From: Weeksella massiliensis
GTDB taxonomy: Bacteria > Bacteroidota > Bacteroidia > Flavobacteriales > Weeksellaceae
Direction: 5' to 3'
Length of the DNA: 64,000 nt
NCBI GenBank assembly: GCA_000751595.1
Contig: CCMH01000005.1
Span: forward strand, 1-64,000
The notes under the pieces were generated by a model, which was not told the origin of the DNA, did no database searches, and saw only the letters and a program-made list of their open reading frames with translations. The translations under genes were made by a program, and so were the position numbers. Below are positions 1-64,000 of this stretch, one piece after another; the stretch's first letter is position 1; every line of letters begins with the position of its first letter.

Positions 1-498
1 ACTCAGTAGAATTACAGCTTGATCATTTTATTTGATGAAAGGCGGAATGTTGTGAATTCCTTTCAAATTTTTGTAGATTTACTCAGTAGAATTACAGCGA
101 AGCAGATGAGATGATGTGCGACGACTGTGTTGTGAATTCCTTTCAAATTTTTGTAGATTTACTCAGTAGAATTACAGCAGTAGGTATTGAAGATAATACA
201 GCTCCATCGTTGTGAATTCCTTTCAAATTTTTGTAGATTTACTCAGTAGAATTACAGCGATTACATTTCTTAGTTGGACCATTACATCGTTGTGAATTCC
301 TTTCAAATTTTTGTAGATTTACTCAGTAGAATTACAGCGTTGTCTAACAAAAGATTCACTTTGAACTTGTTGTGAATTCCTTTCAAATTTTTGTAGATTT
401 ACTCAGTAGAATTACAGCTAAAGAATTAGCAAAGTTAATGGGATATGCGTTGTGAATTCCTTTCAAATTTTTGTAGATTTACTCAGTAGAATTACAGC
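1..498 (+). CRISPR. Type II-C CRISPR array (right-hand end)
   Basis: The part visible is the last 18 nt of one repeat (1-18), then six full identical 50-nt repeats (49-98, 129-178, 209-258, 289-338, 369-418, 449-498) separated by six 30-nt spacers, so the period is 80 nt. The repeat begins GTTGTGAATTCC and ends AGAATTACAGC. The array runs off the left edge, so total spacer number is unknown. The repeat start is complementary to the anti-repeat at 6129-6143, which fixes crRNA orientation as + strand (spacer followed by GTTGTG). Each repeat contains TTG (repeat positions 2-4), 21 nt, then TAGATTTA (26-33), close to the Bacteroidota promoter TTG-N20-TAnnTTTG. This suggests a promoter inside each repeat, as known for Neisseria type II-C arrays. 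No spacer degeneracy is seen in the last repeat. Confidence 0.97.
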
Positions 499-560
499 CT
501 CATTTAAGAGGTTGATTATGAATAGGGTATAAGAGATTCTACAAATGAAAAAAACTTAAA

Positions 561-592
561 AAATGCTTGAAGATATTTTTCTGCAAGCATTT
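561..592. terminator. Bidirectional terminator between array and cas2
   Basis: A perfect 9-bp stem (AAATGCTTG at 561-569, CAAGCATTT at 584-592) with a 14-nt loop is flanked by A-rich sequence on the left and a T run on the right. It can end both the rightward array transcript and the leftward cas operon. Confidence 0.8.
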
Positions 593-601
593 TTTTATTT
601 T

Positions 602-955
<354 letters not shown>

Positions 956-997
956 CTAAGGACTCTATTTTCGCCCGTAAAGCATTTATACAAAGAA

Positions 998-1825
998 CTA
1001 CTTAATGCTTAAGGCAGTCATCAAAGGACGTTGTAAGCCGTTGATGGTTACATCTCGGGTGGCAATCTGTAGCAAATGAGCTTTGGCATTCTTATCCAAT
1101 TGGTAGGGTGAAAAAGGTTTTTGCATCCATTCGACCACTAAAAGATCAACATACGGACGATAAGGCTCCATCAAATCATCTGCTAAACAGTAGGCATTGT
1201 ATTTGTTTTTGTGAAAGATGCCTATTGTTGGATGCAATCCACTACTGACAATCGCTCGAGCTACCATACTTCGTAAAACAGCGTAGCCGAAATTTAGGAA
1301 ATTATTAGGGGCATCACCTTTTCGATCACGAATAAAATCATCAAACAAGGTAGACCAATAATATTGTGCAGCAATGCCTTCCATATTGGTACTATCGCCA
1401 GATTTTACCGAATTCATATACGTAATCATACGGTCGTGTGGTAAATTGTTCAGCCGCAACACTTCTTTTTGTTGAAAAATTTTTGCTTCTACGGTTTGTT
1501 TCCACAATTGTTTTCGCAAGGGTTCCGAAACGTTGAGCTGATGTTTCAATCGTTCGCTATGTTCTACATGTCCACTTATGGGCAGCATCAAACCTAAAGG
1601 CAAATGACTCTCGTCGCAACTGATAATGGCTACATTGTTTTGTTGCAAAGCAACAATGAGTGGGTGACTGATGGTGATTTGATAATGATCGAGGACCAAA
1701 AAACCTAAATCTTCTATCGGTATAGAAGCCTTCTCCTGCTTGGTTTCGGGATCTTCAATTTTAAGTTGATGATCTTTGAACTTCAAATAAGCCGGATTGC
1801 CAATATAAATAGTTCGTTTGAGCAT
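998..1825 (-). CDS. cas1: CRISPR-associated integrase Cas1
   Basis: A 275-residue Cas1, the metal-dependent integrase that inserts new spacers at the leader end of the array. The beta-sheet N-terminal domain covers about residues 1-85 and the alpha-helical catalytic domain the rest. The catalytic triad is visible as E149 (in NMEG), H205 (in IFHKNK) and the acidic cluster D216-D217-E220 (in ADDLMEPYRP). It starts 12 nt after the cas9 stop, so translation is probably coupled. Slightly shorter than many Cas1 proteins (about 290-300) but with no missing motif. Confidence 0.96.
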   Translation of the reverse strand: MLKRTIYIGNPAYLKFKDHQLKIEDPETKQEKASIPIEDLGFLVLDHYQITISHPLIVALQQNNVAIISCDESHLPLGLMLPISGHVEHSERLKHQLNVSEPLRKQLWKQTVEAKIFQQKEVLRLNNLPHDRMITYMNSVKSGDSTNMEGIAAQYYWSTLFDDFIRDRKGDAPNNFLNFGYAVLRSMVARAIVSSGLHPTIGIFHKNKYNAYCLADDLMEPYRPYVDLLVVEWMQKPFSPYQLDKNAKAHLLQIATRDVTINGLQRPLMTALSIK

Positions 1826-1837
1826 GATAATTCAAAT

Positions 1838-4800
1838 TTAATATTCACCGATGTGAATAATTTCTCCTAAATGATTGGTTCGGACTTTAATAATATTTTT
1901 TAATTTACTCGGTGTTTGGATATAATAATGTGTAACTCCGATTAAACTTTTTTTTGTTTTCAAAATTTCTCCATCAATAGCCTTTGTTTCTAAATGGTGA
2001 TTAAACATATAATCTTTTGATGAAATCTTCTGCACCCTAAACAAATGTTTACTTATTAGGGTTTGATTTTTTCGGTCTAATAAATCGATTTCTTGTGGAT
2101 TAAAGTCATCTGATGGAAAAATAAACATTTCATTTTGTTTCATGGTAAACTTGAAAGTCCAACCCAAATGCGCATTATAGGTTTGATCTATAATTGGTAA
2201 TCCTTCATTGACTCTTGCTACAGCTTCATAGAATGACACTACTTTTTCTTGTAAGTTTCCTTTTTCATCTTCATAAATAGCCACGTGATGATTGTTACCT
2301 GTGCTTACAAAATCTACCGGAATTTCCTGGCCACTTTCATCCAAAATAGGGTTGCCTAAATGGTTTTTCTTTGTGTGCAATGCTTCCGCATTTTTAACGC
2401 CCGAAATTGTTACTCGCTTTATTGAAATTCCTTTTTCTTTATTCAACCAAATAGGGTTTTGCTCCAAATCTGAAAATGCTTTTTTGGCATCGCCTCCAAA
2501 TTCTTGCAAACGAGCTTGTAAAATTCGTTTAATGCCTTCATCAATTACCTTGTCAATTTTCAGGTCAGGACCAATATCTTTGCGAATGGTATAATCATCT
2601 TCCAGCCACATCAATCTTACTTTTTCTGGTAATTCGTTTCCGTTTTTTAGTAAAATAGGATTTTTGGATAAGGCATTCTTGCCCGTAAAAGCCTTTTTAG
2701 GATCATTATTGTTTTCTGCCAATCTCTTCAATAACAGAGTACGGAACTGTGGGTTAGAAACTTTTGCAATTGTAGCTTCGTCAAATTTAGCGCCTATTTT
2801 TTCTTCTTTAAAAGTGTATTGTTTGATTTTTCCATATACCGTTTCTTTGTGCATTTGTCCACGAGGAGTTAACGCTATTTGCACTTTATCGCTTCCTTTG
2901 ATGCGATTGATGTTTTTTGTTACGACTTTGTTTTTTGCTTTATGAGAAACCAAAACTCCTTCTAAATGTTGTTTAGCAATCTGTCTAAAATTCGGAATCG
3001 GTTCATTAAAAATTCGTTTCGAATTTCCTTTCCCATCTTTTACGACATGCGTTTCCTTTAACTCAATTCCTTCGATATTTTTCTTTTTATCGGATTGTTC
3101 ATTTCTACGCGCATTCAAATTATTCAAATATTGAATATGAGAATGCTTGGTAAAAGCAACTGTTAGCGCATCCATAGCGTGATGGCGATGATCATTTCTT
3201 TTCGTCCAATCTATAATAATCTCTTTCGGATTTCCTTCTTTTGTCGTTCGCATTTCTGTTAAACCAGCCAAACGATATTTTTCCAAATTCAGTTCTTTCA
3301 TTACATTGATCAATCCCCAATCTTCGCGCAAACGATCGGTTACTGATCCCGATGTAGAAAGCACAGACTTGGTAATTTGAAACAATATTTCTTTGGCTTT
3401 TTTGGCAATGTATTGCGAATCTCTCAAATCTCTTTCTATAAATCCTTCGCCAATTTCAGAGCCTTTCATCAATAGTTTTTTATATTTTGCTTTGGAGATT
3501 TTGTTTTCCTTCAATAAAGAATCTATGACTGCTTGAAACTTTATAAGACTATTTTCTCCTTTAGAACTTATATAGTCATACGCAGTGTTGTTACTTTTAT
3601 CTAAATTAGATTGTCTTGGCACTAAAACTTTATTGGATAAGCTATCATCAAATAAACGAGATTGCGGGATAATATGATCTATATCGTATTCTTTACTATA
3701 TAATTTATGATAATCAATCTTGGTATCTGTATACAGATCTTTATACGCATTAGACGAAAGTTCTTGATACAGTTTATATCTTATAACATCGTTTCTAGTT
3801 GGATTTTGAATATGAGAAAAATCTCTACTTATTATAGTTTTTATTTTTTCATTTTCAATTGTTGCACGATTAATTTCACTTGTCATTTTTGCACGTTCTT
3901 TGGCATTCTTCTTTAATTCACGTGCTAATTCAATACGAATTTCATCAAATTTGAAGTTTCTAGGTTTCCCTTCTTTTTCGAGTTGATCGTTTTCTGTGTC
4001 AATAATCGTATTGACAACATTCACCATTTGATTTAGAATCTTTTCTACCACAGGATTTCGCAAACTGTTTTTGGGAAGAATATCCAAACGAGATTTCAGT
4101 TCTCTATTGTCTAATTCTTCTTTGGTCAAAGAATGCTTAGAATGGCGATAACCAGCCAAATCACAGGCTACAGAATATTCATTCTCTTTAATAAAAGGAT
4201 AGATTTTTCGGAGGGCTTTGCTACTCAAACTTCCATAATCATCTTGCAAGGCAATACTCCCAATCACTTTCGCTTGCTCTTTTTTGAAGCCGAATTTTTG
4301 TTCGAGTAAATGATACAAAGTTTCCATACCTGTTGGCGAATTATCTTCTTCGTAAGCGTATAATAAGTGCCATAATTGGTAGGATAATTGCTGCTCAAAT
4401 GCTTTTCCTTCTAATTCTGCATTAAAATCTAATAGTTCAGTTTTTATCCCTAAATCCTTAAAAATGATTCGAACCATTTCTGTAATTTCAGTTGCAGATT
4501 TATCAATATCAGCCAAAGTGATATCGTCTTTATTCATCTTTAATTTTAGTTCTTCTCGCACATCATAACCTTCATTTTCTAAAATTGTTAAGTATGCATT
4601 GTATAAAGATTGATTTGTTCGATTGCCTTCGAATGTTTTATAATTGATTTCCCAATTTTTTGGTTTATCAACTAATAGTTTCAAAACTTCGGAAGCAGAA
4701 AGATTTCCTTTTACATTCAGCTCATCAAAAAGCATTTGTTTCTCTTCTTGAGATAAAATATAGATTTCCTTCGTTTCTTTATTCTTCAGCTTTACATTAT

Positions 4801-6049
4801 GAAGAATTTGCCAAATTTTGAATTCTTGAAATAGAGGGGAAGATTTTGGAATAACACGTAAGCCAACTGTTTTCTTTTTTCCATTCACTTCAATTTCTCT
4901 TTGCTCAAACTCACAAAAAGAAATCAAGCCTTTTTGAGATTTTAATTTTCTTTGGTAGAAGATAATCACATCGCGTAATTCTTCTTTTAAAGCATTACTG
5001 AAAATAGCTTCTCGACCTTTCGATTGTACTTCCCATATTTTTTCAAACTCATCCATATAATCCTGACGGTAAAAGACTTGATTCTTTAATCGTGCATGCG
5101 GATTTTTTTTGAGCTGTGCATATTGGTATTGACCTACTGTTTGTTGATTGAAGTACAATTCTTTACTTCTGTCAGAAATGGCACCTAAATATCCTGAAGA
5201 ATTGGCCAGCTGTCCGTTAATTTCTTGCAAAACAATCGCTATTTGTTCCAAATCCATTTGGACAGACAAAGCAAGGTTTCTCCATTGATAATTTTCTAGC
5301 TTGATGTCATCACGCTTTCCATTTCGTTTGATGCCTACTAAATTGAAAGGAGTTTTAAGCACAGCCCAAGTGGCTACTTTTCCCTTACCGATAAGTTCTT
5401 CTTTTAGGGTTTCGGTCATCAATTCTGGGTAAAATTGCTGTTGAAAATGCCATATTTTATCAAACTCAGATTGTAAATCCGAACGATAAAAGTCAGGTGT
5501 TTTTTTAGTTCCCGACTCTAATAAATTCAACACATACTGACCAGGAGTAAGGTTATCGTGGTATAACTTTTTTGCAATGTCCATTCCGTCAATCAAAGAA
5601 CCTTCTTCTGTATTGTTCACTTTTCTGGAACTTTTATATCCTCTCTTTTTATTGATTTGAAGTAATACCCGTGCCAGTTCGTGGAGTTCTAATGTTCTCT
5701 CTGCTGCATCAGCACGTAATCGAAAGGTTTCAAACGTGGTTTTGTTGCCATCTTCGGCCAAGATAGTTTCATCAGAAATCCATTGATGAGTTTTAAGAAT
5801 TTGAATCAGATTTTCCCGACGTAATTTGAAGCGTTGAAGATTACGACGAGCCGAACGAGCTAAAGTTCGACCAGCGTTTGTCGTGATTGGTTTACCTTTC
5901 TCAAAATTGGTTTGCTCATCCGTTGTTAGTGGATTTACTCTAACCCCGATTTTTTCAATCGAAGACATTTCTAGATTATTTTCTGCTTCTTTCACATAGG
6001 CCCACCCAATAGAGTTGGTGCCTAAATCTAGTCCTAATATCGTTTTCAT
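1838..6049 (-). CDS. cas9: CRISPR-associated endonuclease Cas9, type II-C
   Basis: A 1403-residue RNA-guided DNA endonuclease, first gene of the leftward cas operon. The motifs are in order: RuvC-I with D8 in GLDLGTNSIGW; an arginine-rich bridge helix at about 58-80; RuvC-II with E707 in IRIELARE; an HNH domain with D791 and H792 in YDIDHIIPQS; and RuvC-III with H957 and D960 in HHAMDAL. All catalytic residues for both strand cuts are present. The last 300 or so residues should hold the wedge and PAM-interacting domains. The length matches the large Bacteroidota II-C Cas9 group. No frameshift is present. The start MKTILGLDLG places RuvC-I at the extreme N-terminus as usual. A tracrRNA diverges from the same intergenic region. 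Confidence 0.98.
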   Translation of the reverse strand: MKTILGLDLGTNSIGWAYVKEAENNLEMSSIEKIGVRVNPLTTDEQTNFEKGKPITTNAGRTLARSARRNLQRFKLRRENLIQILKTHQWISDETILAEDGNKTTFETFRLRADAAERTLELHELARVLLQINKKRGYKSSRKVNNTEEGSLIDGMDIAKKLYHDNLTPGQYVLNLLESGTKKTPDFYRSDLQSEFDKIWHFQQQFYPELMTETLKEELIGKGKVATWAVLKTPFNLVGIKRNGKRDDIKLENYQWRNLALSVQMDLEQIAIVLQEINGQLANSSGYLGAISDRSKELYFNQQTVGQYQYAQLKKNPHARLKNQVFYRQDYMDEFEKIWEVQSKGREAIFSNALKEELRDVIIFYQRKLKSQKGLISFCEFEQREIEVNGKKKTVGLRVIPKSSPLFQEFKIWQILHNVKLKNKETKEIYILSQEEKQMLFDELNVKGNLSASEVLKLLVDKPKNWEINYKTFEGNRTNQSLYNAYLTILENEGYDVREELKLKMNKDDITLADIDKSATEITEMVRIIFKDLGIKTELLDFNAELEGKAFEQQLSYQLWHLLYAYEEDNSPTGMETLYHLLEQKFGFKKEQAKVIGSIALQDDYGSLSSKALRKIYPFIKENEYSVACDLAGYRHSKHSLTKEELDNRELKSRLDILPKNSLRNPVVEKILNQMVNVVNTIIDTENDQLEKEGKPRNFKFDEIRIELARELKKNAKERAKMTSEINRATIENEKIKTIISRDFSHIQNPTRNDVIRYKLYQELSSNAYKDLYTDTKIDYHKLYSKEYDIDHIIPQSRLFDDSLSNKVLVPRQSNLDKSNNTAYDYISSKGENSLIKFQAVIDSLLKENKISKAKYKKLLMKGSEIGEGFIERDLRDSQYIAKKAKEILFQITKSVLSTSGSVTDRLREDWGLINVMKELNLEKYRLAGLTEMRTTKEGNPKEIIIDWTKRNDHRHHAMDALTVAFTKHSHIQYLNNLNARRNEQSDKKKNIEGIELKETHVVKDGKGNSKRIFNEPIPNFRQIAKQHLEGVLVSHKAKNKVVTKNINRIKGSDKVQIALTPRGQMHKETVYGKIKQYTFKEEKIGAKFDEATIAKVSNPQFRTLLLKRLAENNNDPKKAFTGKNALSKNPILLKNGNELPEKVRLMWLEDDYTIRKDIGPDLKIDKVIDEGIKRILQARLQEFGGDAKKAFSDLEQNPIWLNKEKGISIKRVTISGVKNAEALHTKKNHLGNPILDESGQEIPVDFVSTGNNHHVAIYEDEKGNLQEKVVSFYEAVARVNEGLPIIDQTYNAHLGWTFKFTMKQNEMFIFPSDDFNPQEIDLLDRKNQTLISKHLFRVQKISSKDYMFNHHLETKAIDGEILKTKKSLIGVTHYYIQTPSKLKNIIKVRTNHLGEIIHIGEY

Positions 6050-6091
6050 AATGAATAAGTTTTAGTCTAAATGTTAAACATAAGTAAAAAT

Positions 6092-6123
6092 TTGGATATT
6101 ATATAATTTTTTCAATATATTGG
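6092..6123 (+). promoter_or_regulatory. Putative tracrRNA promoter
   Basis: TTG at 6092-6094 is followed after 21 nt by TATATTGG at 6116-6123, a near match to the Bacteroidota -33/-7 pattern. Start would fall near 6128, just at the anti-repeat. An alternative -7 (TATAATTT, 6102-6109) would give a slightly longer 5' end. Confidence 0.5.
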
Positions 6124-6127
6124 GCTT

Positions 6128-6206
6128 CGAAAGGAATTCACAATAAGGATTATTCCGTTGTGAAAACATTTGGGTTACCTCTTGTCCAGAATCAGGAGGT
6201 TTTTTC
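6128..6206 (+). ncRNA. tracrRNA for the type II-C system
   Basis: Bases 6129-6143 (GAAAGGAATTCACAA) are a perfect 15-nt complement of positions 2-16 of the CRISPR repeat and form the anti-repeat. They are followed by the AAGGATTATTCCGTTGTGAAAA nexus region characteristic of II-C tracrRNAs, then a terminator hairpin (ACCTCTTG 6177-6184, CAGGAGGT 6193-6200, one G-U pair, 8-nt loop) and a T run. The RNA is transcribed away from cas9, in the same direction as the array. The 5' end is inferred from the promoter-like sequence. Confidence 0.92.
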
Positions 6207-6286
6207 TTTTTTATACTTCTTCAAAATCATAAGATTTAACATTTACCACGACACCTTATAGCGTTTATATTTTCCAAATTTGTAAG

Positions 6287-7552
6287 ATGTATGCGCTGAT
6301 TGATTGTAATAATTTTTATGCTTCTTGCGAACGAGTTTTCAATCCGAAACTAAGAGGTAAACCAATTGTTGTTTTGTCTAATAACGATGGTTGTGTAATA
6401 GCAAGATCCGAGGAAGCAAAAGCCTTAGGGGTGCCTATGGGAGCACCGGCTTTTGAGTATGATGGAATTTTTAGACTTCATAAAGTGCAGGTCTTTTCCT
6501 CTAATTATGTCTTGTATGCCGATATGAGTAATCGAGTAGTGAAGATTCTAAAAACATTTTCTTCCGCTGTAGAAATTTATTCTATCGATGAATCTTTTTT
6601 GTGTTTAAAGGGCTTCGATTCGATTGATTTAGAAAGCTATGCACAACAAATAAAAGACACAATTTATCAATTGACTAAACTTCCGGTTTGTGTCGGAATT
6701 GCTCCTACCAAGACATTGGCAAAAGCAGCAAATAGAATAGCGAAAAAATTTCCGAATCATCACCAAGGAGTGTATATCATCGATACAGAAATCAAAAAAA
6801 ACAAGGCTTTGAAATGGCTGAAATGTGAGGATATTTGGGGGATTGGGCGACGACTTTCTAAACGGCTCAACTATATCGGTTGTCGAACAGCCTACGATTT
6901 TTCTCGGTTGGATGATGCGTATATTCGCCGAAATTTCTCGGTGGTAGAACTTCGTCTGAAAAAAGAATTGTTAGGAGAGAGTGTTTTGCAATTGGATGAG
7001 GTAGAACGTAAAAAAAGTATCGCCACCACGCGAAGTTTCGAGCATACGATTGATAATTACGAAGAACTCAAAGAACGTGTAGCAACTTTTGCCATTTCTT
7101 GTGCAGAAAAATTATGGCAAGAACAATCGAATTGTAAGATTATTACGGTGTTTGTGATGACCAATCGTTTTGATGAACGTTTGTCTTTTGTCTCCGAAAC
7201 CTTGAGTACAACTTTAGAGTTTGATTCTAATTCGAGCATCATTCTATCCAAAGCGGCTTTGTTTTTGCTCGACAAATTAGTCCCGTCAGAAGGAAAGGTG
7301 CCGGCCTATAAAAAAGCAGGAGTTATTGTTTCTGGGATTACACCCAACAATCAAAAACAGCTGAATCTTTTCTGTGAAGAATCGCCTAAACATAAAGCTT
7401 TGATGCAGGTAATGGATAAAATAAATGCACGATATGGAGGGCATAAATTGTTGTTAGGATCACAAGATTTACAACGAAAATGGAAAATGAAACAAGAACG
7501 ACTTTCGCCTAATTACACCACAAATTGGCAAGAAATATTAACGGTACAATGA
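6287..7552 (+). CDS. umuC: Y-family translesion DNA polymerase UmuC
   Basis: A 421-residue Y-family polymerase, catalytic subunit of DNA polymerase V, which copies past damaged bases. The N-terminal palm carries D6 in [13 protein letters not shown] and the catalytic pair D101-E102 in SIDES. Helix-hairpin-helix (about 180-200) and little-finger domains follow, and a C-terminal DUF4113-type tail is likely. Its stop overlaps the umuD start in ATGA, so the two are translationally coupled. The order umuC-umuD is the reverse of the classical umuDC operon. SOS control is expected, but I could not identify a convincing LexA box upstream. Confidence 0.95.
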
Positions 7553-8013
7553 AATTAATCCAAAATATACAGTTCGGAAATGAACTTGAATACTTAACGA
7601 TAGAAAAAATAGATTCTCGGTATTATGCCAATTATTATGGCGATGTATCGGCGGGATTTCCTTCTCCTGCAGAAGATTTTCGACAAGAAAGAATCTCCTT
7701 AGACGAACGGTTTCTCAATAAACCAGAAAGCACTTTTTTGGTTCGGGTAGTCGGGCTTTCGATGCATCCTTATTACCAAATTAATGATGTTTTGGTCAAT
7801 CGATCAGATTATCAATTGATGCATGGCGATGATGCTGTGGTATCGATCAATAATTCAGATTTCACCCTAAAAAGATGGGATGCAAATAAAAAAATGTTTT
7901 ATGCGCTAAATCCAGATTTCAAAGATTGTTTAATCATTCAACCAGAGGATGTAGTAGTTTGTTTAGGAGTGGTTTCGACGATTATTCGAGAACTGAAACG
8001 TTTCCGGAAATAA
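7549..8013 (+). CDS. umuD: UmuD-like autocleaving polymerase V subunit
   Basis: A 154-residue LexA/UmuD-family peptidase (S24). The ATG at 7549 overlaps the umuC stop; an upstream in-frame ATG at 7525 lies inside umuC and is less likely. The self-cleavage site is A35-G36 in the conserved [10 protein letters not shown]. The nucleophile is S71 in GLSMHP and the general base is K108 in FTLKRW. Cleavage after RecA activation would give UmuD' for assembly with UmuC. The neighbouring gene order suggests a self-contained damage-tolerance operon. Confidence 0.94.
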
Positions 8014-8125
8014 GTTGAACTAAGTCGTTGTGGAAGTAATCCATCCAACCAAAAAAATAAGAAGTTTATTAATATAAAAAAATAAAACTGTATCTTGAAA
8101 AAGAATAGTAAAACATATTGATAGG

Positions 8126-8410
8126 ATGAAAATAGAACAAAACAATCAAGAAAATAAAGGACATTTCGAAGCAAAAGAAGAAGAAATTCGAGCAGGTCTG
8201 ATGACGTATTCTTGGGCAGGTGACGACAAAATTATTATCGATCATACAGAGGTAAATGCTGATTTCAAAGGCAAAGGAGTCGGAAAAGAAATGGTGAAAG
8301 CCGCTGTAGATTTTGCCCGAGAAAAAAATATAAAAATTATTCCGCTTTGTCCTTTTGCCAAAAGTGTTTTCGAGAAAGTGACCGAATGGCAAGATGTGGT
8401 TAGTAAATAA
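8126..8410 (+). CDS. GNAT-like N-acetyltransferase (YjdJ type)
   Basis: A 94-residue protein of the short GNAT family (YjdJ-like, PF14542 type). It has the beta-strand IIIDHTEVNADFKG, the acetyl-CoA pyrophosphate loop around GKGVGKEMV, and the C-terminal IIPLCPFAKSVFEK motif seen throughout this family. The substrate is unknown. It lies 112 nt after umuD and 14 nt before the next gene, so the latter two may be cotranscribed. Confidence 0.85.
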   Translation: MKIEQNNQENKGHFEAKEEEIRAGLMTYSWAGDDKIIIDHTEVNADFKGKGVGKEMVKAAVDFAREKNIKIIPLCPFAKSVFEKVTEWQDVVSK

Positions 8411-8424
8411 TTTCGCATGACACG

Positions 8425-8901
8425 ATGAATCGATTGTCGATGAGAATTGAAAAACCCGAACAAATCGGAGAAGAATTTGTGGCAGCATGGAACCGCTATG
8501 ATGCGCAGAAATTAGCCCAACTTTTTTCTGAGAATGCAAACTTTGTCAATGTTACGGGTTTGTGGTGGAGAAATAGAGAGGCGATTTATCGCGCGCATGA
8601 ATATGGATTGCGTGTGATTTTTGGTTCGTCCACTTTGCAAATAAAAAAGCAAACCGTCGATTATCTTACCGATGAAATTGCGGTGGTACATACCAAAATT
8701 GCTCTGACGGAACAGACTTCTTTTCGTGAGCAAGAAACTCCACAAGAAAGGCAAACGATTTTTACGTTTGTGGTCCAAAAAATAGAAAATTCTTGGATTT
8801 GTGTTGCCGCACAAAACACAGAAATCCAGAAAGGAATGGAAACTTTTGTGGCTAAAAAAGACGGAACCTTAGAGGCGGTTAATTATCGTAAAAAAGAGTA
8901 G
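8425..8901 (+). CDS. SnoaL-like/DUF4440 family protein
   Basis: A 158-residue protein with the NTF2-like fold signature: an N-terminal helix (EEFVAAWNRYDAQKLAQLF), FVNVTGLWWRNREAIYRAHE, then beta strands ending in FTFVVQKIENSWICVAAQNTE. It resembles the SgcJ/EcaC group of ketosteroid-isomerase-like proteins of unknown substrate. The true start may be the internal Met at codon 6 (MRIEKPEQ). It follows the GNAT gene by 14 nt. Function cannot be assigned beyond the fold. Confidence 0.75.
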   Translation: MNRLSMRIEKPEQIGEEFVAAWNRYDAQKLAQLFSENANFVNVTGLWWRNREAIYRAHEYGLRVIFGSSTLQIKKQTVDYLTDEIAVVHTKIALTEQTSFREQETPQERQTIFTFVVQKIENSWICVAAQNTEIQKGMETFVAKKDGTLEAVNYRKKE

Positions 8902-8915
8902 GAGAGCAGCGCAAC

Positions 8916-9497
8916 TTAAAATAAACTAATTTGGTTGTCTTCTCTTTGCGTAGAAAAATCGATAAACGGAACAAAATTTTCCCCACGCAACCAATGCTCA
9001 CAATTTTGCAAAGAATCAAAAGCAATTGGCATTCTTTGTTTACGGTTATGGATGTATTTCATCACTCCTAAAGCTTCGGTAGTCACAACAGAAAATGTGT
9101 CATTTTGGTATAAAGCTGCCAAAAAAAGGAGTCCATTTTCTTGTCCGATTTCATATTTTATTTTGTTTCGACCTTCATGTCGCCACTCATAAAATCCATC
9201 GACCACCAAAACACAACGATTGTTGAAAGATTCGCGGAAAGACGGCTTTTCTTCTAAGGTTTCTACACGTGCATTGAGGGTGTTATTGGTGTCAAAATCT
9301 TCCTGCGCCCAACTTGGCAAAAGTCCCCATTGCAAAAGTTCTATAGATTCTTGTTCTGTTTTGATAATCGGTAAATACGGATGTGCAAACCCATTGAATT
9401 GCTCACTAGGTTCGAAATTTTGGTTGGATAGAAAAGGAATTTTAGTTTTCTTTTCTAATTCCTTTTTCGTTTTACTCACCTTTACATGAAAACACAT
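8916..9497 (-). CDS. SOS response-associated peptidase (SRAP/HMCES/YedK family)
   Basis: A 193-residue SRAP protein, which forms a protective thiazolidine crosslink with abasic sites in single-stranded DNA. The active-site residues are present: C2 (exposed after Met removal), N75 in LNARVET, E104 in GFYEW and H150 in IHNRKQRMP. The start is fixed by the need for Cys at position 2. It is convergent with the umuCD-GNAT-SnoaL block and 14 nt from its end. This is consistent with the DNA-damage theme of 6.3-12.4 kb. Confidence 0.93.
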   Translation of the reverse strand: MCFHVKVSKTKKELEKKTKIPFLSNQNFEPSEQFNGFAHPYLPIIKTEQESIELLQWGLLPSWAQEDFDTNNTLNARVETLEEKPSFRESFNNRCVLVVDGFYEWRHEGRNKIKYEIGQENGLLFLAALYQNDTFSVVTTEALGVMKYIHNRKQRMPIAFDSLQNCEHWLRGENFVPFIDFSTQREDNQISLF

Positions 9498-9532
9498 TCG
9501 CCTGTTATTTTAATAAAAATCTAAAAGAAAAA

Positions 9533-11680
9533 TTACACTTTATATACTTCATCTACAGAGATTTGTGTAGTGAAAAGTCCGTAGTTGATAAAAATAATAT
9601 CATCTTTTATTTTATCAATTGTCCCAACGCTTGTCGATCCATTTATTTTTACACGATCACCAACTTTCAGAGCCTGAATTTTCTTTTGGACTGCTTCTTT
9701 TTCTCGTTGTTCTTTTTTGTGTTGTTGCTCTTTTATTTCAGTAGCATTGGTTTTTAATTCGCGCTGAACTTCTTTGGCAACAATTTTCTGAATCTTTTTT
9801 TGTTGTTGAATTTCTTTGGTTTTTTTCGCATTTTCCATTTCAATTATTTTGAGGAAATTGCTAATCAATTGCTTTTTATTTTTACTTTTCAGATAAGAAT
9901 CAGCCATTTCATTGATGCGTTTTCCCATCATCAAAACTTTCTGTTCATTATCGTATAATTGTTGGAAATCATAAAGTTTTTGTTGGATTTTATCTTGCAT
10001 TTCTTCCAACTTTTCTTGATGAACTTCATGCGTTTCTTTGAGTTCTACAACCTGATCTTTTGTTTTTTGGATTTCGAATTTTTCTTGTTGTAATTTAAGA
10101 ATCGTTTTATCCAAACGAACTTTGTCATTTTCTACTTTCTTTTTTGCACGATTGATCAATCGAAACGGAATTTTATTTTTTTCGGCAACCTCAAATGTAA
10201 ACGAACTTCCGGCTTGTCCGAGTTCTAATTTATACATCGGTTCTAAACTTTTTTTGTCAAAAAGCATGCTCGCATTCAACGCTTCTTCCAATCGTTCTGC
10301 ACTTAGTTTGATGTTGGTATAATGCGTTGTAAAAATCCCAAAAGCATTTCTTTCATAAAATTCTTCAAAAAATACTTCCGCCAACGCGCCTCCTAATTCT
10401 GGGTCAGATCCAGTCCCAAATTCATCGACCAACAACAGAGATTTTTCATCAGCATTTTTCAGAAAATAGGCCATTTGTTTCAGGCGGTAACTATAGGTAG
10501 AAAGGTGATTTTCTATCGATTGATTGTCACCAATATCGGTAAAAATTTTATCAAAAAAACCAATTTCACTCTTCGGATGAACCGGAATCAAAATTCCGGC
10601 TTGCAACATTAACTGATTAAGTCCGACTGTTTTCAGGGTAATTGATTTTCCTCCAGCATTCGGCCCAGAAATAATAATGATGCGCTGTTTTTTTGTCAAA
10701 GAAAGCGTTTGTGGAATTGTTTTGCGGTCTTTTCGTAAATTATTCAAATACAAAACAGGATGGTATGCATCGATTAATTGGAGTTGCAAATCCTCTTTCA
10801 AGATCGGTAAAACTGCCTGTATATTTTGGGCATATTTTGCTTTAGCTTGCGTAAGATCTAAATACTCTAAAAAGGCTTGATATTCTTCTAAAAGCGGTTG
10901 ATAAACAGCAATCTCAGATGTTAATTGCAATAGAATTTGGATGATAAGATGCTTTTCTTCTTCGCGCAATTCATCGAGTTGTCTTCTCGGATTCAGTACG
11001 CTTTCAGGTTCGATATAAGAAATAGATCCAGTTTTAGATGTCCCTAAAAATTGACCTTTTACACGTTTTCTCAAAGCCGATTTCACAGCCAAAACGCGAC
11101 GATTTCCTACCACAGATTCTCGAATTTCGTCCAAAACATCCGAATGATAACTCATCGATTTGTTGAATAATTCTGTGATTCGAGAACTGATATCACGAAT
11201 TTGTTGTCGAACAATTCTCAATTCTGGACTTGCATCATCTTTTATTTCTCCGAATTTATTGAATACTTGATCGATAATTTTCACAATCTCTTTCTCGTAC
11301 CCAATTTGCTCAGTTTTTGCATGCAAATGCGGAAAGTATTCTATAAAAGTTTGCGTATATTTTTTTATTTCTTTTATCTGTAAGGTATTCGATTTTATCT
11401 TGAAAAATTCTTCCGCTGGCAGATAATAATTTTCAATCGAAAGGCGTTTCAGATAATCATCCAAAATAAAATATTCAGAAAACGGTAAACTATTTCCGCT
11501 TTCCAATGTCGATAAGTATTCGTTTGTCGTATGTAAATCATTCAATAACTCGTCCCGATCGCTGTAAGGAACAAGGTTTTCTGTTCTTTCGGCAACTTTT
11601 TCGGTATAAATATATTGGATGATTTCGGCTAATACGGCCGGAAATTCTAAATCTTTTAAAGTCTGTTTACTTACTTGCAT
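9533..11680 (-). CDS. mutS2: MutS2-like ATPase lacking a Smr domain
   Basis: A MutS2 family protein of 715 residues from the preferred start MQVSKQTLKDLEF; the frame is open for 11 more codons to 11713. It shows the MutS2 N-terminal helical core, Walker A GPNAGGKS about residue 340, Walker B LLLVDEFGTGSDPELGG, and a long coiled coil (EKFEIQKTKDQVVELKETH onwards). It ends in a KOW-like GDRVKINGSTSVGTIDKIKDD segment with no Smr nuclease domain. Bacillus MutS2 carries Smr and acts on collided ribosomes or recombination intermediates. The role of Smr-less forms is unclear. Confidence 0.9.
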   Translation of the reverse strand: MQVSKQTLKDLEFPAVLAEIIQYIYTEKVAERTENLVPYSDRDELLNDLHTTNEYLSTLESGNSLPFSEYFILDDYLKRLSIENYYLPAEEFFKIKSNTLQIKEIKKYTQTFIEYFPHLHAKTEQIGYEKEIVKIIDQVFNKFGEIKDDASPELRIVRQQIRDISSRITELFNKSMSYHSDVLDEIRESVVGNRRVLAVKSALRKRVKGQFLGTSKTGSISYIEPESVLNPRRQLDELREEEKHLIIQILLQLTSEIAVYQPLLEEYQAFLEYLDLTQAKAKYAQNIQAVLPILKEDLQLQLIDAYHPVLYLNNLRKDRKTIPQTLSLTKKQRIIIISGPNAGGKSITLKTVGLNQLMLQAGILIPVHPKSEIGFFDKIFTDIGDNQSIENHLSTYSYRLKQMAYFLKNADEKSLLLVDEFGTGSDPELGGALAEVFFEEFYERNAFGIFTTHYTNIKLSAERLEEALNASMLFDKKSLEPMYKLELGQAGSSFTFEVAEKNKIPFRLINRAKKKVENDKVRLDKTILKLQQEKFEIQKTKDQVVELKETHEVHQEKLEEMQDKIQQKLYDFQQLYDNEQKVLMMGKRINEMADSYLKSKNKKQLISNFLKIIEMENAKKTKEIQQQKKIQKIVAKEVQRELKTNATEIKEQQHKKEQREKEAVQKKIQALKVGDRVKINGSTSVGTIDKIKDDIIFINYGLFTTQISVDEVYKV

Positions 11681-11724
11681 CCATGCAAAATTAGCGATAA
11701 TTTTACGATTCAAAAATCAAATCT

Positions 11725-12393
11725 ATGTTCGATAATATACAGGATGAAAAGTGGTTGGAAATTCTTCATCGAGAAGCTCAAAAAGATTATTTCAGAAATT
11801 TAACTGCTTTCATCGAAAAAGAATATGCCGAACAAACGATTTATCCGCCCAAAAATGAGTTGTTTTCGGCTTTCACCCAAACGCCATTCGAGGCAATAAA
11901 AGTTGTGATTCTTGGGCAAGATCCTTATCACGGAAAAGGACAGGCGAATGGTTTAGCATTTTCGGTTTCTCCATCTGCGAAAATTCCGCCGAGTTTACGG
12001 AATATTTTTAAAGAATTGGAAACAGATGTACAAAAAACAATTCCAACTTCTGGCGATTTATTATCTTGGGCACAACAAGGAGTTTTTCTACTGAACGATG
12101 TTTTGTCAGTTCGTGAAGCGTCGGCAGGAAGTCATAAAAACCATGGTTGGGAAATTTTTACCCAAACCATTGTACAAGAAATTTCGACCGAAAAAGAACA
12201 TGTTGTTTTTTTACTTTGGGGAAATCATGCACAAAAAAAAGAAAAATTAATTGATCCTTCAAAACATTTAATCCTCAAATCTGGACATCCATCGCCGATG
12301 AGTGCCAATCAAGGGAAATGGTTTGGAAATCATCACTTTTCTCAGACCAATACGTATTTAGAAAAACATAAAAAAGAAAAAATCAATTGGTAG
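11725..12393 (+). CDS. ung: Uracil-DNA glycosylase
   Basis: A 222-residue family 1 UDG, which removes uracil from DNA as the first step of base excision repair. The water-activating loop GQDPYHG carries D66. The C-terminal minor-groove loop HPSPMSAN carries the catalytic His, and FLLWGNHAQKK is the typical preceding strand. It is divergent from mutS2 with only 44 nt between the chosen starts. It ends 7 nt before the start of a strong hairpin terminator. Confidence 0.97.
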   Translation: MFDNIQDEKWLEILHREAQKDYFRNLTAFIEKEYAEQTIYPPKNELFSAFTQTPFEAIKVVILGQDPYHGKGQANGLAFSVSPSAKIPPSLRNIFKELETDVQKTIPTSGDLLSWAQQGVFLLNDVLSVREASAGSHKNHGWEIFTQTIVQEISTEKEHVVFLLWGNHAQKKEKLIDPSKHLILKSGHPSPMSANQGKWFGNHHFSQTNTYLEKHKKEKINW

Positions 12394-12400
12394 GAAGAAA

Positions 12401-12454
12401 ATATAAAGTATAAAAAAACATCTTCCGAAGAAGATGTTTTTTTATACTTTATAT
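12401..12454. terminator. Perfect 25-bp hairpin, bidirectional terminator
   Basis: Arms 12401-12425 and 12430-12454 are perfectly complementary around a CGAA tetraloop. A7/T7 tracts sit inside the stem, so each strand has the A-tract, GC-core and U-tract layout. It separates convergent ung and the SDR gene and touches the SDR stop codon. Confidence 0.9.
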
Positions 12455-13164
12455 TAAGGATTAGTACTCCACAAAGAAGCTGATTTTAGTAAAGCTCTTC
12501 TTGGAAATTTGAGGGTTGCAACAATTAATTCTGCAAAATCTTCTGGCTGTAAAACACTTTCTGGGTTTCCGTCCGTTAGCCCTAATTCTTTGCTCATGTC
12601 AGAAGCAATCGTCGATGGAGTAAGGGTTGTAACACGAACATTGTTTTTTCGTACTTCTTTCATCAGAGATTCGCTCATCCCAATTACCGCAAACTTAGAG
12701 GCAGAATATGCCGATGTTGTTGGGTTGCCAGCCAAACCAGCCGTTGACGAAACATTGAAAATATCGCCTTCATTTTTCTCGATCATTTGTGGGAGAATTT
12801 CACGCGTTACATAATACATTCCGAGTACGTTGGTGAGTAAAATATTTTCCCAATCACTTTCTTCCATTTCCATGAAAGTACCAAACTTAGAAATTCCGGC
12901 ATTGTTTACTAAAATATCAAATGGTCCAAATTCTTGGCTTAATTTCGTAAGTGCTGTATGGACTTCTTCCCGATTTTTCACATCAAAAACTACATAAGTC
13001 GCTTGTACACCGAGTCCTTGCAATTCTGTCACCACTCCTTTCAGTAAATCTTCGTTTCTTCCTGTAATCGCTACATCAATTCCTTCTTTTGCAAAAGCCA
13101 AAGCAACTGCTTTTCCCAAACCTCTGCTGCCTCCAGTAATCAAGGCTTTTTTAGTATTCAACAT
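12454..13164 (-). CDS. Short-chain dehydrogenase/reductase (3-ketoacyl-ACP reductase-like)
   Basis: A 236-residue classical SDR. The Rossmann motif GGSRGLGKA sits near residue 11, NNAGIS follows in the middle, and the catalytic S-Y-K is in NVSSTAG and YSASK. Similarity to FabG suggests NADPH-dependent reduction of a ketone, but the substrate is not determined by sequence. It stands alone between the hairpin and a gene-free 221-bp stretch (13165-13385) in which I see no further feature. Confidence 0.88.
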   Translation of the reverse strand: MLNTKKALITGGSRGLGKAVALAFAKEGIDVAITGRNEDLLKGVVTELQGLGVQATYVVFDVKNREEVHTALTKLSQEFGPFDILVNNAGISKFGTFMEMEESDWENILLTNVLGMYYVTREILPQMIEKNEGDIFNVSSTAGLAGNPTTSAYSASKFAVIGMSESLMKEVRKNNVRVTTLTPSTIASDMSKELGLTDGNPESVLQPEDFAELIVATLKFPRRALLKSASLWSTNP

Positions 13165-13385
13165 GGTATTTTATTTATTATTTTTTCGATTATCTATTCT
13201 TTTTTTCTTTCGGTAGGATGAAAAACAATCCTAAAAAAATCAATACGTAAAATTACTAAAAATTTATCTAACTCCGCCTTGATGTCTCGATCATAAAAAA
13301 TCCTAATTGCTCATCTTAAGTGTTTTAGTAAATCCTATCAATAAATATTTAACTATTTCTTAAAACAAACAGAGTCAATCCTAAA

Positions 13386-14342
13386 TTAAAAAAGTGCTCG
13401 TGCAATTGATAATGTATTTTCTGAGTTGCTCATCGTGTAAAAATGCAAGCCAGCAACGCCAAAATCAATCAATTCTTTGCATTGTGCAATGCACCATTCT
13501 CGACCAATTTCGTTGACTTGTTCTTTGTTTTTGGCTCTCATAACTTCTATCGATAAAGTTTCGGGCAAATCGATGTAAAAATTCTGAGGAATTGTCGTCA
13601 ACTGATTAAGGCTTGTCAACGGTTTCACACCCGGAATTATCGGAACATTAATTTCCATTTCTCGGCATTTTCGTACAAACTCAAAATATTTCTCATTGTC
13701 AAAAAACATCTGTGTCACAATATAATCCGCTCCCAAATCGACTTTGTTTTTCAGGTAATGCAAATCCATCGAAAGATTAGGCGACTCGAAATGTTTCTCG
13801 GGATACGCCGCCACTCCCACGCAAAAATCCGTCGCATGTGTTTCTTGCAATTCATCATCCAAATACACTCCTTTGTTCATCGACTGTACCTGTCTCACTA
13901 ACTCAGATGCATGCGCATGTCCGCCAATTTCGGGGACAAATTTTTTCTCCGATTTGATCGGGTCGCCTCTCAGAACCAAAACATTATCAATACCCAAAAA
14001 ACTTAAATCGATTAAAGCATCTTCGGTGTCTTCTTTGGTAAAACCACCACAAATCAAATGCGGGATTGCGTCAATTTTATAATGATTTTGGATGGCCGCA
14101 CAAATCGCCACTGTCCCAGGTCTTTTCCGCACCTGATGCCTTTTGAGCAAACCATCGCCTTGCTGTTTGTACACAAATTCTTGCCGATGATACGTAACAT
14201 CGATAAATGCAGGTTTTATTTCGACTAACGGATCCAATGTCGCAAATGTGCATTGCACATCTCGACCTTTGAGTGGAGGTAAAATTTCGACCGAGAATAA
14301 AGGTTTTCCGTTCGCTTTTTCTATATGTTCAGTAACTTTCAT
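13386..14342 (-). CDS. metF: Methylenetetrahydrofolate reductase
   Basis: A 318-residue TIM-barrel flavoenzyme that reduces 5,10-methylene-THF to 5-methyl-THF, the methyl donor used by MetH. Recognisable family segments are FSVEILPP at the N-terminus, LRGDP, QMFFDNEKYFEF and GVAGLHFYTMS at the C-terminus. It lies downstream of the two metH genes on the same strand, 139 nt away, with a repeat-like hairpin element between them. It is probably part of the SAM-riboswitch-controlled methionine unit if read-through occurs. Confidence 0.96.
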   Translation of the reverse strand: MKVTEHIEKANGKPLFSVEILPPLKGRDVQCTFATLDPLVEIKPAFIDVTYHRQEFVYKQQGDGLLKRHQVRKRPGTVAICAAIQNHYKIDAIPHLICGGFTKEDTEDALIDLSFLGIDNVLVLRGDPIKSEKKFVPEIGGHAHASELVRQVQSMNKGVYLDDELQETHATDFCVGVAAYPEKHFESPNLSMDLHYLKNKVDLGADYIVTQMFFDNEKYFEFVRKCREMEINVPIIPGVKPLTSLNQLTTIPQNFYIDLPETLSIEVMRAKNKEQVNEIGREWCIAQCKELIDFGVAGLHFYTMSNSENTLSIARALF

Positions 14343-14375
14343 TTCTTTTCATTTTAGGCTTGTTGATTCTTTTTT

Positions 14376-14455
14376 TGGGCGTTCCCTTCGGGCGGGCTTT
14401 CTGTTGCAATCTTTGCTCAATCGCAAAGGATTTCCACGTCAATCCCTAACGCAAA
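14376..14455. repeat. Palindromic intergenic element of dispersed-repeat type
   Basis: The metH-metF gap contains a multi-hairpin unit. It has a CCC-TTC-GGG hairpin in GGGCGTTCCCTTCGGGCGGG (14377-14396), a CTTTGC/GCAAAG hairpin (about 14411-14428), and outer arms GCGTT (14379-14383) and AACGC (14448-14452) that can close the whole. It resembles GC-rich GGGCGTTCCC elements I recall as scattered in Bacteroidota intergenic regions. Only one copy is visible in this window, so its dispersed nature is recalled, not shown. Confidence 0.55.
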
Positions 14456-14481
14456 CTCACCCTAAGATTTTTACTTTTTTT

Positions 14482-17145
14482 TTAGGCAAGATTTGGACTT
14501 AGCCATCTGTTTGCTTCTTCTAAAGAGAGGTTTTTTTTGCATGCAAAATCTTCTACTTGATCTTCTTTTATTTTTCCGACCCCGAAATACTGTGCTTTCG
14601 GATTGGCAAAATAATATCCCGAAACCGACGAAACTGGATACATGGCAAGTGAACTTGTCAAGGCTATTCCTGCATTTTTTTCAACCTCCAAAAGATCGAA
14701 AATCGTCGTTTTCTCAAGATGATCCGGACAAGCAGGATAGCCCGGCGCAGGTCGAATTCCTTTGTATTCTTCAGCGATAAGAGCTTCATTGCTTAAATTT
14801 TCGTGTGCATCATATCCCCAAAAATCGGTTCGAACCAAAAAATGCAAATACTCTGCATAAGCTTCCGCCAAACGGTCTGCCAATGCTTTTACCAAAATAG
14901 AATTGTAATCATCCAAAGCCAGTTCGAAACTCTTGGCAAACGTTTCAATTTCTTTTCCGGCAGTTACTGCAAATGCGCCAATATAATCTTGGATAGCAGC
15001 ATCTTTGGGAGCTATGAAGTCGGCAATAGAAAGGTTAGGAGCGTTTTTGCTTTTCTTACTTTGTTGGCGAAGACAAATAAATTCGGCTAATTTTTTTCCG
15101 TTTTCATCCGAAACTTCTATCGTATCATCATCAACTGTATTGGCTTTGAAAAAACCATAAACACCTTTCGGTCGGGCGAGTTTTTCTGTGGCAATTTTAG
15201 TCAACATTTTTTGTGCATCTTTAAAAAGAATCTGTGCTTGTTCGCCAATCAAATCATCTTGTAACAATTCAGGAAATTTCCCATGTAAATCCCATGTTCT
15301 AAAAAAAGGTGTCCAATCGATATATGGAATCAAATCTTCTACATTTGCTTGGTGCTGGTACACGCCGAATTGTTTCGGAACTTTCGGTTTTGGATTCGAA
15401 AAATCCAAAACCAATTTATTTTTTCTTGCTTCTTCAATATTAAGATAATCTTTATTTACAGCACGGTTGAGAAATCCTTCTCGTAATTTATTGTAATCTT
15501 TTTGGGTTTCTTCTAAGAATTCTTTTTTGTGTTCGCCAATCAGTTTCGAACAAATATTAACCGATCGAGAAGCATCAATCACATGGACAGCTTCTGGATA
15601 TTCGGGGGAAATTTTCACCGCAGTATGCGCCTTAGAAGTTGTTGCGCCTCCTATCAATAAAGGAATAGAAAGGTGAAGCCGTTGCATTTCTTTGGCTACA
15701 TACACCATTTCGTCGAGCGATGGCGTAATGAGTCCCGAAAGTCCGATTGCATCTACTTTATTTTTTTTGGCTTCTTCGAGAATAGTTTCTGCCGGAACCA
15801 TCACCCCTAAATCAATAATCTCAAAACCATTGCAACTTAAAACTACCGAAACAATATTTTTTCCGATATCATGAACATCACCTTTTACAGTGGCCATGAG
15901 AACTTTAGAAGCGCTTTTCGAGCTTTTGTTTTTCTTTTTTTCTTCTTCGAGAAAAGGAGTGAGATAAGCGACAGCTTTTTTCATCACTCGAGCCGATTTC
16001 ACAACCTGCGGAAGAAACATTTTTCCGCTACCAAACAGATCTCCTACCACATTCATTCCGTCCATCAAAGGACCTTCTATAACACGAAGAGGCGAGCCGA
16101 TTTCTTGTAGCGCTTCGGCTGTGTCTTGGTTGATATACTCAGTAATTCCCTTTACAAGAGCGATTTCTATTCTTTTATCTAAAGGAAGTTCTCGCCAACT
16201 TTCGTCTTTTTTCTTTTCTTTGGTAATGCCTTTTAATTGTTCGGCATATTCGATAAGTTGTTCTGTTGCATCATCGGTACGATCGAGCAAAACATCTTCT
16301 ACTTTTTGGAGGAGTTCTGTCGGAATTGAATCGTAGATTTCTAACATTTCGGGATTGACAATTCCCATATCCAAACCATTGGCTACTGCATGGTATAAAA
16401 AAGCAGAATGCATCGCTTCTCGAACCGTATCGTTTCCGCGAAAAGAGAACGAAACATTCGAAATACCACCTGAAACCAATGCTTGTGGTAGATTTTCTTT
16501 GACCCATTTGGTTGCTGCAAAAAAGTCTAAAGCATTTTTTCGATGCTCTTCCATGCCTGTTGCAACTGGGAAAATATTGACGTCGAAAATGATGTTTTCG
16601 GCTCTGAAGCCAATTTTTTCGGTCAATAAAAGATAGGATCTTTTGGCAATTTCTATACGTCTTTCGAAAGTGTCTGCTTGTCCTTGCTCGTCAAAAGCCA
16701 TCACGACTACGGCGGCGCCATAACGCTGAATTGTTTTGGCATGGGAGAGAAAAAGTTCTTCGCCTTCTTTTAATGAAATCGAATTGACGATTGCTTTGCC
16801 TTGTATGTTTTTTAGTCCTGCTTCTAAAATTTCCCATTTAGAAGAATCTATCATAATAGGTACTCTAGAAATGTCGGGTTCTGATGCAATAAGACGAAGA
16901 AATTTTATCATAGACGCTTTGCCATCAATCATTCCTTCATCCATATTAATATCAATAATCTGAGCACCACCTTCGACTTGATCGCGAGCTACTTGCAATG
17001 CTTCCTCGAAAAGATTATTTTTTATTAACCGCAAAAAGCGTTTGGAACCAGTTACATTGGTTCGTTCGCCGATATTGATAAAGTTAGAATTAGTGTATCC
17101 TATCAAAGGCTCTAAGCCTGAGAGCTTTAGTTTAATTTTTGGCAT
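14482..17145 (-). CDS. metH: Methionine synthase, folate/cobalamin/activation domains (MetH C-terminal part)
   Basis: This 887-residue protein carries the modules that follow the homocysteine domain in one-piece MetH. They are the pterin-binding barrel ([18 protein letters not shown] at the start), the cobalamin-binding module with the B12-ligand H425 in GDVHDIGKN, and the AdoMet reactivation domain ending [12 protein letters not shown] and ...YFGVGKI. The start at MPKIKLKLS (17145) overlaps the upstream gene's stop by 14 nt in another frame; the longer open frame to 17229 lies inside that gene. Cobalamin-dependent methyl transfer from methyl-THF to homocysteine therefore needs both polypeptides. 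Confidence 0.93.
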
Positions 17146-18130
17146 GAATTGGTTGTGGTCTTGGTTGATAATGTGCGGTGAGTTCTGCAATTTGTCGGAT
17201 GTGTTCTGGAGTTGTTCCGCAGCAGCCACCGACTATATTTATACATTGCTTTTCTAATAATGGACGTAAGTTTTGGGTCATGGTTTCGGGGGTTTCATCG
17301 TAGCCGCCAAAAGCGTTAGGTAAGCCTGCATTAGGATAAACACTGATATAGTACGGAGCGTGTTGCGCTAAAGTTTCGACATACGGGATAAGGTCTGATG
17401 CGCCCAAAGCACAATTAAGACCGATTGATAATAAATCGAGATGTTCTAAAGAAATCAAAAAAGCTTCGGTAGTTTGTCCCGATAATGTACGTCCCGACTT
17501 GTCGGTAATTGTACCAGAAGCCATATAGGGAACATGGATTTTGGTTTGATCCATAGCTTCTAGAATTCCGAAAAATGCAGCTTTGGCATTTAGTGTATCA
17601 AATATAGTTTCGACCAAAAGAGCATCAGCTCCAGCTTCTAACATTGCTTTGGCTTGGTTGAAATAGGTTTTGGCTAAAGTATCAAAATCAATATCTCGAT
17701 AACTCGGATCGTTCACTTTAGGCGAAATAGAAGCAGTCTTGTTGGTAGGTCCTAAAGCGCCTACAACAAAACGAGGTTTTTCTGAAGTAGAATACTCTTT
17801 TGCTGCTTGTTTAGCTAAACGAACTGCTTCTCGATTCAACTCTTCTACCAAATCTACCATCTGATAATCGAGCATCGAAATTTCATTGGCGTTGAAAGTA
17901 TTTGTTTCGATAAGATCTGCTCCAGCTTCTAGATATTCACGATGAATATTGAGGATAATCTCGGGCTGTGTCAGTACCAAAAGATCATTGTTGCCTTTGA
18001 GCGATTTAGGGAAATCCGAAAAACGATCTCCGCGATAATCTTCTTCTGTTAATTGATGTTTCTGTATCATCGTCCCCATTGCTCCATCTAGAATGGCAAT
18101 GCGTTGTTGTAAAAGGTCTGTTAGGGTCAT
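17132..18130 (-). CDS. Homocysteine S-methyltransferase (MetH N-terminal part)
   Basis: A 332-residue homocysteine-binding zinc barrel equal to module 1 of MetH. The three zinc cysteines are in GLNCALGA and VGGCCGTTP. The opening [18 protein letters not shown] is the standard MetH N-terminus. Its 3' end overlaps the start of the C-terminal metH gene by 14 nt, so translation is likely coupled. A SAM-I riboswitch ends 21 nt before its ATG. Split metH of this kind is common in flavobacteria, so it is probably functional and not a broken gene. Confidence 0.93.
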
Positions 18131-18151
18131 GTTTTTATTGTTCTACTTGCA

Positions 18152-18268
18152 CCTTACGAAGAATGCAAGCCTTATTTTTCTCAGAAATTGAGTAGGATGT
18201 AGCACCCAACAAGACTTGGGTTGCTAAGATATCTTCGGGCCTATTCCCTCCATCTATTCTTCATAAGG
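18152..18268 (-). promoter_or_regulatory. SAM-I (S-box) riboswitch upstream of metH
   Basis: Read on the minus strand, P1 (CCTTATGAAGAAT 18268-18256, ATTCTTCGTAAGG 18164-18152, one G-U) closes a core with the S-box signatures GATGGAGGGA, GGCCC, GAAGA, CTTAGCAACC and GGTGCTACATCC. A -7 box (TACATTTG, 18280-18273 minus) would start transcription at about the first P1 base. No U-tract terminator follows. Instead TGCAAG/CTTGCA arms (18164-18169, 18146-18151) can form a hairpin with the P1 3' arm in its loop, 16 nt before the ATG, which suggests translational control. Bases 18269-18477 hold only promoter-like sequence. Confidence 0.93.
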
Positions 18269-18477
18269 TAATCAAATGTAAGTAGTTCTAGGCGATTAAA
18301 AAACAGCTGAATAGGAAGTGCATTTTTTTTAAATTTTAACAAATAATTGTTTTTTAAAGATTCTTAGGTTGTGTTAAAATTGTTTTGTGTATTTACAATA
18401 TAATAGAATATTATTCTGTTTACTGATAGAAAAACATCATGCAATAGAATAATGTTAAACTTTTTAAGTTTTTGGAT

Positions 18478-18509
18478 TTGATTTTTTCAATGAGTTTACT
18501 GTATATTTG
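18478..18509 (+). promoter_or_regulatory. Bacteroidota-type promoter for the hom transcript
   Basis: TTG at 18478-18480, 21 nt, then TATATTTG at 18502-18509, an exact TAnnTTTG. Predicted start is about 18515, shortly before the second riboswitch. Confidence 0.7.
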
Positions 18510-18530
18510 TACCAACAAGTTCATTAAATA

Positions 18531-18650
18531 TCTTTTTATCGTGAAAAGTGGAGGGACATGGCCCAACGAAGCTTTAGCAACCTGGAAATATTTTTATATG
18601 ACTAAGGTGCTAATTCCATCTTTTGCTTACAGGCAAAGGAAAGATAAGTG
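18531..18650 (+). promoter_or_regulatory. SAM-I (S-box) riboswitch upstream of hom
   Basis: On the plus strand the S-box core reads AAAAGTGGAGGGACATGGCCC, CGAAG, CTTTAGCAACC, then AAGGTGCTAATTCC, a P4 hairpin (TTTGC/GCAAA about 18622-18637), and GATAAG (18643-18648) pairing with TTTATC (18535-18540) as P1. It is followed by an intrinsic terminator at 18678-18727, so SAM should cause premature termination before hom. A 67-codon open frame across it is not a gene. Confidence 0.93.
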
Positions 18651-18677
18651 GATAAATAACAAAGTAGTTGTTTAACC

Positions 18678-18727
18678 ATTGGTTCTGTTGCAAATTTAAG
18701 AAGTGCAATAGAACCAATTTTTTTTAT
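18678..18727 (+). terminator. Riboswitch expression-platform terminator
   Basis: ATTGGTTCTGTTGC (18678-18691) pairs with GCAATAGAACCAAT (18705-18718) with one internal mismatch, followed by a T-rich tail of about 9 bases. Its place between the SAM aptamer and hom makes it a transcription attenuator. Confidence 0.85.
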
Positions 18728-18791
18728 CTTTTTTTGACGCTTGTTTACCTTTTCTCTTCTCGATAAAAAGACCAGTTAAAAATATATAGAA

Positions 18792-19982
18792 ATGCAAAAA
18801 TTATCAATCGGCCTATTTGGCTTTGGAGTTGTAGGAGAGGGGATTTATCAGGTCTTGAAAGACAAACCACAATTGAATGCAGAAATTAAGAAAATCGTGA
18901 TAAAAGATCCTACTAAAAAAAGAAATGCCCCTACAGAATTGTTTTCTACCAATGCCGAAGATATTCTTTTGGATCCTGAAATTAATGTCGTTGTCGAACT
19001 TATTTCTGATGCAGTTGCCGCACTTTCGATTATCGAAAAAGCCTTTGAAAATAAGAAACATGTAGTCAGTGCCAATAAAAAAATTATAGCCAAAAACCAT
19101 ACTGAGTTATTGAATCTCCAAAATAAAAATGAGGTGTCTTTTTTGTATGAAGCTGCTGTTTGTGGCTCTGTCCCGATCATTAGAAATTTAGAAGAATATT
19201 TCGATAATGATTTATTGAATTACGTTTGTGGAATTGTAAACGGAACGACAAATTATATCCTAACTAAAATGGCAAACGAGGGGCAATCCTATAATGATGC
19301 ACTAAAAGCTGCCCAGGAAAATGGGTTTGCAGAAGCAGATCCGACCGATGATGTGGAGGGTTTTGATGCGGCTAGTAAGTTGTCTATTACCACGTTACAT
19401 GCTTTTGGTAAGAAAGTGGAAACCAACGAAATTGTGCGGAAGGGAATTACATCTCTACAGGTAGAGGATTTTGTTTATGCAAAAGAAAAAGGTTTTACAA
19501 TAAAGCTTATAGCGAAATCGAGTGTGCAATATCCAAGCGGTGAAATTAGTGCTACGGTCTTGCCAACTTTCCTGGCTTTGGACAATACTTTGGCATTGGT
19601 AAACAATGAATATAATGGTGTTTTGATAGGAAGTTCTTTGTCGGACGAACAATTTTTATACGGAAAAGGAGCCGGAAGATTCCCAACTTCTTCTGCGGTT
19701 TTAAGTGATATTTCTGCACTGAAATACAATTATCAGTATGCAATTCGTAAAAGAAAAGATGGGGAAGTTGTGGTTAATCAGACTGGTTTGTGTAGAATTT
19801 ATGTTGGATTTAAAGATGAAAACGAGGAAGTAAATTCTTTATTCGAAAAAATTGAAGAGCGTTATTACAGTAAAAACTACAATCATTTGGTTGGCATTGT
19901 TCGTTTGTCTGAATTAAAAAATCCGAAATGGATAGAAAATGAACATCTCTCGATTGTTGCTTTTTTAGATGAGGTTGAATAA
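18792..19982 (+). CDS. hom: Homoserine dehydrogenase
   Basis: A 396-residue oxidoreductase that reduces aspartate semialdehyde to homoserine, feeding methionine and threonine synthesis. The NAD(P) site GLFGFGVVGEG is at residues 8-18. Family signatures VNGTTNYILTKM and GFAEADPTDDVEGFDAASK contain the substrate and catalytic lysine regions. No aspartokinase domain is fused; the C-terminal part (about 320-396) is short and may be a degenerate ACT-like region. Control by a SAM riboswitch suggests this copy serves methionine. No further gene follows on this strand. Confidence 0.92.
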   Translation: MQKLSIGLFGFGVVGEGIYQVLKDKPQLNAEIKKIVIKDPTKKRNAPTELFSTNAEDILLDPEINVVVELISDAVAALSIIEKAFENKKHVVSANKKIIAKNHTELLNLQNKNEVSFLYEAAVCGSVPIIRNLEEYFDNDLLNYVCGIVNGTTNYILTKMANEGQSYNDALKAAQENGFAEADPTDDVEGFDAASKLSITTLHAFGKKVETNEIVRKGITSLQVEDFVYAKEKGFTIKLIAKSSVQYPSGEISATVLPTFLALDNTLALVNNEYNGVLIGSSLSDEQFLYGKGAGRFPTSSAVLSDISALKYNYQYAIRKRKDGEVVVNQTGLCRIYVGFKDENEEVNSLFEKIEERYYSKNYNHLVGIVRLSELKNPKWIENEHLSIVAFLDEVE

Positions 19983-20012
19983 TTGAAGAAAAAATAATTT
20001 AGTAAAAGGTTT

Positions 20013-20789
20013 TTAATAAACCATTTTTTTAGCTGTAAGGTTTTGTAGGTCGAAAATATTTCCATTGAAAATGTTAAGATCTACAGGGCCTTTTATTCCT
20101 TCAACCGAACCATTTTCGGAGAATTGCCAAAAAAGCCAATTTTCTTTGGGTTGTGTTACATCAAAATTATAATTCGCAATCCAAAGTGGATAATCAATAA
20201 AGTGCTCATTCAGAATATGTTCGTAATATTTATCATACGAATACAGAATTGGTTTCACACCATAATATTCTTCGATAATTTTCAACCAATTTTTCAAACC
20301 TTTAATTAAATTTTCTTTGGTTTGCGTTGTTGGATGCTCTTCGATATCTAAAACCGGCGGCAAATCTCCTGGCGAAAGACTAACCTTAGCTATAAAATTG
20401 AGGGCTTGTAATTTTGATTCTTCATCTGGGCGATAGTAATGATAAGCGCCTCGAAGGATATTTTTTTGTTTAGCTTTTTTCCAATTGGAAGAAAATTTTT
20501 TATCGGCTCCATCTTTTCCCATTGAGGCGCGGATTAAGACAAAATTGATTGGATAAAGTTCGTTGATAGTTTCCACCGATTTCCAATGAATATCTCCTTG
20601 ATATTGAGAAATATCTATTCCAAAAGACTTGTCTCGATGATTTTTCATCAACTCGATATTGCGTTTGTCGAATTTCGTCAGCTCTTTATTATTCCAATTG
20701 AATGGTTTTTTTATCACTCGATACGCTGCAAAAAGAATTAAGATAGTCGTAAAAATAGCAAGTAGCCAAAGTGTGATTTTTTTGGTCAT
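20013..20789 (-). CDS. Membrane-anchored glycoside hydrolase family 25 lysozyme
   Basis: A 258-residue GH25 (Chalaropsis-type) muramidase, predicted to cut the glycan strands of peptidoglycan. One N-terminal transmembrane segment (about 5-25) anchors or exports it. The catalytic barrel begins FGIDISQYQG (D59), and VLDIEE holds D148 and E150. The end FWQFSENGSVEGIKGPVDLN is the usual GH25 finish. The gene is single, transcribed leftward, 90 nt from the DUF1573 gene. Confidence 0.93.
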   Translation of the reverse strand: MTKKITLWLLAIFTTILILFAAYRVIKKPFNWNNKELTKFDKRNIELMKNHRDKSFGIDISQYQGDIHWKSVETINELYPINFVLIRASMGKDGADKKFSSNWKKAKQKNILRGAYHYYRPDEESKLQALNFIAKVSLSPGDLPPVLDIEEHPTTQTKENLIKGLKNWLKIIEEYYGVKPILYSYDKYYEHILNEHFIDYPLWIANYNFDVTQPKENWLFWQFSENGSVEGIKGPVDLNIFNGNIFDLQNLTAKKMVY

Positions 20790-20820
20790 AGGTAGTGAGC
20801 TAAAAAGTGTGAATATAAAG

Positions 20821-20851
20821 AAATCCTACCATAAATTAGATGATAGGATTT
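20821..20851 (-). terminator. Possible terminator after the DUF1573 gene
   Basis: Arms AAATCCTACCAT (20821-20832) and ATGATAGGATTT (20840-20851) pair with one mismatch. The T tail on the minus strand is weak, so the call is tentative. Confidence 0.45.
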
Positions 20852-20879
20852 TTATTTACTTTCGGTAAAAGATAAAAAT

Positions 20880-21248
20880 TTATTTCACTGTTTTCCCTTT
20901 TACACGGAAAATTTTTCGTGGAGTTTTTTCATCATTACTATAAATTGTAACGGTTTTATTGAAATCTCCTTCCACAGCTCCTGCTGTATATTCTATTTTA
21001 ATTTCTCCCGATTTTCCAGGTGCAATAGGTTCTGTAGGAAACGATGGAACGGTGCATCCGCAAGAAGGTTGTACTTTTTGGATGATCAAAGGTTTATTTC
21101 CTTCGTTTTTAATGGTCATTACTGCATTGGTTTTAGATCCAGCAGCAACATTCCCTAATTCTACATTTTCGCTGGCTAAGCCTATTTGTTGCGCAGAAAC
21201 GTTGGCAATACCCAAAGCAAATCCCGCAACGATTAATAATTTCTTCAT
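20880..21248 (-). CDS. Secreted DUF1573 domain protein
   Basis: A 122-residue protein with a cleavable signal peptide (MKKLLIVAGFALGIANVSAQ, about 1-20). A DUF1573 immunoglobulin-like fold follows: FGNVAAGSKT-type start, GNKPLIIQKVQPSCGCTVPSF, then IAPGKSGEIKIEYTAG. The SCGCT motif with two cysteines is the family hallmark. Common in Bacteroidota and predicted periplasmic or surface; function unknown. Confidence 0.88.
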   Translation of the reverse strand: MKKLLIVAGFALGIANVSAQQIGLASENVELGNVAAGSKTNAVMTIKNEGNKPLIIQKVQPSCGCTVPSFPTEPIAPGKSGEIKIEYTAGAVEGDFNKTVTIYSNDEKTPRKIFRVKGKTVK

Positions 21249-21355
21249 CAGTTTATTTTTTCTTAATCAAATATAAAAAAGTTTCTCACAACATTTTTAT
21301 TATTGATGTTAAATTCAAATTCCGTTCCAAAAAAATATTTTATATTGAAATGATA

Positions 21356-21811
21356 TTAATCTTTCGTGTTGATATTTAGCATTTTAGACAAATTATTTGG
21401 TGCAATATAGCCCGAATAACTCCATTCGATCATTAAATCTGTGTATAATAAAACCCAAAAAGGATAAGCGACTGTTTCGTTTTCTTGTACAAAAGCTTCT
21501 ACCAAAGTATGTGTTTTTTGATGAGGAAAATCTGGGTTTGGTAGAAATTCTCTTTGTAGAAAATGATAGGATTTTTCGCTTTCGGCATCCAATTCGATGA
21601 AATAAAAATCGTTTTCTAAAATAGCCAATAATTTTTGGTCTTGATGGATTTTTTTGTTTTGCAACAAACAGTATCCGCACCAATCAGTTGTAAATTCGAT
21701 TAGAATAGGTTTAGGATTTTGAGCAAAGGCAGCGTTCAATTGTGCTAAATCTTGTTGTGCATTTGCCCAAATCATCCCAAATAGAGTAATGAGGAAAGTG
21801 ATGTTTTTCAT
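21356..21811 (-). CDS. Periplasmic thioredoxin-like protein
   Basis: A 151-residue protein with a signal peptide (about 1-18, ending NAQQ) and a thioredoxin fold. The redox motif is CGYC in FTTDWCGYCLLQNKKIH, and PFWVLLYTD supplies the cis-Pro strand region. It starts 12 nt after the TonB receptor stop, so it is probably in the receptor operon and under the same metal-dependent operator. A role in thiol reduction or cofactor handling during uptake is inference. Confidence 0.85.
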   Translation of the reverse strand: MKNITFLITLFGMIWANAQQDLAQLNAAFAQNPKPILIEFTTDWCGYCLLQNKKIHQDQKLLAILENDFYFIELDAESEKSYHFLQREFLPNPDFPHQKTHTLVEAFVQENETVAYPFWVLLYTDLMIEWSYSGYIAPNNLSKMLNINTKD

Positions 21812-21823
21812 CCTACAAAATAA

Positions 21824-23878
21824 CTAAAATATTGTATAACGAATTCCTGCAAAGCCTCTAATTCCCTGCATTGGCGTATAGCTATAATCGTTCGGTTCGA
21901 AGATGACATCGGTTCTGCCTGGAGGAGGAGTTACGCCATTTCCGGGTTCTCCGAATGGATCCCACCAACGAGCAATCGCATCATTTTTCGGTAATACATT
22001 GAAGAGGTTTTTAGCTCCGAAATAAATTTCTAAGCCTGAAGCCATTTTTTTGGTAATCTGTAAATTAGCTATCAACGTGCTAGGAGAATATTCGGGTCTA
22101 TAATCATTTTCTACACGTGGTAATCTCATCGGACCATTGAAAACGCCGGTGAAATCAACTGAAAATCCTTTTCGGAAAGTGTAAGAAGCCAAGAAATTTC
22201 CCGACCATTTTGGCGCATGATATTGTACTTCTTTTTCACCTTCTTCTTTAGCAAAAACATCCATGTAAGTTCCGCCAAGCATTAATTTGAGGGGAAATTC
22301 GAAGGCTGCTTCAACATTCAGAGAAATACCTTGCGAGATAGCATGCCCGTCTAAATTATCGTATATAATTTTGGTCTGATCGGTGTCGGTATCGGCAATA
22401 ATTTTATTGGTGAAATATGAATAGAAAGCAGTTAAATCAAAATTCAACCCAGCAAAATTTGTTGGTAGTTTGAATACATAATTTAGGTTCCCATTGTATG
22501 ATTTTTCAGGTTTCAGTTCGTTTTCAAAAACCACAGTTCTTGCGCCTGTTAATGCTCGGTGATCTTCTGTGAAGACGTTAACAACACGGAATCCTGTACC
22601 AAAACTCGCGCGCAAAGTGTGGTGTGGATTGGGTGAGAATTTATAAGCCACTCGCGGAGAATGAATACTTTTGTGGGTTTGATCATAATCATACCGATAA
22701 CCTAAAAGCAATTTATTTTCAGGGTTCAAAGTCCATTCATCTTGTATAAAAATTCCGAAAATCGGGGTTTTATTTGGGTTGTTTTTTAGGAGATTATCCT
22801 GCTCATCATACCAACCGGTACCGCGTGTATCATCGTCATAATAGGTGTATTTGTAGGATGCACCCAAGAGTAAACTGTGTTGATTGATGGTTTTGTCCCA
22901 ATAGGTTTGTCCGAAAACAACTTGTTGTTTAGCTTGATAAGATTCGGGTCCGTAAAAAGAATTCTGCTGATGCCAGTTGTAAGAAAATTGTGAAAATATT
23001 TTTTCCTTGGTTGGCCATTGATACATCCCAATTGCTTCTACGCGGTTTGTCATAATACTTTCGCCATATACTTCTTCGCCTCCACGATGAAGTTTTCTTT
23101 TCCAATTTGTTTCACCGCCCCAACGATCCTCATACAAATAGCGCAAAGCCAAACTTGCTGTTTTGTTTTCGGGTCTTTGTAACGTCCATTTATTGAAAAC
23201 CGAAATGCGATCTTGTAGTGTGACATCGGTGAAACCGTCGTGGTTATTGTCTTTTCTTTCTCCGAATTTGAAATAATTAAAACCCAATAAACTATGAGCT
23301 TTTTCGCCAATATTCGCTTTGAAACCTCCGTCAATATTGGTTTCTAACCAAGTTGTGGTAAAGGCATCAAGACTAAGCGTTGGTGCTGTGCTTGGGTTTT
23401 TGGTAATAACGTTTATTATCCCACCCATCGCCTCTGTACCGTACAAGGAAGAAGCAGGACCTTTGACAACTTCTATTCTATCGACTAAACTATTCGGAAT
23501 TCCACTCAACCCATAAACCGTAGAGAGTGAAGAAACAATTGGCATTCCGTCGATTAGTACCATCGTGTATGGTCCCTCCATACCGTTGATGTGGATGTCG
23601 CCCGTGTTACAAACATTGCAATTGAGTTGTGGTTGCACACCATTGATTAGCTGAACAGCATCGAAAAGAGAAGGGGTAGGATTTTTTTTGAAAAAAGCTG
23701 GTGTATAAATTTCAATTGGCACCGGACTATCCGATTTTTTCATCGGTTTCATGGTTCCGGTAATCACTACTTCATCGAGATTATTGTTGTCGTTTTCTGG
23801 AATCGTATCCATAATCGGCTCTTGTGCAAAAACAAAAGCGCCGAAAAGTAAAGAAATCGGAATTGAGTAAAACTTCAT
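21824..23878 (-). CDS. TonB-dependent outer-membrane receptor, metal-regulated
   Basis: A 684-residue TonB receptor with a signal peptide (about 1-18, FVFAQ). The plug domain (about 35-160) contains LNCNVCNTGDIHINGMEG and VEVVKGPASSLYG-type motifs, followed by a 22-strand barrel ending in ...GIRYTIF with the terminal aromatic. Substrate is unknown. The divergent DtxR/MntR-type regulator and a palindrome over the promoter suggest metal or metallophore import. A TAGATTTG -7 element (plus 23908-23915) lies within the palindrome. The thioredoxin gene follows in the same operon. Confidence 0.92.
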   Translation of the reverse strand: MKFYSIPISLLFGAFVFAQEPIMDTIPENDNNNLDEVVITGTMKPMKKSDSPVPIEIYTPAFFKKNPTPSLFDAVQLINGVQPQLNCNVCNTGDIHINGMEGPYTMVLIDGMPIVSSLSTVYGLSGIPNSLVDRIEVVKGPASSLYGTEAMGGIINVITKNPSTAPTLSLDAFTTTWLETNIDGGFKANIGEKAHSLLGFNYFKFGERKDNNHDGFTDVTLQDRISVFNKWTLQRPENKTASLALRYLYEDRWGGETNWKRKLHRGGEEVYGESIMTNRVEAIGMYQWPTKEKIFSQFSYNWHQQNSFYGPESYQAKQQVVFGQTYWDKTINQHSLLLGASYKYTYYDDDTRGTGWYDEQDNLLKNNPNKTPIFGIFIQDEWTLNPENKLLLGYRYDYDQTHKSIHSPRVAYKFSPNPHHTLRASFGTGFRVVNVFTEDHRALTGARTVVFENELKPEKSYNGNLNYVFKLPTNFAGLNFDLTAFYSYFTNKIIADTDTDQTKIIYDNLDGHAISQGISLNVEAAFEFPLKLMLGGTYMDVFAKEEGEKEVQYHAPKWSGNFLASYTFRKGFSVDFTGVFNGPMRLPRVENDYRPEYSPSTLIANLQITKKMASGLEIYFGAKNLFNVLPKNDAIARWWDPFGEPGNGVTPPPGRTDVIFEPNDYSYTPMQGIRGFAGIRYTIF

Positions 23879-23897
23879 ATTTATTATTGTAAAATTA

Positions 23898-23921
23898 AAT
23901 TGTTAGACAAATCTAACAATT
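23898..23921. promoter_or_regulatory. Palindromic operator overlapping the TonB receptor promoter
   Basis: AATTGTTAGA (23898-23907), CAAA, TCTAACAATT (23912-23921) is a perfect 10-bp inverted repeat. On the minus strand it contains TAGATTTG, an exact -7 element, with TTA 20 nt upstream. The TTAGAc...tCTAA form is like DtxR/MntR-family operators. It lies 55 nt before the regulator gene on the other side. Confidence 0.75.
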
Positions 23922-23976
23922 ATTATTTAATAAACTAATAATGGTAAATGCAAATTGTTATTTTTATCTTTGTTTC

Positions 23977-24636
23977 ATGAATTCATTAATCGAAGAAAAT
24001 TACCTGAAAGCCTTATTTCATTTGTCGAAGAATGGAGAAGAGGAGGTGGCTGTAAAAGATTTGAGTGAGCGGCTCAAAATCAAAATGCCAACGGTAAATA
24101 GTATGATGAAAAAGTTAGCCGAAAAAGAATTGGTGCATTATACCAGTTATAAACCTTTGAGGTTGACCCCAAAAGGATTGATAAAAGCGGCATTAATTGT
24201 ACGCAAACATCGATTGACTGAAATGTTTTTGGTAGAAAAAATGGATTTTGGGTGGGAAGAAGTACATGAAGTTGCCGAACAAATAGAACATATACAAAGT
24301 CCTTTGTTTTTTGATAAAATGGATCAGATGTTAAATTACCCAAAATTTGATCCGCACGGTTCGCCAATTCCCGATAAGCAAGGTAATTTAATTCAATTGA
24401 ATTATAAAAAATTATCAATCATTCCGATCAATACTATTGTAGAAATCTGCGCGGTTACTAATTCTTCTGATGATTTTTTAGTTTTCTTAAACTCGAAAAA
24501 TCTACAACTCAATGATCGAATAGAAGTTTTGCAGGTAGAAGATTTCGATGGTACAATGACCATAAAAATGCTAAAAAACAATGAAATAGAAGTGCTGAGT
24601 GAACAAGTTACTTCTAAATTATTGGTTAGTGAATAA
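23977..24636 (+). CDS. DtxR/MntR-family metal-dependent repressor
   Basis: A 219-residue regulator from the preferred start MNSLIEENYLKALF (23977); the frame is open to 23941. The winged helix at about 1-65 has KMPTVNSMMKKLAEK as recognition helix. A metal-binding dimerisation domain contains RKHRLTEMFLVEKM and HEVAEQIEHIQSP. A C-terminal FeoA-like domain begins about residue 140. A TATCTTTG -7 box at 23965-23972 ends only 4 nt before the ATG, so the mRNA may be nearly leaderless. It likely represses the divergent receptor operon when Mn or Fe is sufficient. Confidence 0.9.
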   Translation: MNSLIEENYLKALFHLSKNGEEEVAVKDLSERLKIKMPTVNSMMKKLAEKELVHYTSYKPLRLTPKGLIKAALIVRKHRLTEMFLVEKMDFGWEEVHEVAEQIEHIQSPLFFDKMDQMLNYPKFDPHGSPIPDKQGNLIQLNYKKLSIIPINTIVEICAVTNSSDDFLVFLNSKNLQLNDRIEVLQVEDFDGTMTIKMLKNNEIEVLSEQVTSKLLVSE

Positions 24637-24711
24637 AAAACAGATAAGCCCTTAAATAATCTAGCAGATTAGTAAATTTGCAATCAAACATATAGAAAGA
24701 AAAATAAATAC

Positions 24712-27333
24712 ATGGAAATAGCATCAAAATATACTCCGCAAGCCGTTGAAGAAAAATGGTATGCCTATTGGTTAGAGAACCAATATTTTCGTTCTACACC
24801 AGACGAAAGAGAGCCTTATACCATTGTCATTCCGCCACCAAACGTTACTGGTGTCTTGCACATGGGGCATATGCTAAACAATACTATTCAAGATGTGTTG
24901 ATTCGTAGAGCGCGAATGCGTGGTTATAATGCGTGTTGGGTACCCGGAACCGATCATGCTTCTATTGCAACAGAGGCAAAGGTTGTGGCAAAATTAAAAG
25001 AACAAGGAATTTCTAAAGACGAAATCGGTCGAGAAAAATTCTTGGAACATGCTTGGGAATGGACGCACGAATATGGTGGAGTTATATTGGATCAATTAAA
25101 AACACTCGGTGCTTCTTGTGATTGGGATCGAACGCAGTTTACGATGAACGAAAGCTTATCGAAAGCAGTGCAACAAGTTTTTGTTGATTTGTATAATAAA
25201 GGACTCATTTATCGTGGATACCGTATGGTAAACTGGGATCCAGAAGCCAAAACGAATATTTCTGATGAGGAAGTTATTTACAAAGAAAAGAACGGAAAAT
25301 TATACCATCTGAAATATCAAGTCGATGGAACCGATCAATATATTGTTGTCGCAACAACGCGTCCCGAAACTATTTTTGGTGATACCGCTGTGTGTATTCA
25401 CCCAGAAGATGAACGTTACCAATGGTTGAAGGATAAAGAAGTAATTGTTCCGATTGTTAACCGAAAAATAAAAATTATTCAAGACGATTATGTCGATTTA
25501 GAATTTGGAACTGGTTGCCTAAAAGTAACCCCAGCGCATGATCTGAATGATTATAACTTAGGGACAAAACATAACCTCGATTTTATCGATATTTTTACCG
25601 ATGATGCCAAACTCAACGAAAACGGTTTGCATTATCAAGGGATGGATCGATTCAAAGTTCGAAAAGAAATCGAAAAAGAATTAGAAGAAAAAGGCCTTTT
25701 AGAAAAGGTAGAAAATTATACCAATAATGTTGGAACTTCTGAACGTACAGGAGTAATTATCGAACCCAAAATTTCGGATCAATGGTTCCTGAAAATGGCC
25801 GATTTAGCCAAACCTGCTTTGGATAATGTGATGAATGATACGATAAAATTTCATCCACCTAAATTTAAAAATACCTACCGAAATTGGATGGAAAATATTA
25901 CCGATTGGAATATTTCTCGACAATTATGGTGGGGACATCAAATTCCGGCCTATTTCTACGGCGAAGGTAGCGAAGATTTTGTGGTAGCGATGACAATCGA
26001 AGAAGCATTGACATTGGCGCAAGAAAAAACCAACAATCCGAATTTAACGCAAGCTGATCTGAAACAATCAGAAGATGCCTTGGATACATGGTTCTCGTCT
26101 TGGATATGGCCAATTTCGGTTTTTGATGGAATTAATAATCCGAAAAACGAAGAAATCAACTATTATTATCCTACCCAAGATTTGGTAACAGGACCCGATA
26201 TTATTTTCTTTTGGGTAGCGAGAATGATCATGGCAGGATACGAATATTTAGACGAAAAACCTTTCGAAAATGTTTATTTCACTGGAATCGTTCGCGATAA
26301 ATTAGGTAGAAAAATGTCGAAATCTTTAGGAAATTCTCCAGATCCTGTAGAATTGATGAAAGAATATGGTGCCGATGCTACGCGAATGGGAATGTTATTG
26401 ACTGCGCCTGCGGGGAACGATTTACCGTTTGATGTAGAATTGTGTGTACAAGGTAGAAATTTTGCCAATAAAATTTGGAATGCTTTCCGATTGATCAAAG
26501 GTTGGGAAATTGATGAAAATGCTCAACAATCTTCTGCGCAAGCAACTGCAGTAGAGTGGTTTGGACATCGTTTTCAACAAGCTTTGGCCGATATCGAACA
26601 TAATTACGAGCAATATCGTTTGTCTGATGCGTTGATGACGATTTATAAATTGATTTGGGACGATTTCTGTTCGTGGTATTTAGAAGCGATCAAACCTAAT
26701 TTTGGTGATCCAATCGATGCGAAAACGTATCATTCTACCATCGGATTTTTAGAAGAAGTTTTGAAAATTTTGCATCCATTCATGCCTTTCTTAACAGAAG
26801 AATTGTGGCAAAATATCCAATCAAGAACAACAGACGAAGCGTTGATCATTGCAACCTATCCTACCGTGAAACCATTTGATGAAGCAATCACCAAACGATT
26901 TGCCAACACCCAAGAAGCGGTAACAGCGATTCGTGGATTGCGATCAGAAAAGGGAATGTCGCCAAAAGAAGCGTTGGATGTGTTTACAGAAAACAAAGCA
27001 GATGATTTGATTTTTGTAGATGTGTTTAAAAAATTAGGAAATGTACAAGGGTTTTTACACGATCAGAAACCAGAAAAAGGATTTGCTTTCCGCGTAGGAA
27101 CGGTTGAGTTTTTGGTGCCAGTAACAGAGAATATCGATTTGGATGCTGAGCGTGAAAAATTGACCAAAGAATTAACGTATTTCCAAGATTTCTTGCAATC
27201 GGTGAGAAAAAAGTTGAGCAATGAAAAATTTGTTCAAGGTGCTCCCGAAGCGGTTGTGAATGCCGAAAAGAAAAAAGAAAGCGATGCCTTAGAGAAAATT
27301 GCACAAATAGAAGAACAATTAGCAAGTTTATAA
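24712..27333 (+). CDS. valS: Valyl-tRNA synthetase
   Basis: An 873-residue class I synthetase that charges tRNA-Val. HMGH is in [10 protein letters not shown] about residue 45. The CP1 editing domain contains [13 protein letters not shown] and [17 protein letters not shown] is at about 533 in [14 protein letters not shown], followed by the anticodon-binding domain and the C-terminal coiled-coil arm ([15 protein letters not shown]). A TAAATTTG -7 box at 24673-24680 precedes it. It is closed by a clear terminator. Confidence 0.98.
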
Positions 27334-27350
27334 TAGTGTATCAATAACCT

Positions 27351-27380
27351 AAAAAATCCATCCGAAACGATGGATTTTTT
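27351..27380 (+). terminator. valS terminator
   Basis: AAAAAATCCATC (27351-27362) and GATGGATTTTTT (27369-27380) form a perfect 12-bp stem with loop CGAAAC and a T run. Confidence 0.88.
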
Positions 27381-27458
27381 TCTTGTGTAACTTTGGTAAC
27401 TGTCCAAGAATATTTAGTACCTTAAATTTGTATCAGAAATTATAAAAAATAGAAGACT

Positions 27459-28853
27459 ATGTTTTTCCAACACATTTACGAAAAATCTTTGGCTCATTCG
27501 AGTTATTTAATCGGATGTCAAGTAGAAGGAACCGCAATGGTAATCGACCCGAAACGTGATATTGATACATATTTAGAAATTGCCGCTGAGCAAAATCTCA
27601 CCATAACCCATATTGCAGAAACCCATATTCATGCCGATTATCTTTCGGGAAGTTTAGAGTTGGCACATGTTACCGGAGCTAAAATGTATCTGTCAGACGA
27701 AGGCGGGCCAGATTGGCAATATGCTTTTGATCATGTAGGATTAAAAGATGGTGATGTGATAAAGTTAGGAAATCTTACTTTCGAGGTGATGCATACACCA
27801 GGACATACACCAGAAAGTTTGAGTTTCTTGTTGACCGATCATGCAGCAGCTGAAGAGCCGGTGATGTTATTTACCGGAGATTTTGTTTTTGTAGGTGATA
27901 TCGGACGTCCAGATTTATTAGAAGAAGCTGCCGGTTTGGTTGGTACAAAAGAAGTTGGTGCGCAACAAATGTTCGAGTCGTTGAAGAAGTTTTATGCGCT
28001 TCCAGATTATGTACAAGTTTGGCCAGCGCATGGTGCAGGTTCTTCTTGCGGAAAAGCGCTTGGAGCCGTGGCAAACACAACTATCGGATACGAAAAAATA
28101 CGAAATTGGGCGTTTAAACTAAAAGATAATAAAGAAGATTTCATTCAATATCTTTTGACAGATCAGCCCGAAGCGCCGTATTATTTTGCAAAGATGAAAC
28201 AATTGAACAAGCAATTGCGTCCGTTATTGGTAGAAGTTCCTAAAATTCCTCAATTATCGACAGCTGACCTTTCGTCTATTCGCGCTCATAATCTGAAAAT
28301 AATTGATACTCGATTGAAAGCGGATTATGCAAAAGCTTATTTGCCAGACACGATCAATATCCAAAATAATAAAAGTTTCAATACATGGATGGGTTGGATG
28401 TTGAATTACGAAGAGCAATTTGTTTTGATTGTTCGCGAAGAAGAATTAGACGATGTTACCCGAAAATTGATGAGAATTGGTTTGGATAATGTGTACGGAT
28501 ATTTCACTCCAGAACAATTGTTTACCGAAGAATGTGCAGTAAAATCGACCAAAGTAATTGATGCCGCAACCATCGAGTCGTATTTTGGTAAGGAGGATGT
28601 GCAAATTTTAGATGTGAGAAACGAAACCGAATTTGCTGCAGGACATTTGCCAGGAGCCAAACATATTTTTGTAGGACATTTACCGCAAAAATGGCAAACA
28701 TTGGATACGAACAAAAAAATCGCTTTGTATTGTCAATCCGGGGATCGATCGACGATTGCGCAAAGTTTCTTGTTGCAAAAAGGATTCGATGTAGAAAGCT
28801 ATACAGAAGGAATGAGTCAGTGGCAAACCCTGAATAAACCAATCGAAAAATAG
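27459..28853 (+). CDS. CstB-like persulfide dioxygenase-rhodanese fusion
   Basis: A 464-residue three-domain protein. The N-terminal metallo-beta-lactamase domain has ETHIHADYLSG (H56, H58, D60) and TPGHTPES, as in ETHE1-type persulfide dioxygenases. A middle rhodanese-like domain (about 270-355) has no catalytic Cys at the usual loop (FVLIVREEE). A second rhodanese domain (about 365-464) has C425 in ALYCQSGDRS. This layout matches CstB, which oxidises persulfides to thiosulfate for sulfide detoxification. A TAAATTTG -7 element lies at 27423-27430. It is monocistronic, between two terminators. Confidence 0.88.
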   Translation: MFFQHIYEKSLAHSSYLIGCQVEGTAMVIDPKRDIDTYLEIAAEQNLTITHIAETHIHADYLSGSLELAHVTGAKMYLSDEGGPDWQYAFDHVGLKDGDVIKLGNLTFEVMHTPGHTPESLSFLLTDHAAAEEPVMLFTGDFVFVGDIGRPDLLEEAAGLVGTKEVGAQQMFESLKKFYALPDYVQVWPAHGAGSSCGKALGAVANTTIGYEKIRNWAFKLKDNKEDFIQYLLTDQPEAPYYFAKMKQLNKQLRPLLVEVPKIPQLSTADLSSIRAHNLKIIDTRLKADYAKAYLPDTINIQNNKSFNTWMGWMLNYEEQFVLIVREEELDDVTRKLMRIGLDNVYGYFTPEQLFTEECAVKSTKVIDAATIESYFGKEDVQILDVRNETEFAAGHLPGAKHIFVGHLPQKWQTLDTNKKIALYCQSGDRSTIAQSFLLQKGFDVESYTEGMSQWQTLNKPIEK

Positions 28854-28898
28854 AAAATTTGTACGGAATATTAATTTCCATTTTTCATAACTGAGTAG

Positions 28899-28932
28899 AA
28901 AAGCACTTTGAGAATTTCAAGGTGCTTTTTGT
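28899..28932 (+). terminator. Terminator of the persulfide dioxygenase gene
   Basis: AAAAGCACTTTGA (28899-28911) pairs with TCAAGGTGCTTTT (28917-28929) with one G-U, followed by T residues. Confidence 0.82.
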
Positions 28933-29023
28933 TTTAATCAATCATACAACCTAAAAAAAGAAATGGATTTTTTGTAGAAGAATTAGTAGAAAATGATATC
29001 TTCGGATAGCGGAATATCAAACC

Positions 29024-29527
29024 ATGAAATCAATATTTTTTATCCTAAAAAATTTATCTTTCAATTTATGTCGAGAGATGGTCAAAACCATGTTATCGAA
29101 TCCGTTATTGTTGTTGCCAACGGTTTGGGGAACGGTAGAATCGGTTGCTTTTTCCGAGCTTAATTATACCGAAAACCACTCGGGTAGAGGAGTTGCCAAT
29201 GCCTTTCGGCATGCCGCATGGAATGCCTTGATAGCCTATAATTGTTCGTATTTCACTTCGCACGAAAAGGCACTTGCTTGGGCAAAAAAAATAACCGATT
29301 TACACGAAGAGTGTTTTCGGAATGAAGATTTTGATCGGCTGATGGATTTGCACAACAATCAGATTGGTAGGAAGATTTATAAAGAGAATATTTCGAAACC
29401 GCGAATCAAGAAAAATGATTTGATTAAAAAAATAGTCGATACATCTAAAAGTGGACAAGGACTTTCTGAACCTCAAAAAATCAGTGAATATCCTACCGAA
29501 ATGGTTTATTATCAAGAAAATAAATAA
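29024..29527 (+). CDS. Hypothetical protein, DUF6973-like
   Basis: A 167-residue protein of unknown function. The central GRGVANAFRHAAWNALIAY resembles the NAFRHAYWN motif of the DUF6973 family, and a second conserved block is FDRLMDLHNNQIGRKIY; the His and Asn residues could form a catalytic or metal site. A hydrophobic stretch (about 25-45) is too weak to call a membrane anchor. It is a single gene closed by a strong terminator. Confidence 0.7.
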   Translation: MKSIFFILKNLSFNLCREMVKTMLSNPLLLLPTVWGTVESVAFSELNYTENHSGRGVANAFRHAAWNALIAYNCSYFTSHEKALAWAKKITDLHEECFRNEDFDRLMDLHNNQIGRKIYKENISKPRIKKNDLIKKIVDTSKSGQGLSEPQKISEYPTEMVYYQENK

Positions 29528-29529
29528 AA

Positions 29530-29561
29530 AAAATAGCTTCATGTTTATATGAAGCTATTTT
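29530..29561. terminator. Bidirectional terminator between DUF6973-like gene and fumC
   Basis: AAAATAGCTTCAT (29530-29542) and ATGAAGCTATTTT (29549-29561) form a perfect 13-bp stem with a 6-nt loop between convergent genes. Confidence 0.88.
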
Positions 29562-29585
29562 TATATAGAAAGGAATTAGTCCTAA

Positions 29586-30983
29586 TTATTTCAAGGTACC
29601 AACCATGTCTTCTGGTTTCACCCAAGCATCGAAATCTTCTGGAGTTACGTAGCCCAAACGAACCGCTTCTTCTTTGAGCGTTGTTCCGTTTTTGTGTGCA
29701 GTTTGCGCAATTTCTGCTGCCTTGTAATAACCAATTTTGGTGTTGAGTGCCGTAACCAACATGAGTGAATTGTCTACCAATTCTTTGATTCTCGTGTAGT
29801 TAGGTTCTATTCCTTGAGCGCAATGCAAGTCGAAAGAAACACAAGCATCTCCTAATAATCTTGCCGATTGTAAGAAGTTTGCAGCCATCATAGGTTTGAA
29901 AACATTCAACTCATAATGACCTTGTGTTCCACCGATTGTGATTGCAACATCGTTCCCCATAACTTGTGCAGCCACCATGGTAAGCGCCTCGCATTGGGTA
30001 GGATTTACTTTACCTGGCATAATCGAAGATCCTGGCTCATTTTCTGGAATATGAATTTCTCCGATTCCCGAACGCGGTCCAGAAGCCAACATACGAATGT
30101 CATTTGCAATTTTATTGAGTGCAACGGCAAGTTGTTTCAGTGCGCCATGCGTTTCTACAATCGCATCGTGTGCAGCCAAAGCTTCGAATTTGTTTTCGGC
30201 AGTTACAAACGGATGACCAGTGAAATCGGCAATATATTTTGCAACCAACACATCATATCCTTTTGGAGTATTAAGACCAGTTCCTACCGCTGTTCCGCCT
30301 AAAGCCAATTCAGACAAATGCGGAAGAGTATTTCTTAAAGCTTTTAGACCATGGTTCAATTGAGCAACATAGCCCGAAATTTCTTGACCTAAGGTAATCG
30401 GAGTTGCATCCATTAAATGCGTACGACCAATTTTCACAACGTGCATAAATTCTTTAGATTTTTTTTCTAAAGTATCACGCAATTTTTCTACCCCCGGAAT
30501 TGTAATTTCTACAACCGCTTTGTACGCGGCAATATGCATCCCAGTCGGGAAGGTATCGTTCGAAGATTGAGATTTGTTTACATCATCATTGGCTTTGAGA
30601 ACTGGTTCACCTTCACCAATTTTGTGTCCGGCCAAAACTTGTGCGCGGTTAGCAACCACTTCGTTCACATTCATGTTCGATTGTGTTCCCGAACCGGTTT
30701 GCCAAATAACTAACGGAAATTGATCGTCTAATTTTCCCGCTAAGATTTCATCACAAACCGCAGCAATTGCATCTCGTTTTTCTTCTGGTAAAACGCCCAA
30801 TTCAGCATTTGCGTAAGCAGCAGCTTTTTTTAGGTAAGCAAAACCTTCGATAATTTCATGTGGCATAGAACCTTCTGCTCCAATCTTGAAGTTGTTATGA
30901 GAACGTTCTGTCTGTGCACCCCAATATTTATCAGCCGGTACTTTTACTTCACCCATGGTGTCTTTTTCTATTCTATACTCCAT
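29586..30983 (-). CDS. fumC: Fumarate hydratase class II
   Basis: A 465-residue iron-independent fumarase of the citric acid cycle, interconverting fumarate and malate. The start [16 protein letters not shown] (30983) matches the family N-terminus; a 42-codon upstream extension is AT-rich and unlikely. Signatures are [25 protein letters not shown] and the active-site loop [11 protein letters not shown]. Single gene with its own promoter region shared with a small divergent gene. Confidence 0.97.
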
Positions 30984-31117
30984 TGTTTGTTTTTTTATGA
31001 TTTTTTTAATGAGTTGATACAAAGTTAAGAAACTGTTCGCGCTAAAGAAAGTGATAAGTATTAGTTTTATATTAATATTTATTTTTATACATTTGTCCTT
31101 ATAAAACATTAGGAGCT

Positions 31118-31324
31118 ATGATTCAATTTTTAGGATTCTTATTCTTTTTAACGATTGCGATTTGTGGATTTTGGGGAATTATTTTCTTAGCCACCTTTGC
31201 AATTTCTTGGATACCATTCTTTTTAGATAACTTGAAAAAAGAAAAAAAAGGGATTGTTACGGCTGAGCCAACAAGACCAACTTTACCAAATCAAGAAGGA
31301 ATTACCGTATTGTATAAAAAATAA
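31118..31324 (+). CDS. Small single-pass membrane protein
   Basis: A 68-residue protein with one or two hydrophobic segments (FLGFLFFLTIAICGFWGIIF and the following ATFAISWIPFF, about 3-36). A charged, Pro-containing tail KKEKKGIVTAEPTRPTLPNQEG follows. An exact TAnnTTTG box (TACATTTG, 31088-31095) and an AGGAG-like sequence before the ATG support expression. A perfect terminator follows. I do not recognise the family. Confidence 0.7.
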   Translation: MIQFLGFLFFLTIAICGFWGIIFLATFAISWIPFFLDNLKKEKKGIVTAEPTRPTLPNQEGITVLYKK

Positions 31325-31349
31325 TTAGTTATAATTATATCCAAATACA

Positions 31350-31380
31350 AAACGTCTTAGCAATGCTAAGACGTTTTTTT
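31350..31380 (+). terminator. Terminator of the small membrane protein gene
   Basis: AAACGTCTTAGC (31350-31361) and GCTAAGACGTTT (31365-31376) form a 12-bp stem with a 3-nt loop and T7 tail. It also faces the end of the convergent receptor gene. Confidence 0.9.
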
Positions 31381-31403
31381 GTTTCTCATTTTTCGTTAGG
31401 CTA

Positions 31404-33266
31404 TTAAAAATTAAGAAACTTTACTCCGATTGTAAACCATTGGGTTGGGAGAGGAATTGCACCTATTTCTCGGTATTCGGCCTTGAAGATGTTTTGTCCG
31501 TCCAGGTAAAATGTCAGATGTTCCTTTAGACGATAACTCAATCTTGCATCCGTTACCCAATAAGAATCTCCCGAATAACGCTCGTGGAAACGATTTGTTA
31601 CACCCAAAGAGAAATCGGCAATTGATAATCCTAGCAAATTTGTCACTTGATGTTTTAGACTTTCTATTTTATATTTTGAGGCATATTCATCGGCAACTTG
31701 GGTAAAATTACTATCTAAATAAGCATAACTCAAACCAAAATTCAACGATTTATTCTGATCGAAACGCCACAAATAATTGGTTCTAATGTTTACTCCATTT
31801 GTTTTTAGGTTACCAAAATTATTCGCTTGCCAAGGTTCACTCGTATCTAAACGTACCCAATCGATAAAGTCATTAATTTTTCGATGAAAATAAAAGGCTT
31901 CTGCAGAAAATCTATTTTTAGACCATTTGAAACCTGTTTCTGTCTGAAATGCTTTTTCGGGTTCCACATTCGGATTTCCGATATTACCAGGTCGTTGATC
32001 AAGATAGAGATCGGTGAAAGACGGAATGCGTTGACTGCTTCCAATATTTCCTACCCATTTCAGGCCATCTAATAATTGATAACTCATATCAATTCCTGGA
32101 AAAAATTGCCAACCATATTTGCTATTATAATTGGTGTAAAAACCTACATTGGTATTGAACTTTTCGGTCCAATCTACTTTATATTCTCCATAAAAACCAA
32201 CGTTATTTCGGGTATGATCTCCAATGGCTGTCGAGTTGATTTGCTCGTGTCTATACTCAACACCAAACCCTAAAATTCCTTTCGATAAAAGATAAGTCGA
32301 GTTGATCTCTGCGCCAACAGCATTAGAATAATGTTTGCTTCGCGCTTTGTCTAAACTATGTTTCAGGTAACGATAATCATCAAAATTATAGCGATAATTT
32401 ACTTGAGGTTTCACCGTTAATCGATCATTAATTCGATGGTTGGATTGAAGCGCCCCGATAAAAGTTTCTACAATTTCTTTGGAATCTTTATCGCCCGGAG
32501 CTGCATAAAAACCATTCGCACCAAACCCATTTTTCACATACCCTAAATTGGTTTGTAAATCGTTGTCGGCATTGAGTTGGATTTGGTTTTGATAATATAT
32601 TTTGTTGTTTTCGAAACCTGTATTGTAGCGGTATCCATTGCTTTTATCGTGCGAGGCAAACAACATATGTTGATGCTTTTCTCGATAATAAGCTCCTCCT
32701 AATTGTACGCCTCTTACACTATAATTTTCTGAAGTTTTTTCTACATTTTCTTCAAAATTAGTTCCGAAATACGTTTGGGCATATATACCCGATTTTTTAG
32801 GTTTTCGGGTGATGATATTGATTACCCCCGTAAGACTATTGTTTCCATACACGCGTGCAGCCGGACCTCGTACGATTTCTATTTGCTCAATTGCTTCTAC
32901 CGGAATCGGTAAATTTAGCGCATTATGAGCCGTCTGATGGTCGGATATTTTCACTCCATTGACCAAAACCAAGGTTTGCTCGAAACTTCCTCCGTCCATG
33001 CTAATATCGGCTTGTGAACCGAAAGCACCACGCTGACGCAAATCTACACCATTGGCATATTGCAAAACTTCTTGTAAAGTTTTTGCTGGTAATTTTTCGA
33101 TTTCTGCTCGTGTAATTACGTTGATGTTGCGATTTTCTTTAGACAAAGGTGTATGAAATCGATTGCTACTAATAATCACTTCATTTACCTGAATGGTATC
33201 TTGCGGAATTTGGGCAAATACCCAAGCACTCATAAGAGTTGTAAGTGTACAAACTACTTTTCTCAT
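31404..33266 (-). CDS. TonB-dependent outer-membrane receptor (BtuB-like)
   Basis: A 620-residue receptor with a signal peptide (about 1-18, WVFAQ). The TonB box region is QVNEVIIS, the plug domain (about 40-150) contains SMDGGSFEQTLVLVNGVKI and IEIVRGPAARVYGNNS, and a beta-barrel ends ...FTIGVKFLNF. Size and plug resemble vitamin or siderophore receptors such as BtuB, but the ligand is unproven. An exact -7 box (TATTTTTG, plus 33289-33296) is present with no good -33, which would fit activator dependence. It is divergent from a MocR regulator 70 nt away. Confidence 0.9.
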   Translation of the reverse strand: MRKVVCTLTTLMSAWVFAQIPQDTIQVNEVIISSNRFHTPLSKENRNINVITRAEIEKLPAKTLQEVLQYANGVDLRQRGAFGSQADISMDGGSFEQTLVLVNGVKISDHQTAHNALNLPIPVEAIEQIEIVRGPAARVYGNNSLTGVINIITRKPKKSGIYAQTYFGTNFEENVEKTSENYSVRGVQLGGAYYREKHQHMLFASHDKSNGYRYNTGFENNKIYYQNQIQLNADNDLQTNLGYVKNGFGANGFYAAPGDKDSKEIVETFIGALQSNHRINDRLTVKPQVNYRYNFDDYRYLKHSLDKARSKHYSNAVGAEINSTYLLSKGILGFGVEYRHEQINSTAIGDHTRNNVGFYGEYKVDWTEKFNTNVGFYTNYNSKYGWQFFPGIDMSYQLLDGLKWVGNIGSSQRIPSFTDLYLDQRPGNIGNPNVEPEKAFQTETGFKWSKNRFSAEAFYFHRKINDFIDWVRLDTSEPWQANNFGNLKTNGVNIRTNYLWRFDQNKSLNFGLSYAYLDSNFTQVADEYASKYKIESLKHQVTNLLGLSIADFSLGVTNRFHERYSGDSYWVTDARLSYRLKEHLTFYLDGQNIFKAEYREIGAIPLPTQWFTIGVKFLNF

Positions 33267-33336
33267 GTTCTATTTTTAATTTACGCTGCAAAAATACTAT
33301 CTTGCCGTACCATAAGAAGGTGCCAGTTTATAGAAT

Positions 33337-34827
33337 ATGAGTAGTCCGGTAGAAATCCCAATACAATCCCTTGTTCAACTTGATTTTACGAGTAAATCGC
33401 CAATTTATTTGCAAATTGCAACGCAATTAATCAATGCCATTCAACGTCAATTTTTGTTGCACGGGAATCAATTGCCCGGAACTCGACAGATGAGTAGCAT
33501 GCTCAAAGTTCATCGAAACACCATCGTAAAAGCATATGATGAACTAGAGGCGCAAGGTTGGATAGAAAAAATCCCAAATGTTGGATGTTTTGTTTTGGCA
33601 AAATCGAGTTATGAAAAAGTTCGTTTTCAGCCTAAAAATGCTTCCTTGCAACTTTATCCTACGCAATGTGGTTTTCGGTTTGAGAAGTCAACCGTGTTGG
33701 ATTTTCCTTCGGAAAATGAAGAAAATTTTTTGAGTCTGAACGATGGTTTGCCCGATATTCGCTTAACAGAAGTTGCGCTGAGTTCGCGTCTTTATTCATC
33801 GAATCTGAATAGGAAAACCAATCGATCTTCTTTTGCCCAAACATCTCTTAATGGAAATCTATACTTCCGGAAAAATTTGAGTAATTATCTCAATCTTTCA
33901 CGTGGTTTACATATTTCGTCCAACCAAATAACAATTTCTCGAAGTCTAGAAATGTGCATTTATATTGCGACCGAAATTATTCTTCGCCCAAAAGATGTTG
34001 TGGTTGTAGCTGCATTGAGTTATTATGTTCCGAATATGATTTTCAATCAAAAAGGAGCAAAAGTATTGACGATTCCTGTCGATGAGGAAGGGTTGGATGT
34101 AGATGCATTGCGAATTATTTGTGAACAACAAACGGTGAGAATGTTGTATTTAACGCCGCATCATCATTATCCGACAACCGTAACCTTGAGCGCTGCAAGA
34201 AGAATTGCTTTGCTCGAGTTGGCCGAAAAATATGGTTTTGTCATCTTAGAAGATGATTTTGATTATGATTTTCATTTCGATCGTCATCCACTTTTGCCCT
34301 TGGCAAGTGCAGACCAATATGGGCGAGTGATTTATATTGGTTCTTTTGGAAAATCATTGGCACCTGGTTTTCGGACAGGATTTTTGGTTGCACCGGAAGA
34401 TTTTATCCTCGAAACTAAAAAATATCTAAATATTCTCGATCGACAAGGAGATGTATTGATGGAGCAAGTTTTAGGTGAATTGATAGAGGAAGGAAATATA
34501 CATCGTTATCTGAAGAAAGCGAACAAAATCTATAAAGAAAGGCGCGATTTTTTGGCCGAAATATTAGAAAAAGAATTAGCATCGGAAGTCCGATTTACCT
34601 TGCCAAGTGGTGGATTAGCAGTTTGGATAGAATTTATCAATCCGATTAATTTGATGAAATTAAAAGAAAATGCAAAAGCATTGAAATTATTCATACCGCA
34701 ACATATTCTGTATCAGAATCAGCAAGTTTCGGCAATGCGTATGGGCTTCGGGCATATCAATTTAGATGAAATTCGAGAAATAGTTTCTATATTGAAGCTC
34801 GCAATTATCCAATCAAAAATAAAATAA
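33337..34827 (+). CDS. MocR/PdxR-type GntR-aminotransferase regulator
   Basis: A 496-residue regulator. The N-terminal winged helix (about 15-85) has LPGTRQMSSMLKVHRNTIVKAY as the GntR recognition region. A fold-type I aminotransferase domain follows, with the PLP lysine K339 in SFGKSLAPGFRTG and EDDFDYDFHFD before it. Such proteins bind PLP and a small effector and act as activators or repressors of an adjacent gene. The divergent TonB receptor is the obvious candidate target. This is inference from position. Confidence 0.9.
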   Translation: MSSPVEIPIQSLVQLDFTSKSPIYLQIATQLINAIQRQFLLHGNQLPGTRQMSSMLKVHRNTIVKAYDELEAQGWIEKIPNVGCFVLAKSSYEKVRFQPKNASLQLYPTQCGFRFEKSTVLDFPSENEENFLSLNDGLPDIRLTEVALSSRLYSSNLNRKTNRSSFAQTSLNGNLYFRKNLSNYLNLSRGLHISSNQITISRSLEMCIYIATEIILRPKDVVVVAALSYYVPNMIFNQKGAKVLTIPVDEEGLDVDALRIICEQQTVRMLYLTPHHHYPTTVTLSAARRIALLELAEKYGFVILEDDFDYDFHFDRHPLLPLASADQYGRVIYIGSFGKSLAPGFRTGFLVAPEDFILETKKYLNILDRQGDVLMEQVLGELIEEGNIHRYLKKANKIYKERRDFLAEILEKELASEVRFTLPSGGLAVWIEFINPINLMKLKENAKALKLFIPQHILYQNQQVSAMRMGFGHINLDEIREIVSILKLAIIQSKIK

Positions 34828-34849
34828 TTATATCTTTACGCTACAATAA

Positions 34850-35677
34850 ATGAAAGAAAAAACAATGAAGTTAGTACCAAGTGAAGTAGATCAATTCAAT
34901 CCTGAGATTCACAATGATCAAACGGCATGGCCACAGATTACAGTTTTCAATCAGTTGCAACATGGCTTAGTAAGCAAAGATCAGAAATATGGACTTATCA
35001 ATCCCGAAGGAGAAGTAATTTTCGATTTGGTTTATGATAAAATTATTCCGGCAAGCAATAATCGATACGGAGTTGTAAAAGATGGCAAATGGGGATTTGT
35101 AGATACAGAAGAAAATACGGTTATTCCGCTAGAATACGATTTGACCTCTGATTTTTTCGATGGTTTATGTGCCGTGAGATTGAATGAAAAATGGGGATAT
35201 ATTAATGAGCAAAACGAAGTTGTAATTCCGATCGAATATGACGGATGTAGTGATTTCAATAGTGGTTTTGCAGGCGTTGCCAAAGATGGAAAATGGGGAG
35301 CGATCAACAAACAAAATGAAACCATTATTCCGTTCGATTGGTATTATATGTTGTCGATTGGGAATGGTTATTTTACGATGGGAGACAAGACCAAGATCAA
35401 AGTAGAACGACCAGATATTTTATCGAGATATCCATATTTCGGGACTTCGGATTATCATTTAATCAAATTTGGATTACTGGATTTGGACGGGAAAATTGTT
35501 AGTAGATGTATTTCGGAAATTCCGATCACGCAATTCGACGGGGATCGTCCGGTGGTACGTGTCAATTATGAATTTGGAACTTTGGAGAATTTCAAACATT
35601 TTATCAAAAAACCAAAATACAAAGCGAATGCTTACGACCTGAAAATTTTAAGAAATCTTGGTGTAATTGAGAAATAA
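34850..35677 (+). CDS. WG-repeat protein
   Basis: A 275-residue protein with at least four WG repeats of about 30 residues: KYGLINPEGEVI, KWGFVDTEENTV, KWGYINEQNEVVI and KWGAINKQNETII, each followed by a P-x-[ED]-Y/W strand. The C-terminal third (about 190-275) lacks the motif. The start may be the second ATG (MKLVPSEVDQ, codon 6). WG-repeat proteins probably form beta-propeller-like scaffolds; function unknown. It is 9 nt upstream of menB and likely cotranscribed. Confidence 0.85.
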   Translation: MKEKTMKLVPSEVDQFNPEIHNDQTAWPQITVFNQLQHGLVSKDQKYGLINPEGEVIFDLVYDKIIPASNNRYGVVKDGKWGFVDTEENTVIPLEYDLTSDFFDGLCAVRLNEKWGYINEQNEVVIPIEYDGCSDFNSGFAGVAKDGKWGAINKQNETIIPFDWYYMLSIGNGYFTMGDKTKIKVERPDILSRYPYFGTSDYHLIKFGLLDLDGKIVSRCISEIPITQFDGDRPVVRVNYEFGTLENFKHFIKKPKYKANAYDLKILRNLGVIEK

Positions 35678-35686
35678 ACTAAAAAT

Positions 35687-36520
35687 ATGAGCACAATAAA
35701 TTGGCAAACTGTAAAAGAATACGAAGATATCACGTTCATGAAATGTGATGGCGTGATGCGGATTGCTTTCAACCGACCTGAAGTACGAAACGCTTTTCGA
35801 CCAAAAACTGTTTTCGAATTGTTGGATGCTTTCCAATTGGCAGAAGAAGATCGAGAAGTTGGCGTTATTTTATTAACCGGTGAAGGACCTTCGCCAAAAG
35901 ATGGTGGATGGGCTTTTTGTTCGGGAGGTGATCAGCGCGTTCGTGGTAAAAAAGGTTACGAAGGAAGCGATGGAGTAGGTCGCTTGAATATTCTAGAAGT
36001 TCAACGCCTAATTCGGTTTTCGACCAAAGTAGTAGTTGCTGTTGTAAATGGTTGGGCTGTAGGTGGCGGACACTCGCTGCATGTGGTTTGTGATATGACA
36101 TTGGCTTCTAAAGAGCATGGAATTTTTAAACAAACAGATGCAGATGTAGCTAGTTTTGATGCCGGTTATGGGTCAGCATATTTGGCTAAACAAGTCGGAC
36201 AAAAAAGAGCACGCGAAATATTTTTCCTTGGTTTGGATTATTCTGCGCAAGAAGCTTACGATATGGGAATGGTAAATTTGGTTGTGCCACACGCAGAGCT
36301 AGAACAAGTTGCTTTTGATTGGGCTCAAGAGATTCTAACCAAATCGCCAACAGCTATCAAAATGTTGAAATATGCATTCAACTTAGTAGATGATGGTTTG
36401 GTTGGACAACAAATTTTCGCGGGTGAAACAACACGTTTTGCATACGGAACAGAAGAAGCAGAAGAAGGTAGAAATGCATTTTTAGAAAAAAGAAAACGTG
36501 ATTTTTCTAAATTCAGATAA
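35687..36520 (+). CDS. menB: 1,4-dihydroxy-2-naphthoyl-CoA synthase
   Basis: A 277-residue crotonase-fold enzyme that closes the naphthoate ring in menaquinone synthesis. Diagnostic segments are RPEVRNAFRPKT, GWAFCSGGDQRVRGKKGY with the oxyanion-hole glycines, NGWAVGGGHSLHVVCD and DAGYGSAYLAKQVGQKRARE. It belongs to the bicarbonate-independent or -dependent question only through residues I cannot resolve here. It is followed by a terminator. No other men gene is in the window. Confidence 0.96.
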   Translation: MSTINWQTVKEYEDITFMKCDGVMRIAFNRPEVRNAFRPKTVFELLDAFQLAEEDREVGVILLTGEGPSPKDGGWAFCSGGDQRVRGKKGYEGSDGVGRLNILEVQRLIRFSTKVVVAVVNGWAVGGGHSLHVVCDMTLASKEHGIFKQTDADVASFDAGYGSAYLAKQVGQKRAREIFFLGLDYSAQEAYDMGMVNLVVPHAELEQVAFDWAQEILTKSPTAIKMLKYAFNLVDDGLVGQQIFAGETTRFAYGTEEAEEGRNAFLEKRKRDFSKFR

Positions 36521-36550
36521 CTTTTCATTTTTAGGATAGAAGATGAAAAT

Positions 36551-36583
36551 AAAATAGCGATGTGTGAATGTCGCTATTTTTTT
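36551..36583 (+). terminator. menB terminator
   Basis: AAAATAGCGA (36551-36560) and TCGCTATTTT (36571-36580), perfect 10-bp stem, 10-nt loop, T7 tail. Confidence 0.9.
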
Positions 36584-36685
36584 ATGATAATTTGTTTTGA
36601 TTATAAAGAGAATCCTACCGAAATATTTAATGAAAAATGTATTTTTACATGGTTAGGAATTTAATATTAATCTAAAATTATAGTT

Positions 36686-37177
36686 ATGAGTATTCGTGAG
36701 GGATTTAAAATAGAAGTCGAAAGAGAAACGGCGAACACCAAAAAAATGATCGAACGTTTATCCGATGAACACCTCGATTTCAGACCACATCCAAAGTCGA
36801 TGTCGGCCAAAGAATTGGCCAATCATATTGTAGAAATGCATGCTTGGTTGCACAAAGCTATCGATAAAAATAAATTCGATTTCCAAACAGATTATCATCC
36901 AAACGATAAAGAAACGGTTGCAGAAATGCTTGCGCAACTCGATGCAGATCTACAAGCCAATTTAGTTCAGTTGGATACTATTTCTGATGAAGATTGGATG
37001 ACTGAATGGGCGCTAACTGCGGGCGAACATGAAATTATGAAAATGCCTAAAATAGGAGCAATGCGCTTTATTATTCAGAATCATTTGATTCATCATCGCG
37101 GACAACTTTCTGTTTATTTACGTTTGTTGGATATTCCTGTTCCTGGAATTTACGGACCATCGGCGGACGAAAAGTAA
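36686..37177 (+). CDS. DinB-family protein
   Basis: A 163-residue four-helix protein of the DinB/YfiT superfamily. It has HPKSMSAKELANHIVEMHAWL and IIQNHLIHHRGQLSVYLRLL, which supply the three His of the usual metal site, and the family ending IPVPGIYGPSADE. These are metal-dependent, often thiol-transferase-like proteins. The specific role is unknown, and the DinB name does not imply SOS control here. Confidence 0.88.
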   Translation: MSIREGFKIEVERETANTKKMIERLSDEHLDFRPHPKSMSAKELANHIVEMHAWLHKAIDKNKFDFQTDYHPNDKETVAEMLAQLDADLQANLVQLDTISDEDWMTEWALTAGEHEIMKMPKIGAMRFIIQNHLIHHRGQLSVYLRLLDIPVPGIYGPSADEK

Positions 37178-37277
37178 TTTTTCTAGATAATTGATATTCC
37201 TTTTTTCTATGAAAAATAAAATGGTATAGATTATGTATAGGGCTTATCAATAATAAGTATTTATAAATAGTTGTACT

Positions 37278-37511
37278 ATGAAAAATTGGATTAGAATTAT
37301 TGGGATTGTATTTATAGCTTCGATGTTTTCGGCTTGTACCGTTCATCACCATCATCACTCGAAACCAAAAAAACACAAACCAATGCCGCCAGGACAAAAG
37401 AAAAAAGTTTATGGTACAAAATCGGCTAAACCTTATGCACCTGGTCAGCAAAAAAAGCACAAAGGTAAACCTTATAAAAAAGGTAAACCACAGCATAAAA
37501 AACATCATTAA
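37278..37511 (+). CDS. Small His/Lys-rich lipoprotein
   Basis: A 77-residue lipoprotein. The signal peptide ends in the lipobox FSAC (Cys at about 20), and is followed by TVHHHHHSKPKKHK and a basic tail with PPGQKKKVYGTKSAKPYAPGQQ. Flavobacterial databases carry similar short proteins under the dubious label quinol oxidase subunit 4. The five-His run could bind Ni, Zn or Cu, but that is conjecture. A terminator follows directly. Confidence 0.75.
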   Translation: MKNWIRIIGIVFIASMFSACTVHHHHHSKPKKHKPMPPGQKKKVYGTKSAKPYAPGQQKKHKGKPYKKGKPQHKKHH

Positions 37512-37519
37512 GGATGAAC

Positions 37520-37547
37520 AAGCTACTCTTTTGGGTAGCTTTTTTTG
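37520..37547 (+). terminator. Terminator of the His-rich lipoprotein gene
   Basis: AAGCTACTC (37520-37528) pairs with GGGTAGCTT (37533-37541, one G-U), TTTT loop, T7 tail. Confidence 0.82.
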
Positions 37548-37610
37548 TATTCTGAAGTTTAAAAAGTACAGATAAACCAAAGAATTTCATAGATTTATTA
37601 GCATAACTAA

Positions 37611-37804
37611 ATGCGTATGAAATCGATTGTATATTTATTATTGATCTTTTTTTCTAGTTCTTTAGTTTCGCCTCGAGAAGTAATTCCGTTCAATGATCAA
37701 TGGAGTTTCAAGAAAGGTCCATTTAGCAATTCTCATCAAATTCTTCTTTCCTTTTTCGGGGCGACTGGGATTTGGTACAAATTCCCCATACTTGGAATGA
37801 GTAA
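37611..37804 (+). pseudogene. Frameshifted N-terminal remnant of a GH2-type glycosidase
   Basis: The frame from 37611 gives a signal peptide (MRMKSIVYLLLIFFSSSLVS) then REVIPFNDQWSFKKGPFS, which resembles the start of family 2 beta-galactosidase-like enzymes. It then loses sense. In another frame, 37763-37801 reads DWDLVQIPHTWNE, the matching W-x-x-V-x-[LI]-PH-[TD]-WN motif, before a stop. About 50 residues are thus spread over two frames, and the rest of the roughly 800-residue gene is absent. I read it as a decayed remnant. Confidence 0.7.
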
Positions 37805-37869
37805 GATTTACTAACGAGCAACCAAAGATATGCATATTGGGTTATAAGTTTGGTGGGATAAAATCATGC

Positions 37870-38286
<417 letters not shown>

Positions 38287-38404
38287 TCAAAGAGAGAACT
38301 TTTGTTGAGCCTATTCGATCATCCTACCGAAATATCCCTGAAAACAATTAAGAAAAGATTTCTATTCTGAGATATATTTGAAGAAATAAAAAGCCAATAA
38401 AAAA

Positions 38405-38611
38405 ATGATAAATAAAACAATCTTCACTTTTGTTTTTGCTTTGGTAGGAATGCTTGTATTTTCTCAATCTTTACAGATAACCATCAAACAAAACGGAAAA
38501 ATTATACAACTTGTTGACCATGTTTAGTTTTATGAACCGATTTACAACGAAAATTATAATTTGATTGATAAAAAAGATTTGTTTCAAGGGATTTTAACTT
38601 TTCAAGACTAA
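38405..38611 (+). pseudogene. Small secreted protein ORF interrupted by an in-frame TAG
   Basis: ATG at 38405 opens a frame of 40 codons with a clear signal peptide (MINKTIFTFVFALVGMLVFSQS) followed by LQITIKQNGKIIQLVDHV, then TAG at 38525-38527. The same frame continues for 27 codons (FYEPIYNENYNLIDKKDLFQGI...) to TAA at 38609. Composition stays protein-like on both sides, so a point nonsense mutation in a 68-codon gene is the simplest reading. A functional 40-residue product is possible. Confidence 0.55.
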
Positions 38612-38690
38612 ACAATTCTAGACTCCTTAATACCAAAAACAAATAAACCTTAAACCTAAATAAATCCTATATTACCCAATTCTTTTAATG

Positions 38691-38725
38691 AAGTCTGCTC
38701 GCAAATTTGTGAGCAGACTTTTTTT
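38691..38725. terminator. Strong terminator downstream of the response regulator
   Basis: AAGTCTGCTC (38691-38700) and GAGCAGACTT (38711-38720) with further inner pairing (GCAAATTTGT, one G-U), then T7. It faces the end of the leftward two-component genes. Confidence 0.85.
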
Positions 38726-38739
38726 AGATTTTCAGTTAA

Positions 38740-39372
38740 TTACGATTCGATAATAAGACCATATTCAATGGCTAATTTTATCACCGAACTGAGGTTAGTT
38801 GTCTGAAATTTTTCGATGAGATTCTTGCGATGACTTTCTACTGTATGCGGGGTAATAAACAGTTTTTCTGCCATTTGATTGGTGGTTAAACCTTTAGCGG
38901 CTTCGGCAAGAATTTCTTTTTCTCGACGTGTAAGTTTCGGAATTTGATTGAGGCCATCTGCAGATTTCTTTTCTAAAATATAACGCGTTTGCTGGCATAG
39001 AAATTTTTTCCCGCTGTACACCGTTTCTATTCCTTCGACGATTTCAGCAACCGAAGCGTTTTTCTGAATATAGCCCAAAGCGCCCTCGGCAAGCGAACTA
39101 TTGATAACCGGAATTTCGTTATGGAAACTAATCATGATAATTTCGAGTAAATCATGCTTTTTTTTCAACGGTTTGATCAACTCAATACTATTTCGATCGA
39201 CCAAATTAATATCGAGCAAAAGAATGTCTATTTCGTTTTGCTCCAAACCTTCATCCATTTCTTGTAAATCCTTATAACAACCTACCACATCGATGTTGGG
39301 ATTGTTGCCTAAAATATTTTTCAATCCTTCGAGCAAGAGAGGATGATCGTCTGTAATCGCTACTTTTATCAT
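38740..39372 (-). CDS. NarL/FixJ-family response regulator
   Basis: A 210-residue regulator. The receiver domain at 1-120 has the acidic pocket D8-D9, phospho-acceptor D54 in LLLDINLVD and the T/S switch in IMISFHNE. A LuxR helix-turn-helix lies at about 145-205 (LTRREKEILAEAAKGLTTNQMAEKLFITPHTVESH). Its start overlaps the kinase stop by 4 nt, so it is coupled to the histidine kinase upstream. Targets are unknown. Confidence 0.94.
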   Translation of the reverse strand: MIKVAITDDHPLLLEGLKNILGNNPNIDVVGCYKDLQEMDEGLEQNEIDILLLDINLVDRNSIELIKPLKKKHDLLEIIMISFHNEIPVINSSLAEGALGYIQKNASVAEIVEGIETVYSGKKFLCQQTRYILEKKSADGLNQIPKLTRREKEILAEAAKGLTTNQMAEKLFITPHTVESHRKNLIEKFQTTNLSSVIKLAIEYGLIIES

Positions 39373-40049
39373 AATTTATTTATCGGAATTTGGATTTCTA
39401 TACTTGTACCAATATTGGGTTCGGACGTGATATTCATCTTACCTTTCAGAAACTGAATTCGTACTTCTATATTGTGAAAACCAGCTGTGTTTCTAATGTC
39501 TATTTGGGTAAGATCCATTCCTTTTCCACTGTCTTCAACGGTTAGGTTCAAGGTGTTTTGTTCTTGACTTATTTGTATGATGATTTCTGATGTTTGCGCA
39601 TGTTTGATGGCATTATTTACCAATTCTTGAATGATTCGATACACGATTAATTCTTGCTCCGCACTCAACGGATTTTGATAATTGATAAATTCTGTATGGA
39701 TCGTTAAACTTTTATTCGATACGCGTGAAGCAAAATCTTGTATCGCCACTTCTAATCCATATTTCATCAATAAATCGGGCATTAGATTATGGGCAACTCT
39801 CCTCAATTCTTCAACAGCACCGTCGAGTTGTTCGATCGATTTTGCAATTCCATCTTCAACTTTATCTTGTTTCTGAAAATCTAAAAAAGACAATTGATGT
39901 TTGGTTCCCGACAATAATCCACCCAAACCATCGTGTAAATCACGCGCCAAGCGGCCTCGCTCTTGTTCTTGACCATCGAGAAGGGCAGTAAGCGTAGAAA
40001 TTTTAGAGTTTTTGTTTTTCCTTTTCCAATGCCAAAGAATGCAACTCAT
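39369..40049 (-). CDS. Histidine kinase catalytic part (HisKA_3-HATPase), separated by frameshift
   Basis: A 226-codon frame encoding the kinase core: dimerisation helix with phospho-acceptor His in ERGRLARDLHDGLGG, N box ELVNNAIKHAQ, and G boxes VEDSGKGMDL and GTSIEIQIP. The apparent start (MSCILWHWKRKNKN) is out of frame over the end of the TPR gene and not kinase-like. Family resemblance begins at NSKISTLTALLDGQEQ. The true N-terminus is almost certainly the TPR-membrane part encoded by the overlapping upstream frame; see that entry. Confidence 0.85.
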   Translation of the reverse strand: MSCILWHWKRKNKNSKISTLTALLDGQEQERGRLARDLHDGLGGLLSGTKHQLSFLDFQKQDKVEDGIAKSIEQLDGAVEELRRVAHNLMPDLLMKYGLEVAIQDFASRVSNKSLTIHTEFINYQNPLSAEQELIVYRIIQELVNNAIKHAQTSEIIIQISQEQNTLNLTVEDSGKGMDLTQIDIRNTAGFHNIEVRIQFLKGKMNITSEPNIGTSIEIQIPINKL

Positions 40050-41688
40050 CGCGTTGCTTCATCAAATTCGCACGTTGCTTATAAGCATATAGTAACGCCA
40101 AAATTAGCACGATAAAGATGAGGATGAAAATGATATAATAGGTATTGATTTTTTCTTTGAATGCTAAAAGCTTTTTATAAGTATTGAGATCATTATTTTT
40201 TTGAAGGGTTTCTAGTTTTGCTAAACGCAATTGTTGCTCTTTCTTTTCGGATTGCAACTCCGTGAACTTCAATTTTTCGCGCTGATTTTCTTCTACCAAT
40301 TTCAGGTTGTTATACACTTGTTCTCTTTGTTCTCGCAGAATATTTATCAGCTTAATTTGTTGCGCTTTTTTATCACTTTCTAATTGTAGTTTGATGTATT
40401 TTTGTTCTTGTCTTTCTCGATCAAACTGAGATTCTAATCGTTTGGTAATATCCAATTTTTCCTGATCATAAACGCTTCTATATTTGTCAACATAACTTTT
40501 ATAGTACATCAACGCTTCCTTATAATTGCCTTGTGCTTCACTTATTTTTGATAAAGATTCGAGAATCGAAAGTTCTACATTTTCATCTTTCAGAGGACTT
40601 TTTCCTAATTCTACCGAAGCTTTTAGGAAATACGATTTTGCCAAATCATAATTATCATTGAGAATTGCCAACTCTGCCAAAATCCCAAAGGACGACGCGA
40701 TATGAATTGCATTGCCCGTTTTTATACTTTCTACATTTGCCAATAACGCATAATGTCGGGCTTTATCAAGATCAAAACTTACATACAAATTCGCCAAGTT
40801 GATTGCGGCAAACGAAAGATTGCTTTGGTCGAACATCGAATCAGAATTTTTATTGTAAGTCGAAATTGCCAACAAATAATAATGCTCTGTTTTTTCACGC
40901 CATTCGAGGTTATTTGGTTGTTGCATATATTTTTGTTCATAGACATAGCCCATGCGCATATAAGCCTCAAAAATTAAATTCGGATCGTTTTGTTTTGATG
41001 CTAATAACAGAAATTGTTTGCTGTATTTTTCTTCGAGTTGATATTCGTGTAAATTTCCGTAAATTATCGATAACTCTTTCACTGTTACCGCATAGCGATT
41101 GTATAGCATAGACGAGGTCGGAGAATTGTCGAAAAATTCTATCGCTTTTAGATAAGCGGAAACCGCAGCCGTAATCTTGTTATTTCTGGTCAAAATCCAA
41201 CCTTTGGCATATTCTACATATCCTTTTGCTTCGTTGTTTTTGGTCAGAAGACTATAATGTTTTGCAGATTCTAAACTTTTTTGCGACTCGATTATCTGAT
41301 TATCCAACCGAAAAGTCATCGCTTGCACCGCATACAAAATCGTTGCGTATTGTCCGTCGGATTGTTTTTTAGCCGAAAGTATATTTTCATTCAAAATCGA
41401 AAAAGCCTTCTCTTTCTGATGATTGTAAAAGAGAATTTGCACATATTTTCCTGTTATATTCAGCCTTTCTATACTTCCTGCTTTCGTAGAATAATATTGA
41501 TTTTCGATTTCTATATTTTGAGCTTTCACAACACTCGGACAACAAAATAATAGAAACATCAACAATAGAAAATGTTGTAAGCAAAGCTGTAAGAACGATT
41601 TGGGTAGAATGAACGTTTTCTCCAAAAAAAAATTATTTTTTATTTTGAAGGTTTTTCTTTTAAAAAGGGAAGAAAAAAGTTCTTTCAA
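40003..41688 (-). CDS. TPR sensor and membrane part of a split histidine kinase
   Basis: A 561-residue frame with an N-terminal signal or membrane segment (about 30-55, LLLMFLLFCCPSVVKAQ) and tetratricopeptide-like helices (about 60-390). A charged coiled coil (400-505) and a transmembrane helix (YYIIFILIFIVLILALLYAY, about 520-540) follow, and it ends DELHSLALEKEKQKL. It stops at 40003 just after an A5 tract (minus strand, 40009-40013). Removing one A joins EKEKQ to NSKISTLTALLDGQ of the kinase frame, giving a normal TPR-TM-histidine kinase of about 770 residues. Confidence 0.85.
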   Translation of the reverse strand: MKELFSSLFKRKTFKIKNNFFLEKTFILPKSFLQLCLQHFLLLMFLLFCCPSVVKAQNIEIENQYYSTKAGSIERLNITGKYVQILFYNHQKEKAFSILNENILSAKKQSDGQYATILYAVQAMTFRLDNQIIESQKSLESAKHYSLLTKNNEAKGYVEYAKGWILTRNNKITAAVSAYLKAIEFFDNSPTSSMLYNRYAVTVKELSIIYGNLHEYQLEEKYSKQFLLLASKQNDPNLIFEAYMRMGYVYEQKYMQQPNNLEWREKTEHYYLLAISTYNKNSDSMFDQSNLSFAAINLANLYVSFDLDKARHYALLANVESIKTGNAIHIASSFGILAELAILNDNYDLAKSYFLKASVELGKSPLKDENVELSILESLSKISEAQGNYKEALMYYKSYVDKYRSVYDQEKLDITKRLESQFDRERQEQKYIKLQLESDKKAQQIKLINILREQREQVYNNLKLVEENQREKLKFTELQSEKKEQQLRLAKLETLQKNNDLNTYKKLLAFKEKINTYYIIFILIFIVLILALLYAYKQRANLMKQRDELHSLALEKEKQKL

Positions 41689-41938
41689 TGCTGGATTTTA
41701 TTCGAAATGCTAAAAATACAATTTGTATAGGATTTTTATGCTCCCTATAATCAGTGATTTTTCCGAAGATTATATTGGATTTAATATCATTTTGGGTACG
41801 GGTTAATAGGTTCAATACAAATTAATTAGTAATTGTTAATGTTGGGATTAACGATTCATTGGGAAGATTTGCCTTTTATTTTTCGTAAATTTATCAGTCA
41901 AAAAATAAAATAAATAGAAAAAGTTAAGATCAATATTT

Positions 41939-42646
41939 ATGAAAATTGAAATTTGGAGTGACATCATGTGTCCTTTTTGTTATATAGGAAAACGCAATTT
42001 CGAGCTTGCAATGCAAGATTTTAAAGGTAAAAATCATGTAGAAATCGAATGGAAAAGTTTTCAATTAGATCCCACTTTGCCAGACGTTGCAGTTGATTCA
42101 CAAGCCGAATATTTAGAAAAACGTAAAGGCATGTCGGCAGAACAAGTCGAAGGAATGTTGCAACATATTACCCAATCGGCAAAAGCTGTTGGTCTTGATT
42201 ATCAGTTGGATAAAGCGATTATGGTAAACTCTTTCAAAGCGCATCGATTGATCCAAAAAGCTAAAGAAAAAAATGCAGGTGATACAGCAGAAGAAGTTTT
42301 CTTTCAGGCTTTTTTCATCGATTCTAAAAATATTGCAGACCTTGAAGTGCTTTCACAATTAGGAAAAGAAATTGGATTGTCGCAAGCCGAAATTGATGAA
42401 GCTTTGTCCGATGATCGGTTTGCTTACTTGGTGAATCAAGATATTCAAGAAGCTCAGAATTTGGGTGTTAATGGAGTTCCTTTTTTTGTAATAGATCGAA
42501 AATACGGAATTTCAGGCGCTCAACCATCACAAGCTTTTACACAAACCATAGAAAAAGCATTCGCTGAATGGCGAGAAAAAAATCCAGAAACCAAACTCGA
42601 AATTTCTACCGGAGAGCAATGTTCTATCGATGGAAAATGCGAATAA
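41939..42646 (+). CDS. DsbA-family oxidoreductase (FrnE-like)
   Basis: A 235-residue cytoplasmic thioredoxin-superfamily protein without signal peptide. The redox motif C11-P-F-C14 is in SDIMCPFCYIGKRNFE. An inserted helical domain follows (about 60-150), and the cis-Pro loop GVNGVPFFVIDRKYGISGAQ is conserved. It is close to FrnE/2-hydroxychromene-2-carboxylate isomerase-like disulfide oxidoreductases linked to oxidative stress. Two further Cys at the C-terminus (CSIDGKCE) recall the extra redox pair of FrnE. A terminator follows. Confidence 0.92.
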   Translation: MKIEIWSDIMCPFCYIGKRNFELAMQDFKGKNHVEIEWKSFQLDPTLPDVAVDSQAEYLEKRKGMSAEQVEGMLQHITQSAKAVGLDYQLDKAIMVNSFKAHRLIQKAKEKNAGDTAEEVFFQAFFIDSKNIADLEVLSQLGKEIGLSQAEIDEALSDDRFAYLVNQDIQEAQNLGVNGVPFFVIDRKYGISGAQPSQAFTQTIEKAFAEWREKNPETKLEISTGEQCSIDGKCE

Positions 42647-42684
42647 GAAAAAGGTTGGGTTTCAATAGAAAACAACTAAAATGG

Positions 42685-42720
42685 AAAATCGGAAGCAACT
42701 TTTTGCTCCGATTTTTTTTA
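42685..42720 (+). terminator. Terminator of the DsbA-like gene
   Basis: AAAATCGGAAGCAA and TTGCTCCGATTTT pair around a short loop with one bulged base, followed by T8. Confidence 0.8.
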
Positions 42721-42858
42721 TTAATGAAAGTTTTCGGTAGAATATTTTTCCCTTGATTTTAATGGTTATTTAACACCTAAAACACCTTTTATCCTACCAA
42801 AAAGTAGTAAATTGATAGAAAATTTGATTTCACTATAAGAAAGACTTAAAACAAAAAT

Positions 42859-44667
42859 ATGTTAGGAAATATTAAAAATGTAACCGTTGCCGGCAGTGGC
42901 GTTTTGGGCTATCAAATTACTTTTCAGACTGCTTTTCATGGATTTCATGTTACGGTGTATGATATTAATGAGGACGTTTTGAATAAAGCAAAAGCCAAAT
43001 TCGAGGAGCTGGCTCAAAGTTATAGAACGGATATGAAGGCGACGGATGACCAAATCAATGCAACAAAGGAAAATTTAACGTATTCATCCGATTTGGAAAA
43101 AGCTGTAGCAGAGGCCGATTTACTCATCGAGGCGGTTCCAGAAAACATTCAAATCAAAACAGAATTTTATCAGCAATTGGCAAAAGTTGCGCCCGAGAAA
43201 ACCATTTTCGTAAGTAACTCGTCTACATTATTACCAAGTCGTTTCGCTAAAGTTACCGGAAGACCCGAAAAGTTTCTGAATCTCCATTTTGCAAATCAAA
43301 TTTGGCTACACAACACAGCCGAAATTATGGCGCATCCTACAACTCAAGATGAGGTAAAAAAAGCGATAGAACAATTTGCCAAAAACATTGGTATGGTTCC
43401 GATTATCGTGAAAAAAGAAGTGCCGGGTTATATTCTCAATTCGATGCTCAATCCGTTTCTGAATGCGGCTTTGCAGTTGTGGATAGGGAAATTTACTACG
43501 GCAGATTTTATCGATAAAACTTGGATGAAAGGAACCGGTGCGCCTTATGGTCCGATGGCTTTGTACGATGTTGTGGGGCTTACCACGCCATATAATATTT
43601 ACAAACTACAGGTCGAAAAAGGAAAAAAAGACGATCAAAAAGTGGTGGATATTCTCGAGTCAACTTTCATCAAACCTCATAAATTAGGAGTTTCTACGGG
43701 AGAAGGTTTTTATACGTATCCTAATGCTGCATGGCAACAAAAAGATTTTTTAGCTGTGCCGAAAGCCGATTTATCGAAAATAAACATCCAAAAAGTAGTG
43801 GTTGCCGGAAGTGGCGTTTTAGGATTGCAAATTGCGGCGCAAACTGCTTTTTATGGGTTTGATACCGTGATTTACGATCTGAAAGAAGAGGCGTTAAAGG
43901 AAGCACAAACTCGTTTCGAAACCTTATTGTCAGAATATCAAGAACTTTTGCAAGCAACCGAAAATCAGATCGAACAAACACGTGCACATTTAGAATTTAG
44001 TCATGACTTAGAAAAAGCTCTTCAAGAGGCCGATTTATTGATAGAATCGGTTCCAGAAAGTTTAGAAATTAAAGAAAGTTTTTGGCAAGAAGCGGCAAAA
44101 TTTGCACCGGAGAAAACCATTTTTGCGAGTAATTCTTCGACCTTGTTGCCGAGTCAAATCAAAGATTTTACGGGTCGTGCCGATCGCTATATTCATTTGC
44201 ATTTTGCCAATCATATCATGATCCGAAATATGGCAGAAATTATGGGTTCAAGCGATACAGATCCAGAAGTATTTACTGAAATAGTAGCGTTTGCAAAAGC
44301 TATCAATATGTTGCCTATCGAACTGAAAAAAGAAAAAGCAGGCTATGTTCTCAATTCGCTTTTGGTGCCTCTTTTGGTTGCAGGCCTTTCGTTGTGGGCA
44401 AATGACGTGGCGGATCCGGAAACGATTGATAAAACGTGGATGATTGCGACCGGTGCGACATTTGGTCCGATGGCAATTCTGGATATGAACGGAATGAATA
44501 CCAATTATAATGTACTGAAAAATAGTCCAGCCGAGTTTATGCAAAATCTTGCGCATAAATTGAAAACCGAATTTATAGACAAAGGAAAATTGGGGCAACA
44601 ATCGGGTGAAGGATTTTATCAATATCCGAATCCGAAGTGGCAACAAAAAGATTTTCTGAAAGCCTAA
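42859..44667 (+). CDS. Tandem duplicated 3-hydroxyacyl-CoA dehydrogenase
   Basis: A 602-residue protein made of two homologous units (about 1-305 and 312-602). Each has an NAD site (VTVAGSGVLGYQITFQTAF; VVVAGSGVLGLQIAAQTAF), an NSSTLLPS loop, a catalytic-region HFAN block and a C-terminal helical domain with GEGFY-YPN-WQQKDFL. Both halves keep the motifs, so two active sites in one chain are plausible. Single-unit members are NAD-dependent 3-hydroxyacyl-CoA or 3-hydroxybutyryl-CoA dehydrogenases. Fusion after duplication is seen directly from the internal repeat. It stands alone, without beta-oxidation partners nearby. Confidence 0.88.
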   Translation: MLGNIKNVTVAGSGVLGYQITFQTAFHGFHVTVYDINEDVLNKAKAKFEELAQSYRTDMKATDDQINATKENLTYSSDLEKAVAEADLLIEAVPENIQIKTEFYQQLAKVAPEKTIFVSNSSTLLPSRFAKVTGRPEKFLNLHFANQIWLHNTAEIMAHPTTQDEVKKAIEQFAKNIGMVPIIVKKEVPGYILNSMLNPFLNAALQLWIGKFTTADFIDKTWMKGTGAPYGPMALYDVVGLTTPYNIYKLQVEKGKKDDQKVVDILESTFIKPHKLGVSTGEGFYTYPNAAWQQKDFLAVPKADLSKINIQKVVVAGSGVLGLQIAAQTAFYGFDTVIYDLKEEALKEAQTRFETLLSEYQELLQATENQIEQTRAHLEFSHDLEKALQEADLLIESVPESLEIKESFWQEAAKFAPEKTIFASNSSTLLPSQIKDFTGRADRYIHLHFANHIMIRNMAEIMGSSDTDPEVFTEIVAFAKAINMLPIELKKEKAGYVLNSLLVPLLVAGLSLWANDVADPETIDKTWMIATGATFGPMAILDMNGMNTNYNVLKNSPAEFMQNLAHKLKTEFIDKGKLGQQSGEGFYQYPNPKWQQKDFLKA

Positions 44668-44677
44668 GAATGTTTGG

Positions 44678-44714
44678 ATAATGCACTGAGAAATGAGTTT
44701 TTTTAGTGCATTAT
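44678..44714. terminator. Hairpin between convergent genes
   Basis: ATAATGCACT (44678-44687) and AGTGCATTAT (44705-44714), 10-bp stem, 17-nt loop, weak T tail. It overlaps the stop of the AraC remnant. Confidence 0.6.
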
Positions 44715-45217
44715 TCTTTTTTTAGGGAAGATAAAGCTCGATTTCGTTTCTTTTTATAATAATGAGAAAGATGACTTTCGTCTGTGAAACCAAATTCAAA
44801 AGCGATTTGTTTGATGGTGTTTTCTCCCATTTCCATTCGCTTTTCAATCAATTTTAGTCGATATTCATCAATATATTCTCGTAACGATATTTCGAAATTC
44901 CGCTTGAAATAATGACTAAAATAATGCGGAGAAATATTGAAATGCAAAGCCATTTTTTGGATTCGAATTCTTTTAGGGTGGTAAATATTTTGATGCAAAT
45001 ACGTGATAATATCTTCTTTTTTTAGACTGCTATTTTGCAACTCAATATTCATTTTTTTAGCCGTTTCGATGATCAAACCAAAGATAGCCAGCAATTGAAA
45101 AAAGATAAAAGATTCGTTTTGTTCCTTTTTTGCGTAGGCTTGTAGGATACCCAAAATTATGTCTGGCCAGATGGATTGGCTTACAAAAATGGTTATTTGT
45201 ACGTTACCCTTGGACAA
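44711..45217 (-). pseudogene. 5'-truncated AraC-family regulator
   Basis: The frame encodes 168 residues, of which about 150 are regulator. The AraC DNA-binding domain (two helix-turn-helix units) is complete at the C-terminus (IRIQKMALHFNISPHYFSHYFK and IKQIAFEFGFTDESHLSHYYKK). The N-terminal cupin effector domain (about 120-130 residues) is missing. The first 20 or so codons (MSKGNVQITIFVSQSIWPD) are antisense to a fragment of another gene, so the gene was cut by a deletion at about 45.14-45.15 kb. Confidence 0.8.
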
Positions 45218-45304
45218 TGGAATCGTTTGGCGAGTTTCAATAACGGAAAAGATCTAAGAGTTCCTCCGTATTTGGTGATGAAAGTAAAAGTAAACAAAGA
45301 TTAA
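45146..45304 (+). pseudogene. 3' fragment of a royal-jelly/SMP-30-like gene
   Basis: Read on the plus strand this gives DTQNYVWPDGLAYKNGYLYV, TLGQWNRLASFNNGKDLRVP and PYLVMKVKVNKD before TAA at 45302. This is the C-terminal end of an L-dopachrome tautomerase-related (major royal jelly/SMP-30) beta-propeller. The upstream 300 or so codons are absent and the frame meets a stop at 45143. It ends 24 nt before the aldo/keto reductase, with which it once probably formed an operon. Confidence 0.75.
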
Positions 45305-45328
45305 AAAAACAATAAAAAACAGAAGAAT

Positions 45329-46168
45329 ATGATTGATAAATTAACGTTAAATGATGGAAATAAGTTGCCCAAATTAGGTTTTGGCACCTATAAAGCAACT
45401 GAGCAAGAAGGGGTAGAAAGCGTGAAATTCGCATTAGAAAATGGCTACCGATTACTAGATACAGCAGCAAAATATGAAAATGAAACCGCTGTAGGGAAAG
45501 GAATCAAGGAAAGTGGTGTTGACCGAAAAGAGATTTTTTTGACTACAAAAGTTTGGCGAGAAAATTTAGGATATGACAAAGCCAAAAAAGCTTGCGAAGA
45601 TTCTCTTCAAAAACTTCAACTAGATTATATCGATTTGTATTTGATTCATTGGCCGGCTAATGCAAAGAATTTCGATAATTGGCAAGAAGTAAATGCCGAA
45701 ACTTGGCGGGCACTAGAAGATATGCAGCAAGAAGGAAAAGTGAAATCGATTGGAGTAAGTAATTTTTGGGTTGAACATTTAGAAGCGCTTTTAGAAAACG
45801 CAAAAGTTGTTCCTGCTGTCAATCAACTAGAATTCCATCCAGGATATTGGCAAAAAGATGTTACCGAATTTTGTAAAAAACACAATATTGTGGTAGAAGC
45901 TTGGTCGCCTTTGGCAAGAGGAAAAGTTTTCGGAAACGAACTTTTACAGTCTATTGCAGATCATCATCAAAAATCCGTATCACAGATTACATTGCGTTGG
46001 ATTATTCAGATGGGCGCCGTTCCAATTCCAAAATCAACAACCAAAGAACGTATTTTAGAAAATTTAGAAGTGTTCGATTTTCAGTTGGATGATGAGGAAG
46101 TCGAAAAAATATGTCAAATTCCAGAAATGGGATTCAGTGGTGAATTACCAAACGAATGGACATTGTAA
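45329..46168 (+). CDS. Aldo/keto reductase
   Basis: A 279-residue (alpha/beta)8 NADPH-dependent reductase close to the 2,5-diketo-gluconate reductase/YvgN group. The tetrad region is visible as D and Y in RLLDTAAKYENE, K in FLTTKVW and H in LYLIHWPAN. The cofactor signature IPKSTTKERILENLEVFDF is near the C-terminus. The gene appears intact although flanked on both sides by deletion-damaged genes, so its original promoter may have been lost or replaced. Confidence 0.93.
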   Translation: MIDKLTLNDGNKLPKLGFGTYKATEQEGVESVKFALENGYRLLDTAAKYENETAVGKGIKESGVDRKEIFLTTKVWRENLGYDKAKKACEDSLQKLQLDYIDLYLIHWPANAKNFDNWQEVNAETWRALEDMQQEGKVKSIGVSNFWVEHLEALLENAKVVPAVNQLEFHPGYWQKDVTEFCKKHNIVVEAWSPLARGKVFGNELLQSIADHHQKSVSQITLRWIIQMGAVPIPKSTTKERILENLEVFDFQLDDEEVEKICQIPEMGFSGELPNEWTL

Positions 46169-46215
46169 AAAATTATTGATACAATGAAATACTTAACAAA
46201 CTTAAATATAAAAAC

Positions 46216-47102
46216 ATGAAAAAATTATTAAAATCCTTAGGGGTTCTGCTTTTGGTGGCCACTGTGATGAGTTGTCAATCCAAAAATAAGGACAAAAAAA
46301 CTACGGCATCACAAGAAAAACCTACAACAGGAAAGCAGTTGTATAAAAATGCTACCCTAATTTCCGGAAACGGCGATGATGCTAAAGTAACTGACTTTTT
46401 GGTAGAAAACGGAAAAATTGTAAAAGTAGGTGAAAACTTATCCGATCAAGAGGCAATATTTTGAGCGATTTGCAACAGCTGGTAAAAGATGGTGTTGATA
46501 TTGTGGTACACAGTATTCGAGATCAAATTATCGATGATGCCACACTTAAAGGAATGAAAGCAAAAGGCGTAACTTATATCCCAACCCTTTCGTTGGATGA
46601 GTTTGCTTACATCTATGCTAAAAAACCAGAATGGATGAACAATGAGTTCTTCAAAAAATCTTTAGAACCAGGAGTTTATGATAAAATCACCTCACAAGCC
46701 TACCAAGATGAGTTGAAAAATAATCCGCTATTTGAAACCAATGTCAAAGCTTTTCAAACCTCTTTGGCGAATGTAAAAAGAGTGTACGATGCCGGAATTC
46801 CAGTGGCTTTTGGTACAGATTCTGGTGCGATGTTTTTAAGAGCGCAAGGTTTTAGTGAACATCTCGAAATGCAACTTTTGGTAGAAGCGGGTTTAACGCC
46901 TAATCAAGTGATTACTATCGCGACAAAAAATGCTGCAAAAGTAATTGGTATCGATAAAGATTACGGTACTTTAGAAGCAGGAAAAGTAGCAGATTTCATT
47001 GTTTTGGATGCGAATCCGTTAAATGATATCAAAAATTCTGAGAAAATAAATGCAGTTTATAAAGTAGGAAAAGAAGTTTCTAAAGGTCCGTTAGCAAAAT
47101 AA
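46216..47102 (+). pseudogene. Amidohydrolase with internal deletion and frameshift
   Basis: The first frame (46216-46464) encodes a lipoprotein signal (VATVMSCQSK) and the amidohydrolase N-terminal strand region (KNATLISGNGDDAKVTDFLV, ENGKIVKVGENL). It then shifts frame about 46440-46452. From there to 47102 the other frame encodes NILSDLQQLVKDGVDIVVHS... to VADFIVLDANPL, the C-terminal third. The roughly 200 central residues with the metal-binding HxH motif are missing. The product cannot be an active hydrolase. It lies 47 nt after the aldo/keto reductase gene. Confidence 0.85.
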
Positions 47103-47132
47103 TTAGCTAAAATTTCAACCTGAAAATAATTG

Positions 47133-47160
47133 AAAAGCTCTACTTTAGTAGAGCTTTTTT
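47133..47160 (+). terminator. Terminator of the amidohydrolase remnant
   Basis: AAAAGCTCTACT (47133-47144) and AGTAGAGCTTTT (47147-47158), nearly perfect hairpin with T tail. Confidence 0.85.
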
Positions 47161-47183
47161 TATGATAAGCTTACAAAGATAAC

Positions 47184-47517
47184 TATATTTGGCACAGCAT
47201 TCGCTAGGTAGAATTGTTTATCAAACAGAGAAAATAAATCTAAAAATATAACCGCCACCTGTTTTATCTAAATAGAACCAGCATACAAAACAGGGTATTG
47301 CGGAGCTTGGTTCTATGCGGGTTCGATTCCCAATTTGCGTGGTCGCGCGGCATTTTGCCATTTGTACCATTATGTGTAAAAAGGGAAGAGTGGACGTTCG
47401 TTCATCGAGAAAAAGTTTGCAAATTGTAGGATACCGTTGGATTTCTCAACTCAATACAATTTCCCTTGATTTCGATTTCTTCCCTTATTTTTTTAATTTT
47501 ATTAATCAGAAAAAGAG
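47184..47517 (+). other. Non-coding region with pseudoknot potential and a tRNA T-arm-like motif
   Basis: No credible gene lies between 47103 and 47517. It holds an exact TAnnTTTG box (TATATTTG, 47184-47191), then interleaved inverted repeats: CCTGTTTT (47258-47265) with AAAACAGG (47287-47294), CCGC (47252-47255) with GCGG (47300-47303), and ATAGAACCA (47272-47280) with TGGTTCTAT (47308-47316), an H-type pseudoknot order. GGGTTCGATTCCC (47319-47331) follows, identical to a common tRNA T-arm. No full tRNA can be folded, because acceptor and T-stem partners do not match. It could be a structured leader of the SPFH gene, a decayed tRNA or att remnant, or chance. Confidence 0.5.
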
Positions 47518-48249
47518 ATGTCACTTTTTAGAAAAAAATACGAAGTAAAGCCGAACACAACAGGTTTTTTATACCGAAATCATCAATACGAAAAAACTTT
47601 GCAAGCCGGTATTTATAAGTTTTGGGATATGAATAATGAAACGCACGTTTACATTTTGCCCAATACGCCGAAATTATTAACGATAACTAATCAAGAGGTG
47701 CTTACAAAAGATAATGTGGCGCTTCGGTTTTCTTTCAATGTGTGGTATGCAGTTGCTGATGGGAAAAAATTTTTAGATAGTTTTGCGCTCGATCGTTCTT
47801 TAGAAGAAGTTTGGTACGAAGCAGAAAATAAAATTCATACCATTGTACAACTCGATTTACGCAATAGAATTGCTGCGTTGGATAGCGAAAGTGTGAATGA
47901 ACATCGGATGGATTTTTCTGATTTCAAAACCAAAGAAATGGAAGAAGAAATCGCACAATTTGGTATCCGAATAGAACAAGCAAATTTGCGAGATCTAACT
48001 TTTCCGAGAAATATTCAACAATTATTTGCCAAACATCTCGAAGCAAAAATTCGTGCAAAATCCGATTTAGAAAATGCGCGTACAACGGTGGCAACCGCTC
48101 GCGCACTGAAAAATGCAGCAGATTTGATGAATGATCATGAGAATATAAAATTCTTTCAACTTCTCGAAACTTACACCAAAATTGCCGAAAATGGAAAACA
48201 TACTTTTGTGCTCGGTGATCTGAATGATTGGACGAAAAAAACTGATTAA
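47518..48249 (+). CDS. SPFH/Band 7 (slipin-like) protein
   Basis: A 243-residue SPFH-domain protein. The N-terminal segment (KPNTTGFLYRNHQYEKTLQAGIYKFWD) and the central TKDNVALRFSFNVWYAV...IHTIVQLDLRNRIA match slipins. A helical tail (EIAQFGIRIEQANLRDLTFP, then an Ala-rich coiled region) follows. The usual N-terminal membrane hairpin is absent, so it may attach peripherally or be soluble. Role unknown; SPFH proteins form membrane-associated cages or scaffolds. Confidence 0.85.
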   Translation: MSLFRKKYEVKPNTTGFLYRNHQYEKTLQAGIYKFWDMNNETHVYILPNTPKLLTITNQEVLTKDNVALRFSFNVWYAVADGKKFLDSFALDRSLEEVWYEAENKIHTIVQLDLRNRIAALDSESVNEHRMDFSDFKTKEMEEEIAQFGIRIEQANLRDLTFPRNIQQLFAKHLEAKIRAKSDLENARTTVATARALKNAADLMNDHENIKFFQLLETYTKIAENGKHTFVLGDLNDWTKKTD

Positions 48250-48432
48250 GTCTTTGTTTTGTAGATTATCTAATTGTTAGTCAATTTTATAAAAATTTGA
48301 AATTTGGGGTTTTGAAAATCTTTAAATTGTAAATCAATTTTTTATATAGGTAGGTTGAATATAGTAAAATTTCATAATCCTAAAAAAATTAATACATTAC
48401 TGCTTTGATATTCATAAAAAACTATTTAGAAT

Positions 48433-49194
48433 ATGAATCAACAGATTGATTTGGATAAAATTGCAGTAAAAAAAATAGAAATTGACGCGAATCGTCCTAC
48501 CATAATTTTTCTTCACGATTCTTTAGGTTGTATTACTTTATGGCGTGATTTTCCAGAAAAAATAGGAGAGATGATCAATTGCAATGTTTTGATGTATGAT
48601 CGTTTCGGATATGGGCAATCGGCAGAATTTCTGAAAGAAACAAGAGATCAAAATTATTTAGAAGAAGAAGCGGATTTGCTGATTTCGCTTTTGGATCATT
48701 GGCAACTCGATCAGGTTTATTTATTTGGCCATAGCGATGGATCTTCGATTTCGCTTATTGCAGCCGGAAAATATCCCGAAAGAATTAAAGGAATTGCGGT
48801 TGTTGGTGCACATGTTTTTGTAGAGCCAATTACTTTAGAAGGTGTGAATACAGCGATAGAATTATACAAAACCACGAATCTTAAACAAAAATTAGAAAAA
48901 TATCACGGCAATAAAACGGACGCTTTGTTTCGGGCTTGGACAGAAACTTGGACAAGAGAAGATTTCCAAACTTGGAATATCGAATCGTTTCTGAAGAAAA
49001 TTATTTGTCCAACTTTGGTCATACAAGGTGAATTTGACGAATTTGGTTCGATGGAGCAGGTAAATAAAATTATTGGCAATGTTGCTGGTAAAAGCTCTGT
49101 TCTTGTTGTTCCCGATGCTAAGCATACTTCTTATAAAGATAATCCAGAATTGGTAGCAGAAAAAACTGCAGAGTTTTTTAATTCGATTATGTAA
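48433..49194 (+). CDS. Alpha/beta hydrolase
   Basis: A 253-residue hydrolase of the canonical fold. The oxyanion segment is IIFLHDSLGC, the nucleophile Ser is in LFGHSDGSS, and the acid and His of the triad lie in GEFDEFGSMEQ and PDAKHTSYKD. The substrate is unknown; carboxylesterase, thioesterase or haloalkane-like activity cannot be separated. Monocistronic, preceded by 183 bp with no clear feature. Confidence 0.88.
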   Translation: MNQQIDLDKIAVKKIEIDANRPTIIFLHDSLGCITLWRDFPEKIGEMINCNVLMYDRFGYGQSAEFLKETRDQNYLEEEADLLISLLDHWQLDQVYLFGHSDGSSISLIAAGKYPERIKGIAVVGAHVFVEPITLEGVNTAIELYKTTNLKQKLEKYHGNKTDALFRAWTETWTREDFQTWNIESFLKKIICPTLVIQGEFDEFGSMEQVNKIIGNVAGKSSVLVVPDAKHTSYKDNPELVAEKTAEFFNSIM

Positions 49195-49375
49195 TTAACT
49201 TTCTGTATGATTTTAATTATCTTTATTTGAAGTAGTTATGGTTGTTTAAAGAAATTTTAAGATGAGTTTGATTTTTGATTTCTAACGATTGATTTGATTA
49301 AAAAAATATTTAATATGAAAGATAAATTGATATATTTGTCGGTCAATTTTTCAAGAAAATACTAAACGAAGTGGG

Positions 49376-49987
49376 ATGGGAATTCAGTACTATTTTGAGA
49401 TTTTTGGGATATTTTTTTACGGAATTTCAGGTGCGTTAGCAGCCGATGAAAAGTCTGGGAAAGATTGGTTCGGCGTAACTTTCACTTCTTTTATTACCGC
49501 AATTGGTGGCGGAACAATTCGAGATGTTTTGCTGGGATCTTTTCCGATATCTTGGATAAAAGATGTCAATATGCTTTATGCGGTAATGGTCGGAATTATT
49601 ATGGCAGCGCTTTTTTACAAGTTCTTCATGAAATTGCGTAAAACCTTCATGTTGTTTGATACTTTAGGAATCGCACTTTTTACCATTGTTGGTGTAGAGA
49701 AGGCGTTAAGTTTAGGTGTAAGTCCGATTGTTGCAATTATTATGGGGATGTTTACTGCAATAATGGGAGGTGTTATTCGAGATATGATGATCAATGAAAT
49801 CCCGGTTGTTTTCCGAAAAGAAATTTATGCATCTGCTTGTCTAATCGGAGCAATTATTTATGTGATTTTAGAATTTTTTGATGTCAGTAGAAATATAAAT
49901 TTCTTTGTTTCGTGTGGAGTAATTGTAGCAATAAGAATGTTGGCAATTCAATATAATTTAACTGTACCAAAATTTACAAGTCATTAA
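49376..49987 (+). CDS. TRIC-type cation channel family protein (YicG/UPF0126)
   Basis: A 203-residue integral membrane protein with about seven helices in two similar halves. Each half carries the family glycine motif: TAIGGGTIRDVLLGSFPISW and TAIMGGVIRDMMINEIPVVF. Prokaryotic TRIC homologues conduct monovalent cations, and some members are linked to glycine uptake. An exact -7 box (TATATTTG, 49331-49338) lies upstream. A strong terminator follows. Confidence 0.9.
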   Translation: MGIQYYFEIFGIFFYGISGALAADEKSGKDWFGVTFTSFITAIGGGTIRDVLLGSFPISWIKDVNMLYAVMVGIIMAALFYKFFMKLRKTFMLFDTLGIALFTIVGVEKALSLGVSPIVAIIMGMFTAIMGGVIRDMMINEIPVVFRKEIYASACLIGAIIYVILEFFDVSRNINFFVSCGVIVAIRMLAIQYNLTVPKFTSH

Positions 49988-50031
49988 TATCTCCAACCAA
50001 AAGTAGAGTAGTACGATATTTAGCACGTATA

Positions 50032-50066
50032 AAAAAATCCACTTCCAACAAGGAAGTGGATTTTTT
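50032..50066. terminator. Bidirectional terminator between TRIC gene and dnaJ
   Basis: AAAAAATCCACTTCC, AACAA loop (50047-50051), GGAAGTGGATTTTTT (50052-50066): perfect 15-bp stem between convergent genes, 3 nt from the dnaJ stop. Confidence 0.92.
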
Positions 50067-50069
50067 ATA

Positions 50070-51179
50070 TTAATTAAACATTTCTTTTACACGATCGAAA
50101 AACGATTTGTCTTGTTTTTCTGGATCGGGAGAAAAATGCTTATCGTCTCGCATATTCTCGAAAAATTGTTCTTGTTCTTTGCTTATTTTTTCGGGTGTCC
50201 AAAGATTTACATGGACAAATAAATCACCTTTTCCGTAACCGTTGAGATCTGGAAGACCTTGTCCTTTCAGACGTAAAACTTTTCCGGATTGTGTTCCTTT
50301 ATCAATTTTTATTTTGACTTTTCCATTTACGGTAGGCACTTCTTTAGAACCTCCTAAAACAGCATCTGGAATAGAAATGTACAAATCGTAATGTAAATTA
50401 TTGCCATCTCTTTTTAGTTTCTCATGTTCGATTTCTTCAATCACAACAATCAAATCACCCGGAATGCCATCAAAAGGAGCATCGTTTCCTTTTCCTCTTA
50501 CTTGAAGTTGAATTCCGTCACGTGCACCAGCCGGGATTTTGATATCGAGAGTTTCTTCTACTTTTATCAAACCTTGATTGTTGGCACCTGGTGGAATGTG
50601 ATCAGCAACTTTCCCGACTCCCTGACAAGTGCTACAAGTCGTTGCGGTTTGCATTTGACCCAAAATTGTGTTGGTAACCCGAACTTGTTGTCCTGTACCG
50701 TTACAAGACGGACAAGTTTTAGAAGTAGCACCTTTGGCTTGCTTCAATCGTTTTACTTTAATTTTTTTATCAACCCCATTGACCATTTCTTCGAGGTTGA
50801 GTTTCACACGGATTCGCAAATCTGTACCACGAACTCTCCGCGGTCCTCTCGATTGTCCGCCAAAACCACCAAATCCGCCGCCAAAAATATCACCGAAATG
50901 AGAGAAAATATCTTCCATGTTCATTCCGCCTCCGCCGCCAAATCCGCCAGCACCATTCATCCCAGCATGGCCAAATTGGTCGTAGCGAGAACGTTTATTA
51001 TCGTCGCTCAATACTTCATATGCTTCAGCGGCTTCCTTAAACTTCTCTTCGGCTTCTTGGTCACCAGGATTTTTGTCTGGATGATATCGAATGGCTAACT
51101 TTCGGTAAGCCTTTTTGATGGTGTCTGATGTGGCTGTTTTTTCAACGCCTAATATTTCGTAATAATCTCTCTTACTCAT
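50070..51179 (-). CDS. dnaJ: Chaperone protein DnaJ, two-zinc-motif form
   Basis: A 369-residue Hsp40 co-chaperone that stimulates DnaK ATPase. The J domain (1-70) has HPDK, a G/F-rich linker runs about 72-115, and C-terminal substrate domains follow. The zinc region has only two CxxCxGxG motifs (CPSCNGTG and CSTCQGVG); canonical DnaJ has four. By position these equal motifs II and III, so the zinc site made by I and IV is lost (QAKGATSKT and [10 protein letters not shown] at their places). It follows grpE by 10 nt in one operon; dnaK is not in the window. Confidence 0.95.
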
Positions 51180-51189
51180 TTCTTGTCAA

Positions 51190-51735
51190 TTACATTCCTA
51201 CTACAACTTTCGCGTATCGAATCACAACATCGCTCAGCATGTAGCCCGTTTCGATGATATCGACAATTTTACCTTTCATTTCTTCTGATGCTGCAGGGAT
51301 TTGAGTTACTGCCTCATGAATATCGGTATTGAAATCATCGCCTACGTTAACTTCCATTGGTTTCAGACCTTTCTGACGAAGGATATCTAACATTTTGAGG
51401 TGAATAAGTTCAACACCTTTAAAGGTTGTTTCATCGGCTGTTTCCTCGATAGTGGGCAATGCGCGCTGAAAATCATCTAAAACTGGTAATAATGCCAAAA
51501 TGACTTCTTTATTGGCAGTCTTGAAAATTTCTACACGTTCTTTGGTCGTACGTTTTTTATAATTATCAAACTCAGCAAATAAACGGAGATATTGATCTTT
51601 TTCTTTTTGTAACAATTCGTTGAACTGCTCTGTTGCAGATGCATTCTGGTCGGTTGATTGTTCTGTTTGGTTATCTTGATTTTGATCTAAGATACCTTCT
51701 TCTTCAAATTCTTGAGGGTTCGTATGCTCTGACAT
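51190..51735 (-). CDS. grpE: Nucleotide exchange factor GrpE
   Basis: A 181-residue GrpE from the start MSEHTNPQEFEEEG; the frame is open for 35 more codons to 51840, but that extension is not GrpE-like. An acidic, Gln-rich disordered N-terminus is followed by a long coiled coil (EQFNELLQKEKDQYLRLFAEFDNYKKRT). The C-terminal beta domain contains PMEVNVGDDFNTDIHEAVTQ and VIRYAKVVVG. It releases ADP from DnaK. First gene of grpE-dnaJ. Confidence 0.95.
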   Translation of the reverse strand: MSEHTNPQEFEEEGILDQNQDNQTEQSTDQNASATEQFNELLQKEKDQYLRLFAEFDNYKKRTTKERVEIFKTANKEVILALLPVLDDFQRALPTIEETADETTFKGVELIHLKMLDILRQKGLKPMEVNVGDDFNTDIHEAVTQIPAASEEMKGKIVDIIETGYMLSDVVIRYAKVVVGM

Positions 51736-51855
51736 GATTATTTTATTTTTTATGTTCAACAAAAATTCAAATAGTTTGCCATTTCTTTTTTCGTGTCGAT
51801 TTGTCATAAAACAAAACATCCTTCCGAAGAAGGATGTCATATTTGCGGGTTGATG

Positions 51856-54285
51856 TTAAAATTTTACATTCAATTTAGCATTGAAGAATCGACCTGTTAA
51901 TCGATTCGGAACCGAGTAAACGCTTGATGAATTAACGTCGCGAATCCAGGTGTTGCTTATTTCATTTCGGATATCGAAAATATTAAATACATCTAATCCT
52001 ACCGAAACTTCTTTGAAATTTTGCCAGAAACCATTTCTTGGTTTTAGGTCTTTTTGGTTGATAAATTCTTTTACAAAACCAATATCAACTCGTTTATAAT
52101 CGTTGAGCGTTTCTTGATATTTGTATGGATCAGTAAATTGCGGTGCACTCTTTGGTAAACCAGCAGCATACACAAAATTTACGTTCACCTTGAAAGAAGG
52201 TAGGATAGGCATATAGTCTTGGAAGAATGCCGAAACCTTGAATCTTGGGTCGGTTGGTAATGGAATATCGCCACGATTATCGATGTTTTGATATGCTCTT
52301 GCGTACGAAACCGAGAACCACGATTCTACTCCTGGAACAAATTCACCAAACAAACGCGCATCTATACCGTAAGCGTAACCTTCTGAATTGTTGTCGGCCT
52401 GATAACGAATGCGAACATTGTCTACAAAATACGGATTGAGGTCGTTGAACATTTTATAGTACACTTCTGTGGTTAATTTGAATGGACGATTCATCATCTT
52501 AAACTCATAATCATTTCCTAAAATAAAATGAATCGATTGTTGAGATTTCACTTGATCATTCAGCGTACCATCTAAACGACGAACTTCTCGATAAAAAGGA
52601 GGTTGGTAATAAATACCGGTTGCAAAACGGAAAAGCATATCGGTATCCCAATCTGGTTTCACAGCGATTTGTGCACGCGGACTGATATTAAATTCTTCAT
52701 TGTAGTCCCAATATGTAGCGCGAACACCTGCATTGATCATTACTTTGGCATCATTCCAATTAAATTTTGTGGCATATTGCGCATACCCAGAAATACGATT
52801 TGTTTTGAGGTAATTTTTGGCATTCACCGAATAGTTTAGTTCTAAATTATTGGGTTGATTTGGAATAGAATATCCTACCGAATCCAAAACTTGCCATTCG
52901 CCTAATAAATCGCGAATATCTTCTTGTTGATATTTCACACCCCACTCAATGGTATTGTTCGGGGTTAATTTGTATTTTCCTTTGTGCTGAACTCCTGCAA
53001 CAACCACATCAAAATTGTTACGCGCGTGATCTATTTGCGAACCAACATCATAGGTTTGTGTCGGATTTCCTTTTCCGTCAACTTCAGAAATGAGATAGGC
53101 ACCTTGAATATCAAAATATTCTTGTTCTTTTGAGTGGTAAGCGAATAAATCGACGGCTAAATCGAGTTTTTCATTCGCTTTGTAATTGAATTGTAAATTT
53201 CCGGTTTCTGTTTGGAATTTGTCATCTTCTTTTCCGTTATAATGAATGGTAAGAAGGAGGGGATTTTCAAAACTACCAAAATACGTATTTCTCGTATTAG
53301 GTTCCATTTCATACCGAGATTTAGAAAAAGTTCCTAAAAAATTCACATTCCACTTCTTGTTTAATTGATAGTTGAGAAATGTCTGAATATCATAGTATTG
53401 AGGATTGAAATCTGTATCACCATCTAAGGTGTTGAGAATAAGATTTCTATTCTGATAACGTCCGCCAACAATGGCCGAAAATTTTCGGTCACGGGTTCCA
53501 TGTCCCAACGTTAAGCTTCCGCCCATCATACTGGCTTCGAGTTGTCCCTCGAATTGGGTAGGTTGTTTATAGATAATATCTAAAACAGAAGACATTTTGT
53601 CGCCATATTTGGCTTCCCAACCACCGGCAGAAAAGTTTACATTTTGGGTCATGGTAGGATTCACAAAACCTAAACCTTCTTGTTCACCTGAACGAATAAG
53701 TTGCGGACGGTAAACTTCCATTCCGTTTACATAGATTAGATTTTCGTCATAATTTCCTCCACGGACCATGTATTGCGAACTCAATTCTGTGTTAGAGCTT
53801 ACATAGGGTAAGGTTTTTAGAATATCGGTTACACCGCCCGTAAGGCTTGGGCCTTCGGTCATTTGTTTTGCACTCAAGGCTACACTTTGCAAAGGCGTTG
53901 TTTTGCGTTGAAAGGTAATTTCTGCACCTTGCAGTTCGATTCTCGATTTTGGATCTTCGGCCAATTGTACAAAAATTTCTTTGGTCAGATGATCGCCTAA
54001 TTTTAGGGTTTGTTTATACGGCAAACGACCGTCTGCGGTCACCGTAAAAACGACATCGGTGTTAGACGGAATTTCGATAAGAAAGTTTCCATCCATATCC
54101 GAATACACTTCTTGATCGCCAACCATAATCACAACATCTTCTAAAGGCAAACGATTTTCATCGACTATTTTTCCTTTGATGTTGGCTGTTTGCGCATACA
54201 GAGCGCCCGATAAAAGAAGAACTCCTAAAGTGCTAAGAGCTCTTAGAGAAGTTAGCTGAGTAAGTTGCAATATTGTTTTTTTCAT
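51856..54285 (-). CDS. TonB-dependent receptor with N-terminal carboxypeptidase-regulatory-like domain
   Basis: An 809-residue outer-membrane receptor. The signal peptide (about 1-31, ALYAQ) is followed by a CarboxypepD_reg-like beta-sandwich (NIKGKIVDENRLPLEDVVIM). The plug (about 110-215) has SLTGGVTDILKTLPYVSS and RGGNYDENLIYVNGMEVYRP, and a large barrel follows. Ligand unknown; no SusD partner, so not a classical SusCD pair. Its 5' end overlaps the M23 gene by 53 nt in another frame, and the signal peptide lies within the overlap, which supports this start. Confidence 0.92.
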   Translation of the reverse strand: MKKTILQLTQLTSLRALSTLGVLLLSGALYAQTANIKGKIVDENRLPLEDVVIMVGDQEVYSDMDGNFLIEIPSNTDVVFTVTADGRLPYKQTLKLGDHLTKEIFVQLAEDPKSRIELQGAEITFQRKTTPLQSVALSAKQMTEGPSLTGGVTDILKTLPYVSSNTELSSQYMVRGGNYDENLIYVNGMEVYRPQLIRSGEQEGLGFVNPTMTQNVNFSAGGWEAKYGDKMSSVLDIIYKQPTQFEGQLEASMMGGSLTLGHGTRDRKFSAIVGGRYQNRNLILNTLDGDTDFNPQYYDIQTFLNYQLNKKWNVNFLGTFSKSRYEMEPNTRNTYFGSFENPLLLTIHYNGKEDDKFQTETGNLQFNYKANEKLDLAVDLFAYHSKEQEYFDIQGAYLISEVDGKGNPTQTYDVGSQIDHARNNFDVVVAGVQHKGKYKLTPNNTIEWGVKYQQEDIRDLLGEWQVLDSVGYSIPNQPNNLELNYSVNAKNYLKTNRISGYAQYATKFNWNDAKVMINAGVRATYWDYNEEFNISPRAQIAVKPDWDTDMLFRFATGIYYQPPFYREVRRLDGTLNDQVKSQQSIHFILGNDYEFKMMNRPFKLTTEVYYKMFNDLNPYFVDNVRIRYQADNNSEGYAYGIDARLFGEFVPGVESWFSVSYARAYQNIDNRGDIPLPTDPRFKVSAFFQDYMPILPSFKVNVNFVYAAGLPKSAPQFTDPYKYQETLNDYKRVDIGFVKEFINQKDLKPRNGFWQNFKEVSVGLDVFNIFDIRNEISNTWIRDVNSSSVYSVPNRLTGRFFNAKLNVKF

Positions 54286-55933
54286 CCTGCACGGTTAATT
54301 CTATATAATGAGTGCCAATCGACACATTTTCTTTGTTCAAATTTATACTTAGTAAATCAGTTTTTTTATCATAAACGGCTAAAATCCATTTCCCATCTAC
54401 AAAAGCTTTGTATTCTTTTATCCCCGATTGGTTGTCTTTTATCCTAAATTTTATAACGCTATTCGAGTTGCTAAATGTACTACCTTCTTTTATATTTAGT
54501 GGTGTAATGGTTGGTTTTGTAAGATCCAATTCTACCGAGAAATTCCCAAAATCTCTTGGTTCGGCAATCAAATGTCCATTTTTCAGTTCAGTAGAAAGGT
54601 ATTCTTTTCGCCAACTTCCTCTTCTCATATATTGGCGCACAATCACGGCTTTGTCCAATTGTCCTACAGAAATAGAGGCAGGTGGCAACATTTTCATTTT
54701 ATAATGCGCATGCAAAGGCATATAATAATCGCCTACGATATGTTTTTCGTTTTCTTTTCGGTAGGATAACTGAAAGTCGCTATAGAAAACACCTTTCGGA
54801 AAAAATAAAGTTAAATCATCTGTTTTCAGTTCATTTTCCTGATTCCAAAACATTGCTTCTCCTTCTTTGATTGGTTTTTCTTCGTTGAGAAGCATTTTAC
54901 CATTTACCTTGAAAGTTTGACTTGTTTGATTGCCTGCATAATCAGCAACCACCATTTTTATGGTATAAAGTTTATCTTCTAAAGTCAAGGTTCCGTACTC
55001 TTTTACATTAGAAAATAACCGTAACGGATTTCCTTTTTCTATCGCAGATTGATACACCCAACTATTATTTTTTTGGATATCCTCATAATCGCACACCGAG
55101 TTGATTGCTCTCGTTTCATCAAAAGCTAAACGATTCGCCGTGAAACCATAAATCTGCTCATCATCTACAAAAATAGATATGTTGTAAGTTCCATTGTTGT
55201 TTTGCGCGCCATTGTGTCGGTCATAGGTTTTTAACCCAAAACCAATTTTTCCGGTTGCATTCACCGTGGAACCAGCTGCTACTACAGCTCTAGTTTTTTT
55301 GCCATTCACGTTGCCGTCCAAAGGGTAAACATACATGCCAGAAAGCTGCGGTTTTTGCGTATCGGGCACATCAAAACCAAATAAAAAAGGATTGATAGGT
55401 TCTTCTGTTTTTGTATCTCGGATTTCGAAATGCAAATGCGGTCCTCCAGAGCCTCCTGTGTTTCCACTCAAAGCAATTAAATCTCCTTGTTTCACCACAA
55501 GTTCATTAGGTTTTGGATAAATTTCTACTGCAAATTTTTCTTGTTGATATTGATGTTTTCTGACAAATTCATCAATATCCGAATTGAAGCCTTGCAAGTG
55601 GGCATATACGGTTGTGTATCCGTTCGGATGATCGATATATAGTGCGTTTCCGTAACCGGTTGGCGAAACATTGACTCTCGAAATGTACCCATCTCCAACG
55701 GCCAAAACTTTTAAGCCTTCCCGTTGTTGTGTTTTTATATCTAAACCAGAATGAAAATGATTCGTACGTAATTCTCCAAAATTCCCCGAAAGGTAATTGG
55801 TAATGGTTAATGGATTGATAAAATCATTTTTAGGATAGGAATCCGAAGGTGGAAAAGCCTCTTTTTGTCCGAAAACAAACCCTAAACCAAATAGGGCTGT
55901 TAACACAAATACTTTTCTGTAATTTAGCTTCAT
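54233..55933 (-). CDS. Secreted M23-family metallopeptidase
   Basis: A 566-residue protein with a signal peptide (about 1-22, FVFGQ). The LytM/M23 domain is near the N-terminus (about 45-190): zinc ligands are in HFHSGLD (HxxxD type) and the downstream HLHFE. An unusually long beta-rich C-terminal region without family assignment follows. Such enzymes cleave or bind peptidoglycan cross-links. The last 53 nt overlap the signal-peptide codons of the TonB receptor, so the two are probably cotranscribed. Confidence 0.9.
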   Translation of the reverse strand: MKLNYRKVFVLTALFGLGFVFGQKEAFPPSDSYPKNDFINPLTITNYLSGNFGELRTNHFHSGLDIKTQQREGLKVLAVGDGYISRVNVSPTGYGNALYIDHPNGYTTVYAHLQGFNSDIDEFVRKHQYQQEKFAVEIYPKPNELVVKQGDLIALSGNTGGSGGPHLHFEIRDTKTEEPINPFLFGFDVPDTQKPQLSGMYVYPLDGNVNGKKTRAVVAAGSTVNATGKIGFGLKTYDRHNGAQNNNGTYNISIFVDDEQIYGFTANRLAFDETRAINSVCDYEDIQKNNSWVYQSAIEKGNPLRLFSNVKEYGTLTLEDKLYTIKMVVADYAGNQTSQTFKVNGKMLLNEEKPIKEGEAMFWNQENELKTDDLTLFFPKGVFYSDFQLSYRKENEKHIVGDYYMPLHAHYKMKMLPPASISVGQLDKAVIVRQYMRRGSWRKEYLSTELKNGHLIAEPRDFGNFSVELDLTKPTITPLNIKEGSTFSNSNSVIKFRIKDNQSGIKEYKAFVDGKWILAVYDKKTDLLSINLNKENVSIGTHYIELTVQDEKNNIATYSANFSKSS

Positions 55934-56142
55934 AGTTGTTTATCTAAATTTGTTAGCCGGAAAGCAAATATAAAAATATTGTTAAAACATTCGGGTAAAT
56001 CGGATACAATCCTATAAAAATAGTAAAAGAAAATATAGGTTGGAGGATAAAAAGTTTTGGAAGGAAAGGACAAAGAAAAACAAATACAAATGCTTTATAT
56101 CGAAATAAATAAGAAGAAATTATAGAAAACGCAGTTGAAAAG

Positions 56143-56173
56143 TTGTACTCATATTAAAAAAAGTTTAAATTTG
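56143..56173 (+). promoter_or_regulatory. Promoter of the coiled-coil-zapA operon
   Basis: TTG (56143-56145), 20 nt, TAAATTTG (56166-56173): exact Bacteroidota consensus with optimal spacing. Predicted start about 56180, 26 nt before the ATG. Nothing else is evident in 55934-56142. Confidence 0.75.
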
Positions 56174-56205
56174 CATACAGAGCTAGAACAAAAATTAAAC
56201 TCTCA

Positions 56206-56505
56206 ATGGGGAACAAAACTTTAGGATTCAGAGATTTAGATGCTAAAATTATAGCCCTTGTTGAGCGTTATGAAAATATACGATCAGAACGTGATTCTTT
56301 GCAAGAAGAAATTGATTTATTGAAAGAGAAGTTAAAAGAAACACGAACAGAAAATATCGCCTTATCAGACCAAGTTAGTCATCTAAAGATGATGAATGCC
56401 ATGGGAGGAAATCAGGAGTATAAAAAGCTGATGAAACTCCGAATGAATAAATTGATAAAAGAAGTAGATGCATGTATTGCTCAAATAAAAAATAAACAAT
56501 CATGA
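56206..56505 (+). CDS. ZapB-like coiled-coil protein
   Basis: A 99-residue protein that is almost wholly coiled coil (VERYENIRSERDSLQEEIDLLKEKLKETRTE), then a basic helix (KKLMKLRMNKLIKEVDACIAQI). It overlaps the zapA start by 4 nt (ATGA), so it is translationally coupled to zapA. A divisome or FtsZ-ring role is likely by analogy with ZapB. Homologues are sometimes mislabelled phenylalanyl-tRNA synthetase subunit. Confidence 0.8.
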   Translation: MGNKTLGFRDLDAKIIALVERYENIRSERDSLQEEIDLLKEKLKETRTENIALSDQVSHLKMMNAMGGNQEYKKLMKLRMNKLIKEVDACIAQIKNKQS

Positions 56506-56795
56506 GTACGCAGCGTATAAAATTAACCATTTCTGGACGACAATATCCACTGACAATTCTCTTAGAAGATGAAGAGATTGCACGGTTAGCTGCAAAAGAA
56601 ATTAATGATACTTTGAAATTGTTTGAAGAAGAATATGCAGTGTCTGATAAGCAAGATGGATTGGCGATGGCCTTGATACAATATGCGATAAAAGATTTTA
56701 AAACAAGACGAGAAGCAGATAAAGTAGAAGCTATTCCGTATCAACGAATCAATGAGTTGGTAGAAAAAATAGACGAAACTTTGGCGAAAAAATAA
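56502..56795 (+). CDS. zapA: Cell division protein ZapA
   Basis: A 97-residue FtsZ-ring stabiliser. The N-terminal ISGRQYPLTI-type strand (RIKLTISGRQYPLTILLEDE) and following helix (RLAAKEINDTLKLFEEEY) match ZapA. A C-terminal coiled coil completes the fold. It is coupled to the coiled-coil gene and followed at once by the 6S RNA gene, an arrangement that parallels zapA-ssrS in proteobacteria. Confidence 0.9.
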   Translation: MSTQRIKLTISGRQYPLTILLEDEEIARLAAKEINDTLKLFEEEYAVSDKQDGLAMALIQYAIKDFKTRREADKVEAIPYQRINELVEKIDETLAKK

Positions 56796-56839
56796 TAAAC
56801 AAACGAGAAGTTCTTTTTGCACTGCGGTGCAACACAATA

Positions 56840-57027
56840 TTCCTACATTAGTTCTAGCTATTTGGTTAACTCAACACTTATAATGTTACCGAGTGAACAC
56901 CGTCCGGAAAGCGGGCCGCAACCTTAGGGTACAATCTTGTATTGACAGCGGATTATTGACTGGCGGACTAACTCAAATCCTGTTTTCAGGAGTTAACGCA
57001 ATTAAATGACTAATGTAGGTTTTTTTA
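56840..57027 (+). ncRNA. ssrS: 6S RNA (6S-Flavo type)
   Basis: The zapA-rny gap contains a long closing stem, CCTACATTAGT (56842-56852) with ACTAATGTAGG (57009-57019), followed by a T8 terminator tail. The interior includes complementary segments around GTTAACTC/GAGTTAAC (about 56873-56882 and 56990-56998) and CCGTCCGGAAAGCGGGC. It thus forms the long interrupted hairpin of 6S RNA, which binds housekeeping RNA polymerase. Length, structure and zapA-rny position match the Rfam family I know as 6S-Flavo. Exact ends are inferred. Confidence 0.85.
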
Positions 57028-57052
57028 TTTTTATCAGAAACTATAAACAACT

Positions 57053-58615
57053 ATGGAAGTATTAATTGGCGTAATTGCTTTATTGGTCGGTGCTACAATA
57101 GGATACTTTTTATCGAAAAAATCTGTCGATAAAGAGAATCAATTACTCATCGAACAAGCAAAACAGCAAGCCGATGCTTTGATCAAAGAAGCACAAAAAG
57201 AAGGAGAAAACATCAAGAAAGAAAAGATTTTTCAAGCAAAAGAGAAATTTTTAGAATTAAAATCAAAACACGAAGAATCGGTTAATCAACGCGAAAGAAA
57301 AATTGCCGATCAAGAGTTCAAACTAAAAGAACGCGAAGACCGTGTAAAGAGCGATTTAGCCGAAGTGCAAAAAGCCAAAGATGGACTGAAAGCTGAACAA
57401 GGAAACATCAAAGCACGCACAGAAAAGCTAAATATTCGCCAACGTGAAGTGGATACCATGCACAAAAAACAAGTAGAAACATTAGAGAAAATCTCTCATT
57501 TTTCTGCTGATGAAGCACGTGCAGAATTGATGGAAATCCTGAAAGACGAAGCCAAAACCAAAGCACAAGCTCAGATTCAAGAAATTATGGAAGAGGCCGA
57601 ATTGAATGGTAAAAATGAAGCAAGAAAAATTGTAATTCAAGCCATTCAAAGAATCGGTACAGAGCAAGCAATCGAAAATGCTGTGTCTGTCTTCAACATA
57701 GAATCAGACGAAATCAAAGGGAGAATCATTGGTCGAGAAGGTAGAAACATTCGAGCTCTAGAAGCTGCAACGGGTGTAGAAATTATTGTAGACGATACGC
57801 CAGAGGCAATTATTTTATCATGTTTTGATCCTGTTCGTCGAGAAATTGCTCGTTTATCGTTGCACCGATTAGTGACCGATGGTCGTATTCACCCTGCACG
57901 TATCGAAGAAGTGGTGGCGAAAACAACCAAACATATCGAAGATGAAATCATCGAAGTAGGTAAGAAAACCATTCTCGATCTAGGTATTCATGGCTTGCAT
58001 AAAGATTTGGTTCGCATTATTGGTAGGATGAAATACCGTTCTTCGTATGGTCAGAACTTGTTACAGCACTCGCGAGAAGTTGCACATATTGCTGGAACTT
58101 TAGCCGCTGAATTAGGTCTGAATGCGAAGTTAGCAAAACGTGCCGGATTGTTGCACGATATAGGGAAAGTGCCTGAGCAAGAATCAGAATTGCCTCACGC
58201 AATTTTAGGAATGCAATGGGCAGAAAAATTTGGTGAAAATCCAGAAGTTGTCAATGCAATTGGAGCTCACCACGATGAAATAGAAATGACGTCGTTGATT
58301 TCGCCAATCGTTCAAGTAGCCGATGCTATTTCTGGTGCTAGACCAGGCGCTCGTCGTCAGGTGTTGGAGTCGTATATCCAACGATTAAAAGACTTAGAAA
58401 CTACCGCACTTAATTTTGATGGTGTTGAGAAAGCTTACGCAATCCAAGCGGGTAGAGAATTACGGGTAATGGTCGAAAGTGAAAAAGTAGATGATGCTAA
58501 AGCAGCTGAATTATCGTTTTTGATTTCGGATAAAATTCAAAATGAAATGACGTATCCAGGACAAGTTCGCGTTACTGTAATTCGTGAAACTCGTGCCGTA
58601 AACATCGCACGCTAA
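57053..58615 (+). CDS. rny: Ribonuclease Y
   Basis: A 520-residue membrane-anchored endoribonuclease that starts mRNA decay. One N-terminal transmembrane helix (about 3-20) precedes a long coiled coil (25-205). A KH domain (about 210-270, [21 protein letters not shown]) is followed by the HD phosphohydrolase domain with H and D in SREVAHIAG and LLHDIGK, then AHHDE. The start [13 protein letters not shown] is 25 nt after the 6S RNA tail. A terminator follows. Confidence 0.97.
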
Positions 58616-58638
58616 TCATTTGAAAAACGATGATAAAT

Positions 58639-58673
58639 AAAAATCCGATTCATAATTGAATCGGATTTTTTTA
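58639..58673. terminator. rny terminator, bidirectional
   Basis: AAAAATCCGATTCA (58639-58652), TAAT loop, TGAATCGGATTTTT (58657-58670): perfect 14-bp stem between convergent genes. Confidence 0.92.
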
Positions 58674-58691
58674 TGATTATAAGATTGTATT

Positions 58692-60467
58692 TTATAAAGC
58701 TTTACACTTTTCTTTTAACCAAGATTTTTCATCTTCGCTAAGATTCGGACTTAAACGATCATACACCATTTGATGATAATTGTTCATCCAATCTTTTTCC
58801 ATTGTGGTTAATAATGTTGTATCAATCAAATTTGTATCAATCGGGAAGAGAGTCAGAGTTTCGAAATCATAAAAAGTTCCGAAAGCTGTTTTTTCAGTTT
58901 TTCGAACCAAAATAAGATTCTCAATTCGGATTCCATATTCGCCATCACGGTACATTCCCGGTTCGTTAGATACAATCATACCTTCTTGCAAAACAGTAGG
59001 ATTTTCATCGGTTCGGATACTTTGCGGACCTTCATGAACACACAAATAATGTCCAATTCCGTGACCTGTTCCATGACCGAAGTTTAGACCATTTTGCCAC
59101 AAAAATTGTCTTGCCAAAATATCGAGTTGCGAACCTCGTGTTTGATGTGGAAATTTGGCAGAAGAAAGCGCAATCATTCCTTTCAAAACTAAGGTGTAAT
59201 CTGTTTTCTCTTTCTCGGTCGGCTCACTAAATTTCATGGTTCGGGTAATGTCGGTGGTTCCGTCTAAATATTGACCACCAGAATCAATCAACACCAAAGC
59301 TTCTCTGCCCAAAACAGCTGCGGTATCTTTTTTGGCACTGTAATGATTCATCGCGCCGTTTGCCGCATAACCACAAATTGTTCCGAAACTTGGTCCTTTG
59401 GCTAAGGCTTGTTGTGCTCTGAATTTTAACAACTCTTCACCTGCCGTAAATTCAGTGATCGACTGATCGATATTGTTTTCTAACCACATGAAAAATTGCG
59501 TTAAAGCAACCCCGTCTTTGATCATCGCTTGACGAATGCCTTCGATTTCAATTTCGTTTTTTATACTTTTTTGTAAAGTAACCGGTGATAGCGTTTCGAT
59601 AATTTTTGCTGTGGTAGGAAGGGCTTCAAACAAAGATTGATTCAATCGATTTGCATCAAAAAGTACTTTCGATTGTGCGTCAAGCTGAGATAAAAATTCT
59701 GTGATTGATGAATAAGGTTCTACCGAAACACCAATCGAATCTAAATATTCTTTGGCTTTACTGTCTAACTTTTGTTCATCAATAAATAAATTGACCGAAT
59801 TGTTTTCGACCACCACATACGAAATAACCAAAGGGTTGAAATTTACATCGCTTCCGCGAATATTTAGCAACCACGCAATTTCATCCAAACTTGCTAAAAT
59901 ATAGACATTTGCGTCTACTTTTTGCATTTCGGTTCGAACACTTTTCAGTTTTTCTTGTGCAGATTTACCCGCATATTTTTCATCATATATTTCTAAAAGA
60001 TTGTTTGGTAGTGGCGGACGTTCGGTCCAAATAGCATCGATTAAATCAACAGATTGTATAGAAATATTTTTGTTTAATAAACTTTTTTGGTAGGATGTAA
60101 ATTGTTGGTGTGTAAACATTTGAGGATTCAATCCGAGTTTTTCACCTTCTTTGAGTTCACTTTTCAACCAAGAAATAATATCGGGCGTTTCGGGCATGCG
60201 ATCTTTCATTAAAGTGAAAGAAGTATCGGCTAATTGATTTTCGGCTTGAATAAAATAGCGAGAATCGGTCCAAAGGGCTGCTTTATCCAATGTAACCACC
60301 GCTGTTCCGGCAGAACCTGAGAAACCTGCGATCCAATTTCTTTCTTGCCAATGTTTGGCTAAATATTCGCTAATATGTGGATCTGTTCCTGGAATAATGG
60401 TTGCGTGTACGCCGTTTTTTTTCATTTCTTCACGGAGAAGCGCTAAACGTTCTTTGTAAATATTCAT
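58692..60467 (-). CDS. M24 Xaa-Pro aminopeptidase
   Basis: A 591-residue three-domain aminopeptidase P of the large (eukaryote-like) type. Two creatinase-like N-terminal domains (1-300) precede the pita-bread M24 domain. The dinuclear metal ligands are visible in VLIDSGGQYLDGTTDITRT (two Asp), HGTGHGIGH (His), and NEPGMYRDGEYGIRIEN (two Glu). It removes N-terminal residues before Pro in peptides. No signal peptide, so cytoplasmic. Monocistronic. Confidence 0.94.
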   Translation of the reverse strand: MNIYKERLALLREEMKKNGVHATIIPGTDPHISEYLAKHWQERNWIAGFSGSAGTAVVTLDKAALWTDSRYFIQAENQLADTSFTLMKDRMPETPDIISWLKSELKEGEKLGLNPQMFTHQQFTSYQKSLLNKNISIQSVDLIDAIWTERPPLPNNLLEIYDEKYAGKSAQEKLKSVRTEMQKVDANVYILASLDEIAWLLNIRGSDVNFNPLVISYVVVENNSVNLFIDEQKLDSKAKEYLDSIGVSVEPYSSITEFLSQLDAQSKVLFDANRLNQSLFEALPTTAKIIETLSPVTLQKSIKNEIEIEGIRQAMIKDGVALTQFFMWLENNIDQSITEFTAGEELLKFRAQQALAKGPSFGTICGYAANGAMNHYSAKKDTAAVLGREALVLIDSGGQYLDGTTDITRTMKFSEPTEKEKTDYTLVLKGMIALSSAKFPHQTRGSQLDILARQFLWQNGLNFGHGTGHGIGHYLCVHEGPQSIRTDENPTVLQEGMIVSNEPGMYRDGEYGIRIENLILVRKTEKTAFGTFYDFETLTLFPIDTNLIDTTLLTTMEKDWMNNYHQMVYDRLSPNLSEDEKSWLKEKCKAL

Positions 60468-60681
60468 TGTTAGAATGTTTAATTTTAAATGATTAGTATT
60501 TGAAGTAAATCAACAAAATTTCTGTTCAGTTCTGTTTTCCTATTGGTAGGATATGAACAAATCCTACAAGAATTTTGTTGCGATAAATTTACGGATTCTC
60601 TCTTTAATGGGCTTCATTTTGTTGCTGAAATCGCTTATCTAATGAAAAATTATCGCTAAAATTGTAGTTGAAACGAAACGA

Positions 60682-61047
60682 ATGGAAAATAAAAAGTGTC
60701 AACGGTGTGGTGAAAATTTTTCTTGTCAAGCGAGTAATATTTCGGTATGTGATTGCTCTTCAATAGAATTGAAAGTCGAAACCAAAGAATTTCTTGCCAA
60801 AACCTATTACGATTGTTTGTGTCCGAATTGTTTACAAGCATTAGATCAGTACGCAGAATTAGCAAAACAATATCCTTTTCCTAACGATCGCACGATGTTT
60901 ATTCCGCAAATTCACTATTATATAGAAGGACAATATTGGGTTTTTACCGAGTTTTATCATTACGAGAAAGGGCGTTGTTGTGGAAATAATTGTCGTCATT
61001 GTGCGTATGGTTTCAAACAAAAAATCAAAAAAGGAGGATTCTATTAA
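60682..61047 (+). CDS. Fused CWC-DUF5522 cysteine-rich protein
   Basis: A 121-residue protein with two zinc-ribbon-like parts. Residues 1-60 (CQRCGENFSCQ, CDCSSIEL, CLCPNCL) match the cysteine-rich CWC family. The C-terminal part (YYIEGQYWVFTEFYHYEKGR then CCGNNCRHCAYGFK) matches DUF5522. In related genomes I recall these as separate short proteins, so this looks like a fusion. Metal binding is likely; function unknown. It lies 42 nt upstream of the exonuclease gene, perhaps in one operon. Confidence 0.82.
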   Translation: MENKKCQRCGENFSCQASNISVCDCSSIELKVETKEFLAKTYYDCLCPNCLQALDQYAELAKQYPFPNDRTMFIPQIHYYIEGQYWVFTEFYHYEKGRCCGNNCRHCAYGFKQKIKKGGFY

Positions 61048-61089
61048 GGTAATTTTTAACGTTTTATTACCCAAAATTCTCTCAGCGAA

Positions 61090-62502
61090 TTGCGAAATTT
61101 GCCTATGCTCAAAGAACAATCATCACAACCCTTGTATGCAATTGTAGATATAGAAACCAACGGAAGTGCTGCTGCGCAAGGTGGAATTACAGAAATCGCA
61201 ATTTTTTTACACAACGGAAAAGAGATTATAGACGAATACCAAACTTTGGTAAATCCCGGAAAACCAATTCCTTTTCATATCCAAACGCTAACCGGAATTA
61301 CACCCGAAATGTTGGTCGATGCTCCACGTTTCGAGGAAGTTGCCCAAGAAGTGTATAGTTATTTGGAGAAAGCCATTTTTGTAGCGCACAATGTTAGTTT
61401 TGATTTTTCTTTCTTGCATAAACAATTTTCGGATGTCGGTATAGATTGGAAACCCAATAAATTATGCACCGTTCGGCTAGCCAGGAAAATTTTCCCGGGT
61501 TATAGAAGTTATAGTTTGGGTACGCTATGCGAAAATCTTCAGATTCCTTTGTACGACCGACATAGAGCGGCAGGAGATGCTAAAGCTACGACGATTCTTT
61601 TTGAGCAATTGTTGGAAAACGATTATGAAGGTTGGATTGAGAAAATGAGCAAATCCAATGCGAAGATTCTTCGTTTGCCAAGTAATTTGAAGCATCAAAA
61701 CTTAGAACATTTACCTGCAACTGCCGGGGTTTATTTTTTTAAAAGTAAGGATGATAAATTTCTTTACATCGGAAAAGCCATCAATATTCAAAAACGAGTG
61801 AACGATCATTTTGCCGGAAACAATGCAGGGCAAAGAAGGCAAGATTTTCTGAATGATATCTATACGATTGATTATCTGGAAACGGGCAATGAGTTGATGG
61901 CTTTACTGACAGAGCATGAACACATCAAGCGGTATTGGCCAAAACATAATCGTGCATTGAAAGGAACGAACCCGAAGTTTGGAATAACTTCTTACGTTGA
62001 TCAAGCTGGATATGAGCGAATTGTAATCGTGAAAGTTACTTCGCAAACTACTTGTTTTGCATATTTTGATCGTGTGCATGATGCTACGCAAGGTTTGTTG
62101 GATAAGATCAATGAATTTAACCTTAATCATTTATTGTGTACTTTTTATAATGAAGATCCGCTCGATAAAAAAGATAAAAATGCTCTACTCAAAACGCAAA
62201 CTTTAGACAATCCTACCGAATATAACCAAAGAGTTACCGAAATGAAGGAAAGTTTTACCGATAAAATGAATTCATTTTTTATCCTAGGAAAAGGTAGAAA
62301 CGCAGAAGAACAATCGTATATATTGGTAAAAAACAATCAACTATATGCAAAAGGTTTTTTTGCAATGAATTATACAGAAAGGTTAGAAGATATCGTGCAA
62401 GCAAACGATCGATGCGAAAGCAGTTATTATGCCATGCAATTGATTCTTCGGTATAAGGAAGCACATCCTACTTCTGTTTTTCCATATGAAGAGGAAATGT
62501 AA
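61090..62502 (+). CDS. DEDDh exonuclease-GIY-YIG endonuclease fusion
   Basis: A 470-residue protein; the start is possibly MLKEQSSQP (61105). Residues about 10-175 are a DnaQ-type 3'-5' exonuclease: D and E in AIVDIETNG, D in AHNVSFDFSF, and HRAAGDAKAT. Residues about 200-290 are a UvrC-like GIY-YIG domain (ATAGVYFFKSKDDKFLYIGK, INIQKRVNDHF). About 180 residues follow without family assignment. The layout resembles the Pol III epsilon-UvrC/Cho fusions of mycobacteria and Bacteroidota, linked to damage repair. Confidence 0.9.
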   Translation: MRNLPMLKEQSSQPLYAIVDIETNGSAAAQGGITEIAIFLHNGKEIIDEYQTLVNPGKPIPFHIQTLTGITPEMLVDAPRFEEVAQEVYSYLEKAIFVAHNVSFDFSFLHKQFSDVGIDWKPNKLCTVRLARKIFPGYRSYSLGTLCENLQIPLYDRHRAAGDAKATTILFEQLLENDYEGWIEKMSKSNAKILRLPSNLKHQNLEHLPATAGVYFFKSKDDKFLYIGKAINIQKRVNDHFAGNNAGQRRQDFLNDIYTIDYLETGNELMALLTEHEHIKRYWPKHNRALKGTNPKFGITSYVDQAGYERIVIVKVTSQTTCFAYFDRVHDATQGLLDKINEFNLNHLLCTFYNEDPLDKKDKNALLKTQTLDNPTEYNQRVTEMKESFTDKMNSFFILGKGRNAEEQSYILVKNNQLYAKGFFAMNYTERLEDIVQANDRCESSYYAMQLILRYKEAHPTSVFPYEEEM

Positions 62503-62605
62503 GAAAATACAGCATTTTTGATAAAAGCACAAGGTAGGAAAGTTGGTTTTGATGGTAAGTTTCGTTAAAAAAAATTAACTTTGTGAAATTACAGCAACTT
62601 GAATC

Positions 62606-63697
62606 ATGAAGTACAAAATAAACATTATACGATATCATTTCGGTGAATTCATTTTTTCTTTTTTCGTATGGATTTTTACCACGATGTTGTTTTTGTTTAT
62701 CAAAATAGACGATTTATCTTCAGAAGATTTACAAAGAATTTACGGTTTAGCGCCCAATATCACGAAACGATATTTGTATGTAAATGGATTTATAATTAGT
62801 TCGATTTTCGGCTTGATAAATGCTTTTTTGCATGCCTATATTTATAACCGAATTATGCGCAAAGCTTCGTACTACAAAATTGTTCTCACGCGTTTGTTTC
62901 TATTCTTTTGTGTTTCTACAGTCGTTCTTTATTTTATTTTTAGAAACTTCTACGACTATGATTTTTGGTCTTTATTCACCTTAAAATCCAATCATGTTCA
63001 TCTTAGTTTTTATAGTTTTTATTTGTATTTGATGATGATTGATATTCTACAAACTACTTTTTTACAGTTGCGGAGAAGTTTAGGAGTCGATTTTTTTCAA
63101 AATTTTATCAAAAGCAAATACAGCAAACCAAAGACCGAAAATCGTGTATTTATGTTTATCGATTTGGTAAATTCTACACCGACGGTCGAAAAATTAGGTG
63201 CAGTTCGGTTCAGTTCGTTTATCCAAGATTGTTTTATGTTTTTGTCGGATGTGGTCATAAAATATAACGGTATCATTTATCAATATGTAGGAGATGAAGT
63301 GGTAATCAATTGGAAGAAAGAACGTCATTTTGAGTACGATGATTGTTTAGAAATGTTTTTCGAATTTCAGAAAATCCTAAACGATAATCATACTTATTTT
63401 ATAGAACATTATCAATTGACGCCTCGGTTCAGATGTTCTTTGAATGATGGTGAAGTGTCGGTTGCTTTTGTTGGCGATACCAAACGAGAAATTGCTTTTC
63501 ATGGTAATGTTTTGCATGTGGCTTCAAGATTAGAAAATGTGGCAAAAGATTATGATGCAGACATGGTTATTTCTGATTCTTTTTATCATCAAATCAAGAA
63601 TAAACAGAACTATGATTTTTCTGTATTGGATAATCTTTTTCTTCGAGGCGTTAATAAAAAAACGAAGGCTTATACCGTAAAAAAGAAAAACCTATAG
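62606..63697 (+). CDS. Membrane class III nucleotide cyclase
   Basis: A 363-residue protein with four predicted N-terminal transmembrane helices (about 10-165) and a cyclase homology domain (180-355). Metal ligands D186 (in FIDLVNST) and D230 (in YVGDEV) are present, as is R308. The usual transition-state Asn position is H304 (GNVLHVASRLE), and the base-selecting Lys position is Q226. The purine or pyrimidine product is therefore uncertain. It is convergent with a gene ending in a Pycsar-effector-like domain, with a 6-nt overlap of stops, so a functional link is possible but unproven. Confidence 0.85.
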   Translation: MKYKINIIRYHFGEFIFSFFVWIFTTMLFLFIKIDDLSSEDLQRIYGLAPNITKRYLYVNGFIISSIFGLINAFLHAYIYNRIMRKASYYKIVLTRLFLFFCVSTVVLYFIFRNFYDYDFWSLFTLKSNHVHLSFYSFYLYLMMIDILQTTFLQLRRSLGVDFFQNFIKSKYSKPKTENRVFMFIDLVNSTPTVEKLGAVRFSSFIQDCFMFLSDVVIKYNGIIYQYVGDEVVINWKKERHFEYDDCLEMFFEFQKILNDNHTYFIEHYQLTPRFRCSLNDGEVSVAFVGDTKREIAFHGNVLHVASRLENVAKDYDADMVISDSFYHQIKNKQNYDFSVLDNLFLRGVNKKTKAYTVKKKNL

Positions 63698-64000
63698 ATT
63701 CTTGAAAGCGAAAATAAACGACAAAACAGACACAATAATTCCGACTAAGAAAATGATGTAAGAAACACTGAGTAATCGGTATTTTCTGTCGAGAACTTTT
63801 CCTAAATAATACAAATCCTTAATCAAAGAATCGTACAACGAATCGCGCTGTTGCATCAATTCATTTAATGCGTCGGTATAGGTTTCTAAACTTAAATTTT
63901 TGAAGTTTCCGAAAAATAATAAATTGGTAGTTTTAAAATTCACTAAATCTTCACTGACTTGATTCGAACTAATTTTTGGTTTCGTACTAAGAATCGTAAA
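63692..64000 (-). CDS. C-terminal part of a DUF5706 / Pycsar effector-like membrane protein (partial)
   Basis: The frame is open from the right edge to the stop at 63692, giving 102 residues of a longer protein. A GTG at 63943 is not its start. The segments TTNLLFFGNFKNLSLETYTD, DSLYDSLIKDLYYLGKVLDR and KYRLLSVSYIIFLVGIIVSV match the DUF5706 (Pycsar effector, PycTM-type) C-terminus with its last transmembrane helix. In many flavobacteria this domain follows an HD phosphohydrolase domain, which would lie outside the window. Function depends on that missing part. Confidence 0.78.
   Translation of the reverse strand, partial: FTILSTKPKISSNQVSEDLVNFKTTNLLFFGNFKNLSLETYTDALNELMQQRDSLYDSLIKDLYYLGKVLDRKYRLLSVSYIIFLVGIIVSVLSFIFAFKNL

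What the first reader, a model, noticed from the sequence alone, without database searches (positions are those of the whole stretch)
47184..47334. Pseudoknot-like RNA with a tRNA T-arm motif before the SPFH gene
An exact TAnnTTTG box is followed by interleaved arms (8 bp and 9 bp, plus 4 bp) in A-B-A'-B' order and then GGGTTCGATTCCC. No tRNA can be completed. Candidates are a novel structured leader or small RNA, a tRNA-like decoy, or the remains of a tRNA-targeted integration site next to deletion scars.
Basis: partly seen in the sequence, partly recalled or inferred. Interest (0 to 1): 0.6.

Follow-up and report, generated by a model that had tools for sequence, protein, structure and literature searches.

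The report
New tRNA-mimicking RNA before slipin gene
Just upstream of a gene for a ring-forming "slipin" protein lies a previously uncatalogued, intricately folded RNA, part of which imitates a transfer RNA with its arms in shuffled order; the same RNA and protein pair occurs in many unrelated bacteria, which suggests a new RNA-protein partnership, possibly in repairing or protecting tRNAs.

Summary
Window 47250-47486 (+) is a two-domain structured RNA ending 31 nt before the SPFH/Band_7 (slipin) start codon.

It is not in Rfam 15. The same RNA lies ~290 nt upstream of the start codon of every close homologue of this TM-less SPFH protein that could be tested: 40/40 loci in Bacteroidota, Ignavibacteria/Chlorobi, Acidobacteriota, Cyanobacteria, plus one Treponema and one Doudnabacteria bin. 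In Cyanobacteriales it precedes 5/5 close homologues and 0/25 distant slipins.

The GGGTTCGATTCCC arm starts a circularly permuted tRNA-like module: T-arm, acceptor-like hairpin, D-arm, anticodon-arm-like 7-nt loop. It is complete in some relatives and eroded in the window. Its order matches the tRNA-mimic module of bacterial Y RNA YrlA, but Ro60 is absent.

Best guess: RNA and SPFH work together in a tRNA-damage or translation-stress response. Whether the RNA acts as a trans RNP subunit or as a cis tRNA-mimic leader is unresolved. The tRNA-integration-site reading is rejected. No transcript data were available.

The parts
47136..47163 (+). Terminator-like hairpin plus T-run ending the preceding gene, so RNA plus SPFH look like their own transcription unit
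   Evidence: sequence: AAGCTCTACTTTAGTAGAGCTTTTTTTAT
47184..47191 (+). TATATTTG, candidate Bacteroidota -7 box (TAnnTTTG)
   Evidence: also 71 nt upstream of the CCGC in sister species L003; in several other loci a TAnnTTTG or TATATT box lies only 14-23 nt upstream of the RNA
47250..47486 (+). Whole structured RNA (5' pseudoknot, tRNA-like module, 3' domain), about 237 nt
   Evidence: homologues; pair counts
47252..47303 (+). P1a: CCGC 47252-47255 paired with GCGG 47300-47303
   Evidence: 97.8% of cells paired; compensatory C-G to U-A changes in Parabacteroides, Solitalea, Bergeyella
47258..47294 (+). P1b: CCTGTTTT 47258-47265 paired with AAAACAGG 47287-47294 (first pseudoknot stem)
   Evidence: 8/8 pairs with compensatory changes; this stem was not in the search model, so it was not fitted
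47273..47315 (+). P2: TAGAACCAGC 47273-47282 paired with GCTTGGTTCTA 47305-47315, bulged U47308 (second pseudoknot stem)
   Evidence: 10/10 pairs with compensatory changes
47319..47331 (+). T-arm: GGG-TTCGATT-CCC with canonical T-loop
   Evidence: (tmRNA model positions 349-361); T-loop kept in most lineages, replaced in a few
47336..47347 (+). P4: acceptor-like hairpin TGCG-TGGT-CGCG
   Evidence: 4/4 pairs with compensatory changes
47349..47359 (+). P5: D-arm-position hairpin GGCA-TTT-TGCC
   Evidence: same position as the GCTC...GAGC D-arms of L059, L061, L004, L065
47360..47379 (+). Eroded anticodon-arm position (an intact 7-nt anticodon-like loop in about 17 relatives, not here)
47381..47486 (+). 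3' domain closing stem P6: 47381-47389 with 47478-47486
   Evidence: 10/10 pairs with compensatory changes
47391..47404 (+). P7 hairpin TGGAC-GTTC-GTTCA
   Evidence: 4/4 pairs with compensatory changes
47405..47475 (+). P8: 47405-47415 with 47465-47475; followed by conserved asymmetric internal loop UUUGC/CC
   Evidence: 11/11 pairs with compensatory changes
47421..47462 (+). P9: AAATTGTA 47421-47428 with TACAATTT 47455-47462
   Evidence: 8/8 pairs with compensatory changes
47429..47454 (+). Conserved GGAUACCG (47429-47436), hairpin P10 (47436-47439/47447-47450), conserved UCAA (47451-47454)
   Evidence: near-invariant in 34 aligned sequences; 7 of 8 P10 pairs compensatory, the 8th never varies
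47518..48249 (+). SPFH/Band_7 protein, 243 aa, no transmembrane segment
   Evidence: PF01145, E 2e-22; stomatin/prohibitin relatives in PDB; maximum 19-aa hydropathy 0.58

Best explanation
A ~240-nt structured RNA is transcribed as the 5' part of the slipin (SPFH) transcription unit and works together with that protein. Its 5' domain is a pseudoknot leading into a circularly permuted tRNA-like module (T-arm, acceptor-like hairpin, D-arm, anticodon-like arm, in that order); its 3' domain is a long stem with a conserved core. Most likely the RNA is the RNA subunit of a soluble slipin ring or cage. Its tRNA-mimic end would recruit or occupy tRNA-handling enzymes during tRNA damage or translation stress, much as Y RNA YrlA is thought to do for the Ro60 ring. 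Shown: RNA family, structure, association with SPFH, tRNA-like module in relatives. Inferred: transcription as one unit, binding to SPFH, and the role in RNA repair or stress.
For: Covariation in both domains. RNA ~290 nt upstream of 40/40 testable close SPFH homologues (L098 by eye). 5/5 close against 0/25 distant slipins in Cyanobacteriales. No true model hit away from SPFH in the order and phylum searches. tRNA module: YrlA family match in L059 at E 1.4e-5 with the same arm order; un-permuted L059 is called tRNA-Asn by ARAGORN at default (0/1000 shuffles), while L061 and L047 are called only at relaxed score, where 1-2% of shuffles are too; YUNNNRN 7-nt loops in 14/37 sequences against 0.7 expected. 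RNA-repair context: SPFH directly followed by RtcB, with a divergent WYL regulator, in L067, L070 and L076; a distant slipin between rtcR and RlaP in Citrobacter. Literature: the Anabaena slipin alr0740 is co-induced with rtcB and the stress tRNA array (PMC10272220, PMC9938897).
Against: No transcript, binding or phenotype data. The window's genome has neither RtcB nor Ro60, and RtcB is not significantly commoner in RNA-bearing genomes (17/29 against 11/28). In Acidobacteriota the pair sits beside microcompartment genes (BMC, EutN-like by sequence), not repair genes. The tRNA module is eroded in the window and lost in several lineages, so it cannot be the only essential part. The invariable position, same strand directly upstream, also fits a purely cis-acting leader. 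It is not shown that Anabaena alr0740 belongs to this SPFH subfamily.
Confidence: 0.42

Rival explanations
1. Cis-acting 5' leader. The RNA is only a regulatory leader of the SPFH mRNA. Its tRNA-like module lets it bind the SPFH protein, or a tRNA-binding factor that is free when tRNAs are damaged, and so feed back on expression, as the E. coli thrS leader mimics tRNA-Thr.
For: Always on the same strand, directly upstream of SPFH, with no gene between. Promoter-like boxes lie 14-23 nt before the RNA 5' end in several loci. No stand-alone copy found in the order and phylum searches. Rfam's YrlA shows that tRNA mimicry in this arm order exists.
Against: No conserved expression platform by inspection: the distance from closing stem to start codon varies and no conserved terminator or ribosome-site pairing was seen. 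Two intricate domains of ~240 nt are large for an autoregulatory leader. RNA is intact in L056 and L061, where the SPFH frame has stops (L061 read), though both may be recent or assembly errors.
Confidence: 0.38
2. Bait or sensor for anticodon nucleases. The permuted tRNA offers a variable anticodon-like loop to tRNA-cutting toxins or phage-triggered nucleases; cutting it titrates the nuclease or signals damage.
For: Anticodon-like loops are kept as 7-nt YUNNNRN while the three middle bases differ (GAA, CAA, GTT, GAT, TAG, GTA, TCG, ATT, CAC); link to RtcB, which seals such cuts, in three loci.
Against: The anticodon arm is missing or eroded in about half of the family, including the window. 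For YrlA, cleavage by the tested nuclease was not seen (PMC7790460). No defence model matches the SPFH.
Confidence: 0.12
3. Remnant of a tRNA or tmRNA used as an integration site, with chance complementarity giving the pseudoknot.
For: Canonical T-arm; 13-nt match to the tmRNA model.
Against: Conserved covarying RNA in several phyla; real tmRNA and 54 tRNAs elsewhere; no second copy of the 3' part.
Confidence: 0.01

Closest known systems
YrlA (bacterial Y RNA, Rfam RF02553)
   Same: tRNA-mimic module with arms in the same permuted order (T-arm, closed acceptor-like hairpin, D-arm); L059 matches the model at E 1.4e-5; YrlA belongs to RNA-repair operons (PMC7790460)
   Different: Score 33 against a gathering score of 69; the outer (Ro-binding) stem of the model does not pair; no Ro60 in 28 of 30 genomes with the RNA; here an anticodon arm, a pseudoknot and a 3' domain are added, and the fixed neighbour is an SPFH protein
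tmRNA (RF00023)
   Same: T-arm and pseudoknots in one RNA
   Different: Only 13 nt match; the genome has its own tmRNA; no tag frame or aminoacylatable end
RtcR-controlled slipin-RlaP unit of Enterobacteriaceae (Citrobacter L116)
   Same: A slipin tied to RNA-repair genes
   Different: Slipin only ~22% identical and longer (375 aa); no related RNA found there
tRNA-mimicking mRNA leaders such as E. coli thrS (own knowledge)
   Same: tRNA-like structure in a 5' leader
   Different: Far larger, two domains, permuted arm order, SPFH instead of a synthetase
RNA-protein gene pairs with the RNA fixed upstream, such as retrons or IscB with its omega RNA (own knowledge)
   Same: Large structured RNA always directly upstream of its partner gene
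   Different: No nuclease or polymerase; SPFH is a ring or cage former of the stomatin type

Membership tests
YrlA / bacterial Y RNA | Reaches the curated Rfam score of the family | tested here: not met
   Window: no YrlA match even at E 10. Best relative L059: 33 bits against 69. L061, L047, L004, L069, L070: none
YrlA / bacterial Y RNA | tRNA-like module in the order T-arm, hairpin, D-arm | tested here: met
   In L059 and, by inspection, L061, L004, L065, L047; in the window the T-arm, P4 and a short P5 remain
YrlA / bacterial Y RNA | Stem formed by the RNA ends that binds Ro60 (Rsr) | tested here: not met
   Outer stem of the model does not pair in L059; binding itself not testable
YrlA / bacterial Y RNA | Ro60 (TROVE) protein in the genome | tested here: not met
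   Absent in the own genome and in 28 of 30 RNA-bearing genomes
tRNA gene | A complete cloverleaf in the native order | tested here: not met
   ARAGORN: none in the window
tRNA-like (circularly permuted) | Cloverleaf recognisable after undoing the permutation | tested here: inconclusive
   Yes at default score for L059 (0/1000 shuffles); only at relaxed score for L061 and L047 (1-2% of shuffles also called); not attempted for the eroded window copy
tmRNA | Full match to the tmRNA model | tested here: not met
   13-nt partial match, 10.9 bits
Any Rfam 15 family | Match above gathering score over the RNA | tested here: not met
   window; 18 loci; the only match is a separate tRNA gene
SPFH / slipin family | Band_7 domain | tested here: met
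   PF01145, E 2e-22; stomatin structures found by profile
Type III toxin-antitoxin RNA | Toxin of the ToxN fold next to repeated pseudoknots | tested here: not met
   Partner is SPFH; single non-repeated pseudoknot

The most novel reading that the evidence does not exclude
A new class of ribonucleoprotein, conserved from Bacteroidota to Cyanobacteria and a Patescibacteria bin, in which a soluble slipin ring or cage is built on or around a two-domain RNA that ends in a circularly permuted tRNA mimic: a Ro60/Y-RNA-like machine with an SPFH ring instead of the Ro60 ring.
Probability: 0.35. Interest if true: 0.93.

Novelty: new variant of a known kind. Interest (0 to 1): 0.8.

Why it matters
[quoted passage not shown] as far as I know no RNA partner has been described. 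An RNA family that accompanies one soluble SPFH subfamily across several phyla and carries a permuted tRNA mimic makes a role of SPFH rings in RNA quality control directly testable. It would also extend the tRNA-mimic Y RNA principle to bacteria without Ro60.

Tried and rejected
Single-sequence folding: not significant (z -0.24). Rfam at gathering and at permissive threshold: only the 13-nt tmRNA T-arm and chance matches. tmRNA fragment: rejected. tRNA integration scar: rejected. Phage or plasmid cargo: this SPFH subfamily is absent from the phage and viral collections, and plasmids hold only distant slipins (22-27% identity). Known defence protein: no PADLOC match for SPFH. Genome-wide co-occurrence with RtcB: not significant. 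Obligate Ro60 partner: rejected. Model hit L051: false, inside a coding gene with no SPFH. Hit in L152: a degenerate tRNA-like sequence without the 3' domain. T-loop to GG-loop docking inside the RNA: 30/33 T-loop-positive against 6/12 T-loop-negative sequences have GG in the P4 loop (p 0.006), but phylogeny is not corrected for and an automatic re-parse of the hairpins gave p 0.15, so only a hint. Anabaena alr0740 could not be fetched by name, so its membership is open. Key Y RNA papers (Chen 2014 and others) are not in the library.

Full report
Check of the observation. No tRNA is called. Rfam gives nothing above threshold over the region; with a permissive threshold the only sensible match is 13 nt of the tmRNA T-arm. 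The sequence on its own does not fold better than shuffles, so everything rests on comparison.

Homologues. The own genome (2.56 Mb, 54 contigs) has one copy, a normal tmRNA elsewhere and 54 tRNAs. Two congeners carry the element at 86% and 76% identity; one of them is Vaginella massiliensis by its contig. Four more family members carry it (the further weak hits L048 and L049 are unrelated). A covariance model of the 5' module (R1) built from seven sequences found it in further families of the phylum. All of these true hits lie directly upstream of the same SPFH gene on the same strand; one hit, L051, is false and inside a coding gene.

Association with SPFH. A scan of 85,000 species genomes with the SPFH alignment gave 49 loci. 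Of the 42 loci at 40% identity or more, two cannot be tested (L071 has only 95 nt upstream; L097 is truncated). In the remaining 40 the RNA is found about 290 nt upstream of the start: 37 by the model (the weakest, in Capnocytophaga, at E 0.004-0.006 but with a clear 3' domain), two because they are the same loci as L045 and L004, and L098 (Doudnabacteria) by eye from its T-loop and GGATACCG core. A separate search in Cyanobacteriales gave a built-in control: 5 close SPFH homologues (49% or more) all have the RNA, and 25 slipins at 23-28% identity do not have it upstream; three more cyanobacterial members have it too. The family is patchy: 7 of 197 genomes of the own family and 6 of 395 over the phylum (false hit removed, strict filters). 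The Treponema and Doudnabacteria members are single MAG contigs, so those phyla are provisional.

Structure. On the 50-sequence alignment (46 distinct) the 30 pairs of P1a, P1b, P2, T-arm and P4 give 92.6% standard pairs, 27 pairs with compensatory changes and a covariation score of 0.544, against at most 0.111 for slid versions and 0 of 500 shuffles. P1 was not part of the search model, so its support (8/8 pairs compensatory; P1a 97.8% paired, with U-A replacements) is not produced by the fit. It has a closing stem, a hairpin, two further stems and the near-invariant motifs UUUGCAA, GGAUACCG, CUYAA and UUCC.

The tRNA-like module. Downstream of the T-arm the relatives show, in this order, a closed acceptor-like hairpin, often a D-arm with the tRNA stem GCUC/GAGC (L059, L061, L004, L065), and often a hairpin with a 7-nt loop of the anticodon type. 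Loops of the form YUNNNRN occur in 14 of 37 segments, against 0.7 expected and 3 at most in 300 shuffles. The middle triplets differ (GAA, CAA, GTT, GAT, TAG, GTA, TCG, ATT, CAC). Lentimicrobium L059 has a nearly complete tRNA in permuted order: when the order is undone, ARAGORN calls tRNA-Asn at default score (0 of 1000 shuffles). L061 and L047 are called tRNA-Phe and tRNA-Arg only at a relaxed score where 1.4-1.9% of shuffles are called as well. Rfam independently finds the Y RNA family YrlA in L059 at E 1.4e-5; the YrlA model has the same order of T-arm, hairpin and D-arm. Other members tested do not match YrlA. In the window this module keeps the T-arm, P4 and a short P5; the anticodon position is eroded. 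Some lineages (Ignavibacteriaceae, Chlorobiales, Porphyromonas, Capnocytophaga) lack the T-loop.

Context. The SPFH protein is a 243-aa Band_7 protein without a transmembrane segment, nearest in PDB sequence to stomatins and prohibitins. In Prevotella, Dysgonomonas and Solitalea loci the order is WYL regulator (divergent), RNA, SPFH, RtcB. In Citrobacter a distant slipin lies between rtcR and RlaP. In Acidobacteriota the pair is next to BMC shell, EutN-like (by sequence) and aldolase genes. The window's own genome has neither RtcB nor Ro60. Published data show the Anabaena slipin alr0740 strongly induced together with rtcB and a tRNA array in a trcR mutant, with its promoter region bound by TrcR (PMC10272220), and differentially regulated with them in a strain grown with erythromycin (PMC9938897). 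Whether alr0740 belongs to this subfamily is not shown.

Interpretation. Established by comparison: a new RNA family of about 240-260 nt, its secondary structure including a pseudoknot, its strict tie to one soluble SPFH subfamily, and a tRNA-like module of permuted order in many members. Inferred: that it is transcribed with SPFH (promoter-like boxes 14-23 nt before the RNA in several loci; no gene between), that the protein binds it, and that the pair acts in tRNA damage or translation stress. Between a trans-acting RNP subunit and a cis-acting tRNA-mimic leader the evidence does not decide. The fixed position speaks for cis or for an obligate pair; size, complexity and the absence of an expression platform speak for trans. 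I put the RNP slightly ahead.

Novelty. No Rfam family matches, and the papers library holds no description of an RNA linked to SPFH or slipin genes in the searches made; subscription papers were not searchable. It works like YrlA in its tRNA-mimic module but is not filed as a Y RNA, because score, Ro-binding stem and Ro60 presence were tested and not met.

Noticed in passing
window 18169-18269 (-) and 18533-18650 (+): Two SAM (S-box) riboswitches facing away from each other about 260 nt apart.
   Followed up: no
window 14386-14455 (-): A Flavo-1 RNA just above the Rfam threshold.
   Followed up: no
window 46216-47102: The lipoprotein/amidohydrolase gene before the RNA is in two frames (82 aa and 213 aa); it looks like a pseudogene with frame loss and probably a missing middle part.
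   Followed up: no
window 42859-44667: One 602-aa protein holds two tandem 3-hydroxyacyl-CoA dehydrogenase units.
   Followed up: no
L056 1780-2530 and L061 2922-3647: SPFH reading frame has in-frame stops (two in L056, one in L061) while the RNA upstream is intact: recent decay, assembly error, or RNA function independent of SPFH.
   Followed up: partly
L081, L084, L086, L087, L088, L090, L093, L095: In Acidobacteriota the RNA-SPFH pair is followed by bacterial microcompartment shell genes and sits near an aldolase.
   Followed up: partly
L067, L070, L076: RNA-SPFH-RtcB gene order with a divergent WYL regulator; the three RtcB proteins are only 26-37% identical to each other although the layout is the same.
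   Followed up: partly
L116 3510-7463: Citrobacter plasmid: rtcR, slipin and RlaP (RNA repair pathway polymerase-beta family) adjacent.
   Followed up: partly
L061 2455-2526: A normal tRNA gene lies about 90 nt upstream of the RNA in the Treponema bin.
   Followed up: no
L152 27-125: A degenerate tRNA-like sequence with a T-arm 1.4 kb before a distant slipin in a cyanobacterium.
   Followed up: partly
L085, L082, L074, L066, L080 and the Capnocytophaga loci L091, L092, L094, L096: T-loop replaced by other loops while pseudoknot and 3' domain persist, so the T-arm is a replaceable module.
   Followed up: partly
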